Shown here one piece after another: positions 1-64,000 of a stretch of DNA of 64,000 nt. How positions within the stretch are numbered: position 1 is the first letter of the stretch; each line of letters opens with the position of its first letter. The notes under the pieces were generated by a model. That model saw nothing but the letters and a program-made list of their open reading frames with translations. It was not told the DNA's origin and made no database searches. The DNA is from Pseudoalteromonas rubra (GTDB lineage: Bacteria; Pseudomonadota; Gammaproteobacteria; Enterobacterales; Alteromonadaceae), in assembly GCF_001482385.1 (NCBI RefSeq), contig NZ_CP013611.1, positions 4,409,501 to 4,473,500 on the forward strand, in the 5' to 3' direction. Both the position numbers and the translations under genes were made by a program.

Positions 1-1
1 G

Positions 2-310
2 TCTCTATATCACGCTTTCGAAGACAAGAAATCTGGCGGCAGAGCGGCCTGTATTCTTGCCATTGTCGGTGTGATTAACCTGCCAATTATTCATTTTTCT
101 GTTGAGTGGTGGAACACCTTGCATCAGGGTTCAACCATTACCAAGTTTGATACGTCAGCCATCGATCCGTCTATGTTATGGCCGTTACTTATCAATATTT
201 TAGGATTTGCTGCATTTGTTGGCGCGCTGTCACTGGTACGCCTTAAAAATGAGATCCTTCAGGTCGAGAAGCACCGCCCCTGGGTGCGTCAGCTGGTTAG
301 TCGAGGTTAA
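2..310 (+). CDS. ccmC: CcmC, heme transporter subunit of cytochrome c maturation (5' partial)
   Basis: The frame is open from the window edge, so only the C-terminal ~102 residues are seen. CcmC is an integral inner-membrane protein of the tryptophan-rich heme-handling family; it presents heme at the periplasmic face and loads it on CcmE. The visible part has a membrane helix followed by a periplasmic stretch with VEWWNTLHQG, the conserved Trp/His segment of the family, then a last helix and a short basic cytoplasmic tail. Two bases separate the stop from ccmD, and the order ccmC-D-E-F-G-H-I follows. Identification is firm from motif and context. Confidence 0.93.
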   Translation, partial: SLYHAFEDKKSGGRAACILAIVGVINLPIIHFSVEWWNTLHQGSTITKFDTSAIDPSMLWPLLINILGFAAFVGALSLVRLKNEILQVEKHRPWVRQLVSRG

Positions 311-312
311 GT

Positions 313-519
313 ATGCAGTTTGAATCTTTGAGTGACTTTTTTCATATGGGTGGTTACGCCTTTTATGTGTGGCTGTCTTTTGGCAGTTGTGCCTTTATCC
401 TGCTGGGATTGGTGTGGGCGTCACTAAACGATGCCAAGCGCATTAAGCGTGAAGTAGCAGCACAAATTAAGCGTGAAGCGCGCATCAAGCAGGCCCGCGA
501 AGAGGAGGTAAAAGCATGA
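313..519 (+). CDS. ccmD: CcmD, small membrane subunit of the CcmABCDE heme-export complex
   Basis: A 68-residue protein with one transmembrane helix (about residues 15-38) and a highly charged Lys/Arg/Glu-rich cytoplasmic tail, the usual CcmD architecture. CcmD is needed to release heme-loaded CcmE from CcmC and CcmAB. The start [18 protein letters not shown] is typical of gammaproteobacterial CcmD, which carries the short conserved MGGY-like segment ahead of the helix. The stop overlaps the ccmE start, implying translational coupling within the operon. Confidence 0.9.
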
Positions 520-995
520 ACCCAAGACGTAAAAAACGCCTGTTTGCCGTTGTAGCCGTGATCTTCGGGATCGGCTCTGCCGTAGGTCTGACCCTGTATG
601 CGTTGCAGGAAAACATCAATCTTTTCTATACGCCCAGTGAGCTAATTGAAGGTAAAGGGCCAGAGAAAGAGTTGCCTTATATCGGACAAAAACTGCGCAT
701 CGGAGGTATGGTTGTGCCGGGCAGTGTGGCTCGAGTTGAAACGTCTCTGGATGTGACCTTCAAGCTCATCGATACCGGTCCTATGGTAACCATTAAATAC
801 CACGGTATCTTACCTGACTTGTTCCGTGAAGGTCAGGGGATCGTTGCGCAGGGGACATTGGTTGAACCTAACGTCATTGAAGCATTTGAAGTGTTGGCAA
901 AACACGATGAAGAGTATATGCCAGCTGAAATCGCTGAGGCAGTGAAGGGGATCAAGCATGAGAAACCTAAGTATAACTTAAGCAGCGAGAACTAA
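516..995 (+). CDS. ccmE: CcmE, periplasmic heme chaperone
   Basis: CcmE (159 aa) binds heme covalently through a histidine and hands it to the CcmF/CcmH lyase for attachment to apocytochrome c. An N-terminal membrane anchor (about residues 9-30) is followed by an OB-fold beta-barrel. The heme-binding histidine is H130 in the motif [10 protein letters not shown], with the conserved tyrosine three residues on. The N-terminus is very basic (RRKKR), consistent with an inside-anchored protein. The gene overlaps ccmD by 4 bp and ends one base before ccmF. Confidence 0.96.
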
Positions 996-996
996 T

Positions 997-2952
997 ATGA
1001 TCCCTGAGATAGGTTATTTTTCATTGGTTCTGGCTATGGGCTTGAGCCTGCTGTTGTGTATTTTTCCTCTCTGGGGGGCTTATACCGGCAACTTGCGCCT
1101 GATGCGCACAGCCCCTTCGCTGGCTGTGGGTCAGTGCTTGCTGGTGTTGTTCTCTTTTGGTGTACTGATTTACATCACATTGACTGATGACTTTACCGTT
1201 GCTTATGTGGCGCATCATTCTTCCAGCACGCTGCCTTGGTACTATAAAGTCACTTCGACCTGGGGAGGCCATGAAGGCGCTATCCTGTTGTGGTTGGTGA
1301 TGCAGGCTAGCTGGACGGCACTAGTTGCTATGATGTCTAAGTCCTTGCCTTGGGTGCTGCGCGCGCGCGTACTGGGCGTGCTGGGTTTTCTGGGGGTTGG
1401 CTTTATGCTCTACACCTTGTGGATGTCGAGCCCGTTTGAGCGACTATTACCTTATTATCCGGTTGAAGGCCGTGACCTCAATCCTCTGTTGCAAGACCCT
1501 GGGATGATCATTCACCCACCTCTGCTCTATATGGGCTATGTGGGATTATCTGTGTCTTTCTCTTTTGCTATCGCAGCCCTTTTGACAGGTAAGTTAGACA
1601 ATACCTGGGCGAAATGGTCGCGTCCCTGGACAATGGCAGCATGGGGTTTCTTAACCCTGGGTATTACCATCGGAAGCTGGTGGGCTTATGCAGAGCTAGG
1701 CTGGGGCGGCTGGTGGTTCTGGGATCCGGTTGAAAATGCTTCTTTAATGCCCTGGTTGGTTGCAACCGCGTTATTACACTCTCTGGCTATAACGGAGAAG
1801 CGAGGCGTATTTAAGTCCTGGACTGTTTTGTTAGCCATCGCGGCCTTTAGCTTGTGTCTGCTAGGTACCTTTATCGTTCGTTCCGGCATTATTGTCTCTG
1901 TACACGCTTTTGCGACAGACCCGGATCGTGGATTGTTTATTTTATCTTTCCTCGCTTTAGTGGTTGGCGGCAGTTTGGCACTGTACGGGCTGCGTGTCAG
2001 CCAGGTTTACAGCGAAGGTCGTTATAAGCTGGTATCACGCGAAGTCGGGTTGTGGGTGAATAATATCTTCTTGGTTGTGGCAACATTGATTGTATTACTG
2101 GGTACGTTATTACCTATGATCCATAAAGAACTGGGGCTGGGAACAATCTCCATTGGTGTGCCGTTCTTTAATCAGATGTTTGCGATTTTGATCGTGCCGT
2201 TTGCCATCTTAATGGGCATGGCGCCTATGCTGCGTTGGAAACAAAATAAGTTGCCACCTTTGGCTAAAAAGGGGGTGGGCATTTTGGTTGCGACCATAGT
2301 GATCACCAGTGCCTGGTTGTTCTCCAGTTTTGATGAAATAAGCACGCTGACTTATCTGGCTACGGCACTGGCGGTGTGGATCTGTATCGCCACGGTCGTC
2401 GACCTGGTAGAAAAAGTCAGTGTTCACCCAAGCACAGCACAGGGTCTGAAGCGCCTAGGCATGAGCTATTGGGCGATGGTGCTGGGTCATGTAGGTATTG
2501 CGTTTGTGATTGCCAGTGTGACTCTGACCTCTGCGTATTCAGTAGAGCGTTCAGTCGTAATGAAAAAAGGTGAAACCGCAACGCTCAATGACTATGAGTA
2601 TCGCTTTGAAGGCGTGAACGAGATCCGTGGCCCTAACTATGGCGGCCATGCTGGCGAAGTCACCGTATTTAAGGACGGTGAGTACGTGACCTTGCTGCAT
2701 GCAGAAAAGCGTTTGTATGATGTGGGCATGCAATTTATGACTGAAGCTGCGATTGACGATGGTTTCTACCGTGATCTGTATCTGGCGCTGGGCGAATCTA
2801 TGGGCAATGGTGCCTGGTCACTGCGCATCTATCACAAGCCTTATGTTCGCTGGATGTGGCTGGGCGGTATCCTAATCTCCCTGGCTGGTTTCATTGTTCT
2901 GGCCGACAAGCGCTATCGTCGTCGCAAGCAAACCTCTGTGGAGCATGGATAA
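997..2952 (+). CDS. ccmF: CcmF, cytochrome c heme lyase subunit
   Basis: A 651-residue polytopic membrane protein of the heme-handling family with about 15 hydrophobic segments. The WWD signature is clear near residue 236 (GGWWFWDPVEN), and conserved histidines sit in neighbouring loops (TWGGHEGAILLW, IIHPPLLYMGY). CcmF takes heme from holo-CcmE and, with CcmH and CcmI, catalyses thioether bond formation on CXXCH motifs of apocytochrome c. The length matches the E. coli protein (~647). The stop TAA shares its last base with the ATG of ccmG. Confidence 0.97.
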   Translation: MIPEIGYFSLVLAMGLSLLLCIFPLWGAYTGNLRLMRTAPSLAVGQCLLVLFSFGVLIYITLTDDFTVAYVAHHSSSTLPWYYKVTSTWGGHEGAILLWLVMQASWTALVAMMSKSLPWVLRARVLGVLGFLGVGFMLYTLWMSSPFERLLPYYPVEGRDLNPLLQDPGMIIHPPLLYMGYVGLSVSFSFAIAALLTGKLDNTWAKWSRPWTMAAWGFLTLGITIGSWWAYAELGWGGWWFWDPVENASLMPWLVATALLHSLAITEKRGVFKSWTVLLAIAAFSLCLLGTFIVRSGIIVSVHAFATDPDRGLFILSFLALVVGGSLALYGLRVSQVYSEGRYKLVSREVGLWVNNIFLVVATLIVLLGTLLPMIHKELGLGTISIGVPFFNQMFAILIVPFAILMGMAPMLRWKQNKLPPLAKKGVGILVATIVITSAWLFSSFDEISTLTYLATALAVWICIATVVDLVEKVSVHPSTAQGLKRLGMSYWAMVLGHVGIAFVIASVTLTSAYSVERSVVMKKGETATLNDYEYRFEGVNEIRGPNYGGHAGEVTVFKDGEYVTLLHAEKRLYDVGMQFMTEAAIDDGFYRDLYLALGESMGNGAWSLRIYHKPYVRWMWLGGILISLAGFIVLADKRYRRRKQTSVEHG

Positions 2953-3524
2953 TGAACAAAAAGTTTTTAGGCCTGGTGCCACTGCTGATTTTTGTGTTGT
3001 TGTGCGTGTTCTTATATCAGGGCTTATTTGGTAACCCAAGAGAGCTACAAACTGGCCGACTTGGCCAGACTATGCCAGCGTTTGAGTTGCCAGATTTGAT
3101 GGACGAACAAAAGCGCTGGACAGATCAGGACCTGCTGGGTGAAGTTTATCTGCTGAACGTATGGGGCACCTGGTGCCCAACCTGTATTGCAGAGCTTGGT
3201 TACCTTACCGAGTTGCGCGAGCAGGGCGTGCGGATCATAGGCTTATACTACGAGCAAGCCTATGACCCTGATTTTGGCGATCAGTTTGATATCAATTACC
3301 TGCGTACCGATGTCCAGCAAATGCTGGCGCGTGCAGGGGATCCATACCAGTTTAATATTCTTGATTTGGAGCGTACTTTAGCGCTGGATTTGGGGGTTTC
3401 CGGCGCACCGGAAACTTTCCTGGTAGATAAAAACGGTAAGATCATTTTGCACCACACTGGCGATATTAATCCTCGGGTATGGCGCAGCAAATTTGCTCCG
3501 GCAATTCAGGAGTTGCAACCATGA
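2952..3524 (+). CDS. ccmG: CcmG/DsbE, periplasmic thiol:disulfide oxidoreductase
   Basis: A 190-aa thioredoxin-fold protein anchored by an N-terminal helix. It carries the active site WGTWCPTC typical of CcmG, which reduces the heme-ligating cysteines of apocytochrome c using electrons from DsbD. The ATG at 2952 overlaps the ccmF stop by one base and begins MNKKFLGLVPLLIF, a proper signal anchor. An upstream in-frame start inside ccmF would add an implausible tail. The cis-Pro loop region SGAPETFLVD is present. Confidence 0.96.
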   Translation: MNKKFLGLVPLLIFVLLCVFLYQGLFGNPRELQTGRLGQTMPAFELPDLMDEQKRWTDQDLLGEVYLLNVWGTWCPTCIAELGYLTELREQGVRIIGLYYEQAYDPDFGDQFDINYLRTDVQQMLARAGDPYQFNILDLERTLALDLGVSGAPETFLVDKNGKIILHHTGDINPRVWRSKFAPAIQELQP

Positions 3525-3994
3525 AAAAACTAATGCTGGCATTGGCATTACTGGCTGGCCTGTGGTCGCTCAGTGCTAATGCTGTTGAAGATAAGTACCA
3601 GTTCAAAAATGCGGAAAGAGAGCAAACTTTTAAAGAGTTGGTGCAGGAACTCAGATGTCCAAAATGTCAGAACCAGAATATAGCTGATTCTGACGCGGTG
3701 GTCGCGAAAGACTTACGTGACCGGGTACTGGACATGGTTCGTGAGGGTAAATCTAAGCAAGAAGTGATTGATTTTATGATCGATCGTTATGGCTATTTTG
3801 TTCATTACCAGCCACCCGTTACACCTGCCACGATTGTACTGTGGGTCATGCCTGTGGTGATCCTGGTGCTGGGTTTTGGTTTTATTGTATTCAGACAGAA
3901 AAAAGCAGCACGTAAACAAAGCTGGAGCCCCGAAGATGAGCAAAAGCTAGCAGAGCTTATCAAACAAAGCCAGCGTAAGGAGCGTACTTCATGA
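3521..3994 (+). CDS. ccmH: CcmH, cytochrome c-type biogenesis thiol protein
   Basis: A 157-aa protein with a cleavable signal peptide (about residues 1-19, ending near SANAVED), a periplasmic domain with the redox motif LRCPKCQNQNIADSDA, and a single membrane helix near residues 100-122. CcmH interacts with apocytochrome c cysteines and CcmG and forms the heme lyase with CcmF. This is the short form lacking the TPR domain that E. coli CcmH carries as a fusion; that part is encoded separately next door as ccmI. The start ATG overlaps the ccmG stop (ATGA). Confidence 0.96.
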   Translation: MKKLMLALALLAGLWSLSANAVEDKYQFKNAEREQTFKELVQELRCPKCQNQNIADSDAVVAKDLRDRVLDMVREGKSKQEVIDFMIDRYGYFVHYQPPVTPATIVLWVMPVVILVLGFGFIVFRQKKAARKQSWSPEDEQKLAELIKQSQRKERTS

Positions 3995-5265
3995 ATGACA
4001 TGATGCAAATGTGGGGGTTGTTTGCGCTCTTGACTGTGCTGGCCGCGCTGTTCGTGGTGATGCCGTTTTTTCGTCGCGATAAGCTGGTTGCGGTAGACCA
4101 TGATGCAAATGCTGAACGCATTGATATTTATCAGCAGCGTTTGCAGGAGCTGGCGGACGAGCTGGCCAATCAGCGTATTGATCAAAACAGTCACGATGAA
4201 TCTGTGCTGGAAATGAAACGTCGCTTGCTGAACGAGCTGTCACCAGAACGCACGCTCGATACGCGGGGTAATAACCTGGTACTGGCAAGCACGGGTGTGG
4301 CATTTTTGTTGGTTGTCAGCGCGGTATTTTATTCTTTTACCGGCAGTCAGAAGCAAATCGCCGATTGGTATAAAGCCATTGATATGCTCCCTGAATACGG
4401 CCAGCGTGCTGTGATGCAAACTGGTGATCCTCTCAGCCCGAATGAACTTCAGGCGTTTGCTTTGGGTCTGCGTACTAAACTGGCCAACAGCGGTGATGAT
4501 GCTGTTGCCTGGATGCTGCTCGGCCGTGTTGCGATGTCGCTTAATGACTTCGAAATGGCGATGCAGGCATTCGATAAAGCGCTGGAAATGCAACCGAATA
4601 ACAGTAATGTCAAGGTGAGCTATGCTCAGGCGTTATTGGTTGAAGGGTCAGAAAATGCGATGAACCGTGCTGCAGGTATGTTGTCTCAGGTACTGCAACG
4701 TGAGCCGCGTAACATTGATGCAATTTCTTTACTGGCACTGATCGCTTATGAACGTCAGGACTGGAAAGAATCTAAAGCGGCGTTCGAAGTCTTGCTGGCA
4801 TCGATGACGCAGGATGATCCACGTTATACGATGATCAAACAGCGTATTACGGATTTGAACGAAAAGCTGAGCACAGCGCAAGTTGCGCAGCCTGCAATGC
4901 CTGAAAACGGTCTGCAAGTGTCGGTTTCTCTGGCAAATGAACTGGCTGATAAAATTCCTGAGAATGCTACTTTGTTTGTGTTTGCCAAAGCTGCGCAAGG
5001 TCCACCTATGCCATTGGCAGTGGCCAAACTTACAGATTTTAACTTGCCATTGAGTGTCAATTTGAACGATAGTATGGCGATGATGCCTAACCTCAAGCTG
5101 TCAGGGTTTAAAGAAGTGATTGTTACGGCGCGTATTTCAGTGGATGGCAACGTGGCTCTACAGAGCGGTGAGCTTGAAGGCGCGACTCAGACCATTACGA
5201 TGACCCCAGAAGCACAGCAGGTTTCGGTCACTATCAGTCGTGTTATAACCAGCACAGGAAACTAA
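3991..5265 (+). CDS. ccmI: CcmI, TPR-domain apocytochrome c chaperone
   Basis: A 424-aa protein with two N-terminal membrane helices (about residues 5-25 and 93-112) separated by a cytoplasmic leucine-zipper-like charged loop, then periplasmic TPR repeats (for example AWMLLGRVAMSLNDFEMA) and a C-terminal beta-rich domain. CcmI binds the C-terminal helix of apocytochrome c and presents it to the CcmF/CcmH lyase. It overlaps ccmH by 4 bp (ATGA) and is the last ccm gene. mlaA follows without a gap. Confidence 0.93.
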   Translation: MNDMMQMWGLFALLTVLAALFVVMPFFRRDKLVAVDHDANAERIDIYQQRLQELADELANQRIDQNSHDESVLEMKRRLLNELSPERTLDTRGNNLVLASTGVAFLLVVSAVFYSFTGSQKQIADWYKAIDMLPEYGQRAVMQTGDPLSPNELQAFALGLRTKLANSGDDAVAWMLLGRVAMSLNDFEMAMQAFDKALEMQPNNSNVKVSYAQALLVEGSENAMNRAAGMLSQVLQREPRNIDAISLLALIAYERQDWKESKAAFEVLLASMTQDDPRYTMIKQRITDLNEKLSTAQVAQPAMPENGLQVSVSLANELADKIPENATLFVFAKAAQGPPMPLAVAKLTDFNLPLSVNLNDSMAMMPNLKLSGFKEVIVTARISVDGNVALQSGELEGATQTITMTPEAQQVSVTISRVITSTGN

Positions 5266-5997
5266 ATGTATAAAAAACTCGTTGGCGCCGCTTTGGCGCT
5301 AATTTTATCCGGGTGTGCGCAAGTCCCCGAAGAAAAACAAGATCCGCGGGATCCACTACAGTCGCTCAACCGACCCTTGTATGACTTCAATATGGATGTA
5401 CTGGATGCCTATATCCTGCGCCCGGCTGCAAAAGGCTATATTGCCATTACGCCTGCGCCGGTCCGTAGCAGCCTGGTGAACTTTACTACTAACCTGGCAG
5501 CGCCTACGGACGCAGTTAACGCGGCCCTGCAGGCAAAGCCTGGTGATGCGGGTATTAATGTTGCGCGTTTTTTGGTGAATACAACGGTGGGGATTTTCGG
5601 CCTGTTTGATGTCGCTAAATCGCTGGGCCTGGAACACAAAGACGAAGACTTTGGTCAGACTCTCGGTGTTTGGGGTGTCGGTGACGGCGCTTATCTGATG
5701 ATCCCGGGTTATGGGCCTTCAACAGCGCGTAATCTCACAGGTGATATTGTCGACAATGTTGTGTTGCCAGAGATAGCGCTGTCTACGCCACAGACCATTT
5801 TGGTGTTTGCACTGCGGGCAGTCGAAGCCAGAGCAAGCCTGATGTCACAGGAAAAGCTGCTTAACGAGTCACTCGACCCATACATCTTCCTTAAAGATGT
5901 TTATTTGCAGCGTCAACTTTACGAACTCCACGATGGTAACCCGCCTGTTGAGGAGGAGCCAGAAGAGTTTGATGAGGACTTCCTCGAAAACCTCTAA
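5266..5997 (+). CDS. mlaA: MlaA (VacJ), outer-membrane lipoprotein of phospholipid transport
   Basis: A 243-aa lipoprotein with a lipobox LILSGC. It carries the family hallmark DPLQSLNRPLYDFNMDVLDAYILRP just after the signal, and later FGQTLGVWGVGDGAYLMIPGYGPS. MlaA sits in the outer membrane with a porin and removes mislocalised phospholipids from the outer leaflet, passing them to MlaC. The C-terminus is strongly acidic (VEEEPEEFDEDFLENL). It begins directly after the ccmI stop, so it is probably cotranscribed with the ccm operon, and a strong terminator follows. Confidence 0.95.
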   Translation: MYKKLVGAALALILSGCAQVPEEKQDPRDPLQSLNRPLYDFNMDVLDAYILRPAAKGYIAITPAPVRSSLVNFTTNLAAPTDAVNAALQAKPGDAGINVARFLVNTTVGIFGLFDVAKSLGLEHKDEDFGQTLGVWGVGDGAYLMIPGYGPSTARNLTGDIVDNVVLPEIALSTPQTILVFALRAVEARASLMSQEKLLNESLDPYIFLKDVYLQRQLYELHDGNPPVEEEPEEFDEDFLENL

Positions 5998-6007
5998 GCA
6001 TTTATTG

Positions 6008-6039
6008 AGCCGGTCAGCACCCACTGACCGGCTTTTTTT
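6008..6039 (+). terminator. Rho-independent terminator after mlaA
   Basis: The inverted repeat AGCCGGTCAG / CTGACCGGCT with a six-base loop is followed by a run of seven T. It ends the ccm-mlaA operon. Confidence 0.92.
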
Positions 6040-6212
6040 GTGACCGTCGCCAAACCCCCATAGGCTTTGAGTGTCTGAAATACACCAAATTGATTCAATA
6101 TGACCCCTTCTTTAGAGAGACAAAAACTGAACCCATCCGGGTTGTCATAGACACTTTGTTGACAATCACAGCGCTACAGTGGCTGTAATTTCACTCAACA
6201 AGGAACTATGAC

Positions 6213-7828
6213 ATGAAATACCTAAAATCACTTCTGGCCGTGTGTATTGCATTAAACCTGAGCGCTTGTGGCGATGATGACAAAATCAAGCCTCCGGGCG
6301 GAGGTGGCGAGCAGCCTGCGCCTGGACGGGTTGTGCATGATTTGGCGCTCACTTCACCTCAAGCGGAACGTGAGCTGGTTGAAGACTTCCCGCTCTCAGA
6401 GTACCTTGATTATGCGCCGGGCGCGCAACCGCTCATCAACCTGACAAGTTTGGACATCAATGGTCCGGATCTGCATACGTTTCAGCAAGGCATTGAGGTG
6501 GGTACCATTGATGTCAGTGCTTCACCGCGTGTTTATCAGCCGCTGGCGCTGAGAATAACCGCACTGGACAACATTGTGGCCACTGAGCAGTATGAAGACG
6601 AGCTGTGGTATGTTACAGGCACCAATGAGATCTTCCAGCGCAGTCTGACAAGTGACGAAACCACCTCCTGGCGTTTAGAAACGGGCTTAACAATCACCGA
6701 GTTAGGCCTGGACAGTGATGGCAACAGTGATATCTGGGGCTACGATGCGAATGCCCATCAGGTGATCCGATTTAAACCAGAAGACGAGCAGCTATTGCTG
6801 TACCCGCTGTCGGACAATATGACTATTCAGGGCGTGTCTTATCTGGAGCAGCAGCTTTGGATACTGGCCTCAGAATCCGGACAGCCAGTGGTCATGCAGT
6901 TTGACGTATCAGAAGAGCAGGTAACGCAGCTTGATGGCTGGAATGTTATCGGGTTTGGTCAAGTGGAGATGACTGATTTGACCGTACTTTCTGGCGAGGG
7001 GGTTGTTATCACCACCAATGCACAAGAGAATAATCTGGTATTGCTGGCCGATAGGGACAAGTTGCTGGGAGACGGACCGATTGAAGACACCGGTGAACTG
7101 GTGGTGCAGAATCGTTACTCGTTGCCAGCCGAGATCAAGCAGCCATCCGGACTTTGGTACACGCAGCAAGGGGGGGGGAAATCGTCACCGATCAGGCTGA
7201 AGTCTACTCTTTGAATGCGGATTTGCAGATCCAGACCCGTACTGAACTGGCGTTTGCTTCGATACACTGTGGACAGGGTTGCACCGAAGCGGTAATAAGC
7301 AAAGACGGGGAGATCTTTGTGTTGGCTGATTCTAATCTGATTGGACATTTTACATTGTCAGAGCAGGGGTATCAGCTGGTGCAAGAGTACCCATTAGCCT
7401 TGCATGAAGATGGAGAGCCGCCGTTTGAGTTCTTAGGTTTAGCGTACGACGCACTCAATGACCGTTATTTCCTGGTATCCAATAGCGATGACGCGTCACA
7501 ACAGGACTGGTTATTTACCCTGGATAGTCAGTTTAATCTTGTATCTCGCCAGCCCCTTAGCTACACAGGGGAGACAGAAGGGAGTCTCAACGAATATACT
7601 GCAATGGGCCTGTATTTCTCTGAAGATGCGTTGTGGATGGTATCTGAGCAATTCACAAAAGTGATTAAGTTGACGCTGAGTGGTGAGATTGTGTCTGTCT
7701 ATGATCTGCTGCCGGAGGATATGACTATGCCCAGTGACCTGGTTGTCAAAGATGGCAAAGTATATTTGATTGGTGATCATGAAAATGGTGAGCCGGTGCC
7801 ACCGCTTATCGAGTTGACGATTGAATAA
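6213..7828 (+). pseudogene. Putative beta-propeller lipoprotein, frame broken (or phase-variable) at a G9 tract
   Basis: The 5' part (6213-7214) begins with a lipoprotein signal, lipobox LNLSAC followed by GDDD, and a glycine-rich linker, then a beta-rich domain. At 7170-7178 a run of nine G shifts it out of frame, adding 12 foreign residues before a stop. The other frame continues to 7828 with similar composition (GEIVTDQAEVYSLN onward) and repeat-like blades such as DGEIFVLADSN and DALNDRYFLVSN. A run of ten or seven G would join them into 537-538 residues. The blades suggest a propeller, possibly SdiA-regulated/YncE-like, but I do not recognise a specific function. A Shine-Dalgarno AAGGA lies just upstream. 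It converges on the copper-receptor gene. Confidence 0.75.
7170..7178 (+). repeat. G9 homopolymer tract inside the lipoprotein gene
   Basis: Nine consecutive G lie exactly where the reading frame breaks. G7 or G10 would restore a full-length protein. Tracts of this length are prone to slipped-strand mispairing and also to sequencing or assembly error; the sequence alone cannot separate the two. Confidence 0.9.
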
Positions 7829-7839
7829 GTAGTGGTAAA

Positions 7840-7860
7840 GGGGCTGGCACCGCTAGCCCC
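7840..7860. terminator. Possible hairpin between convergent genes
   Basis: GGGGCT and AGCCCC flank a nine-base loop in the short gap between the lipoprotein gene and the receptor gene. No T run follows, so termination activity is uncertain. Confidence 0.4.
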
Positions 7861-7870
7861 ATTAGCTCAA

Positions 7871-9922
7871 TCAGAAGCGCCAGTTAACGTTGGCCCACAG
7901 TGTGCGGCTGGCCTCATTTACTTTGTCGATTTGTGCGTAGCCACTGACCATAGCGCCTGCGCGACTCAAATGTTCGGCATAGGTTTTATCCAGCACATTA
8001 TCTACCCCGAGACTCAATAACAGTTCATCTGAATGGCTATAGGATAAGTTCAGTGCCAGTGTACCAAAGCCATGGCTGGGTCCGACATCCTGACCGGCAA
8101 TGTTACCCTGGCCGATAGCAACGCGGTCCTGGCTTTTTACGAGACGCCATAAACCACCTACTTGCCATTTATCCAGTGTGTAATCCATGGCGAAACGTGC
8201 CTGCAGGGGAGGCTGCTGTGCCAGTGCCGTATGATCTGTTTTATTGCTGCCACGCACATAGTTGATGCTGGTTGTGAAATTCAGTTGTTTACTGAGCTCA
8301 ACCTGGGTTTCCATTTCCAGCCCCATAGTTTGTGCATCAATGTTCCGGGTCACCGCCAGTGTTTTGTCCATCACTTCGTACTGATTATCGGTGAGCAGGT
8401 AATCATCTATGCGGTTGTAAAACAAAGACACTGAGGTAGTCATAGCGGATTTTTGTAGCATCCAGCCGATATCCAGCTGGTTCGTTTTCTCCGTCTCCAG
8501 TAAGAAGGCACTCATGCTATCGACACTCCGGCGTCCGCCACCCATTAACTCCCAGTAATCTGGGAAGCGTTCACTGTGCCCGGCACCGATGTAATAGCTC
8601 ATATCTTTATGCTGGACCTGATAACGTGTAAATCCGCTCAACAAGGTGTCATCACGTGTCTGGTCCGCCGTTGGATTAGGCATTGGCATCATCATAGAGC
8701 CAAGTTGCTGGCGCTTGTCAGTTGCTGACCAGTCATCAATGCGCAGCCCGCTCACCCACTGGCTGCGCTTCGGGCCTTCAGTCTTGAGTGCGTATTCAAA
8801 CTCGCCAAATAGCCCGGTTTGTTTAAACTCAGCATTATCACGGCGAGGCAGTGTTTCCACCGGTATCATTGGTTGGTTCATGCTAACACGGATGCGGTGG
8901 CGGTTTTGCTGATGATCAACCCCGTAACGCAATGTGTGTTTTGTATTGACGGCAGAAGTGAGCATCAGTTTACCACCCCAGGTGCGACGGTCGGGATTGG
9001 ATGAGGTCGGGGCTTTCATCATCATAGTGGGCGTAAATGTGCGCAGGCTATGGTTATCCATGATGTGATCTATGTTGTTGTAATACACGTTGGCTTCCAG
9101 CGCGTGGCTAAACCCGCTCAGTTCATCCAGCTCAACGCTGAGTGCAACGTGGTTACGGTCAAACTTGCTGCCATCCATCATGCGATCAGCATAGGCGACC
9201 TCACCATCACTGCGACCCAGACTCAGGCTATAGAGACTGTCATCATCGGGCGTGTAGGCAAACTCGGAGTCGAGATTCCACTTGTCATATGCTGAGTGAA
9301 TGGATTGACCTTCGCCGTCCTCATAGTCATCGGCATCGCTTTTGCTGGCAGCAAGGCGTGCATAGTAATCCTCTGTGCCTCCTTTCACGTCTGCATTCAC
9401 CATACGCTTACCAAAACTGCCCAGGGTCGCATTGGCAAACCCTTGCCAGCCTGCTTCACTCAGGCGTTCTGATTCACGCTCAAAAATGACAGTGGCGGCG
9501 CTGTTACCGGGGCCATAAAGGACGGTTTGAGGTCCTTTAATCACCGTTAAAGTATCGTAGGTTTGTGGTGTGATGTAGGCCGTGGGCGGATCCATACGCC
9601 CGCCGCAGCCGCCAAGCGTCTGACCGCCATCGGTAATAATGTTAAGACGTGATCCGGCCATCCCGCGAAAAACAGGGTCGCTGCTTGCGCCGCCTTTTTT
9701 TACTAAAGAAAAGCCGGCGATACTGGATAGCAAGTCCGCCCCATCCTGCGCAGGCAAAGGTTGTCTTGGGGCTTTAGGGTCGGTTTTGATATCTAAAGGG
9801 CTATGCATAGGCGCGATAACCACGATGCGCTCTAAACTGTCAGTGTGTGTATCGTGCTGTGCATCCTGGCTCTGTGCAGAAAAAGCGGCCGTAACAGCAA
9901 GCCAAATGAGGTTTCTGGTCAT
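7871..9922 (-). CDS. OprC/NosA-like copper TonB-dependent receptor
   Basis: A 683-aa outer-membrane receptor with a signal peptide (ending near SAQSQDA), a plug domain (about residues 50-150; VFRGMAGSRLNIITDGG, IKGPQTVLYGPG) and a 22-strand barrel ending in aromatic F (WANVNWRF). The plug has C106 and M110 in GCGGRMDPP, and the barrel has H286-I-M288. Together these match the CxxxM plus HxM copper site described for Pseudomonas OprC. OprC and NosA import copper, linked to denitrification and cuproenzymes. Multiple Met-rich stretches (PTMMMKAP, GSMMMPMPNP) fit a copper role. The gene is monocistronic and convergent with the lipoprotein gene. Confidence 0.88.
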   Translation of the reverse strand: MTRNLIWLAVTAAFSAQSQDAQHDTHTDSLERIVVIAPMHSPLDIKTDPKAPRQPLPAQDGADLLSSIAGFSLVKKGGASSDPVFRGMAGSRLNIITDGGQTLGGCGGRMDPPTAYITPQTYDTLTVIKGPQTVLYGPGNSAATVIFERESERLSEAGWQGFANATLGSFGKRMVNADVKGGTEDYYARLAASKSDADDYEDGEGQSIHSAYDKWNLDSEFAYTPDDDSLYSLSLGRSDGEVAYADRMMDGSKFDRNHVALSVELDELSGFSHALEANVYYNNIDHIMDNHSLRTFTPTMMMKAPTSSNPDRRTWGGKLMLTSAVNTKHTLRYGVDHQQNRHRIRVSMNQPMIPVETLPRRDNAEFKQTGLFGEFEYALKTEGPKRSQWVSGLRIDDWSATDKRQQLGSMMMPMPNPTADQTRDDTLLSGFTRYQVQHKDMSYYIGAGHSERFPDYWELMGGGRRSVDSMSAFLLETEKTNQLDIGWMLQKSAMTTSVSLFYNRIDDYLLTDNQYEVMDKTLAVTRNIDAQTMGLEMETQVELSKQLNFTTSINYVRGSNKTDHTALAQQPPLQARFAMDYTLDKWQVGGLWRLVKSQDRVAIGQGNIAGQDVGPSHGFGTLALNLSYSHSDELLLSLGVDNVLDKTYAEHLSRAGAMVSGYAQIDKVNEASRTLWANVNWRF

Positions 9923-9968
9923 GATTCATCCCAAAGTGTTTTCACGTTGTTATTGAGAAGAATTTTAC

Positions 9969-10016
9969 TTGTCAGACAAAAGGTTGGGATGTGACAAATT
10001 GTCGCACTTGCGCAAG
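9969..10016 (-). promoter_or_regulatory. Cluster of three dyads upstream of the copper receptor
   Basis: Three palindromes lie 47-94 bp upstream of the receptor start: TTGTCAGACAA (9969-9979), TGTGACAAATTGTCGCA (9990-10006, near-perfect) and CTTGCGCAAG (10007-10016, perfect). The first two share TTGTC/GACAA half-sites with centres 24 bp apart. They are plausible operator sites for a metal-responsive repressor, but no regulator can be named from the sequence. Confidence 0.5.
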
Positions 10017-10052
10017 ATATAAGGGAAAATATCAAAAACTTTGACCTAAAAC

Positions 10053-10084
10053 AAAAACAGCCACCAAATGGCGGCTGTTTTTGG
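10053..10084 (-). terminator. Terminator hairpin after the EAL-HDOD gene
   Basis: ACAGCC/GGCTGT with flanking A and T runs form a hairpin with T-rich tails on both strands. It lies 20 bp past the stop of the minus-strand EAL-HDOD gene. Confidence 0.75.
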
Positions 10085-10104
10085 ATGATAAAATGCAGTA
10101 CAAC

Positions 10105-11328
10105 CTATATGGCCATCACTTCCATTTGTTGATCGCACCATTGCAGGGCTTCGTGGTAATAATCAGGCAACAGATCAGGGTCAAGGCCCAGTTGCTGCGA
10201 CAGTTCATTGGCCCCCTGCCACTCGGCTTGTTCATAGAGTTTGATGAGCGCCAGGTAACTGGCCAGCAGACCTTCTTGCTTCACTAGGGCATCTTTGATC
10301 TCAATAGCCAGTGGCAGCTTGTTCATCACACTGTCCATGCTTTCATCTAAAATTGCGTCCATCAGTGACATCATACCTGCCAGGAAGGCCATGCCGGTGT
10401 CTTTTAGGTTACGGTGTTTAACCGCTAATAACTCAGCAAAACGCGCGCGAGTCAGAGACAGACGGACCAGTTCGAGTGGTTTCTCTGAAGACACCTGAGA
10501 GGCAAAGAGTAAAGAAAGAAACTTCTTCAGCTCCTGATTGCCAAGTACCACCAAAGCTTGCTTAATGGTGGAGATCTCTGCACGCCGTTTAAAGGCGGCT
10601 GAATTTGAGTAGCGCAGCAGCTTATAGCTGAGGTTAACATCGCGCTCGAATACTTGTGTGATCCGCTTTAAGTCGACGTCAACGCTGGATGTTTCGTATA
10701 GCAGTTCGGCCAGCGCCATCTCTGAAGGGGGCAGGGTTTTACTCTGAACCACTTCGGGCTTGGCAAAAAAGAACCCCTGGAAATAGCTGAATCCAAGATC
10801 AAGTGCCTGCTGGTACTGCTCATGTGTTTCGACTTTTTCGGCAACCAGCTCAATATTTTTAAACGGTGCAATGGCTTCTTTAATCTCTTCAATGGTTGCG
10901 ACATCTGTGGTCAGCATGTCTATCTTGATTTGATCAATGAAGGGGTAGAAATGTCGCCACACTTTTTGATGCTGATAATCATCAAGCACTATGGTGTAGC
11001 CTTTTTGCTTCAGGTCCTGCACTGCACCGAGCAGGCGTTTCCCCGGCTGAACGGTTTCAAGAATTTCTACAACCAATTGCTCACGCCCCATCATGGTGGG
11101 GTAACCTTTCAGCAAGGTGTCGAGTGTGAAGTTGATATAGGCCGGTTTATTGTCGGTCAAATCTTCCAGACCAAAGTTAAACTGGCTGCCTTCGATCAAT
11201 CTGGAGGTCGCTTCAGAGCCATCTATCTCAGGAAAGACATTGTCTAAACCGTCGCGAAAAAGCAGCTCGTAGCCCACGAGCTCTTTGTTTTTGTTTAGGA
11301 TTGGCTGCCTGGCGGCATAAAAATACAT
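10105..11328 (-). CDS. EAL-HDOD (YuxH-family) signalling protein
   Basis: A 407-aa protein with an N-terminal EAL-like domain (FYAARQPILNKNKELVGYELLFR) and a C-terminal HDOD domain (about residues 200-390; ITQVFERDVNLSYKLLRYSNSAAF). The EAL signature is reduced to ELL and the metal-binding residues of active phosphodiesterases are not evident, so c-di-GMP hydrolysis is unlikely. Proteins of this type (for example Vibrio CdgJ) affect motility and biofilm through c-di-GMP or protein contacts. The start MYFYAARQP at 11328 is preferred because the family begins a few residues before QPI; a longer in-frame start exists at 11367. It stands alone between terminators. Confidence 0.85.
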   Translation of the reverse strand: MYFYAARQPILNKNKELVGYELLFRDGLDNVFPEIDGSEATSRLIEGSQFNFGLEDLTDNKPAYINFTLDTLLKGYPTMMGREQLVVEILETVQPGKRLLGAVQDLKQKGYTIVLDDYQHQKVWRHFYPFIDQIKIDMLTTDVATIEEIKEAIAPFKNIELVAEKVETHEQYQQALDLGFSYFQGFFFAKPEVVQSKTLPPSEMALAELLYETSSVDVDLKRITQVFERDVNLSYKLLRYSNSAAFKRRAEISTIKQALVVLGNQELKKFLSLLFASQVSSEKPLELVRLSLTRARFAELLAVKHRNLKDTGMAFLAGMMSLMDAILDESMDSVMNKLPLAIEIKDALVKQEGLLASYLALIKLYEQAEWQGANELSQQLGLDPDLLPDYYHEALQWCDQQMEVMAI

Positions 11329-11587
11329 GAAAGATACACCTGACTGAATACTTCTACTGCAGAACAATATAAGGCAATCTCAGGCATATTTCATTAACTA
11401 ATTCAGCTTGTTTCAGCTTTTGGTATTAAGGTATGAGGTCGTTTGCGCGCAATTCATAAGCACTTCACCTTGTGTAGCTTGGGTGGCGATCTTTGCCATG
11501 TTATAGTGGCGCTTTCGCAATGGCTTTTGTCCCAATCTCAGCTAACAACAAAACAGCATCTGATATTGTGGAGAGGAGCTCGACTAT

Positions 11588-11593
11588 AGGAGG
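11588..11593 (+). promoter_or_regulatory. Ribosome binding site selecting a TTG start for putP
   Basis: A consensus AGGAGG five bases before the TTG at 11599 fixes the start of putP at an uncommon initiation codon. Confidence 0.75.
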
Positions 11594-11598
11594 TAATT

Positions 11599-13077
11599 TT
11601 GGAAACTGGCACTATGATCTCTCTTGCCATGTATTTCATCGCCATGCTGGGAATTGGACTGTACGCGTATCGTAAGTCAACCAGTGATGTGTCGGGTTAT
11701 ATGTTAGGTGGAAGAAGCCTTCCACCCAGTGTTGCGGCCCTGTCTGCGGGTGCCTCAGATATGAGTGGCTGGATCCTGATGGGCCTGCCCGGCGCCATGT
11801 TTGTGAGCGGTTTTAGCAGTACCTGGATTGCCATTGGTCTGCTGATTGGCGCATTTTTAAATTACCTGCTGGTGGCACCGCGTTTACGTGTATATACCGA
11901 GCTGGCGAACGACGCGATAACCATTCCGGACTACTTTGCTAATCGCTTTGAAGATAAAGGCAATGCATTGCGTATTGTATCTGCGCTGGTGATCATTGTT
12001 TTCTTCACAATGTATACGTCTGCTGGTGTGGTTTCCGGCGGTAAGCTATTTGAAAACTCCTTTGGCATGAGTTACGAAGCCGGTTTGTATATCACGACGG
12101 GCGTGGTGGTTTTGTATACTTTGTTTGGTGGGTTTCTGGCGGTTAGTCTGACCGACTTTGTGCAGGGGTGTATTATGTTCCTGGCGCTAATTTTAGTGCC
12201 AGTGGTGACTTATTCATTACTGGATAACCCGCTGAACGTTACGCTTAATGAAATCAATCCACAGCTACTAACCTTGATTGGAGCAGGTGGCGCTATTGGC
12301 ATCGTTTCTGCCATGTCCTGGGGTCTGGGTTATTTCGGGCAACCACATATTATCGTGCGCTTTATGTCAGTGCGCAGCGTTAAAGATATGCCAACGGCGC
12401 GTCGCATTGGTATGAGCTGGATGCTGGTGGCCACTTTAGGGGCTATCACAACGGGTCTGTTTGGCGCAGCGTACGCCCACGAAAAGGGCATTGTGGTTGA
12501 AGATCCTGAAACCATTTTCCTGATCTTATCTGAATTGCTCTTCCACCCGTTGATTGCAGGTTTCTTACTTGCTGCGATTTTGGCAGCGATTATGAGTACC
12601 ATTTCGTCTCAGCTTTTGGTGAGCTCCAGTTCATTAACTGAAGACTTCTACAAGATCTTCCTGCGCAAAGAGGCATCAGATAAAGAGCTTGTGCTGGTAG
12701 GGCGGATCAGTGTGGCGCTGGTTTCTATGTTTGCAATCTACCTTGCATACGACAGAGACAGCACCATCTTAAGCCTGGTAAGTAATGCTTGGGCCGGGTT
12801 TGGTGCTGCATTTGGTCCTCTGGTACTGCTCAGCTTATTCTGGAAGCGTATGAACTTTGCGGGTGCATTGTCGGGCATGATAGTGGGCGCAGCAACCGTG
12901 TTGTTCTGGATCTATGGCCCGGTAACGGTAGATGGCCAACCGCTTAGTGCGCTTATCTATGAAATTGTACCTGGGTTTATTGCATCCGCTATTGCGATCG
13001 TTGCCGTGAGCCTGGCAACGTCAGCACCCCGCACTGAAATAACAGACACGTTCGAAGAAATGCAAAAAGCACTTTAA
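11599..13077 (+). CDS. putP: PutP, sodium/proline symporter
   Basis: A 492-aa member of the sodium:solute symporter family with 13 predicted membrane helices. Family signatures include YMLGGRSLPPSVAALSAGASDMSGW near the N-terminus and GYFGQPHIIVRFMS mid-protein, both typical of PutP. It imports proline with Na+ as nutrient or osmoprotectant. A TTG start at 11599 is chosen because AGGAGG (11588-11593) sits six bases upstream; the first ATG (11614) would lie 20 bases away. No putA is next to it. A strong terminator follows. Confidence 0.93.
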   Translation: METGTMISLAMYFIAMLGIGLYAYRKSTSDVSGYMLGGRSLPPSVAALSAGASDMSGWILMGLPGAMFVSGFSSTWIAIGLLIGAFLNYLLVAPRLRVYTELANDAITIPDYFANRFEDKGNALRIVSALVIIVFFTMYTSAGVVSGGKLFENSFGMSYEAGLYITTGVVVLYTLFGGFLAVSLTDFVQGCIMFLALILVPVVTYSLLDNPLNVTLNEINPQLLTLIGAGGAIGIVSAMSWGLGYFGQPHIIVRFMSVRSVKDMPTARRIGMSWMLVATLGAITTGLFGAAYAHEKGIVVEDPETIFLILSELLFHPLIAGFLLAAILAAIMSTISSQLLVSSSSLTEDFYKIFLRKEASDKELVLVGRISVALVSMFAIYLAYDRDSTILSLVSNAWAGFGAAFGPLVLLSLFWKRMNFAGALSGMIVGAATVLFWIYGPVTVDGQPLSALIYEIVPGFIASAIAIVAVSLATSAPRTEITDTFEEMQKAL

Positions 13078-13147
13078 TACCTATTTGCTCCTTCAAATCG
13101 AACAGGTATTAAGTGAAATTGGTATAAAGCGTTGCATCGACTTCAAT

Positions 13148-13177
13148 AGCCGTAGCTTTCTAGCTGCGGCTTTTTTA
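13148..13177 (+). terminator. Terminator after putP
   Basis: AGCCGTAGCT and AGCTGCGGCT form a ten-base stem with one G:U-type position, followed by six T. A second inverted repeat (TAATACCT/AGGTATTA, 13075-13111) overlaps the putP stop. Confidence 0.9.
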
Positions 13178-13512
13178 TATTTGCGCTATGAGACAGACGG
13201 GCTTTTCTACCATTCAGCCAGAAAATCTGACAGTTGAACAGATTTACAGTCTCGCCAGTTTTGACCCGGTATAGTTTTCGCATGTCCAATTTGTCGTATT
13301 GTTGTTCCATTTTTTCTAATTTTCCTTATGATGGACACTATCGTGATCCGGTCAGTAGTAGGCTTTTTGGCCAATGTCATGATGCAGGAGATCATCCGCA
13401 ATAATGTGAATTTAAAGCAATTAATGCTTGTTACTATATGGCAATGAGGTTAACATGAACGCAACCTTTTGTGGGTGGTCCTTTTAAATATCAAAGAAGG
13501 ACGGAAAATATT
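13178..13512. other. Intergenic region before the peptide operon
   Basis: No convincing gene is seen in this stretch. It should hold the promoter of the peptide operon, but no consensus sigma-70 site stands out. A 10-codon start-stop unit (13455-13487) just upstream could be a leader but is unsupported. Confidence 0.4.
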
Positions 13513-13692
13513 ATGAAGTTTTTTATAAAGCGCTTAAATAACAAACCAAAAATGAACCAGCTAGACAGCTCTCTGAACTTAACTCTAGAAAGTGTACGAT
13601 TGGTAACTGGTGGAACTGGTGGTGGGAATGGTGCACAACCAAAAGTGCAGCGTTTTTCCCCTGAAGCTAAAACAGTATTTTTTGGCGGGTAA
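13513..13692 (+). CDS. Small glycine-motif peptide, possible RiPP or secreted-peptide precursor
   Basis: This encodes 59 residues beginning MKFFIKRLNNKPK, a basic N-terminus, then LDSSLNLTLESVRLVTGGTGGGNG, then a polar tail ending FFGG. A leader with L-x-x-V-x-GG followed by a short tail is reminiscent of double-glycine bacteriocin or RiPP leaders, but no core-modifying enzyme or peptidase-transporter is next to it. The start at 13513 is chosen for the AAGGACGG element 12-19 bases upstream; a longer frame from 13471 lacks a site. It is followed after 12 bp by a membrane-protein gene. I do not recognise the family. Confidence 0.6.
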   Translation: MKFFIKRLNNKPKMNQLDSSLNLTLESVRLVTGGTGGGNGAQPKVQRFSPEAKTVFFGG

Positions 13693-13704
13693 ATAGTAGG
13701 ATTT

Positions 13705-14268
13705 TTGCCGAGCATGAATGAGTTTTTTATAGTTACTGGATGGATAATAACAGCGTTAGAACTATTCGTTGTATTGTTCCTGCTGCACTGCTTTAAGCAG
13801 CACCGCTTTGAACTTTTCTTTGGGGGAAAAAAGACCCTGAAAAAGCAAAGCGACCATGAGCTGCATTCATGCTTTCTATCTTCTCTGGCGGTGCTTGTGT
13901 TTTACACGTCCAGCTCTAGTTTAGGTACTTACATTTTAGGCCTTCCTTTTGAGTCGGTTCAGATGCGTCAAGTTTATTATTTTTCTTTGGTGTGCACTGG
14001 GGCTGGATTTATGACAGTTTTGTACCTCTTGCATGCCATTCGAGGGTGTAGTTTTTCTGTAACTACAAGAACTGTAGCATACATAGCACTAGCAGTAATG
14101 TTTATGAATTTTAGCCAGTTGGTTTTACGAGGCTACTTAGATAGTGACATCTTGTTTGATATCTACGGACCATTTGTAGTGATGTGCAACATTGGTACAT
14201 TTTTTGTTTTAGCCAAATACCCTTTCTATAGAATAATGGAATCTAAACTCGCCAAAGGAGAGATTTAA
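13705..14268 (+). CDS. Hypothetical five-helix membrane protein
   Basis: A 187-aa protein with about five hydrophobic helices (residues ~5-28, 50-75, 88-110, 120-140, 150-170) and basic cytoplasmic loops (KQHRFELFFGGKKTLKKQSD). No family is recognised. It lies between the small peptide gene and a second small membrane-anchored gene and is tightly spaced with the latter (1 bp), so the three probably form an operon. A role in export of or immunity to the peptide is only a guess from position. The region is more AT-rich than its neighbours. Confidence 0.7.
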   Translation: MPSMNEFFIVTGWIITALELFVVLFLLHCFKQHRFELFFGGKKTLKKQSDHELHSCFLSSLAVLVFYTSSSSLGTYILGLPFESVQMRQVYYFSLVCTGAGFMTVLYLLHAIRGCSFSVTTRTVAYIALAVMFMNFSQLVLRGYLDSDILFDIYGPFVVMCNIGTFFVLAKYPFYRIMESKLAKGEI

Positions 14269-14269
14269 T

Positions 14270-14596
14270 ATGGAGCTGATCTTAATTGGTAGTATGTTAA
14301 TCATTATGGCGCTGATTTTTGTTTTGGCCATGATTGTAAAGGGGTCTAGTTTAAAGCTGTTTGAACAACGCTTTAGGTCGCTGATCACTGTTGCAAAAGA
14401 AAACAACGAAGAAGTCGAGGACAAGTACAGCGAAGCATACGAAATTGTAATGGAGTTTGGCGATTTGCTTGCTGCTGAAAAGAACCTTGAACAATATTAT
14501 GGTGTGAAAGATATTTATGACCGCGTTGAAGAATTCAGAGCAGAAAACAACCAGGCCGTTGAGAAAGACAGAGTCATCCTGAAGGTGGTTAAATAG
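14270..14596 (+). CDS. Hypothetical membrane-anchored coiled-coil protein
   Basis: A 108-aa protein with one N-terminal helix (about residues 3-24) and a long charged segment rich in Glu and Lys, likely helical or coiled-coil (AKENNEEVEDKYSEAYEIV). It follows the five-helix protein by one base and ends the small operon. No family is recognised. Its predicted topology puts the charged domain in the cytoplasm. Confidence 0.65.
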   Translation: MELILIGSMLIIMALIFVLAMIVKGSSLKLFEQRFRSLITVAKENNEEVEDKYSEAYEIVMEFGDLLAAEKNLEQYYGVKDIYDRVEEFRAENNQAVEKDRVILKVVK

Positions 14597-14729
14597 GTCT
14601 GCTAACTTCTAACTGCTAAGCCGCGCGCTTTCGTGTGGTTATTTACATGGGTTATCGGTGGTATTGGCCATTCCATCCAGCGATTTCAGATAGCTGTAAA
14701 TCTCACATCGATAAGCTTTACTGCAGCAA

Positions 14730-15614
14730 TTAACGTCTATTACTACTTTTCAGTCTGACTAAATCCTGGATCCACTCAATAAACTTCACTGCGTTATGCG
14801 TTCTGAATCGTGTTTTATTGGGAATGTAGTAGCACAATGGCGAAGTTATGCTTTTTTCTCCCACTGGGGCCAACTGGCCGGTTGAGCACATGCCCCGGGC
14901 CAGTATCTCTGAACAAAACACCAGGGCGTTTTCTATCACAGCCTGCTGAATACCAAACAACTCCTGATCAAACTCCCGGATAACAAAGTCTGCTTTACTC
15001 AGTCCGTTGTGTGCCAGCCAGTCATCCAGCGGAGGTTCACACAGCTCGCGATTCTTCCAGCGTGTTGTATAGAGTAACGGTCGGACCGCAGCGCCCTCTA
15101 ATGCCCTGAGCGCCTTGCTTCCAAACAAGTTGAACCGCTCCCCACTCAGGCGGTCTTCAACCGGGACGTCTTTGATGTTACCCAGCCTTACGGGGATTGA
15201 ATTGGGCAGGTTATCAGGCAGCTCTCCACTTGAAACTTGCATCGAGATGTCCGGATAACGTGCTGAGAACGCACCTTGTGCAGGTAATAGCACCAGCGCC
15301 GCAAATGAAGAAGTGGTGCTCACCTGGACGACTTCATTGAGTTGCTGAATGTCTGCCAGCGCACTTTCAATTGTTGCAAAGCCCTCGGAAGTCGCATTGG
15401 CCAGCAACACGCCAGTTTCAGTGAGCAGAACCTTTCTGGGCAAGCGTTGAAATAAACGCACATTGAGGCGGTGTTCGAGCTTACTGATGTGATGAGAAAT
15501 CGCTGTTGGCGTTAAGGAAAGCTCTTCTGCTGCGTGTTTGAAGCTGCCATGGCGTGCCGCAGCGTCGAACGCCCTGAGTGCCTGTAAAGAAACAGATAAT
15601 GCCATGTTAGTCAT
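14730..15614 (-). CDS. LysR-type transcriptional regulator (GcvA-like)
   Basis: A 294-aa regulator with an N-terminal winged HTH (residues ~8-67; ALRAFDAAARHGSFKHAAEELSL then TPTAISHHISKLE) and a C-terminal LysR substrate-binding domain. The HTH sequence is closest to the GcvA/AmpR-type subgroup. It is divergent from the azoreductase gene with 117 bp between them, the standard arrangement for a LysR regulator and its target, so it probably controls that gene together with itself. The inducer is unknown. Confidence 0.88.
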   Translation of the reverse strand: MTNMALSVSLQALRAFDAAARHGSFKHAAEELSLTPTAISHHISKLEHRLNVRLFQRLPRKVLLTETGVLLANATSEGFATIESALADIQQLNEVVQVSTTSSFAALVLLPAQGAFSARYPDISMQVSSGELPDNLPNSIPVRLGNIKDVPVEDRLSGERFNLFGSKALRALEGAAVRPLLYTTRWKNRELCEPPLDDWLAHNGLSKADFVIREFDQELFGIQQAVIENALVFCSEILARGMCSTGQLAPVGEKSITSPLCYYIPNKTRFRTHNAVKFIEWIQDLVRLKSSNRR

Positions 15615-15731
15615 CCAATCAACAATCTTATGGGTGATTTTAACTCATCTATAGGTGTAAGAGTATCGTTTGTTCAGCTGAGTGCCTTAACGCACACTGT
15701 CACCTGTTCAGTAATCAAAAAGGTAACTAGC

Positions 15732-16430
15732 ATGAGCACAATTTTACATATAGATTCAAGCGTCAGAGCGATTGACAATGACAATCCATCACATAATTCA
15801 CTGTCGAAGCAGATTGCCCGGCAGTTTGTCGAAAGCTGGCAAGAAACGTCTTCAATAGATGAATATATCTATCGTGATGTAGGGATACATCCACCACAAT
15901 TTATCACTCAGGATTGGATTGGGGCTGTATTCACCCCGGAAAGTAAAAGGACTGCGGATCAGAAGCTGCTATTGGCCTTATCCGATACGCTGATCGATGA
16001 GCTGACCCGTGCCGACATTATTGTCATTTCAACACCTATGTACAATTATGGCATGCCAGCACAACTCAAGGCCTGGTTTGATCAGATTGTTCGGGTTAAC
16101 AAAACATTTGATTTTGATCTCAAGCGGGGAGACTTTCCGTTAGCGCCTTTACTGTCGGGTAAAACATTGGTTGCCATAGCCTCATGTGGCGAATTTGGCT
16201 TCGAAGAGCCTGAGATAAGAGCCAAAAGCAATCATCTGATGCCACATTTACGCACGTTAAGTCGTTATCTCGGGGTTGAAACCATGTATGAAATAGTCAG
16301 TGAATATCAGGAGTTTGCCGATGACAGGCATCAGGCTTCGCTTACACAGGCGTTTGAACAAGCGCAAAGTCTTGCATTGGCATTGGCTCAGAGCCAGCAA
16401 ATCACACACACTGACGAACAGCTGGTGTAA
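15732..16430 (+). CDS. azoR: FMN-dependent NADH-azoreductase / quinone reductase (AzoR/AcpD family)
   Basis: A 232-aa flavodoxin-like enzyme. The FMN-binding phosphate loop is HIDSSVR near residue 6, and the second FMN motif TPMYNYGMPAQLKAWFDQIVR near residue 98 is diagnostic for AzoR. These enzymes reduce quinones, azo dyes and nitroaromatics by two electrons using NAD(P)H and protect against thiol and quinone stress. ATG 15732 is chosen because it starts the conserved STILHIDSS and follows AAGGT; an earlier frame start at 15630 lies in the regulator/enzyme promoter. LysR control is inferred from divergence. Confidence 0.9.
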   Translation: MSTILHIDSSVRAIDNDNPSHNSLSKQIARQFVESWQETSSIDEYIYRDVGIHPPQFITQDWIGAVFTPESKRTADQKLLLALSDTLIDELTRADIIVISTPMYNYGMPAQLKAWFDQIVRVNKTFDFDLKRGDFPLAPLLSGKTLVAIASCGEFGFEEPEIRAKSNHLMPHLRTLSRYLGVETMYEIVSEYQEFADDRHQASLTQAFEQAQSLALALAQSQQITHTDEQLV

Positions 16431-16460
16431 GAGCGGTTACTAAGATTGTTCTGTTTAACT

Positions 16461-16495
16461 ACAAAAGTGGTCGCTTTGGGTTACTTTTGTTTTCT
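16461..16495 (+). terminator. Terminator after azoR
   Basis: ACAAAAGT and ACTTTTGT form an eight-base stem with a 14-base loop, followed by T-rich sequence. Confidence 0.6.
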
Positions 16496-16511
16496 TCAAT
16501 AACGTGCTTTA

Positions 16512-16958
16512 TTAAGCCCGCTTTTTTTCATTGTGTGCGACCGAGCTCTGCTGGAGGAGGGGTTTCAGGTCGCGCAGAATAATATGGCCATAATCCTGAT
16601 ATCCTGCCTGCGTGCCGGGTGTAAACCACTTCATATGCGAAATGAACTCAAGGGAATTGGCAATGCTGGTGATCAGGCTTTGTTCCATGTCAGAGTGGTA
16701 AGCCAGCGGCGGCTCTACAGGGGCCGGGGGCGTATGGGTCACATTTTGCTGTTCGCCGGTCAGCAGCCATAATGCGCTGTCTTTAGTCGCCGGATGTAAA
16801 AAGAATTTGCTTACTACCGACAAGGTAGGTTCCCTGACATCTTTCTCATACTTTCGATACGAAGCAGTGGGAATATCCAGTATTTCTGAAAAGCCAACCT
16901 GAGAATAACCCAAGTTGATACGTAACTGTTTTAATCTTGTAGCAAAAGTATTTGACAT
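16512..16958 (-). CDS. XRE-family HTH regulator
   Basis: A 148-aa protein with an N-terminal Cro/C1-type HTH (residues ~4-58; FATRLKQLRINLGYSQVGFSEILDIP). A TGEQQN segment and proline-rich linker follow, then a C-terminal half with no recognised domain. ATG 16958 is preferred over the TTG nine bases upstream. It is divergent from a second small HTH gene. Similar genes occur as phage-like repressors or orphan regulators; no phage structural genes are nearby, so an orphan regulator is likelier. Confidence 0.78.
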   Translation of the reverse strand: MSNTFATRLKQLRINLGYSQVGFSEILDIPTASYRKYEKDVREPTLSVVSKFFLHPATKDSALWLLTGEQQNVTHTPPAPVEPPLAYHSDMEQSLITSIANSLEFISHMKWFTPGTQAGYQDYGHIILRDLKPLLQQSSVAHNEKKRA

Positions 16959-17042
16959 ATGACCCAATCCGGTTAATTATTTATCCACCTGACCCGTTCA
17001 GACTACATGACTCTCAGTCAAATGTCTAACCGGGACGAAAAA

Positions 17043-17129
17043 TTAAACACTTGGCCGGAACAGTCCCCGGATAGGTGTAGGCTCAGACCTGTGCTTAGGC
17101 GCGTGTTGGTTTTATGGCGTTAAACACTT
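17043..17129. repeat. Direct repeat in the promoter region between the two HTH genes
   Basis: TTAAACACTT occurs at 17043-17052 and again at 17120-17129 within the 218-bp divergent intergenic region. It could be an operator for one or both HTH proteins, but this is untested. Confidence 0.4.
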
Positions 17130-17176
17130 TGCTTTAGGTTTGTAAGACACTGTGATTGATAATAAGCGGATATGTT

Positions 17177-17476
17177 ATGACTACTGTTAAAAGAAATGAA
17201 TCTGTGCGTAAAGCACACACCATGGCAGCCAGGAAGCAAATTCAAACTGCTATTCGTCGTCTACGCAGAGAAATGAACTTAACTCAGGCTGAGTTAGGCA
17301 AAAAGCTTGTCACGCCTGTTGATCAGGCAACCATCTCTAACTGGGAGTGCGGTAAGTCTGACTTATCTGCCTGTCAATTACTCGATATTATGATGATTTT
17401 TGGCCAGCCAAACTTTATGAGTTTGCTGGAGCAGGGAGCGCAAAGCGACCTGGTTGACGAAAAGCAGTCAGCCTAA
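17177..17476 (+). CDS. Small XRE-family HTH protein
   Basis: This encodes 99 residues centred on a helix-turn-helix (IRRLRREMNLTQAELGKKLV, then DQATISNWECGKSDLS), basic before it and acidic after it. The protein is almost only a DNA-binding domain. ATG 17177 follows AAGCGGA at about seven bases; an upstream TTG in frame lacks this. It is divergent from the other HTH gene. Its target is unknown. Confidence 0.8.
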   Translation: MTTVKRNESVRKAHTMAARKQIQTAIRRLRREMNLTQAELGKKLVTPVDQATISNWECGKSDLSACQLLDIMMIFGQPNFMSLLEQGAQSDLVDEKQSA

Positions 17477-17539
17477 CGCAATGAATCACTGACAGTATCT
17501 CTGTCAGGTAAGCCTCCTAGCTAACATATCGTGTTGTCT

Positions 17540-17565
17540 GGGCACGCTCGTGCCCGCTTTTTTTT
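17540..17565 (+). terminator. Terminator after the small HTH gene
   Basis: GGGCAC/GTGCCC with a four-base loop is followed by eight T, a strong intrinsic terminator. Confidence 0.92.
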
Positions 17566-17774
17566 ATTCGTTTAAATGCTGATCTTGTACTAGCTTTCCA
17601 TTGGGAGCGAGAGTCCTGACTCATGCGATTCTTTTCTGGTTAATAGCCAAGGTGCACTGTTTCTAAAAAGAGCAGGCTCTTCAGCTGGTGGTCCCGCCTC
17701 GTCACGCCTAGCAAACCTATATTGCCTTTTCAAGGTGCGCTGGGTGCAATTAAGCAAGTATAAGGAACCATTTT

Positions 17775-18728
17775 ATGTCGTCAGCTAAATCGCAGTTAGG
17801 GTTTGATCAGAACCAACGTAAAATTATAATCGGGGAACAGCAGGACTCTGAGCTAGGTCCTTTGTGTCATCTTCCCGGCACGTGGAAAAATACGGGCAAT
17901 CTCGAAGGTCATGGCTGGAATATGATAGCTTTGCCTTTTACGGCAGGCGATCTGGATTATCGGCTGCTGATGAACCAATATGACGAAGAACTGACTTTCA
18001 GCCTGGTTGATAAGGGCGTACCAAATCGGGGTATTCCGGAGGATCAATCCGTTGCTACGCTCGATTACACCCAAATCATTAACCAGATAGCTGCTCAAGA
18101 CTATCCACATTCCGGGCTAGAGGGTAAACCTGGGCTGGCAATTCACCATGAACCCGGTCTGTGGTTACACATGCGTGATCAGTTAACCGATGACCTGGAC
18201 ATTGCTCGCCTGTCCAGTATTCCCCATGGCGATGCGGTGATCGCATTGGGTAAGAGTGCGCATTCTCAGTCTGGATTTGAGATCCCCGCGCTGAATGGCT
18301 TACCCATAGGGGTATCGGGCGATATAGGCACCAATCCTTACCTGGCGCCCTATAAACACTTCAGAGATCAGCCTTTTGAAGGCCTGTTTGATCCAACCCA
18401 GGCAAATGCACTGCTGCAAAAAGTCATTGCCCCTTTACTGAGCGCTGGCAAAGTGAAAAATACGACCAAGCTGGAAGTGCGTACAACCGCGGCGTCCGGC
18501 TCTGTAAACAATATTCCGTTTGTCACGCGCCAGGCAAATGCCGCTGAAGTACATTCCACATTTTGGATTTACGAATTAACGGAGACTGACCAACACGGCA
18601 ACCCAAAGCTTTGGTTACAGTATTCTCAGAACGTGATCCTGGACTTTTTCAATCGTAAAGACAGGCCCGGCGAATTGATCCGCTGGCCACACATCAGCAT
18701 CAATACGCTGGAAAAAGTGGACACCTGA
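17775..18728 (+). CDS. Heme-binding beta-barrel (nitrobindin/FABP-like) protein, tentative
   Basis: A 317-aa protein without a signal peptide, so cytoplasmic. Near the N-terminus LGPLCHLPGTWKNTGNLEGHGWN resembles the GxWxGxG opening of nitrobindin-like lipocalin barrels, and later histidines (AIHHEPGLWLHM, STFWIYEL) fit the strand pattern of that group. Proteins of this type bind heme or small hydrophobic ligands; no reaction can be assigned. An AAGGAACC site precedes the ATG. It stands alone, with a 300-bp gap upstream holding only a terminator and no other recognisable element. Confidence 0.55.
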   Translation: MSSAKSQLGFDQNQRKIIIGEQQDSELGPLCHLPGTWKNTGNLEGHGWNMIALPFTAGDLDYRLLMNQYDEELTFSLVDKGVPNRGIPEDQSVATLDYTQIINQIAAQDYPHSGLEGKPGLAIHHEPGLWLHMRDQLTDDLDIARLSSIPHGDAVIALGKSAHSQSGFEIPALNGLPIGVSGDIGTNPYLAPYKHFRDQPFEGLFDPTQANALLQKVIAPLLSAGKVKNTTKLEVRTTAASGSVNNIPFVTRQANAAEVHSTFWIYELTETDQHGNPKLWLQYSQNVILDFFNRKDRPGELIRWPHISINTLEKVDT

Positions 18729-18949
18729 TAATCGCAGTCACTGCTGCTTGCTTTTGGTTTGCAGCAGTGGCGCTTTCTCGTCAGGTTACAGAGTCAACTC
18801 GATTTGGCGTTTAAAATGAGGAGGGACAGATCCATTGTGTCTTGCAATTTAACCAATAAGGGAACACACTAGGCAGAAATAATTAACAATAAAGCCACAA
18901 GCGCATGGCGTAGTAAACGCCGTAAGCTAACACCTTGGTTAGAATTAGC

Positions 18950-20149
18950 ATGTTCACACTGGTCATATTATCTTTGGGTTGTCTTCATGGTCTGTATCTC
19001 AGTTACGAACTGATACGGAAGAATACAGCGAATGATGCAAACAGGATGCTTGCTTTGTGTGTTCAGTGCTTTGTTGCACTGTTGTTTTTTATATTGCTTG
19101 ATGAAAGTGGGGCGTTTTACTATTTGCCTCATCTTATAGGGTTTCAGGAGCCTCTGACCTTCCTGCTGGCACCGTGTTTTTATTACTACGTACTCAGATT
19201 AACGTCGCCTGTCTATATAGCGTTTAATCGCGTTCATTTACTGCCGTTTGTGCTGGCACTGCTTTGTGCTATTCCGTTCTTCTTACTCGATGCACGCAGT
19301 AAATGGCAATTTTTGTATGGTGATATGTATGCCCCGGATCTGCCATCCTGGTACCTGACAGGGTCTGAAAATGTTTTTATTTTTGGCGCTATGTTGCAGG
19401 TCGCAGTGTATCTGGTATTTGCGTGGCGCAGACTCAATGCTTACCAGATCCTCTCGGCTAATAACTTTTCGTCACTTGAACTTATCAACCTGAACTGGCT
19501 AAGACGTCTGCTCATTATGTTGTTTTCGCTTTATGGGCTGTGGTTCATCGATGAAGCGATAGAAGTGAATGCCATGGCGTGTATTGATCATGACAACGGA
19601 TTTGGCTGTGAGTATGGCTGGTTGATTGGTGAGCGCTGGTTCTTTTTCTCTGAGCTGGGCGTAGTTATCTTTTTTTATTTAATGAGTTATTACGGCTTGC
19701 GTCAGCCAGAAATATTTATCAAAAAAAATCAATATGTTGAACTTGATAAGCCGCACAGCGAAAAGTACTTAAACTCGGCCCTGTCAGAGTCACTGGCTGT
19801 GCAGCTCTGCAACCTGATTGAAGATCAGGTGCTGGACGAAAAGCTCTATCTGAAAGCGGATTTAACGCTGCACGACCTTGCCTGTGCATGTGGTCATTCC
19901 CGACACCATGTTTCTCAGGCGATTAATCAAAGTAAAAACATGAGTTTTTTCGATTTCATCAATCAGCTCAGAGTGATGCATGCACAGCAGCTGCTGCTTA
20001 CTCAACCAGACAGAAGCATTCTGGACATCTCTCTGGACAGTGGCTTTAACTCCCGTTCTGCGTTTTATGGGGCGTTTAAACGCTATACCGAGTTAACACC
20101 TGGCGCATATCGAAAACAAAGTAAAATACCGGCAGAAAATATGTCCTGA
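18950..20149 (+). CDS. Membrane-anchored AraC-family transcriptional regulator
   Basis: A 399-aa protein with an N-terminal block of six or seven membrane helices (residues ~1-245) and a C-terminal AraC HTH domain (residues ~280-395; DLACACGHSRHHVSQAINQ and SILDISLDSGFNSRSAFYGAFKRYTELTPGAYRK). Such membrane-bound regulators sense external or envelope signals and often control an adjacent transporter. The TonB receptor gene starts 70 bp downstream on the same strand. ATG 18950 is chosen; a TTG 15 bases earlier is less likely. The intergenic spacer before it (18729-18949) shows no clear promoter. Confidence 0.88.
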   Translation: MFTLVILSLGCLHGLYLSYELIRKNTANDANRMLALCVQCFVALLFFILLDESGAFYYLPHLIGFQEPLTFLLAPCFYYYVLRLTSPVYIAFNRVHLLPFVLALLCAIPFFLLDARSKWQFLYGDMYAPDLPSWYLTGSENVFIFGAMLQVAVYLVFAWRRLNAYQILSANNFSSLELINLNWLRRLLIMLFSLYGLWFIDEAIEVNAMACIDHDNGFGCEYGWLIGERWFFFSELGVVIFFYLMSYYGLRQPEIFIKKNQYVELDKPHSEKYLNSALSESLAVQLCNLIEDQVLDEKLYLKADLTLHDLACACGHSRHHVSQAINQSKNMSFFDFINQLRVMHAQQLLLTQPDRSILDISLDSGFNSRSAFYGAFKRYTELTPGAYRKQSKIPAENMS

Positions 20150-20221
20150 TCAGTCGGTCAGGACGACAAGCAGCGCTCGCTAAGCAAGGATATCATTGTT
20201 ATTTCAATGGAGAAAACAACA

Positions 20222-22453
20222 ATGATAAGACAAATACCCGTTCAGCAGGACAGGCTTTTACGACCGCGGCTATTGCCTTTTTTACTGCCCGGTGCGCCAA
20301 CAGATCATGGCACTCATTCCGAACAAGCAAAAAATACAATTCAGGCGCCTGGCAAGCATCTGGCGCAGGCATCCGGATCGCTGAGTGTCCTGATGATTAG
20401 TGTCGCTTTGAACACAACCATGGCACATGCCAATGCTGCACCGTCTGATCTGGAGCGCATTACGGTCACTGGTAGCCAGTATACGTTAGCCACCCGGCAC
20501 AATACGCACTTCCTCTCCAAAGAGCGTATTGAGTCAATGCCGCACATTGCCGATGATATTTTTCGGCTTATGCCCGCTTTACCGGGTGTCGCCGCAGGTG
20601 ATTACTCTGCTAACTTTTTTGTGCGCGGTGGGCATTCGGATGAAGTACTCGTTTTACTGGATGGACAGCAACTTTACCGGCCTTTTCATATGAAAAGCTT
20701 CAACAGTGCGTTTAGTATTGTCGATACGGACAACGTAGGCGCAATGGACTTTTCCAGCGGCGGATTTACGGCACGCTATGGCAACAAAATGAGTGGTGTC
20801 ATGGCGATTGAGAGCCTCTATGACATGCCGCAATACGAACATAGTCTGGGAGTAAGCTTCATTAATGCCAGAGCCGGCTCACAGGGCACATTTGACGACG
20901 ACAAAGGCAGCTGGCTGGTATCGGTCAGACGCGGTTATCTTGATCTGGTACTGGACGCAGTAGAAGACGAATCAAATAAGTTTGAACCCATATATGCGGA
21001 TTTGTTTGCCAAGGTCAGTTACGAGCTGACGGATACCCAGTCGCTGTCAGGGCACTTTCTTTACGCCTGGGACGATGAAATACTTGATGACACCTTTACC
21101 GAATGGGATGGAGTCCGGGAATATCAGGTGAAGGAAAAGGTCAGTGGTGAGTACAGCAGCGCCTACGCTTGGGTGGTCCTGCGCTCCGACTGGCGTGAGG
21201 ATCTGAGCAGCCAGACGCTGTTGTCAGTCGCCAGAGTTGAAGAAAACCGCAGCGGCGGTCAATATGATCCGACCGAAGTGTGGCTTACCCTGGACGATAA
21301 CAAGTTTTTTTATGCTTACTCACTGAAACAAGACTGGCAGTGGCGTGTCAGTGACAGTCATTATCTGGAGTCCGGTTTTGAAGCCAAATACCTGGATGCA
21401 GAGTATGACTACTGGCTGGAGGCCTGGTATCAGGTAAATTATGATGGTGAAGATTACCGCCAGCAAAAAACACAGCTAACCGCATCCGGTAATGTGTTTG
21501 GTGCCTATATCAGTGATCGTTGGCGACTTAACCCTGACTGGGTAGCTGAGCTGGGTCTGCGCTGGGATCAGCAAGATTATTATGGGTTTACCAAAGCGCA
21601 ATGGAGCCCACGAGTCGCGCTTCTATATCAGCCAACAGACGCGCAGCGGATTTCCCTGAGTGCCGGGGATTACTACCAGCCTGAGGATATTCTCAGCTTG
21701 CAGGTCGCCGATGGCAGCACGGAGTTTCATGGCGTTGAGAAAGCGCGCCATGTTATTTTATCTTATCAACATGCGCTGAGCCCGGCATTTCAATGGCGCG
21801 CCGAAGCATATTTGAAAAAACTGTCTCAGCTACGGCCCTGGTATGAAAATGCCTTTGATCTTTATGAATTCTTACCTGAAGGACAGGCCGACAGATATCG
21901 GGTTGCGCCAGACTCAGCCAGAGTCAAAGGTGTTGAGCTGAGTTTTCAGCACCACATTACTTCCAAATGGCAGTGGCATGCGAGTTACAGCTGGTCTAAC
22001 GCACAGGACAGCATTAACGGTCGCTGGTATCCGCGCAGTTGGGATCAAAGGCACGCTGTCAAGCTGACGAGTCGTTATCAGTTTGATAATGGCTGGCAGA
22101 TAAGTGGACTGGTGTATTTTCACTCTGGCTGGCCTATGACTGGCGAGTCAGGCCGCCTGGTAAAAAATACGCCCAATGGAACATACGAAATCCAGCGCAG
22201 CCTTAATGAGCGTAATCAGCTTAAACTGGGTAATTACAAACGCATAGATATGCGAATTCATAAAATCTATCCGTTATCAAACAGTGAGTTAACTGTTTTC
22301 TTTGAAGTTTCTAATTTACTGAACTTTGACAATGAATGTTGTATTGATCGAACCAGCTATTCAGTAGATGGACAAGGAAAGTTACTCAAAAAGGAAGAGC
22401 GGGGGCACTGGCTGCCGATTATTCCGTCGTTCGGGGTTAAGTGGGCATTTTAA
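20222..22453 (+). CDS. TonB-dependent outer-membrane receptor
   Basis: A 743-aa receptor with a plug domain (residues ~75-190; DIFRLMPALPGVAAGDYSAN, FFVRGGHSDEVLVLLDGQQL) and a beta-barrel ending in aromatic F (IIPSFGVKWAF). The N-terminus is unusual: about 55 extra polar residues precede the hydrophobic signal-like segment VLMISVALNTTMAHANA, possibly an extended signal peptide. ATG 20222 is favoured because GGAG (20209-20212) lies nine bases upstream; GGAG overlaps an earlier in-frame ATG at 20207. The substrate is unknown. Position after the AraC-like gene suggests that protein regulates it. Confidence 0.88.
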   Translation: MIRQIPVQQDRLLRPRLLPFLLPGAPTDHGTHSEQAKNTIQAPGKHLAQASGSLSVLMISVALNTTMAHANAAPSDLERITVTGSQYTLATRHNTHFLSKERIESMPHIADDIFRLMPALPGVAAGDYSANFFVRGGHSDEVLVLLDGQQLYRPFHMKSFNSAFSIVDTDNVGAMDFSSGGFTARYGNKMSGVMAIESLYDMPQYEHSLGVSFINARAGSQGTFDDDKGSWLVSVRRGYLDLVLDAVEDESNKFEPIYADLFAKVSYELTDTQSLSGHFLYAWDDEILDDTFTEWDGVREYQVKEKVSGEYSSAYAWVVLRSDWREDLSSQTLLSVARVEENRSGGQYDPTEVWLTLDDNKFFYAYSLKQDWQWRVSDSHYLESGFEAKYLDAEYDYWLEAWYQVNYDGEDYRQQKTQLTASGNVFGAYISDRWRLNPDWVAELGLRWDQQDYYGFTKAQWSPRVALLYQPTDAQRISLSAGDYYQPEDILSLQVADGSTEFHGVEKARHVILSYQHALSPAFQWRAEAYLKKLSQLRPWYENAFDLYEFLPEGQADRYRVAPDSARVKGVELSFQHHITSKWQWHASYSWSNAQDSINGRWYPRSWDQRHAVKLTSRYQFDNGWQISGLVYFHSGWPMTGESGRLVKNTPNGTYEIQRSLNERNQLKLGNYKRIDMRIHKIYPLSNSELTVFFEVSNLLNFDNECCIDRTSYSVDGQGKLLKKEERGHWLPIIPSFGVKWAF

Positions 22454-22468
22454 CTTTGGGTGAGATAA

Positions 22469-22490
22469 AGCCCGGTTCATGCACCGGGCT
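22469..22490 (-). terminator. Terminator hairpin between the TonB receptor and dapD
   Basis: AGCCCGGT and ACCGGGCT form an eight-base stem with a six-base loop, with a short T-rich tail on the minus strand. It serves the convergent dapD and possibly the receptor gene. Confidence 0.7.
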
Positions 22491-22506
22491 GAAATCAGAC
22501 TGTGGA

Positions 22507-23334
22507 TCAGTCCTGAACTGAGCGAAGCAGGGCGTTGATGCCTACTTTTTCACGAGTTTGCTGGTCCACTTTCTTAACGATAATCGCCGCATACAGGCTG
22601 TGAGTACCGTCTTTGCTTGGTAATGAGCCTGGCACGACAACGGCGCCGGCTGGAACACGGCCATAGTGGATCTCGCCGGTTTCACGGTCATAGATACGCG
22701 TACTTTGGGAAATATACACGCCCATTGAAATTACTGCGCCTTCTTCAACAATGACCCCTTCAACAATTTCAGAGCGGGCACCGATGAAGCAGTTATCTTC
22801 GATAATGGTTGGGTTAGCTTGCAATGGCTCCAGTACGCCGCCAATGCCTACACCGCCAGAGAGGTGCACATTCTTACCGATCTGAGCACATGAACCGACA
22901 GTGGCCCAAGTATCAACCATAGTGCCTTCATCAACATAAGCGCCAATATTGACATAAGACGGCATCAAAACCACATTTTTGCCAATGAAGCTACCCTGAC
23001 GTGCAACGGCGTTGGGGACCACACGCATGCCGCCTTGCTGAAATTGCTCAGGGGTATAATCGCTGAACTTAAGGGGCACTTTATCGAAAAACTGGTTTAC
23101 TCCGTCATTCATAGGCTGGTTATCGCGAATACGGAATGAGAGCAGAACCGCCTTTTTCAGCCACTGGTGTACAACCCACTCGCCGCTGACTTTCTCAGCA
23201 ACGCGTGCTGCGCCTGAGTCCAGTAAAGCCAGTGCATCAATGATGGCATTTTTTACCTGAGGTGATACATCACTGGGAGTGATGGTATCGCGTTGTTCCC
23301 AGGCTTGTTCAATTGTGGTTTTTAAATCCGACAT
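22507..23334 (-). CDS. dapD: DapD, 2,3,4,5-tetrahydropyridine-2,6-dicarboxylate N-succinyltransferase
   Basis: A 275-aa left-handed beta-helix acyltransferase, matching the E. coli length (274). Hexapeptide repeats are visible in the middle ([38 protein letters not shown]), and the C-terminal catalytic segment is present. It succinylates tetrahydrodipicolinate in the succinylase branch of lysine and meso-diaminopimelate synthesis. It lies 11 bp downstream of glnD and is probably cotranscribed, as in other gammaproteobacteria. Confidence 0.97.
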
Positions 23335-23345
23335 AGTGTCCTCAT

Positions 23346-25964
23346 TTATTCAGATTCTGCATTGAGTTTTTTCATCAGTGAGCGATGTAACGATGCTTTG
23401 GCATCTTCACTGAGACGTTGGTAATCTTTGTCCGAGACCACAAAGAAATCCTCCGCGCGTTCGCCTACTGTGGTAATACGTGCGGCGTGAATGTGCAGTG
23501 AATGGACTTGAAAAACTTCGGCAATTTTAGTCAGTAAGCCGGGAATATCCACTGCCTGGATCTCAATCAGGTTTCGGTCACTACGGGCGTGGGGGCGTAC
23601 CACGACCTTAGGTTTAATATTAAAGTCTTTAAAGCGCTGCGAGCGGTTCTTTTTCAGCCGGATTTTCTTTTTCGGATCGGTGAGGATCACTTCCAGGCTG
23701 CGGCGCAAAGTTTTGGCCCGGGTACCACTGATGGGGCGACCGTCTACTTCCAGTATGACAAAGCTAAAGACCACATAACCATCTTTGGTTGTCAGTACCT
23801 GAGCATGCTGGATCTGGGCCTTCTTGGAACCAATGACCGCCACCAGTTTGGCAAATAAACTGGCTTCGTAAGGCGCATAAACAAACACCTGGGTACCGCC
23901 ATGCATAGGCTGTTCTGATACAACTACGCAGGGCTGGCTTAAGTCATCTCGGCCGAGCAAATATTCGGTTTGCCAGGAAATTTGCTGCTCGCTGAATGCG
24001 GTAAAATAGTTGGCTTTAAAGCGTGCCCAGATCATGTCAATCAGGTCTTCGCGATAGTCTTTATTGATCAGCCGCTGTTTTGCCTGTTGTTTCTTATCGC
24101 GGATCTGATCACGCATATCCATGGGGTTTTCCAGACCCAGGCGCAGCGCCCGCTGCGTGAGCAAATAAAGCTCACGCAATAAAGTGTTTTTCCAGTCATT
24201 CCACAGATTATCGTTGGTTGCGCGAATATCGGCAACGGTCAGACAATAGAGATAGTCGAGCTGGCGCTCGTTTTTAATGCGTGTGGCAAATTCGTTGATC
24301 ACTTCCGGATCATTGATGTCCTTACGCTGCGCGGTGACCGACATCAACAGGTGGTTTTCGACCAACCAGGCAACAAGCTTACAGTCGGAGGAAGAGAACC
24401 CGTGCATTTGTGCAAAGGCGGAGGCATCAACGGCTCCCAGCTCAGAGTGATCGCCGCCCCGGCCTTTGGCAATATCATGGAAGATACCTGCCAGATACAG
24501 CAGCTCAGGTTTATCCATGCGGGTGACGATTTCAGTACACAGCGGGAATTCGCCCTGGTGCTCATGACTAAAATAGCGATAAATATTGTTGATAAGCTTG
24601 TGCGTATGCTCATCAACGGTATAGGCATGGAACAAGTCGAACTGCATCTGTCCAAAGATATTTCGCCATTGTGGCAAGTAGGCGGCGATGATCCCATGCT
24701 TGTGCATTAGGGTAAAGGCGCGGCCCATGCCGTTAGGGTGCTTAAGCAGTCGCATGAGCGCGTCACGGCAAGCAGCGTAATCTTGTAAGTCACCCAGCAG
24801 GCGTCGTCTGACCTGACGAACGGTGCGAATGGTGCTGGGGTCGATGTCGGTAATTTCCGTGTTATCCGCAATATGTTCAAATAGTAAAATGAGATTTTCC
24901 CGGCGAAAAAACACGGACGGATTTTTCACCCGAATTTTATTTCCGACACGTTCAAAGTGGTTATCGAGCGGTATCACGGTTTGTTCGCTTTGGTCGGGTA
25001 AAATGCTCTGTTCAAAGTAGGCCAGCAGCATCTGGTTCATTTCACGCACCCGGCTCATGATCCGGAACAGGCGTTTCATCATGCGCTCCACAGACGCCTT
25101 ACCTTCGGAACCAAATCCCAGCAGCTCAGCGGCATGCGGCTGGTAATCAAACAACAAGCGATTTTCACTGCGCCCGGCTGCCAGATGGAGTGCAAAGCGG
25201 ATATTCCAGAGGTTCTCCAGGCATTCCAGCAGCTCCTGATATTCTTCGTGGGTCAGATAGCCATGACTTATCAGCTCTTCGAGTGTTTCTGCATGAAAGT
25301 GCTTTTTAGCAACCCAGAAAATGGTCTGAAGGTCGCGCAGGCCGCCGGGGTTTTCTTTGATATTTGGCTCAAGGTTATAGGCGGTGCCATGACACTTTTT
25401 ACGCCGCAGTCGTTGTTCTTTGACCTTAGCGATAAAGAACTCATCTGACTGCCAAATGGGCGTTTCAACAATGTGGCTTTTGAGTCGCTCAAACTCAACG
25501 TGATTGCCGCAAATTAAGCGACTTTCCAGCAGGCTGGTGGTGAAATGCACATCTTCGCGCTTTTGTTCAAGCACCTGTTCATGGGTTCGGACACTGTGGC
25601 CAATATCCAGATTAAGATCCCACAGCAAGGTCATGAATGACTCCAGAGACTCTGTCAGCTCAGGTCCGGGTTCTTGTTTACAGAGCAACAGAAAGTCAAT
25701 GTCGGAGTATGGGTGTAATTCTCCGCGACCATAACCACCGACCCCTATCAGGGCTAAGTCAGGGAATTGGGCCAACCCGGTGTCGGCGTACAACTTAATC
25801 AACAGGCGGTCGATAAACTCGGCCCGGGCATTGATCAGCTGTCTGACGGGTTGCTTAGAAAACTGGTTGTTCAGCCATTTATAAAAATAGGCTTGACAGT
25901 TTTTGTAATCGTTTAAGGTTTGCGCTTCGTCGAGAAGCGTTTTTACTTTGTTTGGTAGTGCCAC
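23346..25964 (-). CDS. glnD: GlnD, bifunctional PII uridylyltransferase/uridylyl-removing enzyme
   Basis: An 872-aa protein with domains in order: nucleotidyltransferase ([20 protein letters not shown], residues ~72-91), linker/helical region, HD hydrolase domain ([10 protein letters not shown] and [16 protein letters not shown]), and two ACT domains at the C-terminus ([36 protein letters not shown]). It uridylylates PII proteins under nitrogen limitation and removes UMP under glutamine excess. It is upstream of dapD and downstream of the map gene, all on the minus strand. Confidence 0.97.
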
Positions 25965-26089
25965 CTGGGCTCCCTATGTTGCGCGCAAAACTCACAGCTC
26001 AGTTTTACACTAAGTCACAAAAAAATGCGAGGTTGTGATTGGAGAAGGGTGTTTAACTGGATGAAAAGGCAGCATAGTGAGCGGATGGT

Positions 26090-26112
26090 AACGCCACCGC
26101 GATGGTGGCGTT
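26090..26112 (-). terminator. Hairpin after map
   Basis: AACGCCACC and GGTGGCGTT form a perfect nine-base stem with a five-base loop immediately past the map stop. There is no good T run on the minus strand, so it may attenuate rather than terminate into glnD. Confidence 0.55.
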
Positions 26113-26125
26113 GATATGGCAAGGA

Positions 26126-26917
26126 TTAAGCGCTGTGCTCAATCACGCGCTCAATGGTGTCGTCGCTGCGCAATGTCAGGATCTCAACACCGTTTTCTGT
26201 AACCAGCAATGTGTGCTCCCACTGTGCAGACAGGCTGCGGTCCTTGGTTACCACGGTCCAGTCGTCTTTCAGCAGTTTGCAGTGGCGTTTGCCGGCATTG
26301 ACCATGGGCTCAATGGTCAGACACATACCTGCCTCAAGCGCTTCTCCGGTGCCTGCTTTACCATAGTGGACGATTTGCGGTTCTTCGTGGAATTCTGCGC
26401 CAATGCCATGGCCGCAATATTCGCGGACGATAGAGTAATTAAAGCCTTCCGCATATTTTTGGATAGCAGCGCCAATGTCACCAATGCGTACACCTGGCTT
26501 CACCATGCGAATGCCTATGTACAGCGCTTCCTGAGTGACTTCGCTCAGGCGCTTGCCCTGAATACTGGGTTTGCCAACAAAAAACATCTTTGAAGTATCG
26601 CCATGATAGCCATCTTTGATAACGGTCACGTCAATGTTGATGATGTCGCCATCTTTGAGTGGCTTGTCGTTTGGAATACCATGACAAATGACATGATTTA
26701 CTGAGGTACAAATCGACTTCGGAAAACCATGGTAGTTAAGTGGGGCAGGGACTGCTTGCTGCACATCTACAATGTAGTTATGACAAATGGTGTTTAGCTC
26801 ATCGGTCGTCACCCCTGGTTTGACAAAAGGTTCAATCATTTCCAAGACTTCAGCGGCTAACTTACCGGCAACACGCATCTTTTCGATTTCTTCAGGGGTT
26901 TTGATCACTGCACTCAT
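26126..26917 (-). CDS. map: Methionine aminopeptidase, type I
   Basis: A 263-aa type I enzyme, the length of E. coli MAP (264). Metal ligands are in the expected places: NIDVTVIKDGYHGDTSKMF carries two Asp, GHGIGAEFHEEP the His, and TIEPM and EHTLLVTENGVE the Glu residues. It removes the initiator methionine from nascent proteins. It is divergent from rpsB with a shared 316-bp control region, a conserved arrangement. No signal peptide or zinc-finger extension is present. Confidence 0.97.
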   Translation of the reverse strand: MSAVIKTPEEIEKMRVAGKLAAEVLEMIEPFVKPGVTTDELNTICHNYIVDVQQAVPAPLNYHGFPKSICTSVNHVICHGIPNDKPLKDGDIINIDVTVIKDGYHGDTSKMFFVGKPSIQGKRLSEVTQEALYIGIRMVKPGVRIGDIGAAIQKYAEGFNYSIVREYCGHGIGAEFHEEPQIVHYGKAGTGEALEAGMCLTIEPMVNAGKRHCKLLKDDWTVVTKDRSLSAQWEHTLLVTENGVEILTLRSDDTIERVIEHSA

Positions 26918-26986
26918 TGAGACTCCAAGTCATAGTTTCGACGCAACAACATCGGGCTAGTTTATGAACGATTTTTAGCCCAAACG

Positions 26987-27015
26987 TTGAGTTAATTTCT
27001 TTTATATGGTATAAA
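26987..27015 (+). promoter_or_regulatory. Sigma-70 promoter of rpsB
   Basis: TTGAGT (26987-26992) and TATAAA (27010-27015) are spaced by 17 bp and followed by a GC-rich discriminator (GCGCGCC), typical of stringently controlled translation genes. Confidence 0.82.
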
Positions 27016-27021
27016 GCGCGC

Positions 27022-27233
27022 CGTCTTTTTACAAATAAATCTTTCGGCCGATTCAGGCTCTCAGGTTGTTTGTAACGAAGACCACACGAAATTTAATTTT
27101 AACACACACACATATCGACACATACACTTGGGTGCAGGTGAGGGACAAATAACCGGTTTACCGGAGTGCCAAACTTGTTGGTGTTATGGGATATGTGGAG
27201 GCCTAACCCTACTTAATTTAGAGGAAAATACAA
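27022..27233 (+). ncRNA. rpsB 5' leader, probable S2 autoregulatory element
   Basis: About 210 untranslated bases separate the promoter from the rpsB ATG. They include a short hairpin CCGG-TTTA-CCGG (27153-27164) and the strong site AGAGGAAAA before the start. Gammaproteobacterial rpsB leaders are known to mediate feedback by protein S2. The assignment rests on position and length; the conserved structure was not modelled. Confidence 0.5.
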
Positions 27234-27962
27234 ATGGCAAACGTTTCAATGCGCGATATGCTTCAAGCTGGTGTTCACTTTGGTCACCAGGCTCGTTACT
27301 GGAACCCTAAGATGAAGCCTTTCATCTTCGGCGCTCGTAACCGTGTTCATATCATCAACCTGGAAAAGACTGTTCCTATGTTCAACGATGCACTTAAGTT
27401 CCTTTCGAACGTTGCATCTAACAAAGGTAAAATCCTTTTCGTTGGTACTAAGCGCGCTGCAAGCGAAGCAGTTAAAGAAGCAGCTATTCAAAGCGAGCAG
27501 TTCTACGTAAATCACCGTTGGTTAGGTGGTATGTTGACTAACTGGAAAACAGTTCGTCAATCAATCAAGCGTCTTAAAGACCTTGAGACTCAAAGCCAAG
27601 ACGGTACTTTCGAGAAGCTGACTAAAAAAGAAGCTTTGATGAAAACTCGCGAAATGGAAAAGCTTGAGAAGAGCCTTGGTGGTATTAAAGATATGGGCGG
27701 TCTTCCAGACGCTATCTTCATCATCGATGCTGACCACGAGCACATCGCTATCCGTGAAGCAAACAACCTGGGCATTCCAGTAGTATCTGTTGTTGATACT
27801 AACTCTAACCCAGATGGCGTTGACTTCATCATCCCAGGTAACGATGACGCGATCCGCGCTATCCAGCTTTACACTGGTGCTGTAGCGACTGCTATCACTG
27901 AAGGTCGTGAAAGCAACATCGTTGCTCAAGCTGAAAGCGACGACTTCGTAGAAGCTGAGTAA
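27234..27962 (+). CDS. rpsB: Small ribosomal subunit protein S2
   Basis: A 242-aa uS2 protein beginning [19 protein letters not shown], with the signature [20 protein letters not shown] and the later [22 protein letters not shown]. It belongs on the head/platform side of the 30S subunit and helps S1 bind. Codon use is strongly biased to preferred codons, as in tsf and unlike flanking genes, fitting high expression. It begins the translation operon and is followed by an intergenic hairpin before tsf. Confidence 0.99.
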
Positions 27963-28030
27963 TTGATTGCATACCGCGCCACTGGCAACACCTAGTTTGC
28001 GGGTGGCCGGTCGCAACGCACTAAGCTGTC

Positions 28031-28065
28031 ATCAAGTCTTCATCTTATTTATCTGGAGACTTGAT
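28031..28065 (+). terminator. rpsB-tsf intergenic attenuator hairpin
   Basis: ATCAAGTCT and AGACTTGAT form a perfect nine-base stem with a 17-base loop, followed by a weak T-rich stretch. A partial terminator between rpsB and tsf is known in E. coli; this hairpin is the likely counterpart. Confidence 0.6.
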
Positions 28066-28125
28066 ATTCTTTACAAGCGGTAATTCGCTTATCAAAAAAC
28101 CGAATTCAGAATTGAGGATATTCTA

Positions 28126-28977
28126 ATGGCTGTAACTGCTGCCCTAGTTAAAGAACTTCGCGAGCGCACTGGCGCTGGCATGATGGATTGTAAAAAAGCA
28201 CTAACTGAAACTAACGGTGACATCGATCTAGCTATCGAAAACATGCGTAAGAGCGGTGCTGCTAAAGCGGCTAAAAAAGCTGGTAACATTGCTGCTGAAG
28301 GTACAATCCTTATCAAGCAAGGTGAAGGTTTCGCTGCACTTCTTGAAGTTAACTGTCAAACTGACTTCGTTGCTAAAGACGAAAACTTCCTGGGTTTTGC
28401 AAACACTGTTCTTGACGCTGCTGCTGAAGCGAAAACAGACATCGAAACTTTGAAAGCTAAGTTCGAAGAAACGCGTGTTGCACTAGTTGCTAAAATCGGT
28501 GAAAACATCAACGTACGTCGCGTTGAGTACATCGATGGTGCAAACATCTCTGCTTACCGTCACGGCGACCGTATCGGTGTTGTTGTAACTGGTGAAGCTG
28601 ACGAAGAAACGCTGAAGCACGTTGCAATGCACGTTGCTGCTTCTAAGCCTGACTACCTAAACCCAGAAGATGTACCTGCTGAGGTTGTAGAGAAAGAAAA
28701 AGCGGTTCAAGTTGAAATCGCTATGAACGAAGGCAAGCCTGCTGAAATCGCTGAGAAAATGGTTGTTGGCCGCATGAAGAAGTTCACTGGTGAGATCTCT
28801 CTTACTGGTCAAGCTTTCATCATGGAGCCTAAGAAGTCTGTTGGTGAGTACCTGAAAGAAAAAGGTGCTTCTGTTTCTTCATTCATTCGCCTGGAAGTTG
28901 GTGAAGGTATCGAGAAGAAAGAAGAAGACTTCGCTGCTGAAGTTGCTGCTCAAATCGCGGCTGCTAAAGGCGAATAA
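28126..28977 (+). CDS. tsf: Elongation factor Ts
   Basis: A 283-aa nucleotide exchange factor for EF-Tu, the E. coli length. The N-terminal UBA-like segment [20 protein letters not shown] is diagnostic, and [13 protein letters not shown] (the TDFV contact with EF-Tu) follows near residue 75. EF-Ts releases GDP from EF-Tu. Codon use is highly biased. It is the second gene of the rpsB-tsf operon and is followed by a strong terminator. Confidence 0.99.
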
Positions 28978-29054
28978 TCACGCTTAGGTGATTAAGTGAT
29001 GCAAAAGCCCCCTCGATATGAGATTTGCTTTTGCGTCACTGCACAAAATTCTCT

Positions 29055-29100
29055 AAAATAACCGCGCATTTATGTCTTTCATAAGCGCGGTTATTTTGTA
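29055..29100 (+). terminator. Terminator after tsf
   Basis: A 13-base perfect stem (AAAATAACCGCGC with GCGCGGTTATTTT) is extended inward by TTATG/CATAA. It ends in TTTTG, a strong stem with a short T run. Confidence 0.88.
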
Positions 29101-29127
29101 TCTCACTTTTAATTTGGCCCGGAAATT

Positions 29128-29868
29128 ATGACTATCAATCGAAAACCTGTTTTTAGACGCGTTCTTCTTAAACTTAGCGGCGAAGCTTTGATGGGAGATG
29201 AAGGCTTTGGAATCGATCCTAAAGTATTGGATCGTATGGCCCAAGAAATAAAAGAACTTGTAGAACTCGACGTAGAAGTGGGTTTGGTTATCGGCGGCGG
29301 TAACTTTTTACGTGGCGGCTCGTTAGCCGAAGCGGGCATGAATCGCGTAGTGGGCGATCACATGGGCATGCTGGCAACTGTGATGAACGGCCTGGCAATG
29401 CGCGATGCACTACACAGAGCGTTTGTGAATGCACGTCTGATGTCTGCCATTCCTCTGAATGGTGTTTGTGATGCGTATAACTGGGCAGAAGCAATCAGCT
29501 TACTGAAATCTGGCCGCGTGGTTATTTTCTCTGCGGGTACCGGTAACCCGTTCTTCACAACCGATTCGGCAGCTTGTTTACGCGGTATTGAAATTGAAGC
29601 AGACACTGTCATTAAAGCGACCAAAGTAGACGGCGTATTCAGTGATGACCCTGTTAAAAACCCGGATGCAGAATTACACCGTCACCTGACGTACAATGAA
29701 GTGATTGAAAGAGAATTAAAGGTTATGGACCTGGCGGCATTTACGCTGGCCCGTGACCACAACATGCCTTTGAGTGTATTCAACATGAACAAACCTGGCG
29801 CGTTAAAGCGGGTTATCATGGGTGAAGAAGAAGGTACGTTAATCAGTACACAACCAGCTGCAGAGTAA
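29128..29868 (+). CDS. pyrH: UMP kinase
   Basis: A 246-aa amino-acid-kinase-fold enzyme that phosphorylates UMP to UDP with ATP; hexameric and allosterically activated by GTP in this group. Conserved motifs are [14 protein letters not shown] (N-terminal phosphate loop), [10 protein letters not shown] and [16 protein letters not shown]. It follows the tsf terminator and precedes frr, the usual gammaproteobacterial order. Confidence 0.98.
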
Positions 29869-29952
29869 GCGCTCTGGCGCATTGGCTGGCAATACCAGCA
29901 ACTTAACCTGCAAGCTGAGTCCGATTAATACAGTAAAGAATAGGATAGCACT

Positions 29953-30510
29953 GTGATTGATGATATTAAAAAAGATGCGCAAGAGCGCATGACAAAAAGC
30001 GTAGCTGCGCTGGCAAGCCAGCTATCTAAAATCCGTACTGGCCGTGCACACCCGGCATTGCTCGATGGCATCTCTGTGTCTTACTACGGTGCTGACACGC
30101 CACTTAATCAGGTTGCTAACGTGACGGTAGAAGATTCACGTACACTGGCTATCAGCGTGTTTGACAAGTCTTTGGCACAAGCGGTAGAAAAAGCGATCAT
30201 GGCGTCTGATCTGGGTCTTAACCCAATGTCTGCGGGTACGGTTATCCGTGTACCACTTCCTCCGCTGACGGAAGAGCGTCGTAAAGACCTGATCAAAATC
30301 GTACGTGGTGAAGTTGAAGGCGGTCGTGTTGCGGTTCGTAACATTCGTCGTGATGCCAACGGTGACGTAAAATCACTGCTGAAGGATAAAGAGATTTCTG
30401 AAGACGAAGCACGTCAGACAGAAGACGAGATCCAGAAGCTAACTGATAAGTTTATCAAAGAGATGGACACTCAGCTGAGCGCTAAAGAAGCAGAGCTGAT
30501 GGAAATCTAA
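29953..30510 (+). CDS. frr: Ribosome recycling factor
   Basis: A 185-aa three-helix-bundle protein of exactly the usual length. Signatures are [22 protein letters not shown] near the N-terminus and [20 protein letters not shown] in the middle. With EF-G it splits post-termination ribosomes. The GTG or ATG choice is settled by an initiation at 29953, giving [14 protein letters not shown] strong terminator follows. Confidence 0.98.
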
Positions 30511-30537
30511 GCAGCCACAAATTTATTAGGTTTGCAG

Positions 30538-30572
30538 CGCCGTCTAAGGTATACTAGACGGCGTTTTTTTTT
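30538..30572 (+). terminator. Terminator after frr
   Basis: CGCCGTCTA and TAGACGGCG form a nine-base stem with an eight-base loop, followed by nine T. Confidence 0.95.
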
Positions 30573-30587
30573 ACTTAAATAGGCATT

Positions 30588-31361
30588 ATGATTTTAACCG
30601 CTGACGCAATTTCACAGCAATCTCTGCCCAAACATGTCGCTATTATTATGGATGGAAATGGTCGTTGGGCTCAGGCGCGTAAGCGTCCCCGTGCATATGG
30701 ACATAAAAAAGGGGTGGATTCAGTTCGCAATGCTGTGCAGTTTTGCTCTAAGCTAGGGATAGAGTCATTGACGTTGTTCGCTTTCAGTAGTGAAAACTGG
30801 CGTCGTCCAGAGGACGAAGTCAGCACTTTGATGGAATTATTCCTGTTTGTATTGAGTAAAGAAGTTAAGAAGCTCCATAAGAACAATGTGAAGCTGTCCA
30901 TCATCGGTGATATCTCGCGCTTCCCAGCCGGGTTGCAGCAAAAAGTTGTCGATGCAGAACAGTTAACCGAGCACAACTCGGGACTCAAGTTGAACATCGC
31001 GGCCAACTATGGCGGTCGCTGGGATATTGTGCAGGCAGCTCAATCGCTGGCTGAGCAGGTCGCTGAAGGCGCCATCCAGGCGAGCGACATTACAGAAGAG
31101 GCGATTTCGTCACGGCTGACTATGGCGGATCAAACCCCGCTTGATCTGTTGATCCGCACCGGTGGAGATTACCGCATTAGTAATTTCTTACTGTGGCAGG
31201 CAGCGTATGCTGAGCTCTACTTTACCGAAACATTATGGCCAGACTTTAATGAAGAAGCGTTTTCAGAAGCGCTTGCCAGTTACGTTTCTAGAGAACGACG
31301 TTTCGGTTGTACCGGCGAACAAATAAAACAATTACTCGCCGAGAGCAAAACAACAAGTTAA
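30588..31361 (+). CDS. uppS: Undecaprenyl diphosphate synthase (cis-prenyltransferase)
   Basis: A 257-aa enzyme that adds eight isopentenyl units to farnesyl diphosphate, giving the C55 lipid carrier for peptidoglycan and O-antigen. The catalytic Asp is in [13 protein letters not shown] near residue 22. Further motifs are [14 protein letters not shown] and [19 protein letters not shown]. It starts 16 bp after the frr terminator T run and leads into cdsA. Confidence 0.97.
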
Positions 31362-31372
31362 AGGTACAAAAT

Positions 31373-32239
31373 TTGTTAAAACAACGTGTTATGACGTCGG
31401 TGGTGCTGGCGCCACTGGCTTTACTATTGGTATTTTTTACGCCGCTGAATTTATTTAGCGTGATTGCCGGTGCCATTATTCTGATGGGTGCCTGGGAATG
31501 GGCGGCCTTTATCGGCCTGACTAATCGCCTGCATAAAGGCATTTATGTTGTCATGATGGCCGCGGTTCTGACAGTTCTTCATACCCACTGGCCGATCACA
31601 GAGCTTTGGCATCAGGGACGTCTGGTGGCCGATGCAAACTACGTTTTTACTCTTGCCGCGGCCTGGTGGCTGGTTGCGACTGTTCTGGTTATGAATTACC
31701 CGCGCATGGCGAAAGCCTGGAATGAAGGCATGATTATGCGTACTATAGCTGGCTTTTTGACCTTAATTCCACTTTGGCTGGCACTGAATGTGCTGCGCAG
31801 CGCAGAGTATCATCAGGCAGAGCAATATGGCTCAGTGTTAATTATGGTGGTGCTGGGTATCGTCTGGAGTGCAGACATAGGGGCTTACTTTGCCGGTAAA
31901 AATTTTGGCAAACACAAATTAATGCCCAATGTCAGCCCCAATAAAACGATTGAAGGGTTAATTGGTGGTTTACTGACGTCTGTCGTGTTTGTGGTCATTT
32001 TCTGCTATTACAGCGACGTAGAGCAACATCAGTGGCTATTATATGCTGGTTTAACCGTTGTGATTGCGCTGTTTTCTGCCGTCGGTGATTTACTGGAAAG
32101 CATGTTTAAACGTGAAGCCGGATTAAAAGACTCGGGAAAATGTCTGCCAGGACATGGCGGTATTCTTGACCGTATCGATAGCTTAACTGCGGCTGCGCCG
32201 ATTTTTGCCTTGTTGTACGCCTGGACGGTGACACTATGA
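31373..32239 (+). CDS. cdsA: CdsA, phosphatidate cytidylyltransferase
   Basis: A 288-aa integral membrane enzyme making CDP-diacylglycerol from phosphatidate and CTP, the branch point of phospholipid synthesis. About eight helices are seen, and the C-terminal signature SAVGDLLESMFKREAGLKDSG onward to GHGGILDRIDS is diagnostic. A TTG start at 31373 is chosen: it gives MLKQRVMTSVVLAPL, aligning with E. coli MLKYRLISAFVLIP, and AAAGGT lies upstream. A longer frame overlapping uppS would add an unrelated basic tail. The stop overlaps dxr. Confidence 0.95.
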   Translation: MLKQRVMTSVVLAPLALLLVFFTPLNLFSVIAGAIILMGAWEWAAFIGLTNRLHKGIYVVMMAAVLTVLHTHWPITELWHQGRLVADANYVFTLAAAWWLVATVLVMNYPRMAKAWNEGMIMRTIAGFLTLIPLWLALNVLRSAEYHQAEQYGSVLIMVVLGIVWSADIGAYFAGKNFGKHKLMPNVSPNKTIEGLIGGLLTSVVFVVIFCYYSDVEQHQWLLYAGLTVVIALFSAVGDLLESMFKREAGLKDSGKCLPGHGGILDRIDSLTAAAPIFALLYAWTVTL

Positions 32240-33423
32240 GTGACAAGCAAAACCTGGTGATCTTAGGGTCTACGGGCTCTATAGGTACATCAACGCTGGA
32301 TGTCGTTGAGCGAAATTGCGCACACTATCAGGTTTTTGCGCTGGTTGCCGGGCGCAATGCTCAACTGGTTATCGAACAGGCTCTAAAACATCAGCCTCGC
32401 TATGTTGTTATGGGGACTGAGGACGCTGCCAAAGAAGTAAGTTCAGCACTGAGTACCCAACAGACTGAGGTGCTCTGTGGCACTCAGGCCATGTGTGATA
32501 TTGCCGCTCATACTGACGTCGACATTGTGATGTCGGCCATTGTCGGTGCAGCGGGATTATTGCCAACACTGGCAGCGGTAGAGCAGGGCAAGAAAGTTTT
32601 GCTTGCCAATAAAGAATCTCTGGTCATGTCAGGCCAGTTATTTATGGATAAAGTAAAACGCCACGGTGCGATTTTGCTGCCCATAGACAGCGAACACAAT
32701 GCTATCTTTCAATGTTTACCAGATGCCTTGCAACAGGGGGCTAGCACGGCCCTGGATGCTCAAGGGATCCGTAAAATCCTGCTAACCGGTTCCGGGGGCC
32801 CTTTTCTTAACCGTGAAATTGATACACTGGCCGATGTGACCGTGGCTGAGGCTGTTGCACACCCTAACTGGTCAATGGGGCAGAAGATCTCGGTAGACTC
32901 CGCGACCATGATGAACAAAGGACTGGAGTTTGTTGAAGCAAAATGGTTGTTTCATTGCCAGGCAGACGACATTGAAGTGGTTATCCACCCACAAAGTATG
33001 ATCCACTCCATGGTGCAATACATAGATGGCTCCGTGATTGCGCAAATGGGTCAGCCTGATATGCGTACTCCCATTGCTTATGGTCTGGCCTATCCTGAAC
33101 GGATAGACGCGGGCGTTAAGCCTCTCGATTTTGCGGATATTGTTGATTTCACCTTTACCAAGCCTGATTTCAATCGCTATCCCAACTTGAAACTGGCAAT
33201 CGATGCATGTCGCAGTGGTCAGTCTGCCACAACGACCCTGAACGCGGCGAACGAGATTGCGGTTGCGGCCTTTTTGAATGAGCAAATTGGTTTTTGTGAT
33301 ATTTATCGCATAAATGCTGAAGTACTTGAACGTTGCCACCTCGAACCTTTACACTCTGTGGACGCGATAATGGCACAGGATGCGCAAGCCCGCAGACTTG
33401 CCAGGGAACTGATCAGTAAGTAG
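32236..33423 (+). CDS. dxr: 1-deoxy-D-xylulose 5-phosphate reductoisomerase
   Basis: A 395-aa enzyme of the MEP isoprenoid pathway (also called IspC), NADPH- and Mn-dependent. Visible are the NADPH-binding loop LGSTGSIGTSTLDV, LLANKESLVMSG, the metal-binding region PIDSEHNAIFQCL, and the substrate loop HPNWSMGQKISVDSATMMNKGLE. It overlaps cdsA by four bases (ATGA). It supplies the precursor for undecaprenyl diphosphate made by the upstream uppS product. Confidence 0.98.
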   Translation: MSDKQNLVILGSTGSIGTSTLDVVERNCAHYQVFALVAGRNAQLVIEQALKHQPRYVVMGTEDAAKEVSSALSTQQTEVLCGTQAMCDIAAHTDVDIVMSAIVGAAGLLPTLAAVEQGKKVLLANKESLVMSGQLFMDKVKRHGAILLPIDSEHNAIFQCLPDALQQGASTALDAQGIRKILLTGSGGPFLNREIDTLADVTVAEAVAHPNWSMGQKISVDSATMMNKGLEFVEAKWLFHCQADDIEVVIHPQSMIHSMVQYIDGSVIAQMGQPDMRTPIAYGLAYPERIDAGVKPLDFADIVDFTFTKPDFNRYPNLKLAIDACRSGQSATTTLNAANEIAVAAFLNEQIGFCDIYRINAEVLERCHLEPLHSVDAIMAQDAQARRLARELISK

Positions 33424-33431
33424 GAGTCACT

Positions 33432-34784
33432 ATGTTGGAATTTTTCTGGAACCTGGGTTCTTTCATTGTCGCACTGGGGATCTTGGTGGCTGTACATGAA
33501 TATGGCCATTTTTGGGTTGCCAGAAAAGCCGGTGTGAAGGTACTCAGATTCTCAATTGGGTTTGGTAAACCTTTGGTTCGTTGGCACGATAAACTCGGTA
33601 CTGAATATGTCATTGCCGCTATTCCTTTGGGCGGCTATGTTCGCATGCTGGACGAACGTGTGGACGAAGTCTCCGCGTCAGAACAGCACCTGTCATTTAA
33701 CAACAAACCCGTCCTGTCCAGAATTGCCATTTCAGCAGCAGGACCACTTGCAAACTTCCTGTTCGCCATTTTTGCCCTCGCATTGATGTATATGGTCGGC
33801 GTTCAGAATGCCAAGCCCATTGTCGGAAACGTGACCGAGCGTAGCATCGCAGCTCAGGCTCAGGTGCAACCGGGCGATCGTATTATCAGTGTTGATGATG
33901 AGGTTGTTCAGTCCTGGCAGGAAGTGACCTTTGCGTTGATGGGTGGACTGGGTGAATCGCAAGTCATCCTCAAAGTTCAGGACAGTGAGGGGCTGCTCGC
34001 TTTGCGTCAGCTCGATACCCGCGAGTGGCGACTGGAAGAGCAAGATGTGCCACCTTTGACGTCTGTGGGTATCCAACCGTATCGTCCCAATCTGAAACTT
34101 GAAATTGCACAAATAGCGTCAGGCTCTGCTGCCGAGCAAGGCGGTTTGGCGGTTGGGGATAAACTGCTGCGTTATAACGATGAAACACTCGACTCCTGGG
34201 AGCAATTTGTTCAGCTGGTTCAAACCTCAGCGCAGCAACGCAGTCATCTGGTCGTGCAAAGAGCAGGTGCTGAGGTTGACCTTTACCCGACACCACAGGG
34301 CCGCGAAGACAATCAGGGAATACTTGTTGGCTATCTGGGTGTAGTCCCTGTGCTTGAGCCCTGGCCGAAAGGGTATATTGAAACTAGACAATACGGGGTA
34401 TTCGATAGTATCGTGCTGGGCGTTAAAAAGACCTACGACTTAACTGCGCTCAGTTTTGAGATGATTGGTAATTTATTGACCGGTCAGGTATCGGTTAAAA
34501 ATCTCAGTGGGCCGGTTGGCATTGCTGTTGGGGCCGGGAATAGTGTGAGTTATGGGTTTGTCGCATTTTTAGGCTTTTTAGCATTAATTAGCGTCAACCT
34601 GGGGGTTTTCAACCTTTTACCCCTGCCGGTCTTAGATGGCGGGCACTTAATGTATTACTTTATTGAACTTATTCGCAAAAAACCGGTCTCTGAAAAGACA
34701 CAAGAGTTAGGCTATAAGGTGGGTGCAGTTGTGCTCCTGGCGCTAACTTGTTTTGCACTACTTAACGATGTATCGAGGCTTTAG
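33432..34784 (+). CDS. rseP: RseP, site-2 intramembrane zinc protease
   Basis: A 450-aa S2P protease. The zinc motif HEYGH is in the first helix (LVAVHEYGHFWVARKAG, residues ~17-33), two PDZ domains occupy residues ~125-310, and the LDGGH motif lies near residue 400 (LPLPVLDGGHLMYY). RseP completes cleavage of RseA to release sigma-E and clears signal peptide remnants. It sits between dxr and bamA, as in most gammaproteobacteria. Confidence 0.97.
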   Translation: MLEFFWNLGSFIVALGILVAVHEYGHFWVARKAGVKVLRFSIGFGKPLVRWHDKLGTEYVIAAIPLGGYVRMLDERVDEVSASEQHLSFNNKPVLSRIAISAAGPLANFLFAIFALALMYMVGVQNAKPIVGNVTERSIAAQAQVQPGDRIISVDDEVVQSWQEVTFALMGGLGESQVILKVQDSEGLLALRQLDTREWRLEEQDVPPLTSVGIQPYRPNLKLEIAQIASGSAAEQGGLAVGDKLLRYNDETLDSWEQFVQLVQTSAQQRSHLVVQRAGAEVDLYPTPQGREDNQGILVGYLGVVPVLEPWPKGYIETRQYGVFDSIVLGVKKTYDLTALSFEMIGNLLTGQVSVKNLSGPVGIAVGAGNSVSYGFVAFLGFLALISVNLGVFNLLPLPVLDGGHLMYYFIELIRKKPVSEKTQELGYKVGAVVLLALTCFALLNDVSRL

Positions 34785-34851
34785 GCCGCTAGGTGCGATA
34801 GCAATTGAGGCGCACTGTTCGCCGTAAGCTGTAAAGGATAAAGATAATAAA

Positions 34852-37323
34852 ATGCCTATAAAAAAACATTTAGCTGTAACGAGTTTACTGGGCGCGAGCT
34901 TTGCTGCTCTGGGGCAAAACTCCTTTATCGTAGAAGATTTGAAAGTTGAAGGCCTGCAGCGCGTTGCGCTGGGCGCTGCGTTAACACATATTCCTATCAA
35001 CGTGGGTGATCAAGTTGATGACTATACGGTGTCTAAGACGATTAAGGCGCTATTTGCATCTGGCCATTTTGATGATATCGCCGCATATCGCGATGGCAAT
35101 CAGGTTATTTTCAAAGTTAAAGAACGTCCAACGATTGCCTCAATCGAATTTGATGGCAACAAAGACATCAAAGACGAGCAGCTTCAGGAAAGCTTAGATC
35201 AGCAAAATATTCGTGCCGGTGAAACCTTAGACAGAACGGTCATTGATAGTGTAGAGAAAGGCCTTATCGAATTCTTCCATAGTATCGGTAAGTATAACGC
35301 TAAGATTGAGATGACCATTGTTGAGCTGCCTCGTAACCGGGTGAGACTGAAGCTGGACTTTGATGAAGGTGACGCGGCGTCGGTCAGACAGATCAACTTG
35401 GTTGGTAATGAACTGTTCTCGGATGAAGAGTTGCTGAAACTGGTTGAATCGCAGCAAGATTTACCCTGGTGGAAATTCCTGTCAAGCGACCGCTATCAGA
35501 AGCAAACCATTGAAGGCGATCTGGAAAAGATCCGAAGTTACTACCTGGACCGTGGTTACCTGCGTTTCAATATTGACTCGACCCAGGTGTCTGTAAGCCC
35601 GGAGCGTGAGTCTGTCTACGTGACAGCGAACCTCACCGAGGGTGAGCAGTACATGGTGAAAGACTTTGAGTTCATCGGAGATCTGTTGGGTCGGGAAGAA
35701 TTGATCCGCAGCGTGGTACCATTAAGAAGCGGTGAGTTGTACAACGGCTCAATCGTGACAGCCACCGAAGAATTTATCAAAAGTTACCTGGCACGCTTTG
35801 GTTATGCCAATGCCGAGGTGCGTACTGTGCCTGACATTGATGATGAAAACAAAGAAGTGAAGCTGACCCTGGCGGTTGACCCTGGCAAACGCGTTTATGT
35901 GCGCCGTATTGCGGTCAATGGTAACCAGGTCACTGCAGACCACGTTGTTCGTCGTGAAATGACGCAACTTGAAGGCGCCTGGTTATCTAACCAAAGCCTT
36001 GAACGCTCAAAGTTACAGATCCAGCGTCTGCCTTATATGGAAAGCGTTGACTTTGAAGTCAAGCCAATTCCAGGTGTTGACGATCAGGTCGATGTTGACT
36101 TTAAAGTTAAAGAGCAGCCAGCAGGTAGTTTCCAGGCCGGTGTCGCATATGGTTCATATGGTGGTTTGCAGTTCAACGTGGGCGTGAGTGAGTCTAATTT
36201 CCTCGGAACAGGTAACCAGCTGGCCTTTAATATTAATACTGGCCGGGGGTCGAAGCGTTATACCGTTTCTTACACAAACCCTTACTTTACGCCAGATGGT
36301 GTGTCACAGGGTAGCAGTATTTTCTACAGTGATTTTGATGGCTCTAAGCTGGGCCTGATTGATTACGACCAGACCAACTATGGTATTGGTACCAATTTTG
36401 GTTTCCCAATCGATGCCGTTAACCGCATTAACTTTGGTGTGCGCTGGATAGAAGAAGAGCTGGATCGTATCCCGGATTACGAGCAATCACGGGTAATGCG
36501 ACTGGCGTTTACCGATCCGGAAAACCCGGATGCTGGGTTTGATTTTACTAAGTATGAGCTGAGCGTGGGGTGGTCACGGATCACTGTTAACCGCGGTATG
36601 TTCCCGACAGATGGTTCACGTCAGAGTGCGACCTTCAGGATCACCACTCCTAACTCAGATCTGAACTTCTTTAAATTGAATTACGACTCGCGTTTCTACT
36701 GGCCAATCAGTAATGACCATCGTTGGGTATTCTCGGCGCGTACTGGTCTTGCTTATGGTAACGGTTACGGTGACGTCAACGGCTTTGAGCAAACGCTGCC
36801 ATTCCAGGAGTTCTATCGTATAACCGAAATGGAGCTGCGAGGTTTTGACCGCAATACTATCTTGCCACGTGCGCTGCAGCGTGTACCTTCTTCAATTGGC
36901 GGTACGCCATTACCGGATGGCACAATACCAGGTTCGATTGGTGGTGATCCGCAGTTTGACAATCTGATCCAGGGCGGTCGTATCGGTGGTAACGCAAAAG
37001 CCTTAGCAGGCATTGAGATGATTGTACCTACGCCTTTCCTGGAAGAAGAAAACACCAGCTCAGTGCGTACCAGCTTCTTCATTGACGCTGCGAACGTCTG
37101 GGATACTGAGTTCGATGCCGATCGTTATACGAACTTGTCGCCTGATGTGTATAAAACATTATCAGATTACTCTGATCCAAGTCGATTCAGGGTATCTACA
37201 GGCCTATCTGTACAGTGGATCTCACCAATGGGACCTATGCTGATCAGTTTTGCCTACCCACTGAAAAAAGAAGAAGATGATGAAACTGACTTCATCAGCT
37301 TTAACATAAGTAATACGTTCTAA
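34852..37323 (+). CDS. bamA: BamA, outer-membrane protein assembly factor
   Basis: An 823-aa Omp85 protein: signal peptide (residues ~1-20, MPIKKHLAVTSLLGASFAALG), five POTRA domains to about residue 425 (first FIVEDLKVEGLQRVALGAAL), and a 16-strand barrel with the lid-lock segment and the VRGF-like motif MELRGFDRN. The C-terminus ends in SFNISNTF with terminal Phe. It inserts beta-barrel proteins such as MlaA's porin partner and the receptors encoded in this window. Confidence 0.97.
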   Translation: MPIKKHLAVTSLLGASFAALGQNSFIVEDLKVEGLQRVALGAALTHIPINVGDQVDDYTVSKTIKALFASGHFDDIAAYRDGNQVIFKVKERPTIASIEFDGNKDIKDEQLQESLDQQNIRAGETLDRTVIDSVEKGLIEFFHSIGKYNAKIEMTIVELPRNRVRLKLDFDEGDAASVRQINLVGNELFSDEELLKLVESQQDLPWWKFLSSDRYQKQTIEGDLEKIRSYYLDRGYLRFNIDSTQVSVSPERESVYVTANLTEGEQYMVKDFEFIGDLLGREELIRSVVPLRSGELYNGSIVTATEEFIKSYLARFGYANAEVRTVPDIDDENKEVKLTLAVDPGKRVYVRRIAVNGNQVTADHVVRREMTQLEGAWLSNQSLERSKLQIQRLPYMESVDFEVKPIPGVDDQVDVDFKVKEQPAGSFQAGVAYGSYGGLQFNVGVSESNFLGTGNQLAFNINTGRGSKRYTVSYTNPYFTPDGVSQGSSIFYSDFDGSKLGLIDYDQTNYGIGTNFGFPIDAVNRINFGVRWIEEELDRIPDYEQSRVMRLAFTDPENPDAGFDFTKYELSVGWSRITVNRGMFPTDGSRQSATFRITTPNSDLNFFKLNYDSRFYWPISNDHRWVFSARTGLAYGNGYGDVNGFEQTLPFQEFYRITEMELRGFDRNTILPRALQRVPSSIGGTPLPDGTIPGSIGGDPQFDNLIQGGRIGGNAKALAGIEMIVPTPFLEEENTSSVRTSFFIDAANVWDTEFDADRYTNLSPDVYKTLSDYSDPSRFRVSTGLSVQWISPMGPMLISFAYPLKKEEDDETDFISFNISNTF

Positions 37324-37333
37324 GGAGCTAATT

Positions 37334-37852
37334 GTGAAAAACCTTTTTAAAACTTCGGCCATGGCGCTGATGGCTACACTCATGATGGGTGCTTCTGCGT
37401 CTGCGTTTGCACACAAAGTTGGCCTGGTTGATATGCAAAACATCTACTCAAAATTGCCGCAAATGGCCAAGATTGAGCAAACTTTGCAATCTGAATTCGC
37501 AGAGCGTCGCCAAGAATTAGAAAAACTACAAGGTGACATCCGTTTCGAAGCCGAGAAGTTCAAGCGTGAAAGCGCAACAATGAGTGAAGATCAGCAAGTT
37601 GCATTGCGTGAAAAAATTCAGGGCATGCAGCAAGAACTTGCTACAAAAGGTCGTCCACTTGAGCAAGAAATCAAAGTGCGTCAAAACCAGGAGCTGGCAA
37701 AAGTACAGAAACTGATCGTTGATGCGATTGAAGAAGTTGCCAAAAAAGGAAAATACGACGAAGTTCGCGTAAAAGATACGACAATTTACTTTAACCCTGA
37801 TAAAGTTTCTGACCTGTCGGATAAAATTGTTGAAGTAGTCAGTAAAAAGTAA
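37334..37852 (+). CDS. skp: Skp/OmpH periplasmic chaperone
   Basis: A 172-aa protein with a cleavable signal peptide (about residues 1-26, ending SASAFA) and a long charged coiled-coil region (residues ~45-130), the tentacles of the trimeric Skp. It holds unfolded outer-membrane proteins on their way to BamA. A GTG start at 37334 follows TAAGGAG. The last base of its stop region overlaps the lpxD start (TAATG). Confidence 0.95.
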   Translation: MKNLFKTSAMALMATLMMGASASAFAHKVGLVDMQNIYSKLPQMAKIEQTLQSEFAERRQELEKLQGDIRFEAEKFKRESATMSEDQQVALREKIQGMQQELATKGRPLEQEIKVRQNQELAKVQKLIVDAIEEVAKKGKYDEVRVKDTTIYFNPDKVSDLSDKIVEVVSKK

Positions 37853-38892
37853 TGACCAAACACTACACTTTGTCGCAGTTGGCTGACGCTGTGGGCGCCG
37901 AATTACAAGGCGATCCGGCTCAGTCAATTGAGAAAATTGCCACCTTGCTTAGTGCGGGTGGTCAGGACATCGCGTTCCTGGCAAATAAAAAGTACCGTAG
38001 CCAGCTTGCATCAACGCAAGCGGGTGCCGTGATCCTGGCACCTTCTGAGGCTGAACACTTTTCTGGCAATAAGCTAGTCTGTGACAACCCTTATGTTGCT
38101 TACGCTAAACTTGCGCAATACATGGATACCACACCTGACTCAGCTCAGGCGATCCACGAGCGCGCCTCAGTCCATGAGTCAGTGAAGCTTGGCAGCAATG
38201 TCAGTATCGGTGCCAATGCTGTGATAGAGGCGGGCGTTGAGCTGGGTGATGACGTACAGATTGGCCCTGGTTGTTTTGTTGGAAAACATACGCGCATTGG
38301 CGCAAAAACTAAGCTGTGGGCAAATGTCACGATTTATCATGAAGTCGTGATTGGAGAATCCTGTTTATTCCAGTCTGGTGCTGTGATCGGCAGTGATGGC
38401 TTTGGTTATGCCAACGAAGGTGGAGAATGGGTTAAAATTCCTCAGCTTGGCAGCGTCATTATCGGTAACCGCGTAGAAGTCGGGGCGAGCACGACGATAG
38501 ACCGTGGTGCGTTAGACGACACAGTGATCCATGATAACGTGATTTTGGATAACCAAATTCAGATCGCACACAATGTTGAAATTGGCTACGGTACGGCGAT
38601 TGCTGGCTGTAGTGTTATGGCCGGTAGCGTGAAAATCGGCAAATATTGCCAGATTGGCGGTATGGTGGCAGTCAATGGACACAATGAAGTGTGTGACGGA
38701 GTCGTCATTACGGGGATGAGCATGGTGACAAAAGGGATCTCCGAGCCGGGGATTTACTCATCAGGTATGCCTCACACCACCAATAAAGAGTGGCGTAAGA
38801 ACATTGCTCACCTACGAAACCTTTCGGATTTTAAAGCGCGACTAAAAGCGCTGGAAAGCCTCACAGAACAGCTTAAACATACTGATAACTAA
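37852..38892 (+). CDS. lpxD: LpxD, UDP-3-O-(3-hydroxyacyl)glucosamine N-acyltransferase
   Basis: A 346-aa hexapeptide-repeat acyltransferase; E. coli LpxD is 341 aa. A uridine-binding N-terminal domain is followed by a left-handed beta-helix ([20 protein letters not shown], residues ~118-137) and the catalytic His region [20 protein letters not shown]-terminal helix ends the protein. It catalyses the third step of lipid A synthesis. It overlaps skp by one base and precedes fabZ. Confidence 0.98.
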
Positions 38893-38903
38893 AGGATGTT
38901 ATT

Positions 38904-39356
38904 TTGGCCAACGAATTAAATAGCTTCGATATTCAAGAAATCCTCAAGCTACTGCCGCATCGTTACCCGATGTTGCTGGTAGACAAGGTCATTGATCATA
39001 AACCTGGCGAATACTTACATGCAGTTAAGAATGTAACTGCAAACGAGCCTATTTTTACAGGCCACTTCCCTGATCAACCTATTTTTCCTGGTGTGATGAT
39101 TTTAGAAGCGCTGGCTCAGGCAACAGGCCTGCTGGGTTTCAAGACCGTAGAGAATCGCGGTGATAATGAACTATACTTGTTTGCAGCGATTGATAATGCG
39201 CGTTTTAAGCAACCTGTTGTGCCTGGTGACACCATGCATTTACACGTTGAATTTGTTAAAGAGCGCCGTAATATCTGGAAATTTTCTGGTGTTGCAAAAG
39301 TCGACGGTAAAGTCGTCTGCAGCGCTGAAATAATGTGTGCAAGAAGAGAGTTTTAA
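38904..39356 (+). CDS. fabZ: FabZ, 3-hydroxyacyl-ACP dehydratase
   Basis: A 150-aa hot-dog-fold enzyme. Catalytic His is in [14 protein letters not shown], and the [21 protein letters not shown] motif carries the catalytic Glu. It dehydrates 3-hydroxyacyl-ACP, competing with LpxA for its substrate, so its place inside the lpx cluster makes sense. It uses a TTG start at 38904 behind AAAGGATG. The lpxA gene starts three bases after its stop. Confidence 0.97.
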
Positions 39357-39358
39357 GC

Positions 39359-40129
39359 GTGATCCATCCTACTGCAATTATTGAGTCAGGTGCTCAGCTG
39401 GGCGACAACGTATCGGTTGGACCTTATAGCTATATCGGTAATGATGTTGTTATCGGAGACAATTGTAAAATTGAATCTCACGTGGTGATCAAAGGACCCA
39501 GCGTGATTGGTTCCGGGAACCATATTTTTCAGTTCGCATCAGTGGGCGAAGCCTGCCAAGATAAAAAGTACAAGGATGAACCAACCAAGCTCGTGATTGG
39601 TGACAACAATATTATCCGTGAGTGTGCCACTATCCACCGTGGCACCATTCAGGATAAAGGGATTACCGAGATAGGCAGCAATAACCTGTTTATGGCATAT
39701 ACCCATGTCGCGCACGATGCCATCATAGGTAACAACGTGATTTTTGCTAACAATGCAAGTGTTGCAGGGCACGTTCACGTCGGCGACTTTGTGATTTTGG
39801 CAGGTAATTCTGGTGTGCATCAGTTCTGCAAAATTGGCGCACATGCCTTTGTTGGCATGTACAGCGGCGTGAATCAGGATGTGCCACCATTCGTAACAAC
39901 GACCGGTACACCCGCACGACCAGCGGCAATTAACTCAGAAGGGTTAAAACGCCGTGGCTATGAGTCAGATGAGATTATGGCTATTCGTCGTGCTTACAAG
40001 ACTTTATTTCGTAAAGGCCTTAAGCTGGACGAAGCACTGGAAGTCATGCGCGAAGATGCGGCAAAATTTGCTGGCGTACAGCAAATGATCGACTTTATTG
40101 CGACTTCTGAAAGAGGATTGGTACGTTAA
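39359..40129 (+). CDS. lpxA: LpxA, UDP-N-acetylglucosamine acyltransferase
   Basis: A 256-aa hexapeptide acyltransferase that starts lipid A synthesis. It begins MIHPTAIIESGAQLGDNVSV and carries the catalytic His in THVAHDAIIGNN near residue 122. A GTG start at 39359 is chosen because it begins the conserved IHPTA, immediately after the fabZ stop; a longer frame would overlap fabZ by 22 bases. A C-terminal helical domain is present. Confidence 0.97.
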   Translation: MIHPTAIIESGAQLGDNVSVGPYSYIGNDVVIGDNCKIESHVVIKGPSVIGSGNHIFQFASVGEACQDKKYKDEPTKLVIGDNNIIRECATIHRGTIQDKGITEIGSNNLFMAYTHVAHDAIIGNNVIFANNASVAGHVHVGDFVILAGNSGVHQFCKIGAHAFVGMYSGVNQDVPPFVTTTGTPARPAAINSEGLKRRGYESDEIMAIRRAYKTLFRKGLKLDEALEVMREDAAKFAGVQQMIDFIATSERGLVR

Positions 40130-40183
40130 ATTTATATAACGGTCGATAACCTTTCTACATCGCATATCTGTATCTGATATACT

Positions 40184-40213
40184 AACGCCATACAGCCTGT
40201 ATGGCGTTTTTTT
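40184..40213 (+). terminator. Terminator between lpxA and lpxB
   Basis: AACGCCATACA and TGTATGGCGTT form an 11-base perfect stem with a three-base loop, followed by seven T. lpxB, 17 bp further on, therefore probably needs its own promoter or readthrough. Confidence 0.93.
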
Positions 40214-40229
40214 ATTCTAAAAGAATCAC

Positions 40230-41384
40230 ATGGCCAACGAAAAAGAAATTACGATAGGGATTGTTGCCGGCGAGCTGTCTGGTGACATCTTAGGTGCTGG
40301 TCTGATCCATGCACTGCGTGAACACTACCCTAATGCACGGTTTATCGGGATAGCCGGTCCAAAAATGCTTGATGCCGGGTGCGAAACCTTATTCGATATG
40401 GAAGAGCTGGCCGTGATGGGCCTGGTGGAAGTCCTGGGGCGTTTGCCACGATTACTGAAAATACGTAAACAACTGGTCGAACACTTCATTGCGCAAAAGC
40501 CGGATATTTACATTGGTATTGATGCGCCAGACTTTAACCTACGCGTGGAAAAGCCACTCAAAGCAGCCGGGATTAAAACCGTTCAATACGTCAGCCCTTC
40601 AGTGTGGGCATGGCGGCAAAAGCGAATTTTTAAAATCGCAGAGGCGACCAACCTGGTGCTGTCTCTTTTGCCATTTGAAAAAGCATTCTACGACAAGCAT
40701 GAAGTGCCGTGTACCTTTGTAGGACATACGCTGGCAGATGAGATCCCGTTGGATGTGGATGTCGCAGCTGCGCGTGCGCAGTTGGGGTTAAAGGAGTCTG
40801 ATACAGTGCTGGCCCTGTTGCCTGGTAGCCGTGGTTCCGAAGTAAGCCAGCTAAGTGAAACCTATTTACTCACAGCCAAAGCGCTGGCAGACAAAATCCC
40901 CAACCTGAAAATTCTAGTGCCCCTGGTGAACGAAAAGCGCAAGGCACAGTTTCAGGCTATCAAAGCGCAGGTGGCTCCAGAGCTGAGAACCATTCTGCTG
41001 GATGGTCAGTCATCGTTAGCAATGACGGCGGCCACTGCGGTGTTACTGGCGTCTGGTACAGCGACACTCGAAGCCATGCTATACAAAAAGCCAATGGTGG
41101 TTGGCTACAAACTCAAGCCAATGAGTTACTGGATATTTAATACCTTTTTTACGTTCAACATTAAGCACTTTTCTTTGCCAAACTTGCTGGCAGATGAAGC
41201 TTTGGTTGAAGAGTTTTTACAGCAGGATTGTAATCCAGATGCACTCACAGACGCCTTGCTACCTCTGCTGAGAGGCGATAACTCAGCCCTGATCCAAAGA
41301 TTTTATGATATTCACCAGAATATACGCCGCGACGCCAGTAAACAGGCTGCGCAGGCAGTAGTGGAGTTAATGAATGCAAATTGA
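40230..41384 (+). CDS. lpxB: LpxB, lipid A disaccharide synthase
   Basis: A 384-aa GT-B glycosyltransferase (family 19) joining UDP-diacylglucosamine and lipid X. Motifs are [17 protein letters not shown] at the N-terminus, [20 protein letters not shown], the [13 protein letters not shown] segment and [13 protein letters not shown]. Length matches E. coli (382). Its 3' end overlaps rnhB by 11 bases, so the two are coupled. Confidence 0.98.
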
Positions 41385-41967
41385 ACGTCCTGATGTGCAG
41401 TATATTGCAGGCGTAGATGAAGTAGGCCGTGGTCCTCTGGTAGGAGACGTGGTAACAGCAGCCGTGATTTTAGATCCGGCCAACCCGATAGCCGGGCTGG
41501 CAGATTCCAAGAAACTCACCGAAAAAAAACGCCTGCTACTGGCTGAAGAGATTAAGCAAAAAGCGCTGTGCTATCACGTTGCACGGGCCACCGTCAGTGA
41601 AATTGATGAACTGAATATCCTGCATGCCACTATGCTGGCTATGACGCGTGCTGTTGAAGGCCTGGCTGTTAAAGCACAGTTTGTGTTTGTCGATGGCAAC
41701 CGTTTGCCTGAACTGAGCGTCCCTGCGCAGGCCGTGGTCAAAGGAGACAGCCTGGTTGCAGAGATCAGTGCTGCGTCTATACTGGCCAAAGTAACGCGCG
41801 ATCAGGAAATGCTCGACCTGGACAAAGAGTACCCTCAGTATGGTTTTGCTGCACACAAAGGCTATCCGACCAAAGCCCATTTTGCGGCGCTGAGTGAGTT
41901 TGGTGCAACACCGCATCACAGAACCAGCTTTAAACCTGTACAGCGCATTCTGGCGGAGAAGCAGTAG
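41374..41967 (+). CDS. rnhB: Ribonuclease HII
   Basis: A 197-aa RNase H-fold enzyme that nicks RNA-DNA hybrids and single ribonucleotides in DNA. The catalytic DEDD set is visible: [15 protein letters not shown] (Asp and Glu near residue 17), FVDGNRLP and [12 protein letters not shown]. Between lpxB and dnaE, as in E. coli. It overlaps lpxB by 11 bases and ends two bases before dnaE. Confidence 0.98.
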
Positions 41968-41969
41968 TT

Positions 41970-44900
41970 ATGGCAGCACCTGAGTTTGTTCATTTAAGAG
42001 TACACAGCGACTTTTCTATGGTTGACGGGCTGGCTAAAACTAAGCCCATTGTGGCGCGTGCCGCTGAGCTGGGTATGCCAGCCTTTGCGATTACCGACCA
42101 GATGAACTTGTGCGGCCTGGTCCGCTTTTACGGTACTGCACATGGTGCGGGTATTAAGCCGCTGGTTGGTGCGGATTTTTGGCTGAAGAGCGACCAGTTT
42201 CCTGATGAGCCGAGCCGCATCGTGGTGTTGGCAAAAAATAATGAAGGCTACAAGAACCTTACTTTACTGATCTCCGAAGCTTATTTACGCGGGCATGTAT
42301 TTCATCGACCCGTTATTGATAAGGCGTGGCTTGCCAAATACAAAGAAGGTCTGATCTTACTCTCAGGTGCCAAAGATGGCGATGTCGGTAAAGCCCTGCT
42401 CAAGGGTAACCCGCAGTTGGTTGCCGATACGGTTGAATTTTACGAGACCCATTTCGCCGATCATTATTACCTTGAACTACACCGTACCGGCCGTGAGCAG
42501 GAAGAAGAATATTTGCATGCCGCAGTCGCGTTGGCCACACAAAGAGGCTTACCTGTCGTTGCAACCAACGAAGTGGTATTCTTGCATGAACAGGACTTTG
42601 AGCCACATGAAATTCGTGTAGCCATCCACGACGGCTATACACTGGAAGATAAAAACCGACCCAGACGTTTCTCCAAAGAGCAGTATCTGAAAACCCCTGA
42701 GCAAATGCAGGAATTATTCAGTGATATTCCGGAGGCGTTGCAAAATACCGTTGAGATAGCCAAGCGCTGTAATGTCACGGTGCAGCTGGGGACCTACTTC
42801 CTGCCTGATTACCCAACTGGTGAGTTAAAGATTGAAGACTTCCTGGTCAAGGTATCCCGTGATGGCCTGGAAGAGCGACTGTTATTCTTATTCCCGGATG
42901 ACGCGGATCGCGCCGAAAAGCGTATCCCTTATGATGAACGTCTGCAAATTGAACTCGACGTAATCAACCAGATGGGATTCCCGGGCTACTTCCTGATAGT
43001 AATGGAGTTCATTCAATGGAGTAAGGATAATGATATTCCGGTTGGACCAGGGCGGGGTTCCGGTGCGGGTTCTTTGGTTGCTTATGCATTAAAGATCACC
43101 GATCTGGACCCACTTGAATTCGACCTGCTATTCGAACGTTTCCTTAACCCTGAGCGTGTCTCGATGCCCGACTTCGACGTCGACTTCTGTATGGACCGAC
43201 GGGATGAAGTAATCGACCACGTATCTAAACTGTATGGTCGTCAGGCGGTATCTCAGATCATCACCTTTGGTACGATGGCGGCTAAGGCGGTTATCCGGGA
43301 TGTAGGCCGGGTACTTGGGCACCCTTACGGCTTTGTTGACCGAATTTCTAAGCTGGTCCCTGGTGACCCGGGTATGACACTGGCCAAGGCGTTTGAGGTT
43401 GAGCCTCGACTGCCTGAAGTGTATGACGGCGATGAGGAAGTCCGAGAGCTGATCGACAAGTGTCGTATTCTTGAAGGCTGTACCCGTAACGCCGGTAAGC
43501 ACGCGGGGGGCGTGGTTATCTCGCCTACCAGCATTACCGACTTCGCTGCATTGTATTGTGATGAAGAAGGTAAATTCCCGGTCACTCAGTTTGATAAAAA
43601 CGACGTTGAAACGGCTGGTCTGGTTAAGTTCGACTTCCTGGGTTTGCGTACTTTAACCATTTTACAGTGGGCGTTGGACATGACCAACGAGCGACTGGCG
43701 CGCGAAGGCATTGAGCCGGTAGATATTGCGGCCATCCCACTGGATGATCCGGCCAGTTTTGAAGTATTACTCAGAGCCGAAACCACCGCGGTATTCCAGC
43801 TGGAATCACGGGGGATGAAAGATCTGATCCGTCGTCTGAAGCCGGACTGCTTCGAAGATATGATCGCACTGGTTGCTTTGTTCCGTCCAGGTCCGCTGCA
43901 ATCGGGGATGGTAGATAACTTCATTGACCGTAAGCATGGTCGCGAAGACATCTCATATCCGGATGCGCAATACCAGCACGAGAGCCTGCAACCCATCCTG
44001 GAGCCGACCTACGGGATCATCCTATATCAGGAACAGGTAATGCAGATTGCCCAGGTCCTGGCGGGATACAGCCTGGGTGGCGCGGACTTGCTTCGTCGAG
44101 CCATGGGTAAGAAAAAGCCCGAGGAAATGGCGAAGCAGCGAACAACCTTCGAAGACGGTGCGAAAGACAACGGAGTTGACGGCGAACTTGCAATGAAGAT
44201 CTTCGATCTTGTAGAGAAGTTCGCGGGTTACGGCTTCAACAAATCTCACTCTGCTGCTTATGCACTGGTGTCATATCAGACGCTGTGGATGAAGACCCAT
44301 TATCCGGCCGAGTTTATGGCTGCGGTAATGTCGGCGGATATGGATAACACCGACAAGATCGTGACCCTGGTCGATGAATGCGAAAACATGAAGTTGACGC
44401 TGCTCCCACCAGACGTCAATGCGGGTGTCTACAAGTTTGCTGTAAACCGTCAGGGTGAGATAGTTTACGGTATCGGTGCCATCAAAGGGGTGGGTGAAGG
44501 CCCGGTAGAAGCCATCCTGGAAGCCCGGGAGCAGGGCGGCCCGTTTAAAGACTTATTTGATTTCTGTGCCCGGGTTGACCTGAAACGCCTCAACCGCAGG
44601 GTCATTGAAAAACTGATCTACGCAGGCGCGCTCGACCAGCTGGGACCAGAAAAAACGCAGCCAGGTCGTGCCACTTTGCTTGCGAGTCTCAAAGATGCCA
44701 TGAAGTCAGCCGAGCAGCATCACAAGGCCGAGTCACTGGGGCAGAGTGATTTGTTCGGTCTGCTGGCCGTTGAACCCGACGAGGTGGAACAAGCGTTTGT
44801 TAAAGCCATTGGGCTGTCAGACGATGAATGGTTGCAAGGTGAAAAAGACACTTTAGGCTTGTATCTGACAGGTCACCCGATCAATCAATACAGAAAAGAG

Positions 44901-45461
44901 TTAAAAAATTACACTTCTGGTCGTCTAGTAGAATTACAGCCGACGAATCGCGATGTGCAATCGACGGCTGCCGGACTGGTTATCAATGCAAGGGTGCTGA
45001 TCAATAAGAAAGGCAAACGCTGGGGTCTGATAACTTTAGATGACAAGAGCGCACGAATTGATGTACGCTTATTCCCTGAACAGTTTGAAATGTACCAAGA
45101 TATGCTGCAAATGAACCAAATCTTGGTAATATCCGGACAGGTCAGCTTTGATAACTTCTCCGGCGGCATTACAATGACCGCCAGAGAAGTCTGTACCATA
45201 GCTCAGGCCCGCGAAAAGCGGATCAGTGCGATAAAAATGACATTGAATATGGTGCAAATAGACGCGAATTTCATAGATAATCTGAAAAAAGTACTGGAAC
45301 CGTATAAATTCGGAACGTGTCCGGTAAAAATCCAATATCAGCGCCCAGACGCGATAGCGGAAGTGACATTAGGTATGCAATGGTGTGTGACGCCCAGTGA
45401 TGATCTCCTCAGACGATTATCCAAGATGGCGGCGCAGGAAATAGAACTAGAATTTAATTAA
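41970..45461 (+). CDS. dnaE: DNA polymerase III alpha subunit
   Basis: An 1163-aa C-family polymerase, three residues longer than E. coli DnaE. An N-terminal PHP domain ([16 protein letters not shown]), palm with the catalytic pair in PDFDVDF at residues 401-406, the fingers and tandem HhH, an OB domain near residue 1000, and a tau-binding tail are in order. The E. coli catalytic Asp numbers (401, 403) coincide. This is the sole replicative polymerase alpha. Confidence 0.99.
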
Positions 45462-45477
45462 ACAGGTAGTTTAGAGC

Positions 45478-46434
45478 ATGAGCCTCAATTATCTTGAATT
45501 TGAGCTTCCGATTGCAGAATTAGAAGCAAAAATCAATGAATTACAAAACGTAAGCCGCTCTGGCAGTCTTGATCTCAGCCTTGAAGAAGAGATCAGCCGC
45601 CTCAAGGAAAAAAGCGTAGAGCAAACGAAAAAGATCTTCGACAACCTGGGTGCCTGGCAGGTATCTCAGCTGGCGCGTCATCCGCTTCGTCCATATACTC
45701 GCGATTATATCGAGCGTATTTTCACTGAATTTGACGAGTTTGCGGGTGATCGTACGTTCGCAAACGATCCGGCCATTCTGGGCGGTGTAGCACGTTTTGA
45801 TGATAAGCCAGTGATGGTCATCGGTCAGCAGAAAGGCCGTGATACTGCTGAGAAAATCAAGCGTAACTTTGGTATGCCTAAGCCGGAAGGGTATCGCAAA
45901 GCATTGCGCCTGATGGAAATGGCTGAGCGTTTTAAAATGCCAATTATCACCTTCATCGACACGCCGGGTGCCTACCCGGGCGTTGGCGCTGAAGAGCGTG
46001 GTCAGAGTGAAGCAATCGCACGCAACCTGAAAGTGATGGCTGCACTGAAAGTACCGACCATTTGTACCGTAATTGGTGAGGGTGGCTCAGGTGGTGCACT
46101 GGCCATTGGTGTGGGTGACCGCGTTAACATGCTACAATACAGCACTTACTCAGTTATCTCGCCGGAAGGTTGTGCGTCTATTCTGTGGAAGAGCGCTGAA
46201 AAAGCCCCATTGGCGGCAGAAGCTATGGGTGTTTCGGCAACGCGAGTGAAAGAGCTGGATCTGATCAATACCATTATTGACGAGCCTATGGGCGGCGCAC
46301 ATCGCAACTATGATACGATGGCGAAAAACCTTAAAGCACAGCTGAAGCGTGATCTGGGTGAGCTGGAAGCGCTCAGCACAGAAGAAATGCTGGAACAACG
46401 CTACCAGCGCCTGATGTCATTTGGTTACTGCTAA
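45478..46434 (+). CDS. accA: Acetyl-CoA carboxylase carboxyltransferase, alpha subunit
   Basis: A 318-aa subunit that, with AccD, transfers carboxyl from biotin to acetyl-CoA giving malonyl-CoA. It opens [20 protein letters not shown]. The crotonase-fold core has [25 protein letters not shown] and [18 protein letters not shown], the oxyanion hole glycines. It follows dnaE by 16 bp and ends the run with a strong terminator. Confidence 0.98.
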
Positions 46435-46457
46435 ACCAGAGCGACACAGCAAAACCG

Positions 46458-46484
46458 AAAAAAGCCGCATCGCGGCTTTTTTTG
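46458..46484 (+). terminator. Terminator after accA
   Basis: AAAAAAGCCGC and GCGGCTTTTTTT form a stem with a three-base loop followed by T7. Confidence 0.95.
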
Positions 46485-46535
46485 TGCCTGCGAAATCGGG
46501 ATAATACTGCCTAAGTACCTACAACGCCCGTGATT

Positions 46536-47891
46536 ATGACTCAGACTCCGCTTTATAAACGTTTTTCTGCCAGCTTAGACGCCTTACTGGCAAATGAGGT
46601 AGCACGTGATGAAACGCATATGGCACCACGTGGCCTCACAATCGCGCTCTCGGGTGGTGTCGATTCAATGGTACTACTGCACTTGTGTCATCACTACGTG
46701 CAAATCAATTCTCATCTGGCCCTGCAGTCAATCTATGTTGACCATGGTTTGTCGCCTAATTCTTTGCAGTGGCAGGCCTTTTGTCAGGCACAGTGTGATG
46801 CACTGGCAGTTGAGTTTACCCCCGTCTCCGTCAAGGTCTTGGCACAAAGCCGCCAAAGCCTGGAAGCTCAGGCTCGTGCAGCCCGGTATGCCGCACTGGA
46901 CAAACGGGCGAATCAAGGTAATGCACTGGTACTCGGTCAGCATGGTGACGATCAGGTTGAGACCTTTTTATTGCGTCTGAAACGGGGCTCAGGCCTGAAG
47001 GGGCTCGGTGCTATGCATGCGAGCAGCACACTGCCATCAGGGCGAGTCTGTTTAAGGCCTTTGTTGTCATCAGAGCGCGCCGACATAGAGGCGTTTGCGC
47101 AGACATTTGGCATTGCCCATATCGAAGACGAGTCAAATCTCAGTGATCGGTTTGATCGCAATTTCTTGCGTAATCAGGTACTGCCTTTGCTAAAATCCCG
47201 TTTTTCGGGGTTTATTCCCAGTGTTATGCGCACCGTTGAGCTGTTGCAGGGGCAGCAGGCCTTGCTGGACGAAATCACCCTGGCCGATCTGACGCAATGT
47301 CGCAGTGAGCAGAGTCTATGTATTAGCCGCCTTGCACAGTTTGCCCCATTACGGCAACAAAATCTGGTGCGTGCCTGGTTAGCGGAGCAGGGTGTCCAGA
47401 TGCCATCGCAGAAGCAGCTTGATCAGATCCTTAGCCAGGCACTTAACGCACGGGCTGACGCACAAATGACGGTTTCGCTGTCTGGCGGGCAGGTCCGGCG
47501 CTTCAGAGATCAATTACATTGGGTGACCGAGCAGCCGCCGCGACAAGCACAGTGTGATGTTGGCCTGACGAGGGTGGCGCTGGATGACAATACAGCCCTA
47601 AGTGTAATTGAAGGTCAGGGGGTTCGTCACCCGAGTGCGGATGAGCAAGTGTCAGTGCGGTTTAATTGCCTGAATGAAAAAGTTAAACCGCCCGGACGCA
47701 GTGGCCGTAATACGCTTAAACATTGGCTCAAAGACTATGATGTGCCCACCTGGGATCGCAGTCGCGTGCCTTTGATTTATTATAACGACGAGCTGGTGCA
47801 GGTCGTTGGGTTTTTCGTCAATGAGGCGTATGCATCGTCTCAGGGACTTAGCTGGAAGTTAGAAGATGCAAGAAACACAAAAAATCGGTGA
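46536..47891 (+). CDS. tilS: tRNA(Ile)-lysidine synthetase
   Basis: A 451-aa N-type ATP pyrophosphatase. The PP-loop SGGVDSMVLLH lies near residue 38, and GQHGDDQVETFLLRLKRGSGLKGL follows. It converts the wobble C of the AUA-reading tRNA-Ile to lysidine and is essential. ATG 46536 is preferred; a GTG six bases earlier is in frame. The C-terminal TilS domains are present (VPLIYYNDELVQVVGFFVN). Its 3' end overlaps a small membrane-protein gene by 26 bases. Confidence 0.97.
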   Translation: MTQTPLYKRFSASLDALLANEVARDETHMAPRGLTIALSGGVDSMVLLHLCHHYVQINSHLALQSIYVDHGLSPNSLQWQAFCQAQCDALAVEFTPVSVKVLAQSRQSLEAQARAARYAALDKRANQGNALVLGQHGDDQVETFLLRLKRGSGLKGLGAMHASSTLPSGRVCLRPLLSSERADIEAFAQTFGIAHIEDESNLSDRFDRNFLRNQVLPLLKSRFSGFIPSVMRTVELLQGQQALLDEITLADLTQCRSEQSLCISRLAQFAPLRQQNLVRAWLAEQGVQMPSQKQLDQILSQALNARADAQMTVSLSGGQVRRFRDQLHWVTEQPPRQAQCDVGLTRVALDDNTALSVIEGQGVRHPSADEQVSVRFNCLNEKVKPPGRSGRNTLKHWLKDYDVPTWDRSRVPLIYYNDELVQVVGFFVNEAYASSQGLSWKLEDARNTKNR

Positions 47892-48207
47892 ATCGCTGGC
47901 AAACAAGGCCATCTGGGCAGTACTGGGCTGTGGTGCCTTGTTTGTTGTTCTGGTGATGAATGGTGGTCTGAACATTGGTAATGTTGTGCTCAGTCTGAGT
48001 ATCGGCGCGCTCAGTGCGGCATTGCTGCTGGCGTACTGGCACGGTAAAGGTGGCAGCTTTTTTATCTTTGGTCTGGGTGCGCCCATGCTGGCAATCATCT
48101 TCAGTGACCTGCCGAACTTTTTATCACTGGCCTGGGTGATCAACAGCTTCTTTTGCGGCTTCTCTGTATTGTTATTGCTGTATAAATTGGTTTTGCTGCG
48201 CAACTAA
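47866..48207 (+). CDS. Small four-helix membrane protein, unknown function
   Basis: This encodes 113 residues with four hydrophobic segments (about 17-35, 38-57, 63-80, 85-108) and short polar ends. It overlaps tilS by 26 bases in another frame, and the two probably share a transcript. The opposite strand also has an open frame here, but that lacks membrane-protein logic and a plausible start. No family is recognised. Confidence 0.7.
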   Translation: MQETQKIGESLANKAIWAVLGCGALFVVLVMNGGLNIGNVVLSLSIGALSAALLLAYWHGKGGSFFIFGLGAPMLAIIFSDLPNFLSLAWVINSFFCGFSVLLLLYKLVLLRN

Positions 48208-48323
48208 AGTTACCCGCAATACACGCTAAATGTCAGGTGGAGAAATCCTTTTACTAACCTTTCGGGGTGGTGTTTGACATTGTTAGTAAGGTAATTAAGT
48301 CCCTGAAGCAGACGGGGAGAAAG

Positions 48324-48353
48324 GCCATATTGCGTTAGGGGACGCAATATGGC
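48324..48353. repeat. Perfect 12-bp inverted repeat beyond the diguanylate cyclase gene
   Basis: GCCATATTGCGT and ACGCAATATGGC flank a six-base loop, 14 bp past the stop of the minus-strand GGDEF gene. It likely acts as a terminator or 3' stabiliser, but the T run is weak on both strands. Other copies were not seen in the window. Confidence 0.6.
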
Positions 48354-48366
48354 GAGGTGGTCTGGA

Positions 48367-49263
48367 TTAGATTGTACGGGCGCAGTTTCGACCGGCGTCC
48401 TTGGCGCGATACAGGCCTTTATCAGCCCGCGAGAAAATTTCGTTAGGGCAATCCTTGCTGGTTACCAGTGTAAAGCCGATACTGGTGGTCACGTCATGAT
48501 TCTTCATAATCGTACAGGTTCTGACGGATGCCATAATGCGCTCTGCAATCACCTTATTGGTGGTAAACGCCGGGTCGTCTATCAGTATCGCGAACTCATC
48601 ACCACCAAAGCGGAAGACCGTATCAGTCGCTCGTACCGAAGACTCCAGAATGCGGGCAAATTCAATCAACACATTGTCGCCCATTTTGTGGCCATACAGG
48701 TCGTTAACTTGTTTAAAGTTATCGAGATCCAGTAGCATCAGGCTAAAATTGCTGTGATGACGACGGCTGCACTCCAGCTTTTTGGCCAGAAACTCATTAA
48801 ACTGGCTACGGTTCGACAGGCCTGTTAGTGAATCTTTGGTTGCCAGCTTCAGCACTCTTTGATACATCAGGGCATTTCTCAGCGGGTACAATAAGCAGGT
48901 GTGCAGCTGGATAAGCCGGGCCTGCAATGCTTCGCTGAGATGATATTTACTGAAGTACACAATCTGACCCAGGTGCTGGCTGTTTAACTCCAGATCAAAG
49001 GTATACGGGCTGAGCTGATTGTTGCTCTGCTGCATCTGAAACACCCCTTCGCTGGAGTGAAACTGTAATCCGGCCAGGTTGATAATACGCTTGATGTAAC
49101 CTGCAAAGATGTCGAGCAGCCCGTTGACATCCAGCGTAGTTTGTAATTTTTCAGTCAAACTCATCGGGTTTTCGGGGACGTGTGACATTTGCATTTGTGC
49201 ATTAAACGGCAAAAAATCCCCGCGCGTCGGCGCTCGTTGAGTCAAAATATGGACATTTTCCAT
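48367..49263 (-). CDS. Diguanylate cyclase (GGDEF)
   Basis: A 298-aa cytoplasmic protein. Residues ~50-135 look like a sensory region with no clear motif, and the GGDEF domain lies at residues ~140-298. The active site is intact (FRFGGDEFAILIDD, residues 218-230), and the inhibitory RxxD site (RATD, 211-214) is present, so c-di-GMP synthesis with product feedback is expected. No membrane segment is seen. It is monocistronic. Confidence 0.93.
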   Translation of the reverse strand: MENVHILTQRAPTRGDFLPFNAQMQMSHVPENPMSLTEKLQTTLDVNGLLDIFAGYIKRIINLAGLQFHSSEGVFQMQQSNNQLSPYTFDLELNSQHLGQIVYFSKYHLSEALQARLIQLHTCLLYPLRNALMYQRVLKLATKDSLTGLSNRSQFNEFLAKKLECSRRHHSNFSLMLLDLDNFKQVNDLYGHKMGDNVLIEFARILESSVRATDTVFRFGGDEFAILIDDPAFTTNKVIAERIMASVRTCTIMKNHDVTTSIGFTLVTSKDCPNEIFSRADKGLYRAKDAGRNCARTI

Positions 49264-49408
49264 CTAGTATTCCCCTAAGTACAACATTCGAACTGTTCTA
49301 AGCGAGTTTCATGCCAAAAATTTAAACTGGCTGAAAAACAGCTGCTTGCTATATTTAATAGTGGATAAAAATTGCTCAACACTATTTTATTGACGCTTGG
49401 GAGGCGGT

Positions 49409-51469
49409 TTGCAGCAAAATTTTGCCGGGTTTTTAGGTGAGGATGTCACCAGTACGTTAGTTGCCGCCCTGGAAGGTCAGTTTGCCGGGTTGATAGCCTT
49501 ATTACTGTGCGCCGTAGTATTGGTGTGGTCATTTAAGCGGGTTGGGCTGCCACCTATCCTGGCTTATCTGCTGACCGGACTACTAGCTGGCAGCTATGGC
49601 TTTGGCTGGATCAGCAACAGTCACGAGATCCAGCTGATTGCCGAATTGGGCATCGTTTTTTTACTATTTAGTCTTGGTCTGGAATTTTCTATTCCTAAAT
49701 TAATGGCCATGCGCAGCGTGGTGTTTGGTCTGGGCAGTTTGCAGGTGCTGGTCACCACTGTGGTGTTGGCGGTGATATTAAAGTATCTGGGGTTTAACTG
49801 GATAGAGGCACTGATCATCGCCAGCTTAATTGCGCTGTCTTCAACGGCTGTGGTGGTTAAAGAACTCAAAGAGCGGGGAATATTGAATATTCGTCGGGGC
49901 CAGCTGGCGGTAGGGGTGTTGCTGTTCCAGGACATTGCTGTGGTACCTTTGCTGATCACCATTCCTTTATTAAGTCAGTCTGATAACCAGGTGCTGGTGG
50001 GCGCCCTGATCCTGGCACTCGCCAAAGGCGCATTCGTGTGTATGTTGTTATGGGCCATCGGCAAATGGGTCTTGCCCAAAGTGTTTAATGAAGTGGCCAT
50101 GGCACGCACCGATGAGCTATTCGTACTGACCACCTTAGTGGTCGCGCTGTGTGCGGGTGCACTGACTTATGCATTTGGCTTGTCTATGGCGTTAGGCGCA
50201 TTTCTGGCGGGAATGATGCTGGGCGAGAGCCAGTTCAGGCACCAGCTGGAAGCCGAGATCCGGCCATTTCGCGATATTCTGATGGGGCTGTTTTTTGTTA
50301 CCGTTGGCACCCAACTGGATGTGTCTTACGTGATCCAGTCCTTTATTTATATCGTGCTGGTGCTGGCGCTGCTCATTGTTCTCAAACTGGCCATTATTTT
50401 CCTGTTGGCACAATTGATGGGAGAGCGTCGAAAAGACGCTTTTGCAGCCGGGATCTTGCTATGGCAGATGGGTGAGTTCGGCTTTGTACTGGTTGCTCTG
50501 GCCGGCAAACACCAATTGCTCAGTGCAGAAGTGGCGTCGTTCCTGATAGCGCTGGGGGTACTGTCTATGGCACTTACTCCGTATTTGATCGGCGAAACAG
50601 ACAGGCTCATCAAGCTGCTACGCATAGACAGCGAAGGTCGGCCAGAGCCACACGAGCAGGGTTTTATTACCTCCAGTAAAATTAAAAATCATGTGGTGAT
50701 TTTTGGCTATGCCCGCGTCGGCCAGACCATAGCCCGCTTTTTGCGTCCGGAAGCCATTCCTTATATTGCCGTGGAGCGCAACCCGGCCATTGTTCAGGAG
50801 GCGCTGACCGCAGGGGAGCCCGTGGTGTTTGGTGATCCGACCCAGCACGAAGTGCTTAAGTCGGCCAATGTCAGTGAGGCCCGGCTGGTGATAGTGTCGC
50901 TAAATGACTTCGACAAAGCGCAAGCGGTTATAGATGCGGTTAAACGCTTTGCGCCTGAGGTTAAAATTCTGGTCAGAATGAAGGACGATACCCATCTTGA
51001 GGCGCTCAAAGAACTCGGAGCCACTGAGGTGGTGCCAGAGTCACTGGAGGCCAGCCTGATGATGGTGTCGCATGTATTGTATATGTCTGGCGTACCCATG
51101 CGGCGGATCCTCAAGCGGGTGAGCATAGAAAGGCAAAATCGCTACGAATATCTGCACGGTTTTTTCACCGGGGACAGCCAGGAAATGAAAGAGTACGCGG
51201 GGGCTGAAGGATCAAGTTACAGTTCAGACCGGCTTGAGTACCTGCACGCTATTGCCTTGCCGGACGAAGCCTTTGCGGTGGACAAATCAATCGCTGAGCT
51301 GGATCTGGCACGGCACAAGGTGGTGGTGAAAGCGCTGCGGCGCAACGGCGAAGAAATTTCTATGCCCGATGAAGAGATCACCCTGTGTGCCAGTGATGTA
51401 TTGCTGCTCAAAGGCAAGCCACGCCGGGTAGAGCGCGCGGAGCAATTTTTGTTAGATGGCCTGCCATAA
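49409..51469 (+). CDS. CPA2-family cation:proton antiporter with RCK domain (KefB/KefC-like)
   Basis: A 686-aa protein: 12-13 membrane helices (residues ~15-400; PPILAYLLTGLLAGSYGFGW, FLLFSLGLEFSIPKLMAM) then a cytoplasmic Rossmann-type RCK/TrkA-N domain (VVIFGYARVGQTIARFLR) and a TrkA-C domain. The family mediates K+ or Na+ efflux in exchange for protons, gated by nucleotides. A TTG at 49409 is chosen because TGGGAGG sits four bases upstream; another TTG 12 bases earlier overlaps that site. It converges on the patatin gene. Confidence 0.92.
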   Translation: MQQNFAGFLGEDVTSTLVAALEGQFAGLIALLLCAVVLVWSFKRVGLPPILAYLLTGLLAGSYGFGWISNSHEIQLIAELGIVFLLFSLGLEFSIPKLMAMRSVVFGLGSLQVLVTTVVLAVILKYLGFNWIEALIIASLIALSSTAVVVKELKERGILNIRRGQLAVGVLLFQDIAVVPLLITIPLLSQSDNQVLVGALILALAKGAFVCMLLWAIGKWVLPKVFNEVAMARTDELFVLTTLVVALCAGALTYAFGLSMALGAFLAGMMLGESQFRHQLEAEIRPFRDILMGLFFVTVGTQLDVSYVIQSFIYIVLVLALLIVLKLAIIFLLAQLMGERRKDAFAAGILLWQMGEFGFVLVALAGKHQLLSAEVASFLIALGVLSMALTPYLIGETDRLIKLLRIDSEGRPEPHEQGFITSSKIKNHVVIFGYARVGQTIARFLRPEAIPYIAVERNPAIVQEALTAGEPVVFGDPTQHEVLKSANVSEARLVIVSLNDFDKAQAVIDAVKRFAPEVKILVRMKDDTHLEALKELGATEVVPESLEASLMMVSHVLYMSGVPMRRILKRVSIERQNRYEYLHGFFTGDSQEMKEYAGAEGSSYSSDRLEYLHAIALPDEAFAVDKSIAELDLARHKVVVKALRRNGEEISMPDEEITLCASDVLLLKGKPRRVERAEQFLLDGLP

Positions 51470-51482
51470 CGCAGGTCTTAGG

Positions 51483-52628
51483 TTAATCCAGCTCCAGAAA
51501 CGCCCGGATCTCATCCAGCCGGGCCAGTCCATCCTGATAACCATACTCGATCAGCTTCCGGGTATAGGCTTTTTCGAATAACAGGTAACTGGTTAAACTC
51601 GACGGAGAGTGCCGTTTAACCCCGATGGAGCGCAATAAGAGTTTAATGGCCATCGGCAGTTCATCGTAATAATGCAGCGCCAGTTCATTGAAGTTATGGG
51701 TGGGGTTAACCACCAGGGTCTGGATGTGTTTAAGTTCTTTGTGTTTGTCTCTGGCGGGCAGTAATCCCACGGTGCGGTTAACCCGCTCCATACGCTCCAG
51801 ATCTGACTGTAACGTATCGCTGAATACGCTATCGAGCAAATGACCCGCAACCACCGACATGCCGGGAAAATGCGGCTCATAGCCAATGGGCGTGGGGATC
51901 TTGGGCTGCTCAACACCAATGACAAAAATTTTCTCGGCGCCCAGATGGATTGAAGGGCTTAGTGGTGACAGCTGGTGGATAGAGCCATCGCCGTAATAAT
52001 GGTGCCGAACCCGCACACTGGGAAATACCATGGGAATGGCACTGGAGGCCATCAGGTGGTCCAGCGTAATGTGGTCGGGCACACCAATGCGCTTGGCGCG
52101 TTGCCAGGGGCGCGCATCTTTCGCCTGATAAAATGCTACCGAGCGGCCGGTTGAGTAGCTGGATACCGTCACCGATAGCGCATCCAGATAGCCGCGCTGA
52201 ATGTGGCGGTCGATACGGGACAGGTCGAGTACATCATTCAGCAGCTGGCGCAGTGGTGTGTTGTCCAGCAGGCTCGCGGGGGGCTGGTTGATATATTCAG
52301 CCTGAAAGCTGCGCATCATGTTGCCCAGAATATGACCAAATGCACCCACAAAGCCGCTCTCGTAAACCATATCGGTATGAAAGTTCTTCCAGATTGACTC
52401 TATTTTGCGTATCGCCAGATGCATATTCGAGGCATAGCAGGCCAGACCGGCGGAATTAATGGCGCCCGCTGAAGTGCCATTAATAATGCGAAAGGGCAGC
52501 GGGGCGGTTCTGGGCAGGCTGTGTGCCAGCGCTTTCAACACCCCAATCTGGTAGGCTGCACGGGCCCCGCCACCGGTTAGCAGCAGTGCCGAACGAGGAC
52601 ATGAACGCGAACTGTGATGTTTACTCAT
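51483..52628 (-). CDS. Patatin-like phospholipase
   Basis: A 381-aa patatin-fold lipid acyl hydrolase without a signal peptide. The oxyanion loop GGGARAAYQIGVL (residues ~19-31), nucleophile S53 in NGTSAGA and the catalytic Asp D214 in YYGDGSIHQ make the Ser-Asp dyad. It converges on the antiporter gene with 13 bp between stops. The specific lipid substrate cannot be read from the sequence. Confidence 0.92.
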   Translation of the reverse strand: MSKHHSSRSCPRSALLLTGGGARAAYQIGVLKALAHSLPRTAPLPFRIINGTSAGAINSAGLACYASNMHLAIRKIESIWKNFHTDMVYESGFVGAFGHILGNMMRSFQAEYINQPPASLLDNTPLRQLLNDVLDLSRIDRHIQRGYLDALSVTVSSYSTGRSVAFYQAKDARPWQRAKRIGVPDHITLDHLMASSAIPMVFPSVRVRHHYYGDGSIHQLSPLSPSIHLGAEKIFVIGVEQPKIPTPIGYEPHFPGMSVVAGHLLDSVFSDTLQSDLERMERVNRTVGLLPARDKHKELKHIQTLVVNPTHNFNELALHYYDELPMAIKLLLRSIGVKRHSPSSLTSYLLFEKAYTRKLIEYGYQDGLARLDEIRAFLELD

Positions 52629-53066
52629 ATGCTTCCTTAACCGCTTACATGGTGGGTTGATTTGAGAAATATTTGCCAGCCAGTACTGGTTTGATACGGT
52701 TACTATAACGATTTGTTTAACTTAGTAAAATAGCAACATATCGCGGCTTGGGAACAAATTCATAGGCGATTCATATTGAGTCCATATGCTCACTAAGCAC
52801 GAATTGGTATTGCACCTTGTCACGGATGCGATATCTTTTAATGGATACTCACCAATATTGGATGCATTTGTGAGTATACGCGTTTAAAGAGACTAAAAAT
52901 GCCATAGGTTGCAGCTGCAAAGGTCGTAATAACGACCAGCAATAAGCTATAATCTTTTGTATATTATAGATTATTTTTGTAGCCTTACTATGCGGCGATA
53001 TGCCTTGATGGCATTTTAATCACCGTACGTGCAACTTATTCGTTTAGAAAAATTAATGGAGCTTCC
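52629..53066. other. Intergenic region between patatin and DUF3014 genes
   Basis: No gene or RNA was recognised in this AT-rich stretch. A short inverted repeat GGTCGT-AATA-ACGACC lies at 52922-52937. It probably holds promoters of both divergent genes. Confidence 0.5.
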
Positions 53067-53972
53067 ATGTCAGAGCACAACTCAGCAGAACCAAGGAAAA
53101 GCAAGCCGTCTAACAGCCACTTATTGCTTGCCGTAAGCGTGGTCATAGCCCTCGTTATTGTGGCCATATTTGTGCTTTCAAACCGGGATAATCAGCAGGA
53201 AAACACAAAATTTAAACAGGATGTCGTCATACCGGAGGAAACCCAGGCGGAAGTGGTTAACACCGCGCGTCCGGATCCCGTGCAGGAAGTCGAAGAGTCC
53301 ATTGAACCAGAACCGGTTGTTGAGCCTGAACCTATGCCTGAACCCGAGCCAGAGCCGCTGCCACAGCGTGAGCCTGAGCAACCTGTTGTTGCACCACTAC
53401 CATCGCTGGACGACAGTGACGTGGCCCTGAGCGAGCAAATTGCGAATTACCTGAACGATACCGCAATGGATTTAGTGGTAACCGAAGACATGATCCGCCG
53501 TAGCGTGGTGTTTGTCGATAACCTGGCACAGGGTAAAGTGGCTAAAAAGCACTTCCCGGTCAGTAAGCCCAAAGACCGCTTTATGGTTATTGAAGATGAC
53601 ATCATCATCACCGACCCAAACAGCTTCGAGCGTTACACGCCTTATGTGAACATGCTTAATGCCATGAGTACTGCGCAGCTGGTGCGTACTTATAACAAAT
53701 TCAGACCATTGATAGGTGAAGCCTATGAAGAAATAGGCTACGACAGCAGCGAATTCGACCTGACCTTACAAGAAGCTTTGGGCGAGCTGCTGGAAACCCC
53801 AATCCCGGAAACCAGCCTGCCACTGCTACAAGAGTCTGTGACCTACAAATATGCCTATGCAGAATGGGAGCAGTTGTCTGATGCGCAAAAACTTTTCCTG
53901 CGCATGGGCCCGGAAAACATGAAAAAGATGAAGAAACGTCTGCAAGACCTAAAAGTCGCGCTGGCAAAGTAA
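53067..53972 (+). CDS. DUF3014 membrane-anchored protein
   Basis: A 301-aa protein: a short basic cytoplasmic tail, one membrane helix (residues ~20-40), a periplasmic Pro/Glu-rich linker with repeated PEP/EPEP units (residues ~70-115), and a C-terminal conserved domain (residues ~120-300) matching DUF3014. The domain has no known function. The gene sits immediately before ffs; a terminator separates them. Confidence 0.85.
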   Translation: MSEHNSAEPRKSKPSNSHLLLAVSVVIALVIVAIFVLSNRDNQQENTKFKQDVVIPEETQAEVVNTARPDPVQEVEESIEPEPVVEPEPMPEPEPEPLPQREPEQPVVAPLPSLDDSDVALSEQIANYLNDTAMDLVVTEDMIRRSVVFVDNLAQGKVAKKHFPVSKPKDRFMVIEDDIIITDPNSFERYTPYVNMLNAMSTAQLVRTYNKFRPLIGEAYEEIGYDSSEFDLTLQEALGELLETPIPETSLPLLQESVTYKYAYAEWEQLSDAQKLFLRMGPENMKKMKKRLQDLKVALAK

Positions 53973-54006
53973 GCTAAAACCGAAGAAAAAAACCAACCAA
54001 AACAGC

Positions 54007-54053
54007 AAAGCCCGTCTAATTGTATATTCACTATGCAGTTAGCCGGGCTTTTT
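54007..54053 (+). terminator. Terminator after the DUF3014 gene
   Basis: AAAGCCCGTCTAA and TTAGCCGGGCTTT form a 13-base stem with a single mismatch and a 19-base loop, followed by TTTTT. Confidence 0.85.
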
Positions 54054-54064
54054 AATATTTCCCC

Positions 54065-54093
54065 TTGCAACCAGACGCGAAACTCGCGATAAT
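54065..54093 (+). promoter_or_regulatory. Sigma-70 promoter of ffs
   Basis: TTGCAA (54065-54070) and GATAAT (54088-54093) are separated by 17 bp, with a GC-rich discriminator typical of growth-rate-controlled stable RNAs. Initiation near 54100 would leave a leader of about 20 nt before the mature RNA. Confidence 0.85.
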
Positions 54094-54121
54094 CCCTCCC
54101 GCGCCAAACAAGGCCCTCAAT

Positions 54122-54235
54122 GGTAGTCTTATTGGTCCTCTCGCAACGATAGTTCGTGAACCTGGTCAGGTCCGGAAGGAAGCAGCCACAGCGGATGACT
54201 CGTGTGCCGGGATGTGGCTGGTAAGACTGCCACCC
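54122..54235 (+). ncRNA. ffs: 4.5S RNA of the signal recognition particle
   Basis: The domain IV core is clear: CCTGGTCAGGTCCGGAAGGA onward through AGCAGCCA, containing the GGAA tetraloop and symmetric loops that bind Ffh. The 5' GGTAGTCTTA pairs with the 3' TAAGACTGCC (one G:U), closing a hairpin of about 114 nt as in E. coli. Ends are placed from this pairing. It guides Ffh to signal sequences for membrane protein insertion. It is the attachment site of the adjoining transposon and is left intact by it. Confidence 0.96.
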
Positions 54236-54259
54236 AAACTCCAAAGTTGTTGTTTGAAG

Positions 54260-54335
54260 TGTAAGTCTGCAAATTTGTAGTAAAACCCCGCATAAAAATT
54301 GAATTATAACCCTGCATAGCCTACTTTTAGATCGT
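54260..54335 (+). repeat. Transposon left-end TnsB-binding-like repeats
   Basis: Three imperfect repeats begin CTGCAAAT (54267), CCGCATAA (54288) and CTGCATAG (54312) between ffs and tnsA. Their spacing and position match the multiple TnsB sites of Tn7-like left ends. Confidence 0.6.
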
Positions 54336-54350
54336 CTCGCATATTCGGTG

Positions 54351-54986
54351 ATGGTTATGATCAGGCGTAAACTCAAACATTCCAGAATCAAAAATCTATA
54401 TAAGTTTGCAAGTCAAAAGAACAAAGCCATTTGCTTAGTTGAATCATCCTTAGAGTTCGATGCGTGCTTTCACTTTGAATACTCTCGCGAAATTAAATCC
54501 TTTGAAGCTCAACCATTAGGGTTTGAGTATGAGTTTGACGATAGAACTTGCCGCTACACGCCTGACTTTTTAATTACTCATCATGAGAAGCCGCAAAAAT
54601 ATATTGAAATTAAGCCTTACAGTAAAATCGCAAATCCTGAATTTAGGGCGCGCTTTGCGCAAAAACAGTTAGTTGCCAAAGAACAAATGGGCATTGAGCT
54701 GATATTAGTCACTGACAAACAAATTCGTGTTTATCCAACCTTAGATAATTTAAAGTTGCTGCATCGTTACTCAGGCTTTCAGTCTTTAACCGATCTTCAG
54801 CTTTCCATCATTCAGCTACTTAATCAGTGGCAAAAACTTACTATTCAAGATTTGGTAATGACCCTAAAAGCCTCTATCGGTGAGGTGCTTGCCTCGGTAT
54901 ATCGTTTATTGTCTTTAGGCAGTGTTAATTCAGACTTAAACACAGAACTTACCTTAGAATCGGTGATTTGGGCAGATGGAGTTTGA
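54351..54986 (+). CDS. tnsA: TnsA, transposon 5'-end endonuclease
   Basis: A 211-aa restriction-endonuclease-fold protein that cuts the 5' transposon strands, working with TnsB to give cut-and-paste transposition. Catalytic residues fit the family: Glu in CLVESSLEFDACFHFE (residues ~31-35), D72 in RYTPDFLI and the E86/K88 pair in YIEIKPYSK. The C-terminal part (residues ~125-211) is a winged-helix-like TnsA C domain. GTG 54348, ATG 54351 and ATG 54357 are all possible starts. It overlaps tnsB by 11 bases. Base composition is AT-richer than the chromosome before it. Confidence 0.92.
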   Translation: MVMIRRKLKHSRIKNLYKFASQKNKAICLVESSLEFDACFHFEYSREIKSFEAQPLGFEYEFDDRTCRYTPDFLITHHEKPQKYIEIKPYSKIANPEFRARFAQKQLVAKEQMGIELILVTDKQIRVYPTLDNLKLLHRYSGFQSLTDLQLSIIQLLNQWQKLTIQDLVMTLKASIGEVLASVYRLLSLGSVNSDLNTELTLESVIWADGV

Positions 54987-56817
54987 AGACGAGTTTAACT
55001 TTGAAGAAACACCGCAAAAGTTAGTTGAAACTGCCAAACCAGCAGAGCCTAACGTTCAACCTCGTGATTTAGAGTCACTGCCTATGGAAGTGCAGGATGC
55101 TACGCTTGCACGACTTAAATATGTCAAGTGGCTTAAACAGCGATTAATTGGTGGTTGGACGCAGAAAAACTTAGCACCACTACTGGCTGAAATGCCTGAA
55201 CTTCCTGGGCAAGAAAAGCCAAAGTGGCGCACTGTTGCTGGGTGGCATGCTGATTATATTAAAGCCGAGGAAGACATTCATGCTTTGATCCCAAAGCATC
55301 ATCGCAAGGGCAACCGCCAAGCCCGCACCGACACAGACAAATTCTTTGAGCTAGCTCTAACTCGTTATTTAACCAGAGAAATGCCGTCTGTTGCGTCAGC
55401 GTATCGATACTATTGCGATCAAATCGTTTTAGAAAATGACAAAGTGTTAGGTGAGCCACTAAAGCCACTCACTTATAAAGCGTTTAAAAACCGCATTGAT
55501 AACTTGCCCCAGTATGAGGTGATGGTTGAACGCTATGGCAAACGTTTAGCGGATATTGAATACAACAAAGTGATGAGCCATAAAAGGCCCACCAGAGTGC
55601 TTGAACGAGTTGAGATAGACCATACACCACTGGATCTCATTCTATTGGACGATGAACTTGATGTGCCATTGGGAAGACCAACCTTAACCTTGCTCATTGA
55701 TGTTTATAGCCACTGCGTTGTTGGCTTTTACCTTGGTTTTCAGAGTCCTGGCTATGATGCTGTGCGCAGAGCGATTAGTCATGCGATGAAGCCTAAAAGC
55801 TATCTTAAAAGTACCTATCCAAAAGTCGTAAATGAATGGCCATGTTGTGGGAAGATAGAAACTTTAGTGGTTGATAATGGTGCCGAATTTTGGTGTCAGT
55901 CATTAGAGCTTGCTTGTGAAGAGGTTGGGATAAATATTAGCTATAACCCTGTTGGCAAACCTTGGCTTAAACCCTTCGTTGAGCAGTTTTTTAAAACCAT
56001 TAACGAAATGATGCTTTCGCCATTTCCCGGTAAAACATTCTCAAACATGCTCGCAAGGCATGACTATAACCCGAAAAAAGATGCCATATTGCGTTTCAAA
56101 ACCTTTAACATGCTATTCCATAAATGGATTGTTGATGTTTATCATCAATCCACTGACGCGAGATTTAGATATATCCCCAATGAAGAGTGGAACAAAGGGT
56201 TTATTGCACTGCCTCCTGCACAGTTAACGGAACAAGATACAGACAAACTTGATGTTGTTATGTGTATGGCGAAAGAGAAAACATTGCGCAAAGGGGGTAT
56301 TAAAAATCTGCATATTAATTACGATAGCGACGAACTCTCTTCATATCGCAAGCGATACAGCCCCAAAAAGAGCATAAAGGTTAAGGTTAAAATAAACCCA
56401 GATGATCTGTCGTATGTATACGTCTACTTAGATGCGCTAGAGCACTATATAAAAGTGCCAAGCATTGACTCAGAGGGCTACACAATGGGTTTGTCGCTAA
56501 TCAGGCATAAAATCCACCTTAAGTTTCACAGAGACTACATTCAAGGCAAAGTGGATCTATTGGGGCTTGCTAAGGCGCGGCAATTTATTAATGAGCGAGT
56601 GAAAGAAGAAGCGCGACAGCTTAAAAATGTAGGGTCAAAAACCAAAGTTACTGGCACCAAAGCAATTGCTCGGGCGCAGGGCGTAGATAATACTCAAGTC
56701 AAATCCATTGCTAAAATGTCTGAAACAAAGCAAGCCGAACCAACCCCCGCTGACATTAAGCATAAAAAAGACGATGATAACTGGGATGACTTTGTCTCAG
56801 ATCTTGAGGCGTTTTAG
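54976..56817 (+). CDS. tnsB: TnsB, DDE transposase
   Basis: A 613-aa Mu/Tn7-type transposase. N-terminal HTH DNA-binding region (residues ~40-130), RNase H-like catalytic core with D215 (VEIDHTPLD), D300 (LVVDNGAEF) and E336 (KPWLKPFVEQFF), where D300 and E336 are separated by 35 residues, then a beta-barrel domain and a charged C-terminal tail ending DNWDDFVSDLEAF, a likely TnsC-contact hook. It binds the transposon ends and joins 3' ends to target DNA. It is followed by tnsC after two bases. Confidence 0.95.
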   Translation: MEFEDEFNFEETPQKLVETAKPAEPNVQPRDLESLPMEVQDATLARLKYVKWLKQRLIGGWTQKNLAPLLAEMPELPGQEKPKWRTVAGWHADYIKAEEDIHALIPKHHRKGNRQARTDTDKFFELALTRYLTREMPSVASAYRYYCDQIVLENDKVLGEPLKPLTYKAFKNRIDNLPQYEVMVERYGKRLADIEYNKVMSHKRPTRVLERVEIDHTPLDLILLDDELDVPLGRPTLTLLIDVYSHCVVGFYLGFQSPGYDAVRRAISHAMKPKSYLKSTYPKVVNEWPCCGKIETLVVDNGAEFWCQSLELACEEVGINISYNPVGKPWLKPFVEQFFKTINEMMLSPFPGKTFSNMLARHDYNPKKDAILRFKTFNMLFHKWIVDVYHQSTDARFRYIPNEEWNKGFIALPPAQLTEQDTDKLDVVMCMAKEKTLRKGGIKNLHINYDSDELSSYRKRYSPKKSIKVKVKINPDDLSYVYVYLDALEHYIKVPSIDSEGYTMGLSLIRHKIHLKFHRDYIQGKVDLLGLAKARQFINERVKEEARQLKNVGSKTKVTGTKAIARAQGVDNTQVKSIAKMSETKQAEPTPADIKHKKDDDNWDDFVSDLEAF

Positions 56818-56819
56818 GT

Positions 56820-57833
56820 ATGCTGACCGAGGCTAAAAAGGCAAAACTCAATCAATTCAAAGCGGTGTTTATTGAATACACCATACCAAAGACCATCATA
56901 AACGATTTTGACAAACTGCGTTTGCACCATGACCTGGCAGGTGAAAAGCCATGCATGATGCTAAGTGGTGATACTGGCTGTGGTAAATCTGCATTGATTA
57001 AACATTACTACGATAACAACTCACCATATTATGTTGACGGTAGACGGAAAGTCCCCGTACTGCTGAGCCGAATACCGAGTAACCCATCAATTGAATCCAC
57101 CTTAAAGCAGTTGCTGCACGACCTAGGACAGTTTGGTGCTAAATCTAGCAAACGACTTAGACATGGCAATGAAATAGCGCTCGCTGAAAGCTTAGTCGAG
57201 CAATTAAAGCGTTCAGGTACAGAGCTAATTATTATTGATGAGTTTCAAGAGCTTGTTGAAAACAATCTAGGTAAAAAGCGCCGAGACATTGCGAATCAGT
57301 TTAAATACATCAATGAAAAAGCAGGGATCTCCATTGTATTAGTCGGTATGCCTTGGATAGATCAAATAGCCGATGAGCCTCAGTGGTCATCACGGATTTT
57401 TATTCGCCGCTTTATTCCTTACTTTAAAATATCAGAGAAAAAAGAGCTTCAACTTTTTATTCGTGTGCTTAAAGGGTTTGCAAATCGACTGCCATTTTCA
57501 GACAAGCCTCGTTTTGAGGATTTGGGTATCGCATTATCACTTTTTGCCATTTCAAATGGCTGCCTTCGAAAGCTGAAAAACTTCTTAGATTCAGCACTTA
57601 CTGAAGCACTCATTAGTGATGCAGTAACGCTAAACAAGCAAAGCTTAAGTTCTGCGTTTAAGGCTTGGCGGCCAGAGCTCGGCAATGTGTTTGAGATGAA
57701 TGTGAATGAGATTCAAGGTTGTGAGGTAGAACAGTATTCCACGTTTAAACCTGATGGGCCTCAAGACGAAGACCCATTTATAGCGCCCCAGTTTTGTAAG
57801 AAAGTGCCGTTGGTAAGGCTGCTTAAAAAGTAA
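56820..57833 (+). CDS. tnsC: TnsC, AAA+ target-selection ATPase
   Basis: A 337-aa AAA+ protein with Walker A GDTGCGKSA (residues 50-58), Walker B LIIIDEFQEL (136-145) and arginine-rich sensor segment RIFIRRFIPYF. TnsC forms rings or filaments on DNA, linking the target-recognition protein (TniQ/TnsD) to TnsAB. The short form without long terminal extensions resembles those in CRISPR-associated elements. No TniQ gene follows directly, unlike classic Tn7 with tnsD. Confidence 0.94.
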   Translation: MLTEAKKAKLNQFKAVFIEYTIPKTIINDFDKLRLHHDLAGEKPCMMLSGDTGCGKSALIKHYYDNNSPYYVDGRRKVPVLLSRIPSNPSIESTLKQLLHDLGQFGAKSSKRLRHGNEIALAESLVEQLKRSGTELIIIDEFQELVENNLGKKRRDIANQFKYINEKAGISIVLVGMPWIDQIADEPQWSSRIFIRRFIPYFKISEKKELQLFIRVLKGFANRLPFSDKPRFEDLGIALSLFAISNGCLRKLKNFLDSALTEALISDAVTLNKQSLSSAFKAWRPELGNVFEMNVNEIQGCEVEQYSTFKPDGPQDEDPFIAPQFCKKVPLVRLLKK

Positions 57834-58136
57834 CCTGTAAAAAGCTCCGTTATCGGCGCAAATGATTGTTTATATCAACGTAAAAAAGCGCCCATGTAAC
57901 TAAAAAGCCTGACTAGCAAGGTAAATTTCTTCTGAAATACAAAAAGCTAACACTAATTTTTATTTTTAATCGAACATCTCGATGGGACTTTTGCTTTTTA
58001 AGATTAACCACCAACAATGGTCGTTATCTCAGCCACATAATGCTTTGTTATTTCAGCTTTTTGTTATATTGTTGTCGCATATATCTCGTTGAACTATTTG
58101 GTTATTTAAGTTCACAGTACATACAAGGATTTTGCG
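57834..58136. other. Junction between transposition module and cargo
   Basis: About 300 bp of AT-rich sequence with no coding region recognised. It presumably holds the RADAR promoter, but I find no consensus hexamer pair with good spacing. Confidence 0.5.
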
Positions 58137-59693
58137 ATGACAACAACGTACATTCCGCTAGATAAATCAGAATCAGCAGAACAAATCAAACCAGAAACGA
58201 TTTTACCTAGACCTATTTATGATGACTTAGTTAATTTCATCGACATTGCGAGGGATGAAGCTAAGTCTGTAGACAAAGACTACAACAAATCAGAGCGAAG
58301 CCATAAAGCGATTTCCATCGATGGAGAGCGGGGTTCAGGCAAAACATCTATTTTAGTGAACTTAAAAAGTTACATTAAAACTACTAAACCTGAGCTACTT
58401 AACGATGTTCATATATTAGAGCCTATCGATCCTACTTTACTTGAAGACGGTGAATCACTGTTTTTGCACGTTATTGTGGCTGCAATTCTCCATGATGAGG
58501 ATATAAAAAAAGCACAATCAGGCAATGCAAATAAAGATGGTAGTTTCTCTCATACATTGGAAAAGCTCGCAAGTGCCTTAGAGTCTGTCGACGACCAAAA
58601 AGACTTACGCGGTATGGATAAAATTCGCTCACTGTACGGCAACAAACATTTGGTTAATTGTGTCACTGACTTTTTTAAAAGTACTCTAAAGCTTTTAAAC
58701 AAACATTTATTGGTGTTACCGATAGATGATGTTGATACCTCATTAAACCTCGCATTTGAAAATTTAGAGATTATACGCCGCTATTTAGTGGCGCCTTGTG
58801 TATTACCTATCGTCAGCGGAGATCGAAAACTCTATGATGAGGTTTGTTGGCGTGATTTTCATGGCCGTTTGACGAAGGATTCTTCGTATCAGGAGTTACA
58901 GGCCTTCAATATTGCGCAAGAACTAGCAAACGAATACCAACGTAAGATTTTGCCATTACCACGCCGTTTAAGCATGCCAGCAGTCGAGACCTATTGGGCT
59001 AATACAGAGATAAAATTGGGTACTGATACTGGTATGCCGTTACCGAACTTTATTGCTTGGTTAGAAATTTTCTTGGCTGGCCCTGTAAATGGCTTGGAGA
59101 ATAGTAAACTCAATATACCTGTACCATCAATACGTGCACTGACTCAATTTATCAATCATTGCGGGGACCTAATATCTAAATTGCCTAATGAGGTCACTGC
59201 TGAGCAAAGTCAACTAGCCATTAAACAGCGCTGGCAAATGCCAGAGACTAACCTTTCCGCAGTAGATAAATTTCAACACAAGTATGCCGAATTGACTAAA
59301 AGAGTAGACAGAAAATATGATGAGGCTTACAAAGAATTTGAAAAGATTGAATCAGAACCAAAAAGTGCGCTTAAGGAATTTAGTGGAAAACATGCTTCGC
59401 TGACAAAAGAGTGGGTTCATAAGCTCAAGACATATTTTCAATATGAGCCAAAGGCGGGCTCTCACTATTTGACATTGCTTGCAAAAGAGCACTGGCTTGA
59501 GTTAAAAGAACAAAAAAGCCAATTTACTTCTGTTTTTTCTACCCCATTGTTTCAGCCATTAACTCATAACTGCGGTGAGCTTAAATTATTTGACAAGCCT
59601 TATGATATGTCTGACTGGAGCCAAAAACTTTTAAAAAAACTACCAGATTTGTGGTTTGACCCCATTAAAGATAAACGGACAAGGCCTTGTTGA
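58137..59693 (+). CDS. RdrA N-terminal fragment (ATPase domain)
   Basis: This fragment of 518 codons encodes native residues 1-515 plus three residues (RPC) from the IS end. Both Walker motifs are retained, so a truncated ATPase may be made, but the C-terminal 381 residues needed for the full assembly are missing. Confidence 0.85.
   Translation: MTTTYIPLDKSESAEQIKPETILPRPIYDDLVNFIDIARDEAKSVDKDYNKSERSHKAISIDGERGSGKTSILVNLKSYIKTTKPELLNDVHILEPIDPTLLEDGESLFLHVIVAAILHDEDIKKAQSGNANKDGSFSHTLEKLASALESVDDQKDLRGMDKIRSLYGNKHLVNCVTDFFKSTLKLLNKHLLVLPIDDVDTSLNLAFENLEIIRRYLVAPCVLPIVSGDRKLYDEVCWRDFHGRLTKDSSYQELQAFNIAQELANEYQRKILPLPRRLSMPAVETYWANTEIKLGTDTGMPLPNFIAWLEIFLAGPVNGLENSKLNIPVPSIRALTQFINHCGDLISKLPNEVTAEQSQLAIKQRWQMPETNLSAVDKFQHKYAELTKRVDRKYDEAYKEFEKIESEPKSALKEFSGKHASLTKEWVHKLKTYFQYEPKAGSHYLTLLAKEHWLELKEQKSQFTSVFSTPLFQPLTHNCGELKLFDKPYDMSDWSQKLLKKLPDLWFDPIKDKRTRPC
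59674..59682 (+). repeat. 9-bp target-site duplication, left copy
   Basis: AACGGACAA directly precedes the IS left terminus and is identical to 60718-60726. Confidence 0.97.
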
Positions 59694-60717
59694 TCAAATC
59701 CAGATAACTTAGGTAACACCGAGATTTCAACTGCTTCCCTGATATTCAGGCATACCTAGCCTAGTCATTCTATTGAGTACTTTCACTTTGATCATCGCTT
59801 CAGTGTGTTGCTGATTGAATCCACGACTGACCAGCTTGTCACCCATTAGCTGTTTGTATCGGTACATTGCCGTTTCCGCCAGTGAACGTTGATGGTAGTT
59901 CACACATTTTTTCCACTCACTGCTGCCTATATGCTTTGTTAAAATGACCGCGCTGTTGCGAGCATGTCCATCCTCCCACAACTGTGCGTTACTCCTTGGT
60001 GGGATCACTGCTTCGGCCTTTTTAGCTGCTACTTCGGCATAACAGCCTCTGGTATCATAGGCACCATCTGCTTTAACTGAGCTGATCTTCCTGCGCAATG
60101 GTCTGAGTAGGTCACCCAAAACTTCTGAATCAGCTACAGACACTGTGGACAACTCAGCGCCTACGATTTGGTGTGTATCTGGATCAACTGCCAGGTGTAG
60201 CTTTCGCCATGTTCGGCGCTTGTTTGCACCATGTTTTCTTGCATGCCACTCACCATTTCCGTACACCTTCAAACCAGTGCTATCAACCACAATATCAATG
60301 CCTCCGGATGCACTGGAGTGTGGCCTATAGCGAACTGCCAGCTCTGCACTACGCTTGCACAAACAACTATAAGTTGGCGTATCCAAATCAAGCTTCATCA
60401 TTGATATTAGTGACGAAACAAAACCCTGTGCAGCTCGAAGAGACAAGCGAAATACAGCCCGCAAAGTCAGGCAGGTCTCAATTGCCAGTTCAGAGAAATG
60501 ATTAGCCCGGCCTTTACCGCCGTGATGTTGCGTGTTGTTCCACTGTTCAATCGCGTCCTCGGAAAACCAAAGTTGGATGTTACCTCTGGCGATAAGGGCT
60601 TTGTTGTATTCGCGCCAGTTGGTGATACGCTTTTCTTTCAAAGTTCAGCCTCTGTGTTTGCTTTCGAGATCTGATCACATAAGGCTAAATTAGTTCAATG
60701 ATTTAGGAAACAACGCC
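59683..60717 (-). mobile_element. IS5-family (IS903-group) insertion sequence
   Basis: A 1035-bp element with one transposase gene on the minus strand. The ends are 18-bp imperfect inverted repeats (GGCCTTGTTGATCAAATC and the complement of GATTTAGGAAACAACGCC; 13 of 18 match). A perfect 9-bp target duplication flanks it, as in the IS903 group. Its composition is less AT-rich than the cargo around it, pointing to a separate source. Confidence 0.95.
59727..60641 (-). CDS. IS5-family transposase
   Basis: A 304-aa DDE transposase, apparently intact. Catalytic residues are D120 (DIVVDSTGLKVYG), D192 (KADGAYDTRG) and E256 within R-x3-E-x6-K (RSLAETAMYRYK), the signature of IS4/IS5-type enzymes. It is transcribed against rdrA. 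A recent, potentially mobile copy is indicated by the perfect target duplication. Confidence 0.95.
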   Translation of the reverse strand: MKEKRITNWREYNKALIARGNIQLWFSEDAIEQWNNTQHHGGKGRANHFSELAIETCLTLRAVFRLSLRAAQGFVSSLISMMKLDLDTPTYSCLCKRSAELAVRYRPHSSASGGIDIVVDSTGLKVYGNGEWHARKHGANKRRTWRKLHLAVDPDTHQIVGAELSTVSVADSEVLGDLLRPLRRKISSVKADGAYDTRGCYAEVAAKKAEAVIPPRSNAQLWEDGHARNSAVILTKHIGSSEWKKCVNYHQRSLAETAMYRYKQLMGDKLVSRGFNQQHTEAMIKVKVLNRMTRLGMPEYQGSS

Positions 60718-60726
60718 AACGGACAA
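60718..60726 (+). repeat. 9-bp target-site duplication, right copy
   Basis: AACGGACAA directly follows the IS right terminus and is identical to 59674-59682. Confidence 0.97.
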
Positions 60727-60755
60727 TAGTTTCATTCCCTATCATTGATGTTGGT

Positions 60756-61871
60756 GTGCAAACTAAGAAGGGATGGAACTATTGGAATGAAGTTAAAAAC
60801 AACCCGGAGCAGAATGCGAATGTAGCAGATAAAGCTATTTTGTTGATTTCATTATGCACGCAGCGATATTTTTTTGAGAGAGCTAAACAGTCCGATATGT
60901 TAAACATCGGAAGACTATTTGAAATCATTATTGCTAGTTTAGTTTATACACCGAAGCTCGAGGATCTTGAGCGAGTGATTAGACAGGCTCCATTCCATTC
61001 AGCTTCTGCTTTGGCTCCTGCCAATACGCTAATTGTTGATGAGGAAGATAACGAAAGTAACGAAGAGTCAAACGACGGGGAGCTACGACAGCCGGACAGA
61101 AGTATTAACGTACTATTGCCCCAGCTAACGCTTGAAATTGAAAAGTGGAGAAATGAGTACAAAGTTGACCAACTAAATCTGTCACCTTGGCTAGTTTATC
61201 AAGTATTTAATAAAGTTTTTAATCAAGGGATAAGAGACAAGGTTTACGTTAATGATTCAACAAATGCAAATTTAGCAGTGCAAGCAATTGCCAAGTCATT
61301 TTATTTAATATGGTCTGCTTTTGGCTCATTTGAAAAAGGGAGATTGTTTGGCTTGCCTGAAGTAGTTGCTACAAATAATCTTAAATCGGCGAAAAACTTT
61401 GAAAGTAATGATCACTTTAATCTGAACATTAGACCATTTTCACCAACTAAAAGCTCTAGAACTGTCGCCGAGAGAGAGCGATTTGGTGAGTTGTCCAGGA
61501 CAGTTACTTATGTATTATCGAGACATCCATTAAGAGCATGGATTGAGGATGTAGTAGAGGAAGAAGAAGAATGGTTTCAAGGTTCAGAAATACAAACAAG
61601 TAAGCCTAAAAGCGAAACGAAGAAAACTACAGGAGCAACAGTTAAAGAGAGAGACAGATTTAAAGAGCGAGTCAGTGAAATGTTCGGTTTAGACTCACCT
61701 CCAAAACAACTTAGTAAGACATTTATAAAGAAAATGATGCAAGCTCAGGAGTGGGACCGAGATAAGTTCCAAGCAAGCCTACTAGTTTTGGAAAAAGAGT
61801 TTAAAGACAAATATACAAACACATTTAAAGACGCGGGTTTTGAGTGTTTTCCAGAACAAGGTAGTGACTGA
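60756..61871 (+). CDS. RdrA C-terminal fragment
   Basis: The remainder of rdrA after the IS opens in frame; the first usable initiation codon is GTG at 60756, giving 371 residues. It ends in the coupled TGATG junction with rdrB. It has no P-loop. Translation would require a transcript from the IS or readthrough. It contains an acidic stretch (DEEDNESNEESNDGE). Confidence 0.75.
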   Translation: MQTKKGWNYWNEVKNNPEQNANVADKAILLISLCTQRYFFERAKQSDMLNIGRLFEIIIASLVYTPKLEDLERVIRQAPFHSASALAPANTLIVDEEDNESNEESNDGELRQPDRSINVLLPQLTLEIEKWRNEYKVDQLNLSPWLVYQVFNKVFNQGIRDKVYVNDSTNANLAVQAIAKSFYLIWSAFGSFEKGRLFGLPEVVATNNLKSAKNFESNDHFNLNIRPFSPTKSSRTVAERERFGELSRTVTYVLSRHPLRAWIEDVVEEEEEWFQGSEIQTSKPKSETKKTTGATVKERDRFKERVSEMFGLDSPPKQLSKTFIKKMMQAQEWDRDKFQASLLVLEKEFKDKYTNTFKDAGFECFPEQGSD

Positions 61872-64000
61872 TGTTACACCGTCAATTAAGTGAGCACGCG
61901 GCAGGTTGTTTTTATAGTGATGAGCAGGTAGCAAAACACCTCTGGCAGTTTTTGCATTCATCACAAGACGATACATTTAATGACATCTGGCAATTGCTAC
62001 AAAATGAATGCTATCAATTGCTAACATCGAGTGTTGATACACGTTATCCTCGGGAGTTTAGGCTTAATGACATCCGAGCACTAATGGGTCAGCAGTGCCA
62101 TGCTGGCTTATTTGTTAGCTCTCATTTGCCATGGCTGGACGAATTAGCAGATACGTTATTGATACGCAATGGTGATTACCTGCAATTTAGAGAGTCAAAG
62201 ACCCAAGCTTATGTGCGCCTTGCCGCAGAGCTTGATCCTTCGTTATTAGTAGGCTGGCAACTTGCAGATTGGTTACAGCAAAATCCAATACCCCAAATCC
62301 ACGATATTAGGCGGGTTATTAATGCTCAATTGCCGTTTTTTGCCCCTCCTGCAAATTCGGCGAAGCCTTTTGCTGAGGGCCATGTTCATGTTTGGGGTGT
62401 TACCACTGAGAGTCTTATTTTTAATGAAATTTTGTTCCAATCTAAGCCGCTAAAAAACGGGAATGCGGTTTTGGCTAACGGTCAGCTAAGCGATGCTCAG
62501 ACAGACGAGCTATTAGTCCGAGCTAGAACCCTATTTGCTGACCTTATTAGCTTTGCAAAGACGGCCAATTGTAGCCCAGATAAGCAATTAAAGAGTGAGC
62601 AGGCTAATTCGTTCAGTCATTGGTTAAAGGAACGTGACGCGTCATTTCGAACGAGTAATGATTGGGAACTGATAGCGAAGTTGCCGCACAATATTAACGA
62701 ATTAAACTTACAATGGCTACTGGTTGAATTTGCGAAGGCAATTTGTCAACGACAGGCAAATTGCTGGTTGTGGTTGCATGTATTTTTGAGTTTTATTTAT
62801 CAAAGTTCCAGTACTTTTGAATCCACCCGAGTTGCAATACTTTGTTTTTGGCAAACGATGAATGCGCTGAGACGCCGTTTGATTATGGATGGTCAGGGGC
62901 TCTCGCGTTTTGTAGAAACTTATAATGGCAGCTATTTACGTAAAGTTGGCCAGCCTTATCAAGATAATATTCGCCGAATATTTGCAGGAAAAGGTGATGT
63001 TGCGGAAATTAAGTCTGGACTTTTTTCATTCACAGAAAAAAGTATAGAAAATTTTTCTCAAGCACTCCTTTCTTCTTCAAACGTTACAATACCCAAAGCT
63101 CCGTACATCTTTGGGGAACATGAAGTTGTTTTAAATGAAGGTACTCGTCGTTATATTGATAGTTTAGAGCGTTGGCACTATTGTGGCCACTTTTCTCGTT
63201 CACAATTAGCTGGAATAGGAAAAAGGCCTAAAGCTGATTTAAAAGAGAATTGGAAGAAAGCAGCAAAATTACTTCGTAAATTAAATTCGCAATCTGGTTG
63301 GAGTGAATCTACCTTTCTGGGAGGTAAGTTAAATCCAAGCTTTCATTTTCAACCAAATAGGTGGTTTCGAGGCCTAGATGTAGCAGGTGATGAAAATGCT
63401 CTCAAAATTGAGTATTTTGCACCAATGTTACGTTGGTTAAGATCAGGATTACATTCAAAAAGTGCAACTGAAACAGCATGCAAGGATTTTCATTTTAGCA
63501 TTCATGCGGGAGAAGATTACGCACACCCACTGTCGGGCATGCGACACATTGATGAAACTGTTCGTTTTTGTGACATGCGAGAGGGCGATAGACTTGGTCA
63601 TGCGTTAGCACTTGGTATTGAACCAGCCAAATGGGCGCAACGACAGGGTGAAATGGTACTCTATGCTGATGAGCATTTGGACAACTTAGTCTGGATGTGG
63701 CACTACGCAACGGTTTTAAGCACTCAACTTCCGCTCGCACAACAAGTGATCCCGCTGCTCGAACGGCGAATAGTTCGCTTTTACAATAAAGTTAGTTGGT
63801 TAAAACAGCCCAAGTTTCATGACGAGGTTGAGTCACAATCCGAGGCTCATCTATTTGATGCTCAAAAGGATAAGTTGACGCCAGATATTCTATATCGAGC
63901 TTGGTTGTTAAGAAGAAACTGTTATTTCCAGCTGAAAAAACTTCATGGCAACAAACCAATGTCAGCAATGGAGGTGATTGCTTTGCCTGATTGGGCGCGT
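61871..64000 (+). CDS. rdrB: RdrB, RADAR adenosine deaminase (3' partial)
   Basis: The frame is open to the window edge, 710 codons; the stop is beyond 64000. It is an adenosine-deaminase-fold protein of unusual size. Zinc ligands H171 and H173 lie in EGHVHVWG, the catalytic His/Glu in IHAGEDYAHPL (H545, E548), RLGHALALG at 574-582 (H577) and the downstream YADEHLDN segment replaces the usual DDP motif. The family forms a large shell and converts adenosine, including ATP, to inosine forms during infection. The ATG overlaps the rdrA stop (TGATG), implying coupling. The deaminase frame shows no lesion. Confidence 0.88.
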   Translation, partial: MLHRQLSEHAAGCFYSDEQVAKHLWQFLHSSQDDTFNDIWQLLQNECYQLLTSSVDTRYPREFRLNDIRALMGQQCHAGLFVSSHLPWLDELADTLLIRNGDYLQFRESKTQAYVRLAAELDPSLLVGWQLADWLQQNPIPQIHDIRRVINAQLPFFAPPANSAKPFAEGHVHVWGVTTESLIFNEILFQSKPLKNGNAVLANGQLSDAQTDELLVRARTLFADLISFAKTANCSPDKQLKSEQANSFSHWLKERDASFRTSNDWELIAKLPHNINELNLQWLLVEFAKAICQRQANCWLWLHVFLSFIYQSSSTFESTRVAILCFWQTMNALRRRLIMDGQGLSRFVETYNGSYLRKVGQPYQDNIRRIFAGKGDVAEIKSGLFSFTEKSIENFSQALLSSSNVTIPKAPYIFGEHEVVLNEGTRRYIDSLERWHYCGHFSRSQLAGIGKRPKADLKENWKKAAKLLRKLNSQSGWSESTFLGGKLNPSFHFQPNRWFRGLDVAGDENALKIEYFAPMLRWLRSGLHSKSATETACKDFHFSIHAGEDYAHPLSGMRHIDETVRFCDMREGDRLGHALALGIEPAKWAQRQGEMVLYADEHLDNLVWMWHYATVLSTQLPLAQQVIPLLERRIVRFYNKVSWLKQPKFHDEVESQSEAHLFDAQKDKLTPDILYRAWLLRRNCYFQLKKLHGNKPMSAMEVIALPDWAR

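Follow-up and report, generated by a model that had tools for sequence, protein, structure and literature searches.

A RADAR operon with an interrupted rdrA in the defence slot of a CRISPR-associated transposon at ffs of Pseudoalteromonas rubra

Downstream of ffs in Pseudoalteromonas rubra, a P-loop ATPase gene and an adenosine deaminase gene follow tnsABC, which raises the questions of which defence system they form, whether it is intact, and what carries it. The window analysed here is a stretch of 64,000 nucleotides (features in Table 1), and genes past its end were read from the same genome. An initial annotation of the window had proposed a RADAR (RdrA/RdrB) module as cargo of a Tn7-like element integrated at ffs. 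The RADAR family, the cargo position after tnsA, tnsB, and tnsC (each matched by profile), and the ffs site were all borne out, while the single 896-codon ATPase frame was not.

The profile search that the annotation had proposed matched the RdrA and RdrB models of PADLOC and NCBIfam. The first rdrA ORF (58137-59693, 518 aa) scored 836.5 bits with PADLOC RdrA (profile positions 1-518 of 900) and 580.1 bits with NCBIfam RdrA, and the second ORF (371 aa) scored 336.4 and 201.2 bits, respectively; both pieces are under the NCBIfam cut-off of 600. The part of rdrB that lies in the window, 710 aa with no stop (annotated as more than 710 aa), scored 1137.5 bits with PADLOC RdrB, and the full-length protein scored 1531.2 bits. 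Scores of 836.5 and 336.4 bits for RdrA and 1137.5 bits for RdrB exclude a chance resemblance. RdrA carries a Walker A motif at residue 63, a Walker B motif (IDD) at 196, and SGDR at 227, and it matched an RdrA chain in the PDB (E 1.4e-8). The genes are adjacent and overlap by TGATG, as annotated (stop 61869-61871, start 61871). The annotated HxH, HAGE, and RLGH set was found in RdrB as GHVHVWG at 170, SIHAGED at 543, and DRLGHA at 573. Aligned to the E. coli protein, H545, E548, and H577 correspond to H498, E501, and H530, whose roles were taken from passages of PMC9994260; the alignment covers these three, and H171 and H173 are candidate counterparts of E. coli H152 and H154. All five were invariant across 20 RdrB proteins. 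Reading past 64000, which the annotation had also suggested, placed the end of rdrB at 911 aa and identified the accessory gene as rdrD (NF041745, 284.8 bits against a cut-off of 230), encoding a protein with several hydrophobic segments. By its profile matches (two RdrA pieces, RdrB, and RdrD), the operon is RADAR.

A genome of the same genus (G002) carries an orthologous element of 23,389 bp with an uninterrupted rdrABD; its RdrA has 900 aa and scores 837.9 against the NCBIfam cut-off of 600.

Table 1. Features of the ffs-proximal element within the window (positions of the window)
Feature	Position	Strand	Evidence or remark
ffs, small SRP RNA gene, attachment site	54130..54226	+	Rfam RF00169, 76.1 bits
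Protospacer inside ffs, target of the element's last CRISPR spacer	54168..54199	+	25/32 identical
tnsA-side transposon end, first bases TGTTGTTTGAAGTGTAAG	54248..54265	+	region continues towards tnsA
tnsA	54348..54986	+	Pfam PF08722, E 1e-10
tnsB	54976..56817	+	PADLOC TnsB 124.5 bits; Pfam Mu-transpos_C 30 bits
tnsC	56820..57833	+	Pfam TniB 92.7 bits; PADLOC TnsC 27.6 bits
rdrA first piece, AAA+ domain and beginning of C-terminal domain	58137..59682	+	515 whole codons
Target-site duplication AACGGACAA, left copy	59674..59682	+	exact 9 bp
IS5-family insertion sequence, 1,035 bp, inside rdrA	59683..60717	-	NCBIfam transpos_IS5_2
IS5-family transposase	59727-60641	-	NCBIfam transpos_IS5_2, 347 bits (cut-off 140)
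Target-site duplication AACGGACAA, right copy	60718..60726	+	exact 9 bp
rdrA second piece, remaining C-terminal domain	60756..61871	+	from first GTG; gene incomplete
rdrB	61871..64000, cut by window end	+	911 aa in genome, contig C1 4471371-4474106

Step in the RdrA C-terminal domain

Between the window and G002, third-position identity in RdrA fell from 0.69 to 0.35 from residue 310 to the end of the protein, a change-point with a 2dlogL of 181; on a coarser scan grid, 100 permutations gave at most 13.8 and 100 block permutations at most 80.5. The edges were sharp, with C-terminal third codon positions saturated at 25-45% and identity back immediately in RdrB (72% of third positions over the first 40 codons). 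The AAA+ part of the window's RdrA was 73-89% identical to its own clade, whereas the second piece was 39-44% identical to that clade and 42% to an E. coli RdrA. These comparisons suggest that the C-terminal domain derives from a distant RdrA lineage.

Pairs of RADAR systems were retained if RdrB was at least 70% identical and third positions at least 55% identical. This gave 15 of 528 pairs among 33 systems in a first set and 6 of 171 pairs among 19 systems in a second, four of the six being already in the first; with the window-G002 pair there were 18, and 16 after removal of L115-L139 (the same contig twice) and one of two equal L140 pairs. L108 was excluded, as its contig was without rdrA, and L045, L187, and L195 were excluded, as they had no adjacent ORF pair. 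The same C-terminal step was observed in three further RADAR lineages (four in all), and pairs without the step retained synonymous identity.

A control used 39 systems (L189 and L190 being duplicates of L116 and L118), with close set at 0.58 and saturated at 0.45. Among 10 pairs close in AAA+, four were saturated in residues 350-600, five beyond residue 600, and none in RdrB. For the seven pairs close in residues 350-600, saturation was found in none for AAA+ or RdrB and in one beyond 600, and the three pairs close beyond 600 were saturated nowhere else. When pairs were selected by closeness in each RdrB half (13 pairs each), two were saturated in AAA+, six in residues 350-600, and seven and eight, respectively, beyond residue 600.

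The pattern in the four lineages suggests that the C-terminal half of RdrA was replaced as a block by recombination, with AAA+ and RdrB kept. Fast divergence under phage pressure would be an unlikely source of the contrast. RdrA is poorly conserved outside the ATPase site according to passages of PMC9994260, and amino-acid identity is lower C-terminally even in pairs without the step (71% versus 86% for L098-L105); however, third codon positions also saturate in the stepped pairs, with sharp edges and instant recovery in RdrB, and the clade and E. coli identities of the second piece and the synonymous identity of step-free pairs argue in the same direction. The simplest reading of a block exchange would be swapped phage recognition. 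The domain is proposed as a sensor, as a hypothesis only, in passages of the structural paper (PMC9994260).

Insertion sequence in rdrA

The annotated ATPase of about 896 codons does not exist as a reading frame, as the two rdrA ORFs are parted by an insertion sequence (IS). Its termini, GGCCTTGTTG and GGCGTTGTTT, are inverted repeats, and together with the transposase they place it in the IS5 family. The first ORF runs past the IS boundary to a stop at 59693, and the cut falls within the RdrA C-terminal domain. The rdrA span (58137-61871) has 3,735 bases, and subtraction of the IS and one copy of the target-site duplication (1,044 bases) leaves 897 codons including the stop, by arithmetic only; the annotated figure thus ignored the IS. 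The IS has 25 matches in the genome, of which 18 (the window copy counted) are approximately full length at 98% identity or more, and three other copies equal the maximal score of the window copy. IS fragments are also present in the region of the element.

Since rdrA is split by the IS, RADAR is probably switched off in this strain: a recent insertion of this IS would have disabled it. An uninterrupted rdrA adjoining rdrB is present in G002 and not in the window, and the window's operon descends from RADAR without being a complete system. That the system is nevertheless intact and active, either because the IS is present in only part of the population or reflects an assembly artefact, or because the RdrA pieces reassemble into a working heptamer, appears quite improbable. 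The two pieces (from 58137 and 60756) are in one frame and each is open, and rdrB and rdrD are both intact in the genome. Against this, the IS has a perfect duplication, is one of the 18 near-full copies, and lies in a genome of three contigs, and the 518-aa RdrA protein occurs on three contigs in a protein collection (P0203), which are possibly records of one genome. Moreover, the second piece is without the AAA+ portion of the profile, and passages of PMC9994260 report that mutation of the RdrA ATPase or the RdrB deaminase site abolished E. coli RADAR.

Carrier transposon at ffs

The element was Tn7-like, as annotated, and its finer type, which the annotation had missed, was apparent only from DNA beyond the window. 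It holds xre, tniQ, cas8/5, cas7, cas6, and a CRISPR array whose last repeat is atypical after two normal ones; the profiles matched were TniQ_IF, Cas8/5f, Cas7f, and Cas6f. No cas1 or cas3 was found among the profiled ORFs from tnsC to cas6, a set that leaves small overlapping ORFs outside. By this gene content (tnsA, tnsB, tnsC, an I-F TniQ, and a nuclease-less I-F effector), it belongs to the type I-F3b CRISPR-associated transposons (CASTs).

The last spacer differs from ffs at positions 6, 12, 15, 18, 24, 26, and 27 of 32. The runner-up site among 113,000 bases scanned, the spacer itself excepted, had 20/32, and the best scores of 10 shuffled spacers were 19-21. The tnsA-side end begins 48 bp past the protospacer, and identical or similar ends follow ffs in several genomes of the genus; in G002, the guide matches ffs at 24/32 with a spacing of 49 bp. 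A guide RNA matching ffs would place the transposon downstream of this gene. The cargo of other ffs elements within this genus includes Gabija, the candidate system PDC-M62, and an RT_IV-type reverse transcriptase.

The slot from tnsC to the xre-tniQ-cas module is occupied by rdrA-rdrB-rdrD, and the operon is the transposon's defence cargo. A separate island beside the transposon is very improbable. The far end is altered in the window's genome, where IS fragments lie in the region; however, both genomes have RADAR flanked by tnsABC and xre-tniQ-cas, and the perfect 5-bp target duplication in G002 (TCTTT, both sides) encloses tnsABC, RADAR, and tniQ-cas together.

Third-position identity between the window and G002 was 25-39% in the four host genes beside ffs and 67-80% in the element genes except rdrA. 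With divergence much greater in the host genes than in the element, these identities indicate that the element has spread horizontally between species. The whole explanation, an I-F3b CAST at ffs with RADAR cargo, an IS-split rdrA, and a block-exchanged RdrA C-terminal domain, is in our view very likely.

Relation to known systems

That the ATPase-deaminase pair belongs to another family merely resembling RADAR has practically no chance of being right: Pfam was weakly informative (KAP_NTPase 20.5 bits, cut-off 20; A_deaminase 21 bits, under the cut-off of 27), but the PADLOC and NCBIfam RADAR models, PDB RADAR chains, and a fold match all concur, and neither a deaminase of another family nor a lack of RdrA homology, the outcome named in the initial annotation as refuting RADAR, was observed.

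The operon resembles RADAR systems with an RdrB of about 900 aa in its RdrA/RdrB/RdrD profiles, gene order, start-stop overlap, and zinc and catalytic residues; it differs in the IS-split rdrA, the distant-lineage RdrA C-terminal domain, and the CAST carrier. In E. coli RADAR, the RdrA AAA+ heptamer docks on the RdrB deaminase dodecamer, which triggers the conversion of ATP to ITP on infection; by homology, the same would apply here.

Passages of PMC11406308 describe an ffs and rsmJ attachment group of type I-F3b CASTs. The element is like ffs members of this type in tnsABC, xre, tniQ, cas8/5, cas7, cas6, the repeats, the ffs guide, and the spacing of about 50 bp, and it differs in a defence slot filled by RADAR. 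The exchangeable anti-phage cargo of I-F3 CASTs given in passages of PMC12452197 comprises CBASS, RM, retrons, and dCTP deaminases; the element shares this feature, but RADAR is absent from that list. RADAR was unnamed in the searched passages of CAST and Tn7 papers; in PMC10121019, as far as consulted, "Tn7-like" occurs and RADAR appears once in the text, among the systems looked for. A tie between RADAR and CRISPR-associated transposons was not found in a literature search that covered few subscription papers.

Passages on NACHT proteins (PMC10952713) and the plant NLR ROQ1 (PMC9994260) also describe a conserved ATPase followed by a C-terminal half that varies; for RdrA, unlike these, sensing is hypothesised, and the block exchange comes from sequence comparison only. 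We give an even chance to a modular model of phage recognition by RADAR, in which the C-terminal domain of RdrA acts as a specificity cassette swapped as a block by recombination on a fixed ATPase and RdrB, while CASTs ferry such systems between species and swap whole defence cassettes after tnsC, which would make two nested levels of exchange. The trigger sensed by RADAR could be approached through natural pairs alike in motor and deaminase and unlike in exactly the RdrA C-terminal domain (Kosakonia L097/Silvania L105 and Undibacterium L113/L114), which allow a direct comparison of phage range. The element also exemplifies a CRISPR-guided transposon ferrying RADAR across species, with one copy apparently caught shortly after an IS cut the putative sensor gene.

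The RADAR operon and the insertion in rdrA

The window, bases 4409501-4473500 of contig C1, belongs to a genome of 5.91 Mb in three contigs. The small SRP RNA gene ffs is followed by tnsA, tnsB, and tnsC, a gap of 303 bp, and then the RADAR genes. RdrA was matched by the RADAR model as two separate segments, with 836.5 and 336.4 bits. RdrB scored 1137.5 bits for the part inside the window and 1531.2 bits for the full protein. The rdrA stop overlaps the rdrB start in TGATG, and rdrD is the gene 3' of rdrB, beyond the window edge.

The two RdrA pieces are in the same frame, each is open, and the cut falls after residue 515, within the C-terminal domain. The IS5-family element that separates them is flanked on both sides by AACGGACAA. 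The genome holds 25 matches to this IS, fragments included, and 18 near-full copies at ≥98% when the rdrA copy is counted; its top score is equaled by three other copies. An exact 9-bp duplication was found by script at 12 of 19 near-full copies, a count that offsets may have lowered. The insertion in rdrA would appear to be recent and the IS still spreading. RADAR of E. coli is lost when either the ATPase site of RdrA or the deaminase site of RdrB is mutated (PMC9994260), from which we infer that RADAR is off in this genome. The element was hit by the same IS family before, because decayed fragments of it sit inside.

Coordinates of features at and around the element (plain numbers, window; C1, contig NZ_CP013611.1)
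Feature	Position	Length	Remark
ffs	54130-54226		
Protospacer in ffs	54168-54199		Matched by last spacer
Element start, TGTTGTTTGAAG	54248		48 bp past protospacer
IS5-family element	59683-60717	1,035 bp	Between the two RdrA pieces; transposase 347 bits (cut-off 140)
Decayed IS fragment	C1 4475170-4475434		84-85%; between rdrD and xre
Decayed IS fragment	C1 4482237-4482668		84-85%; just 3' of CRISPR array
Stretch matching 3' part of ffs	~C1 4483200	18 bases	17/18; mid-island
End-like sequence	~C1 4515680		Altered terminus; some 52 kb off

A CRISPR-associated transposon at ffs

Past the window, the genes for RdrD, an Xre regulator, a DNA methylase, I-F type TniQ, Cas8/5f, Cas7f, and Cas6f are followed by a short array of two normal repeats and an atypical last repeat, the last one read by eye. 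Its last spacer is identical to the ffs protospacer at 25 of 32 positions, and four of the seven mismatches fall at positions 6, 12, 18, and 24. The next best site in 113,000 bases gave 20 matches, and ten shuffled spacers gave 19-21. The arrangement is the same as that of the I-F3b elements known at ffs (PMC11406308).

The end-like sequence is a candidate far end in this genome; an older element-end remnant adjoins it and is also found 3' of ffs in two compared genomes (G013 and G014). The mid-island stretch resembling ffs may have been left behind when the region was rearranged earlier. Two genomes (G004, locus L048; G018, L050) carry a tnsA-side transposon end 3' of ffs with no TniQ found in either genome, and these are probably remnants of lost elements.

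Transfer of the element and variation of its cargo

Among 108 genomes of the genus, TniQ was matched in 26 (a few decayed or weak) and RdrB in 21, and both occurred together only in the window's genome and in G002. G002 has the same arrangement at ffs in an element of 23,389 bp with the TCTTT duplication at both ends, and its rdrA is uninterrupted (900 aa); rdrB is 90% and rdrD 77% identical to those of the window. At third codon positions, the two elements agree at 72-80% in the transposition and cas genes, 70% in rdrB, and 67% in rdrD. For four host genes that lie immediately outside ffs, the agreement is only 25-39%. Because the element genes are far closer than the host genes beside ffs, sequence comparison indicates that the element with RADAR moved between species after the host split. 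Beyond its CRISPR array, up to the far end (L042 5583-10923), the G002 element carries a UmuC-like gene, an endonuclease I-like gene, and a gene resembling umuD by eye, and thus a second cargo slot exists in this sister element.

The comparison of cargo covered seven elements whose cores are near-identical (TniQ 86-100%). RADAR was present in two; the slot genes of the remaining five gave no hit to RdrA, RdrB, or RdrD, and other genes were found there. For four more distant ffs elements, ten cargo proteins picked by eye were scanned, and recognized defense genes were found in three slots: Gabija (L089), the candidate system PDC-M62 (L090), and an RT_IV-type reverse transcriptase (L091). L092 gave nothing except one 20-bit match.

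The Xre of the RADAR-less element in G451 is 99% identical to that of the window's element (L182 5850-6859; L002 13113-14122), while other close sister elements reach just 81-84%, and judged by these identities mosaic exchange occurs inside the element. The methylase start is also very similar between these two elements. Some sister elements look impaired, as cas8/5 is in two ORFs in G408 and G494 (L180 2262-4312; L181 16223-18274).

Probable exchange of the RdrA C-terminal domain

Sixteen non-redundant pairs with close RdrB were compared. A low segment running to the RdrA end, with AAA+ and RdrB conserved, was observed in six pairs from four lineages: the window's element; Kosakonia against Silvania, E. 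coli, and (weakly) Pluralibacter; two Undibacterium; and the Pseudoalteromonas pair G352 and G472, with the step at 476. RdrA was replaced almost whole in two pairs (Undibacterium L110), five had no long replaced segment, and three were partial or unclear.

A symmetric control, asking which part is odd, covered 741 pairs of 39 systems, with the window's split copy left out; its pairs share members and represent few independent events. Among ten AAA+-close pairs (cut-off 0.58), four were saturated (cut-off 0.45) in residues 350-600, five beyond 600, and none in RdrB. Of seven pairs close in residues 350-600, none was saturated in AAA+ or RdrB. These comparisons point one way, to the C-terminal domain of RdrA as the exchanged part.

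Every single ingredient is already known. The literature searched, mostly open-access and without supplements and therefore limited evidence, yielded no joint report of RADAR and CRISPR-associated transposons and no description of the domain exchange. The C-terminal domain was proposed as the phage sensor in the structural study PMC9994260, where the trigger could not be identified. Its block exchange would be the expected look of a swappable recognition module.
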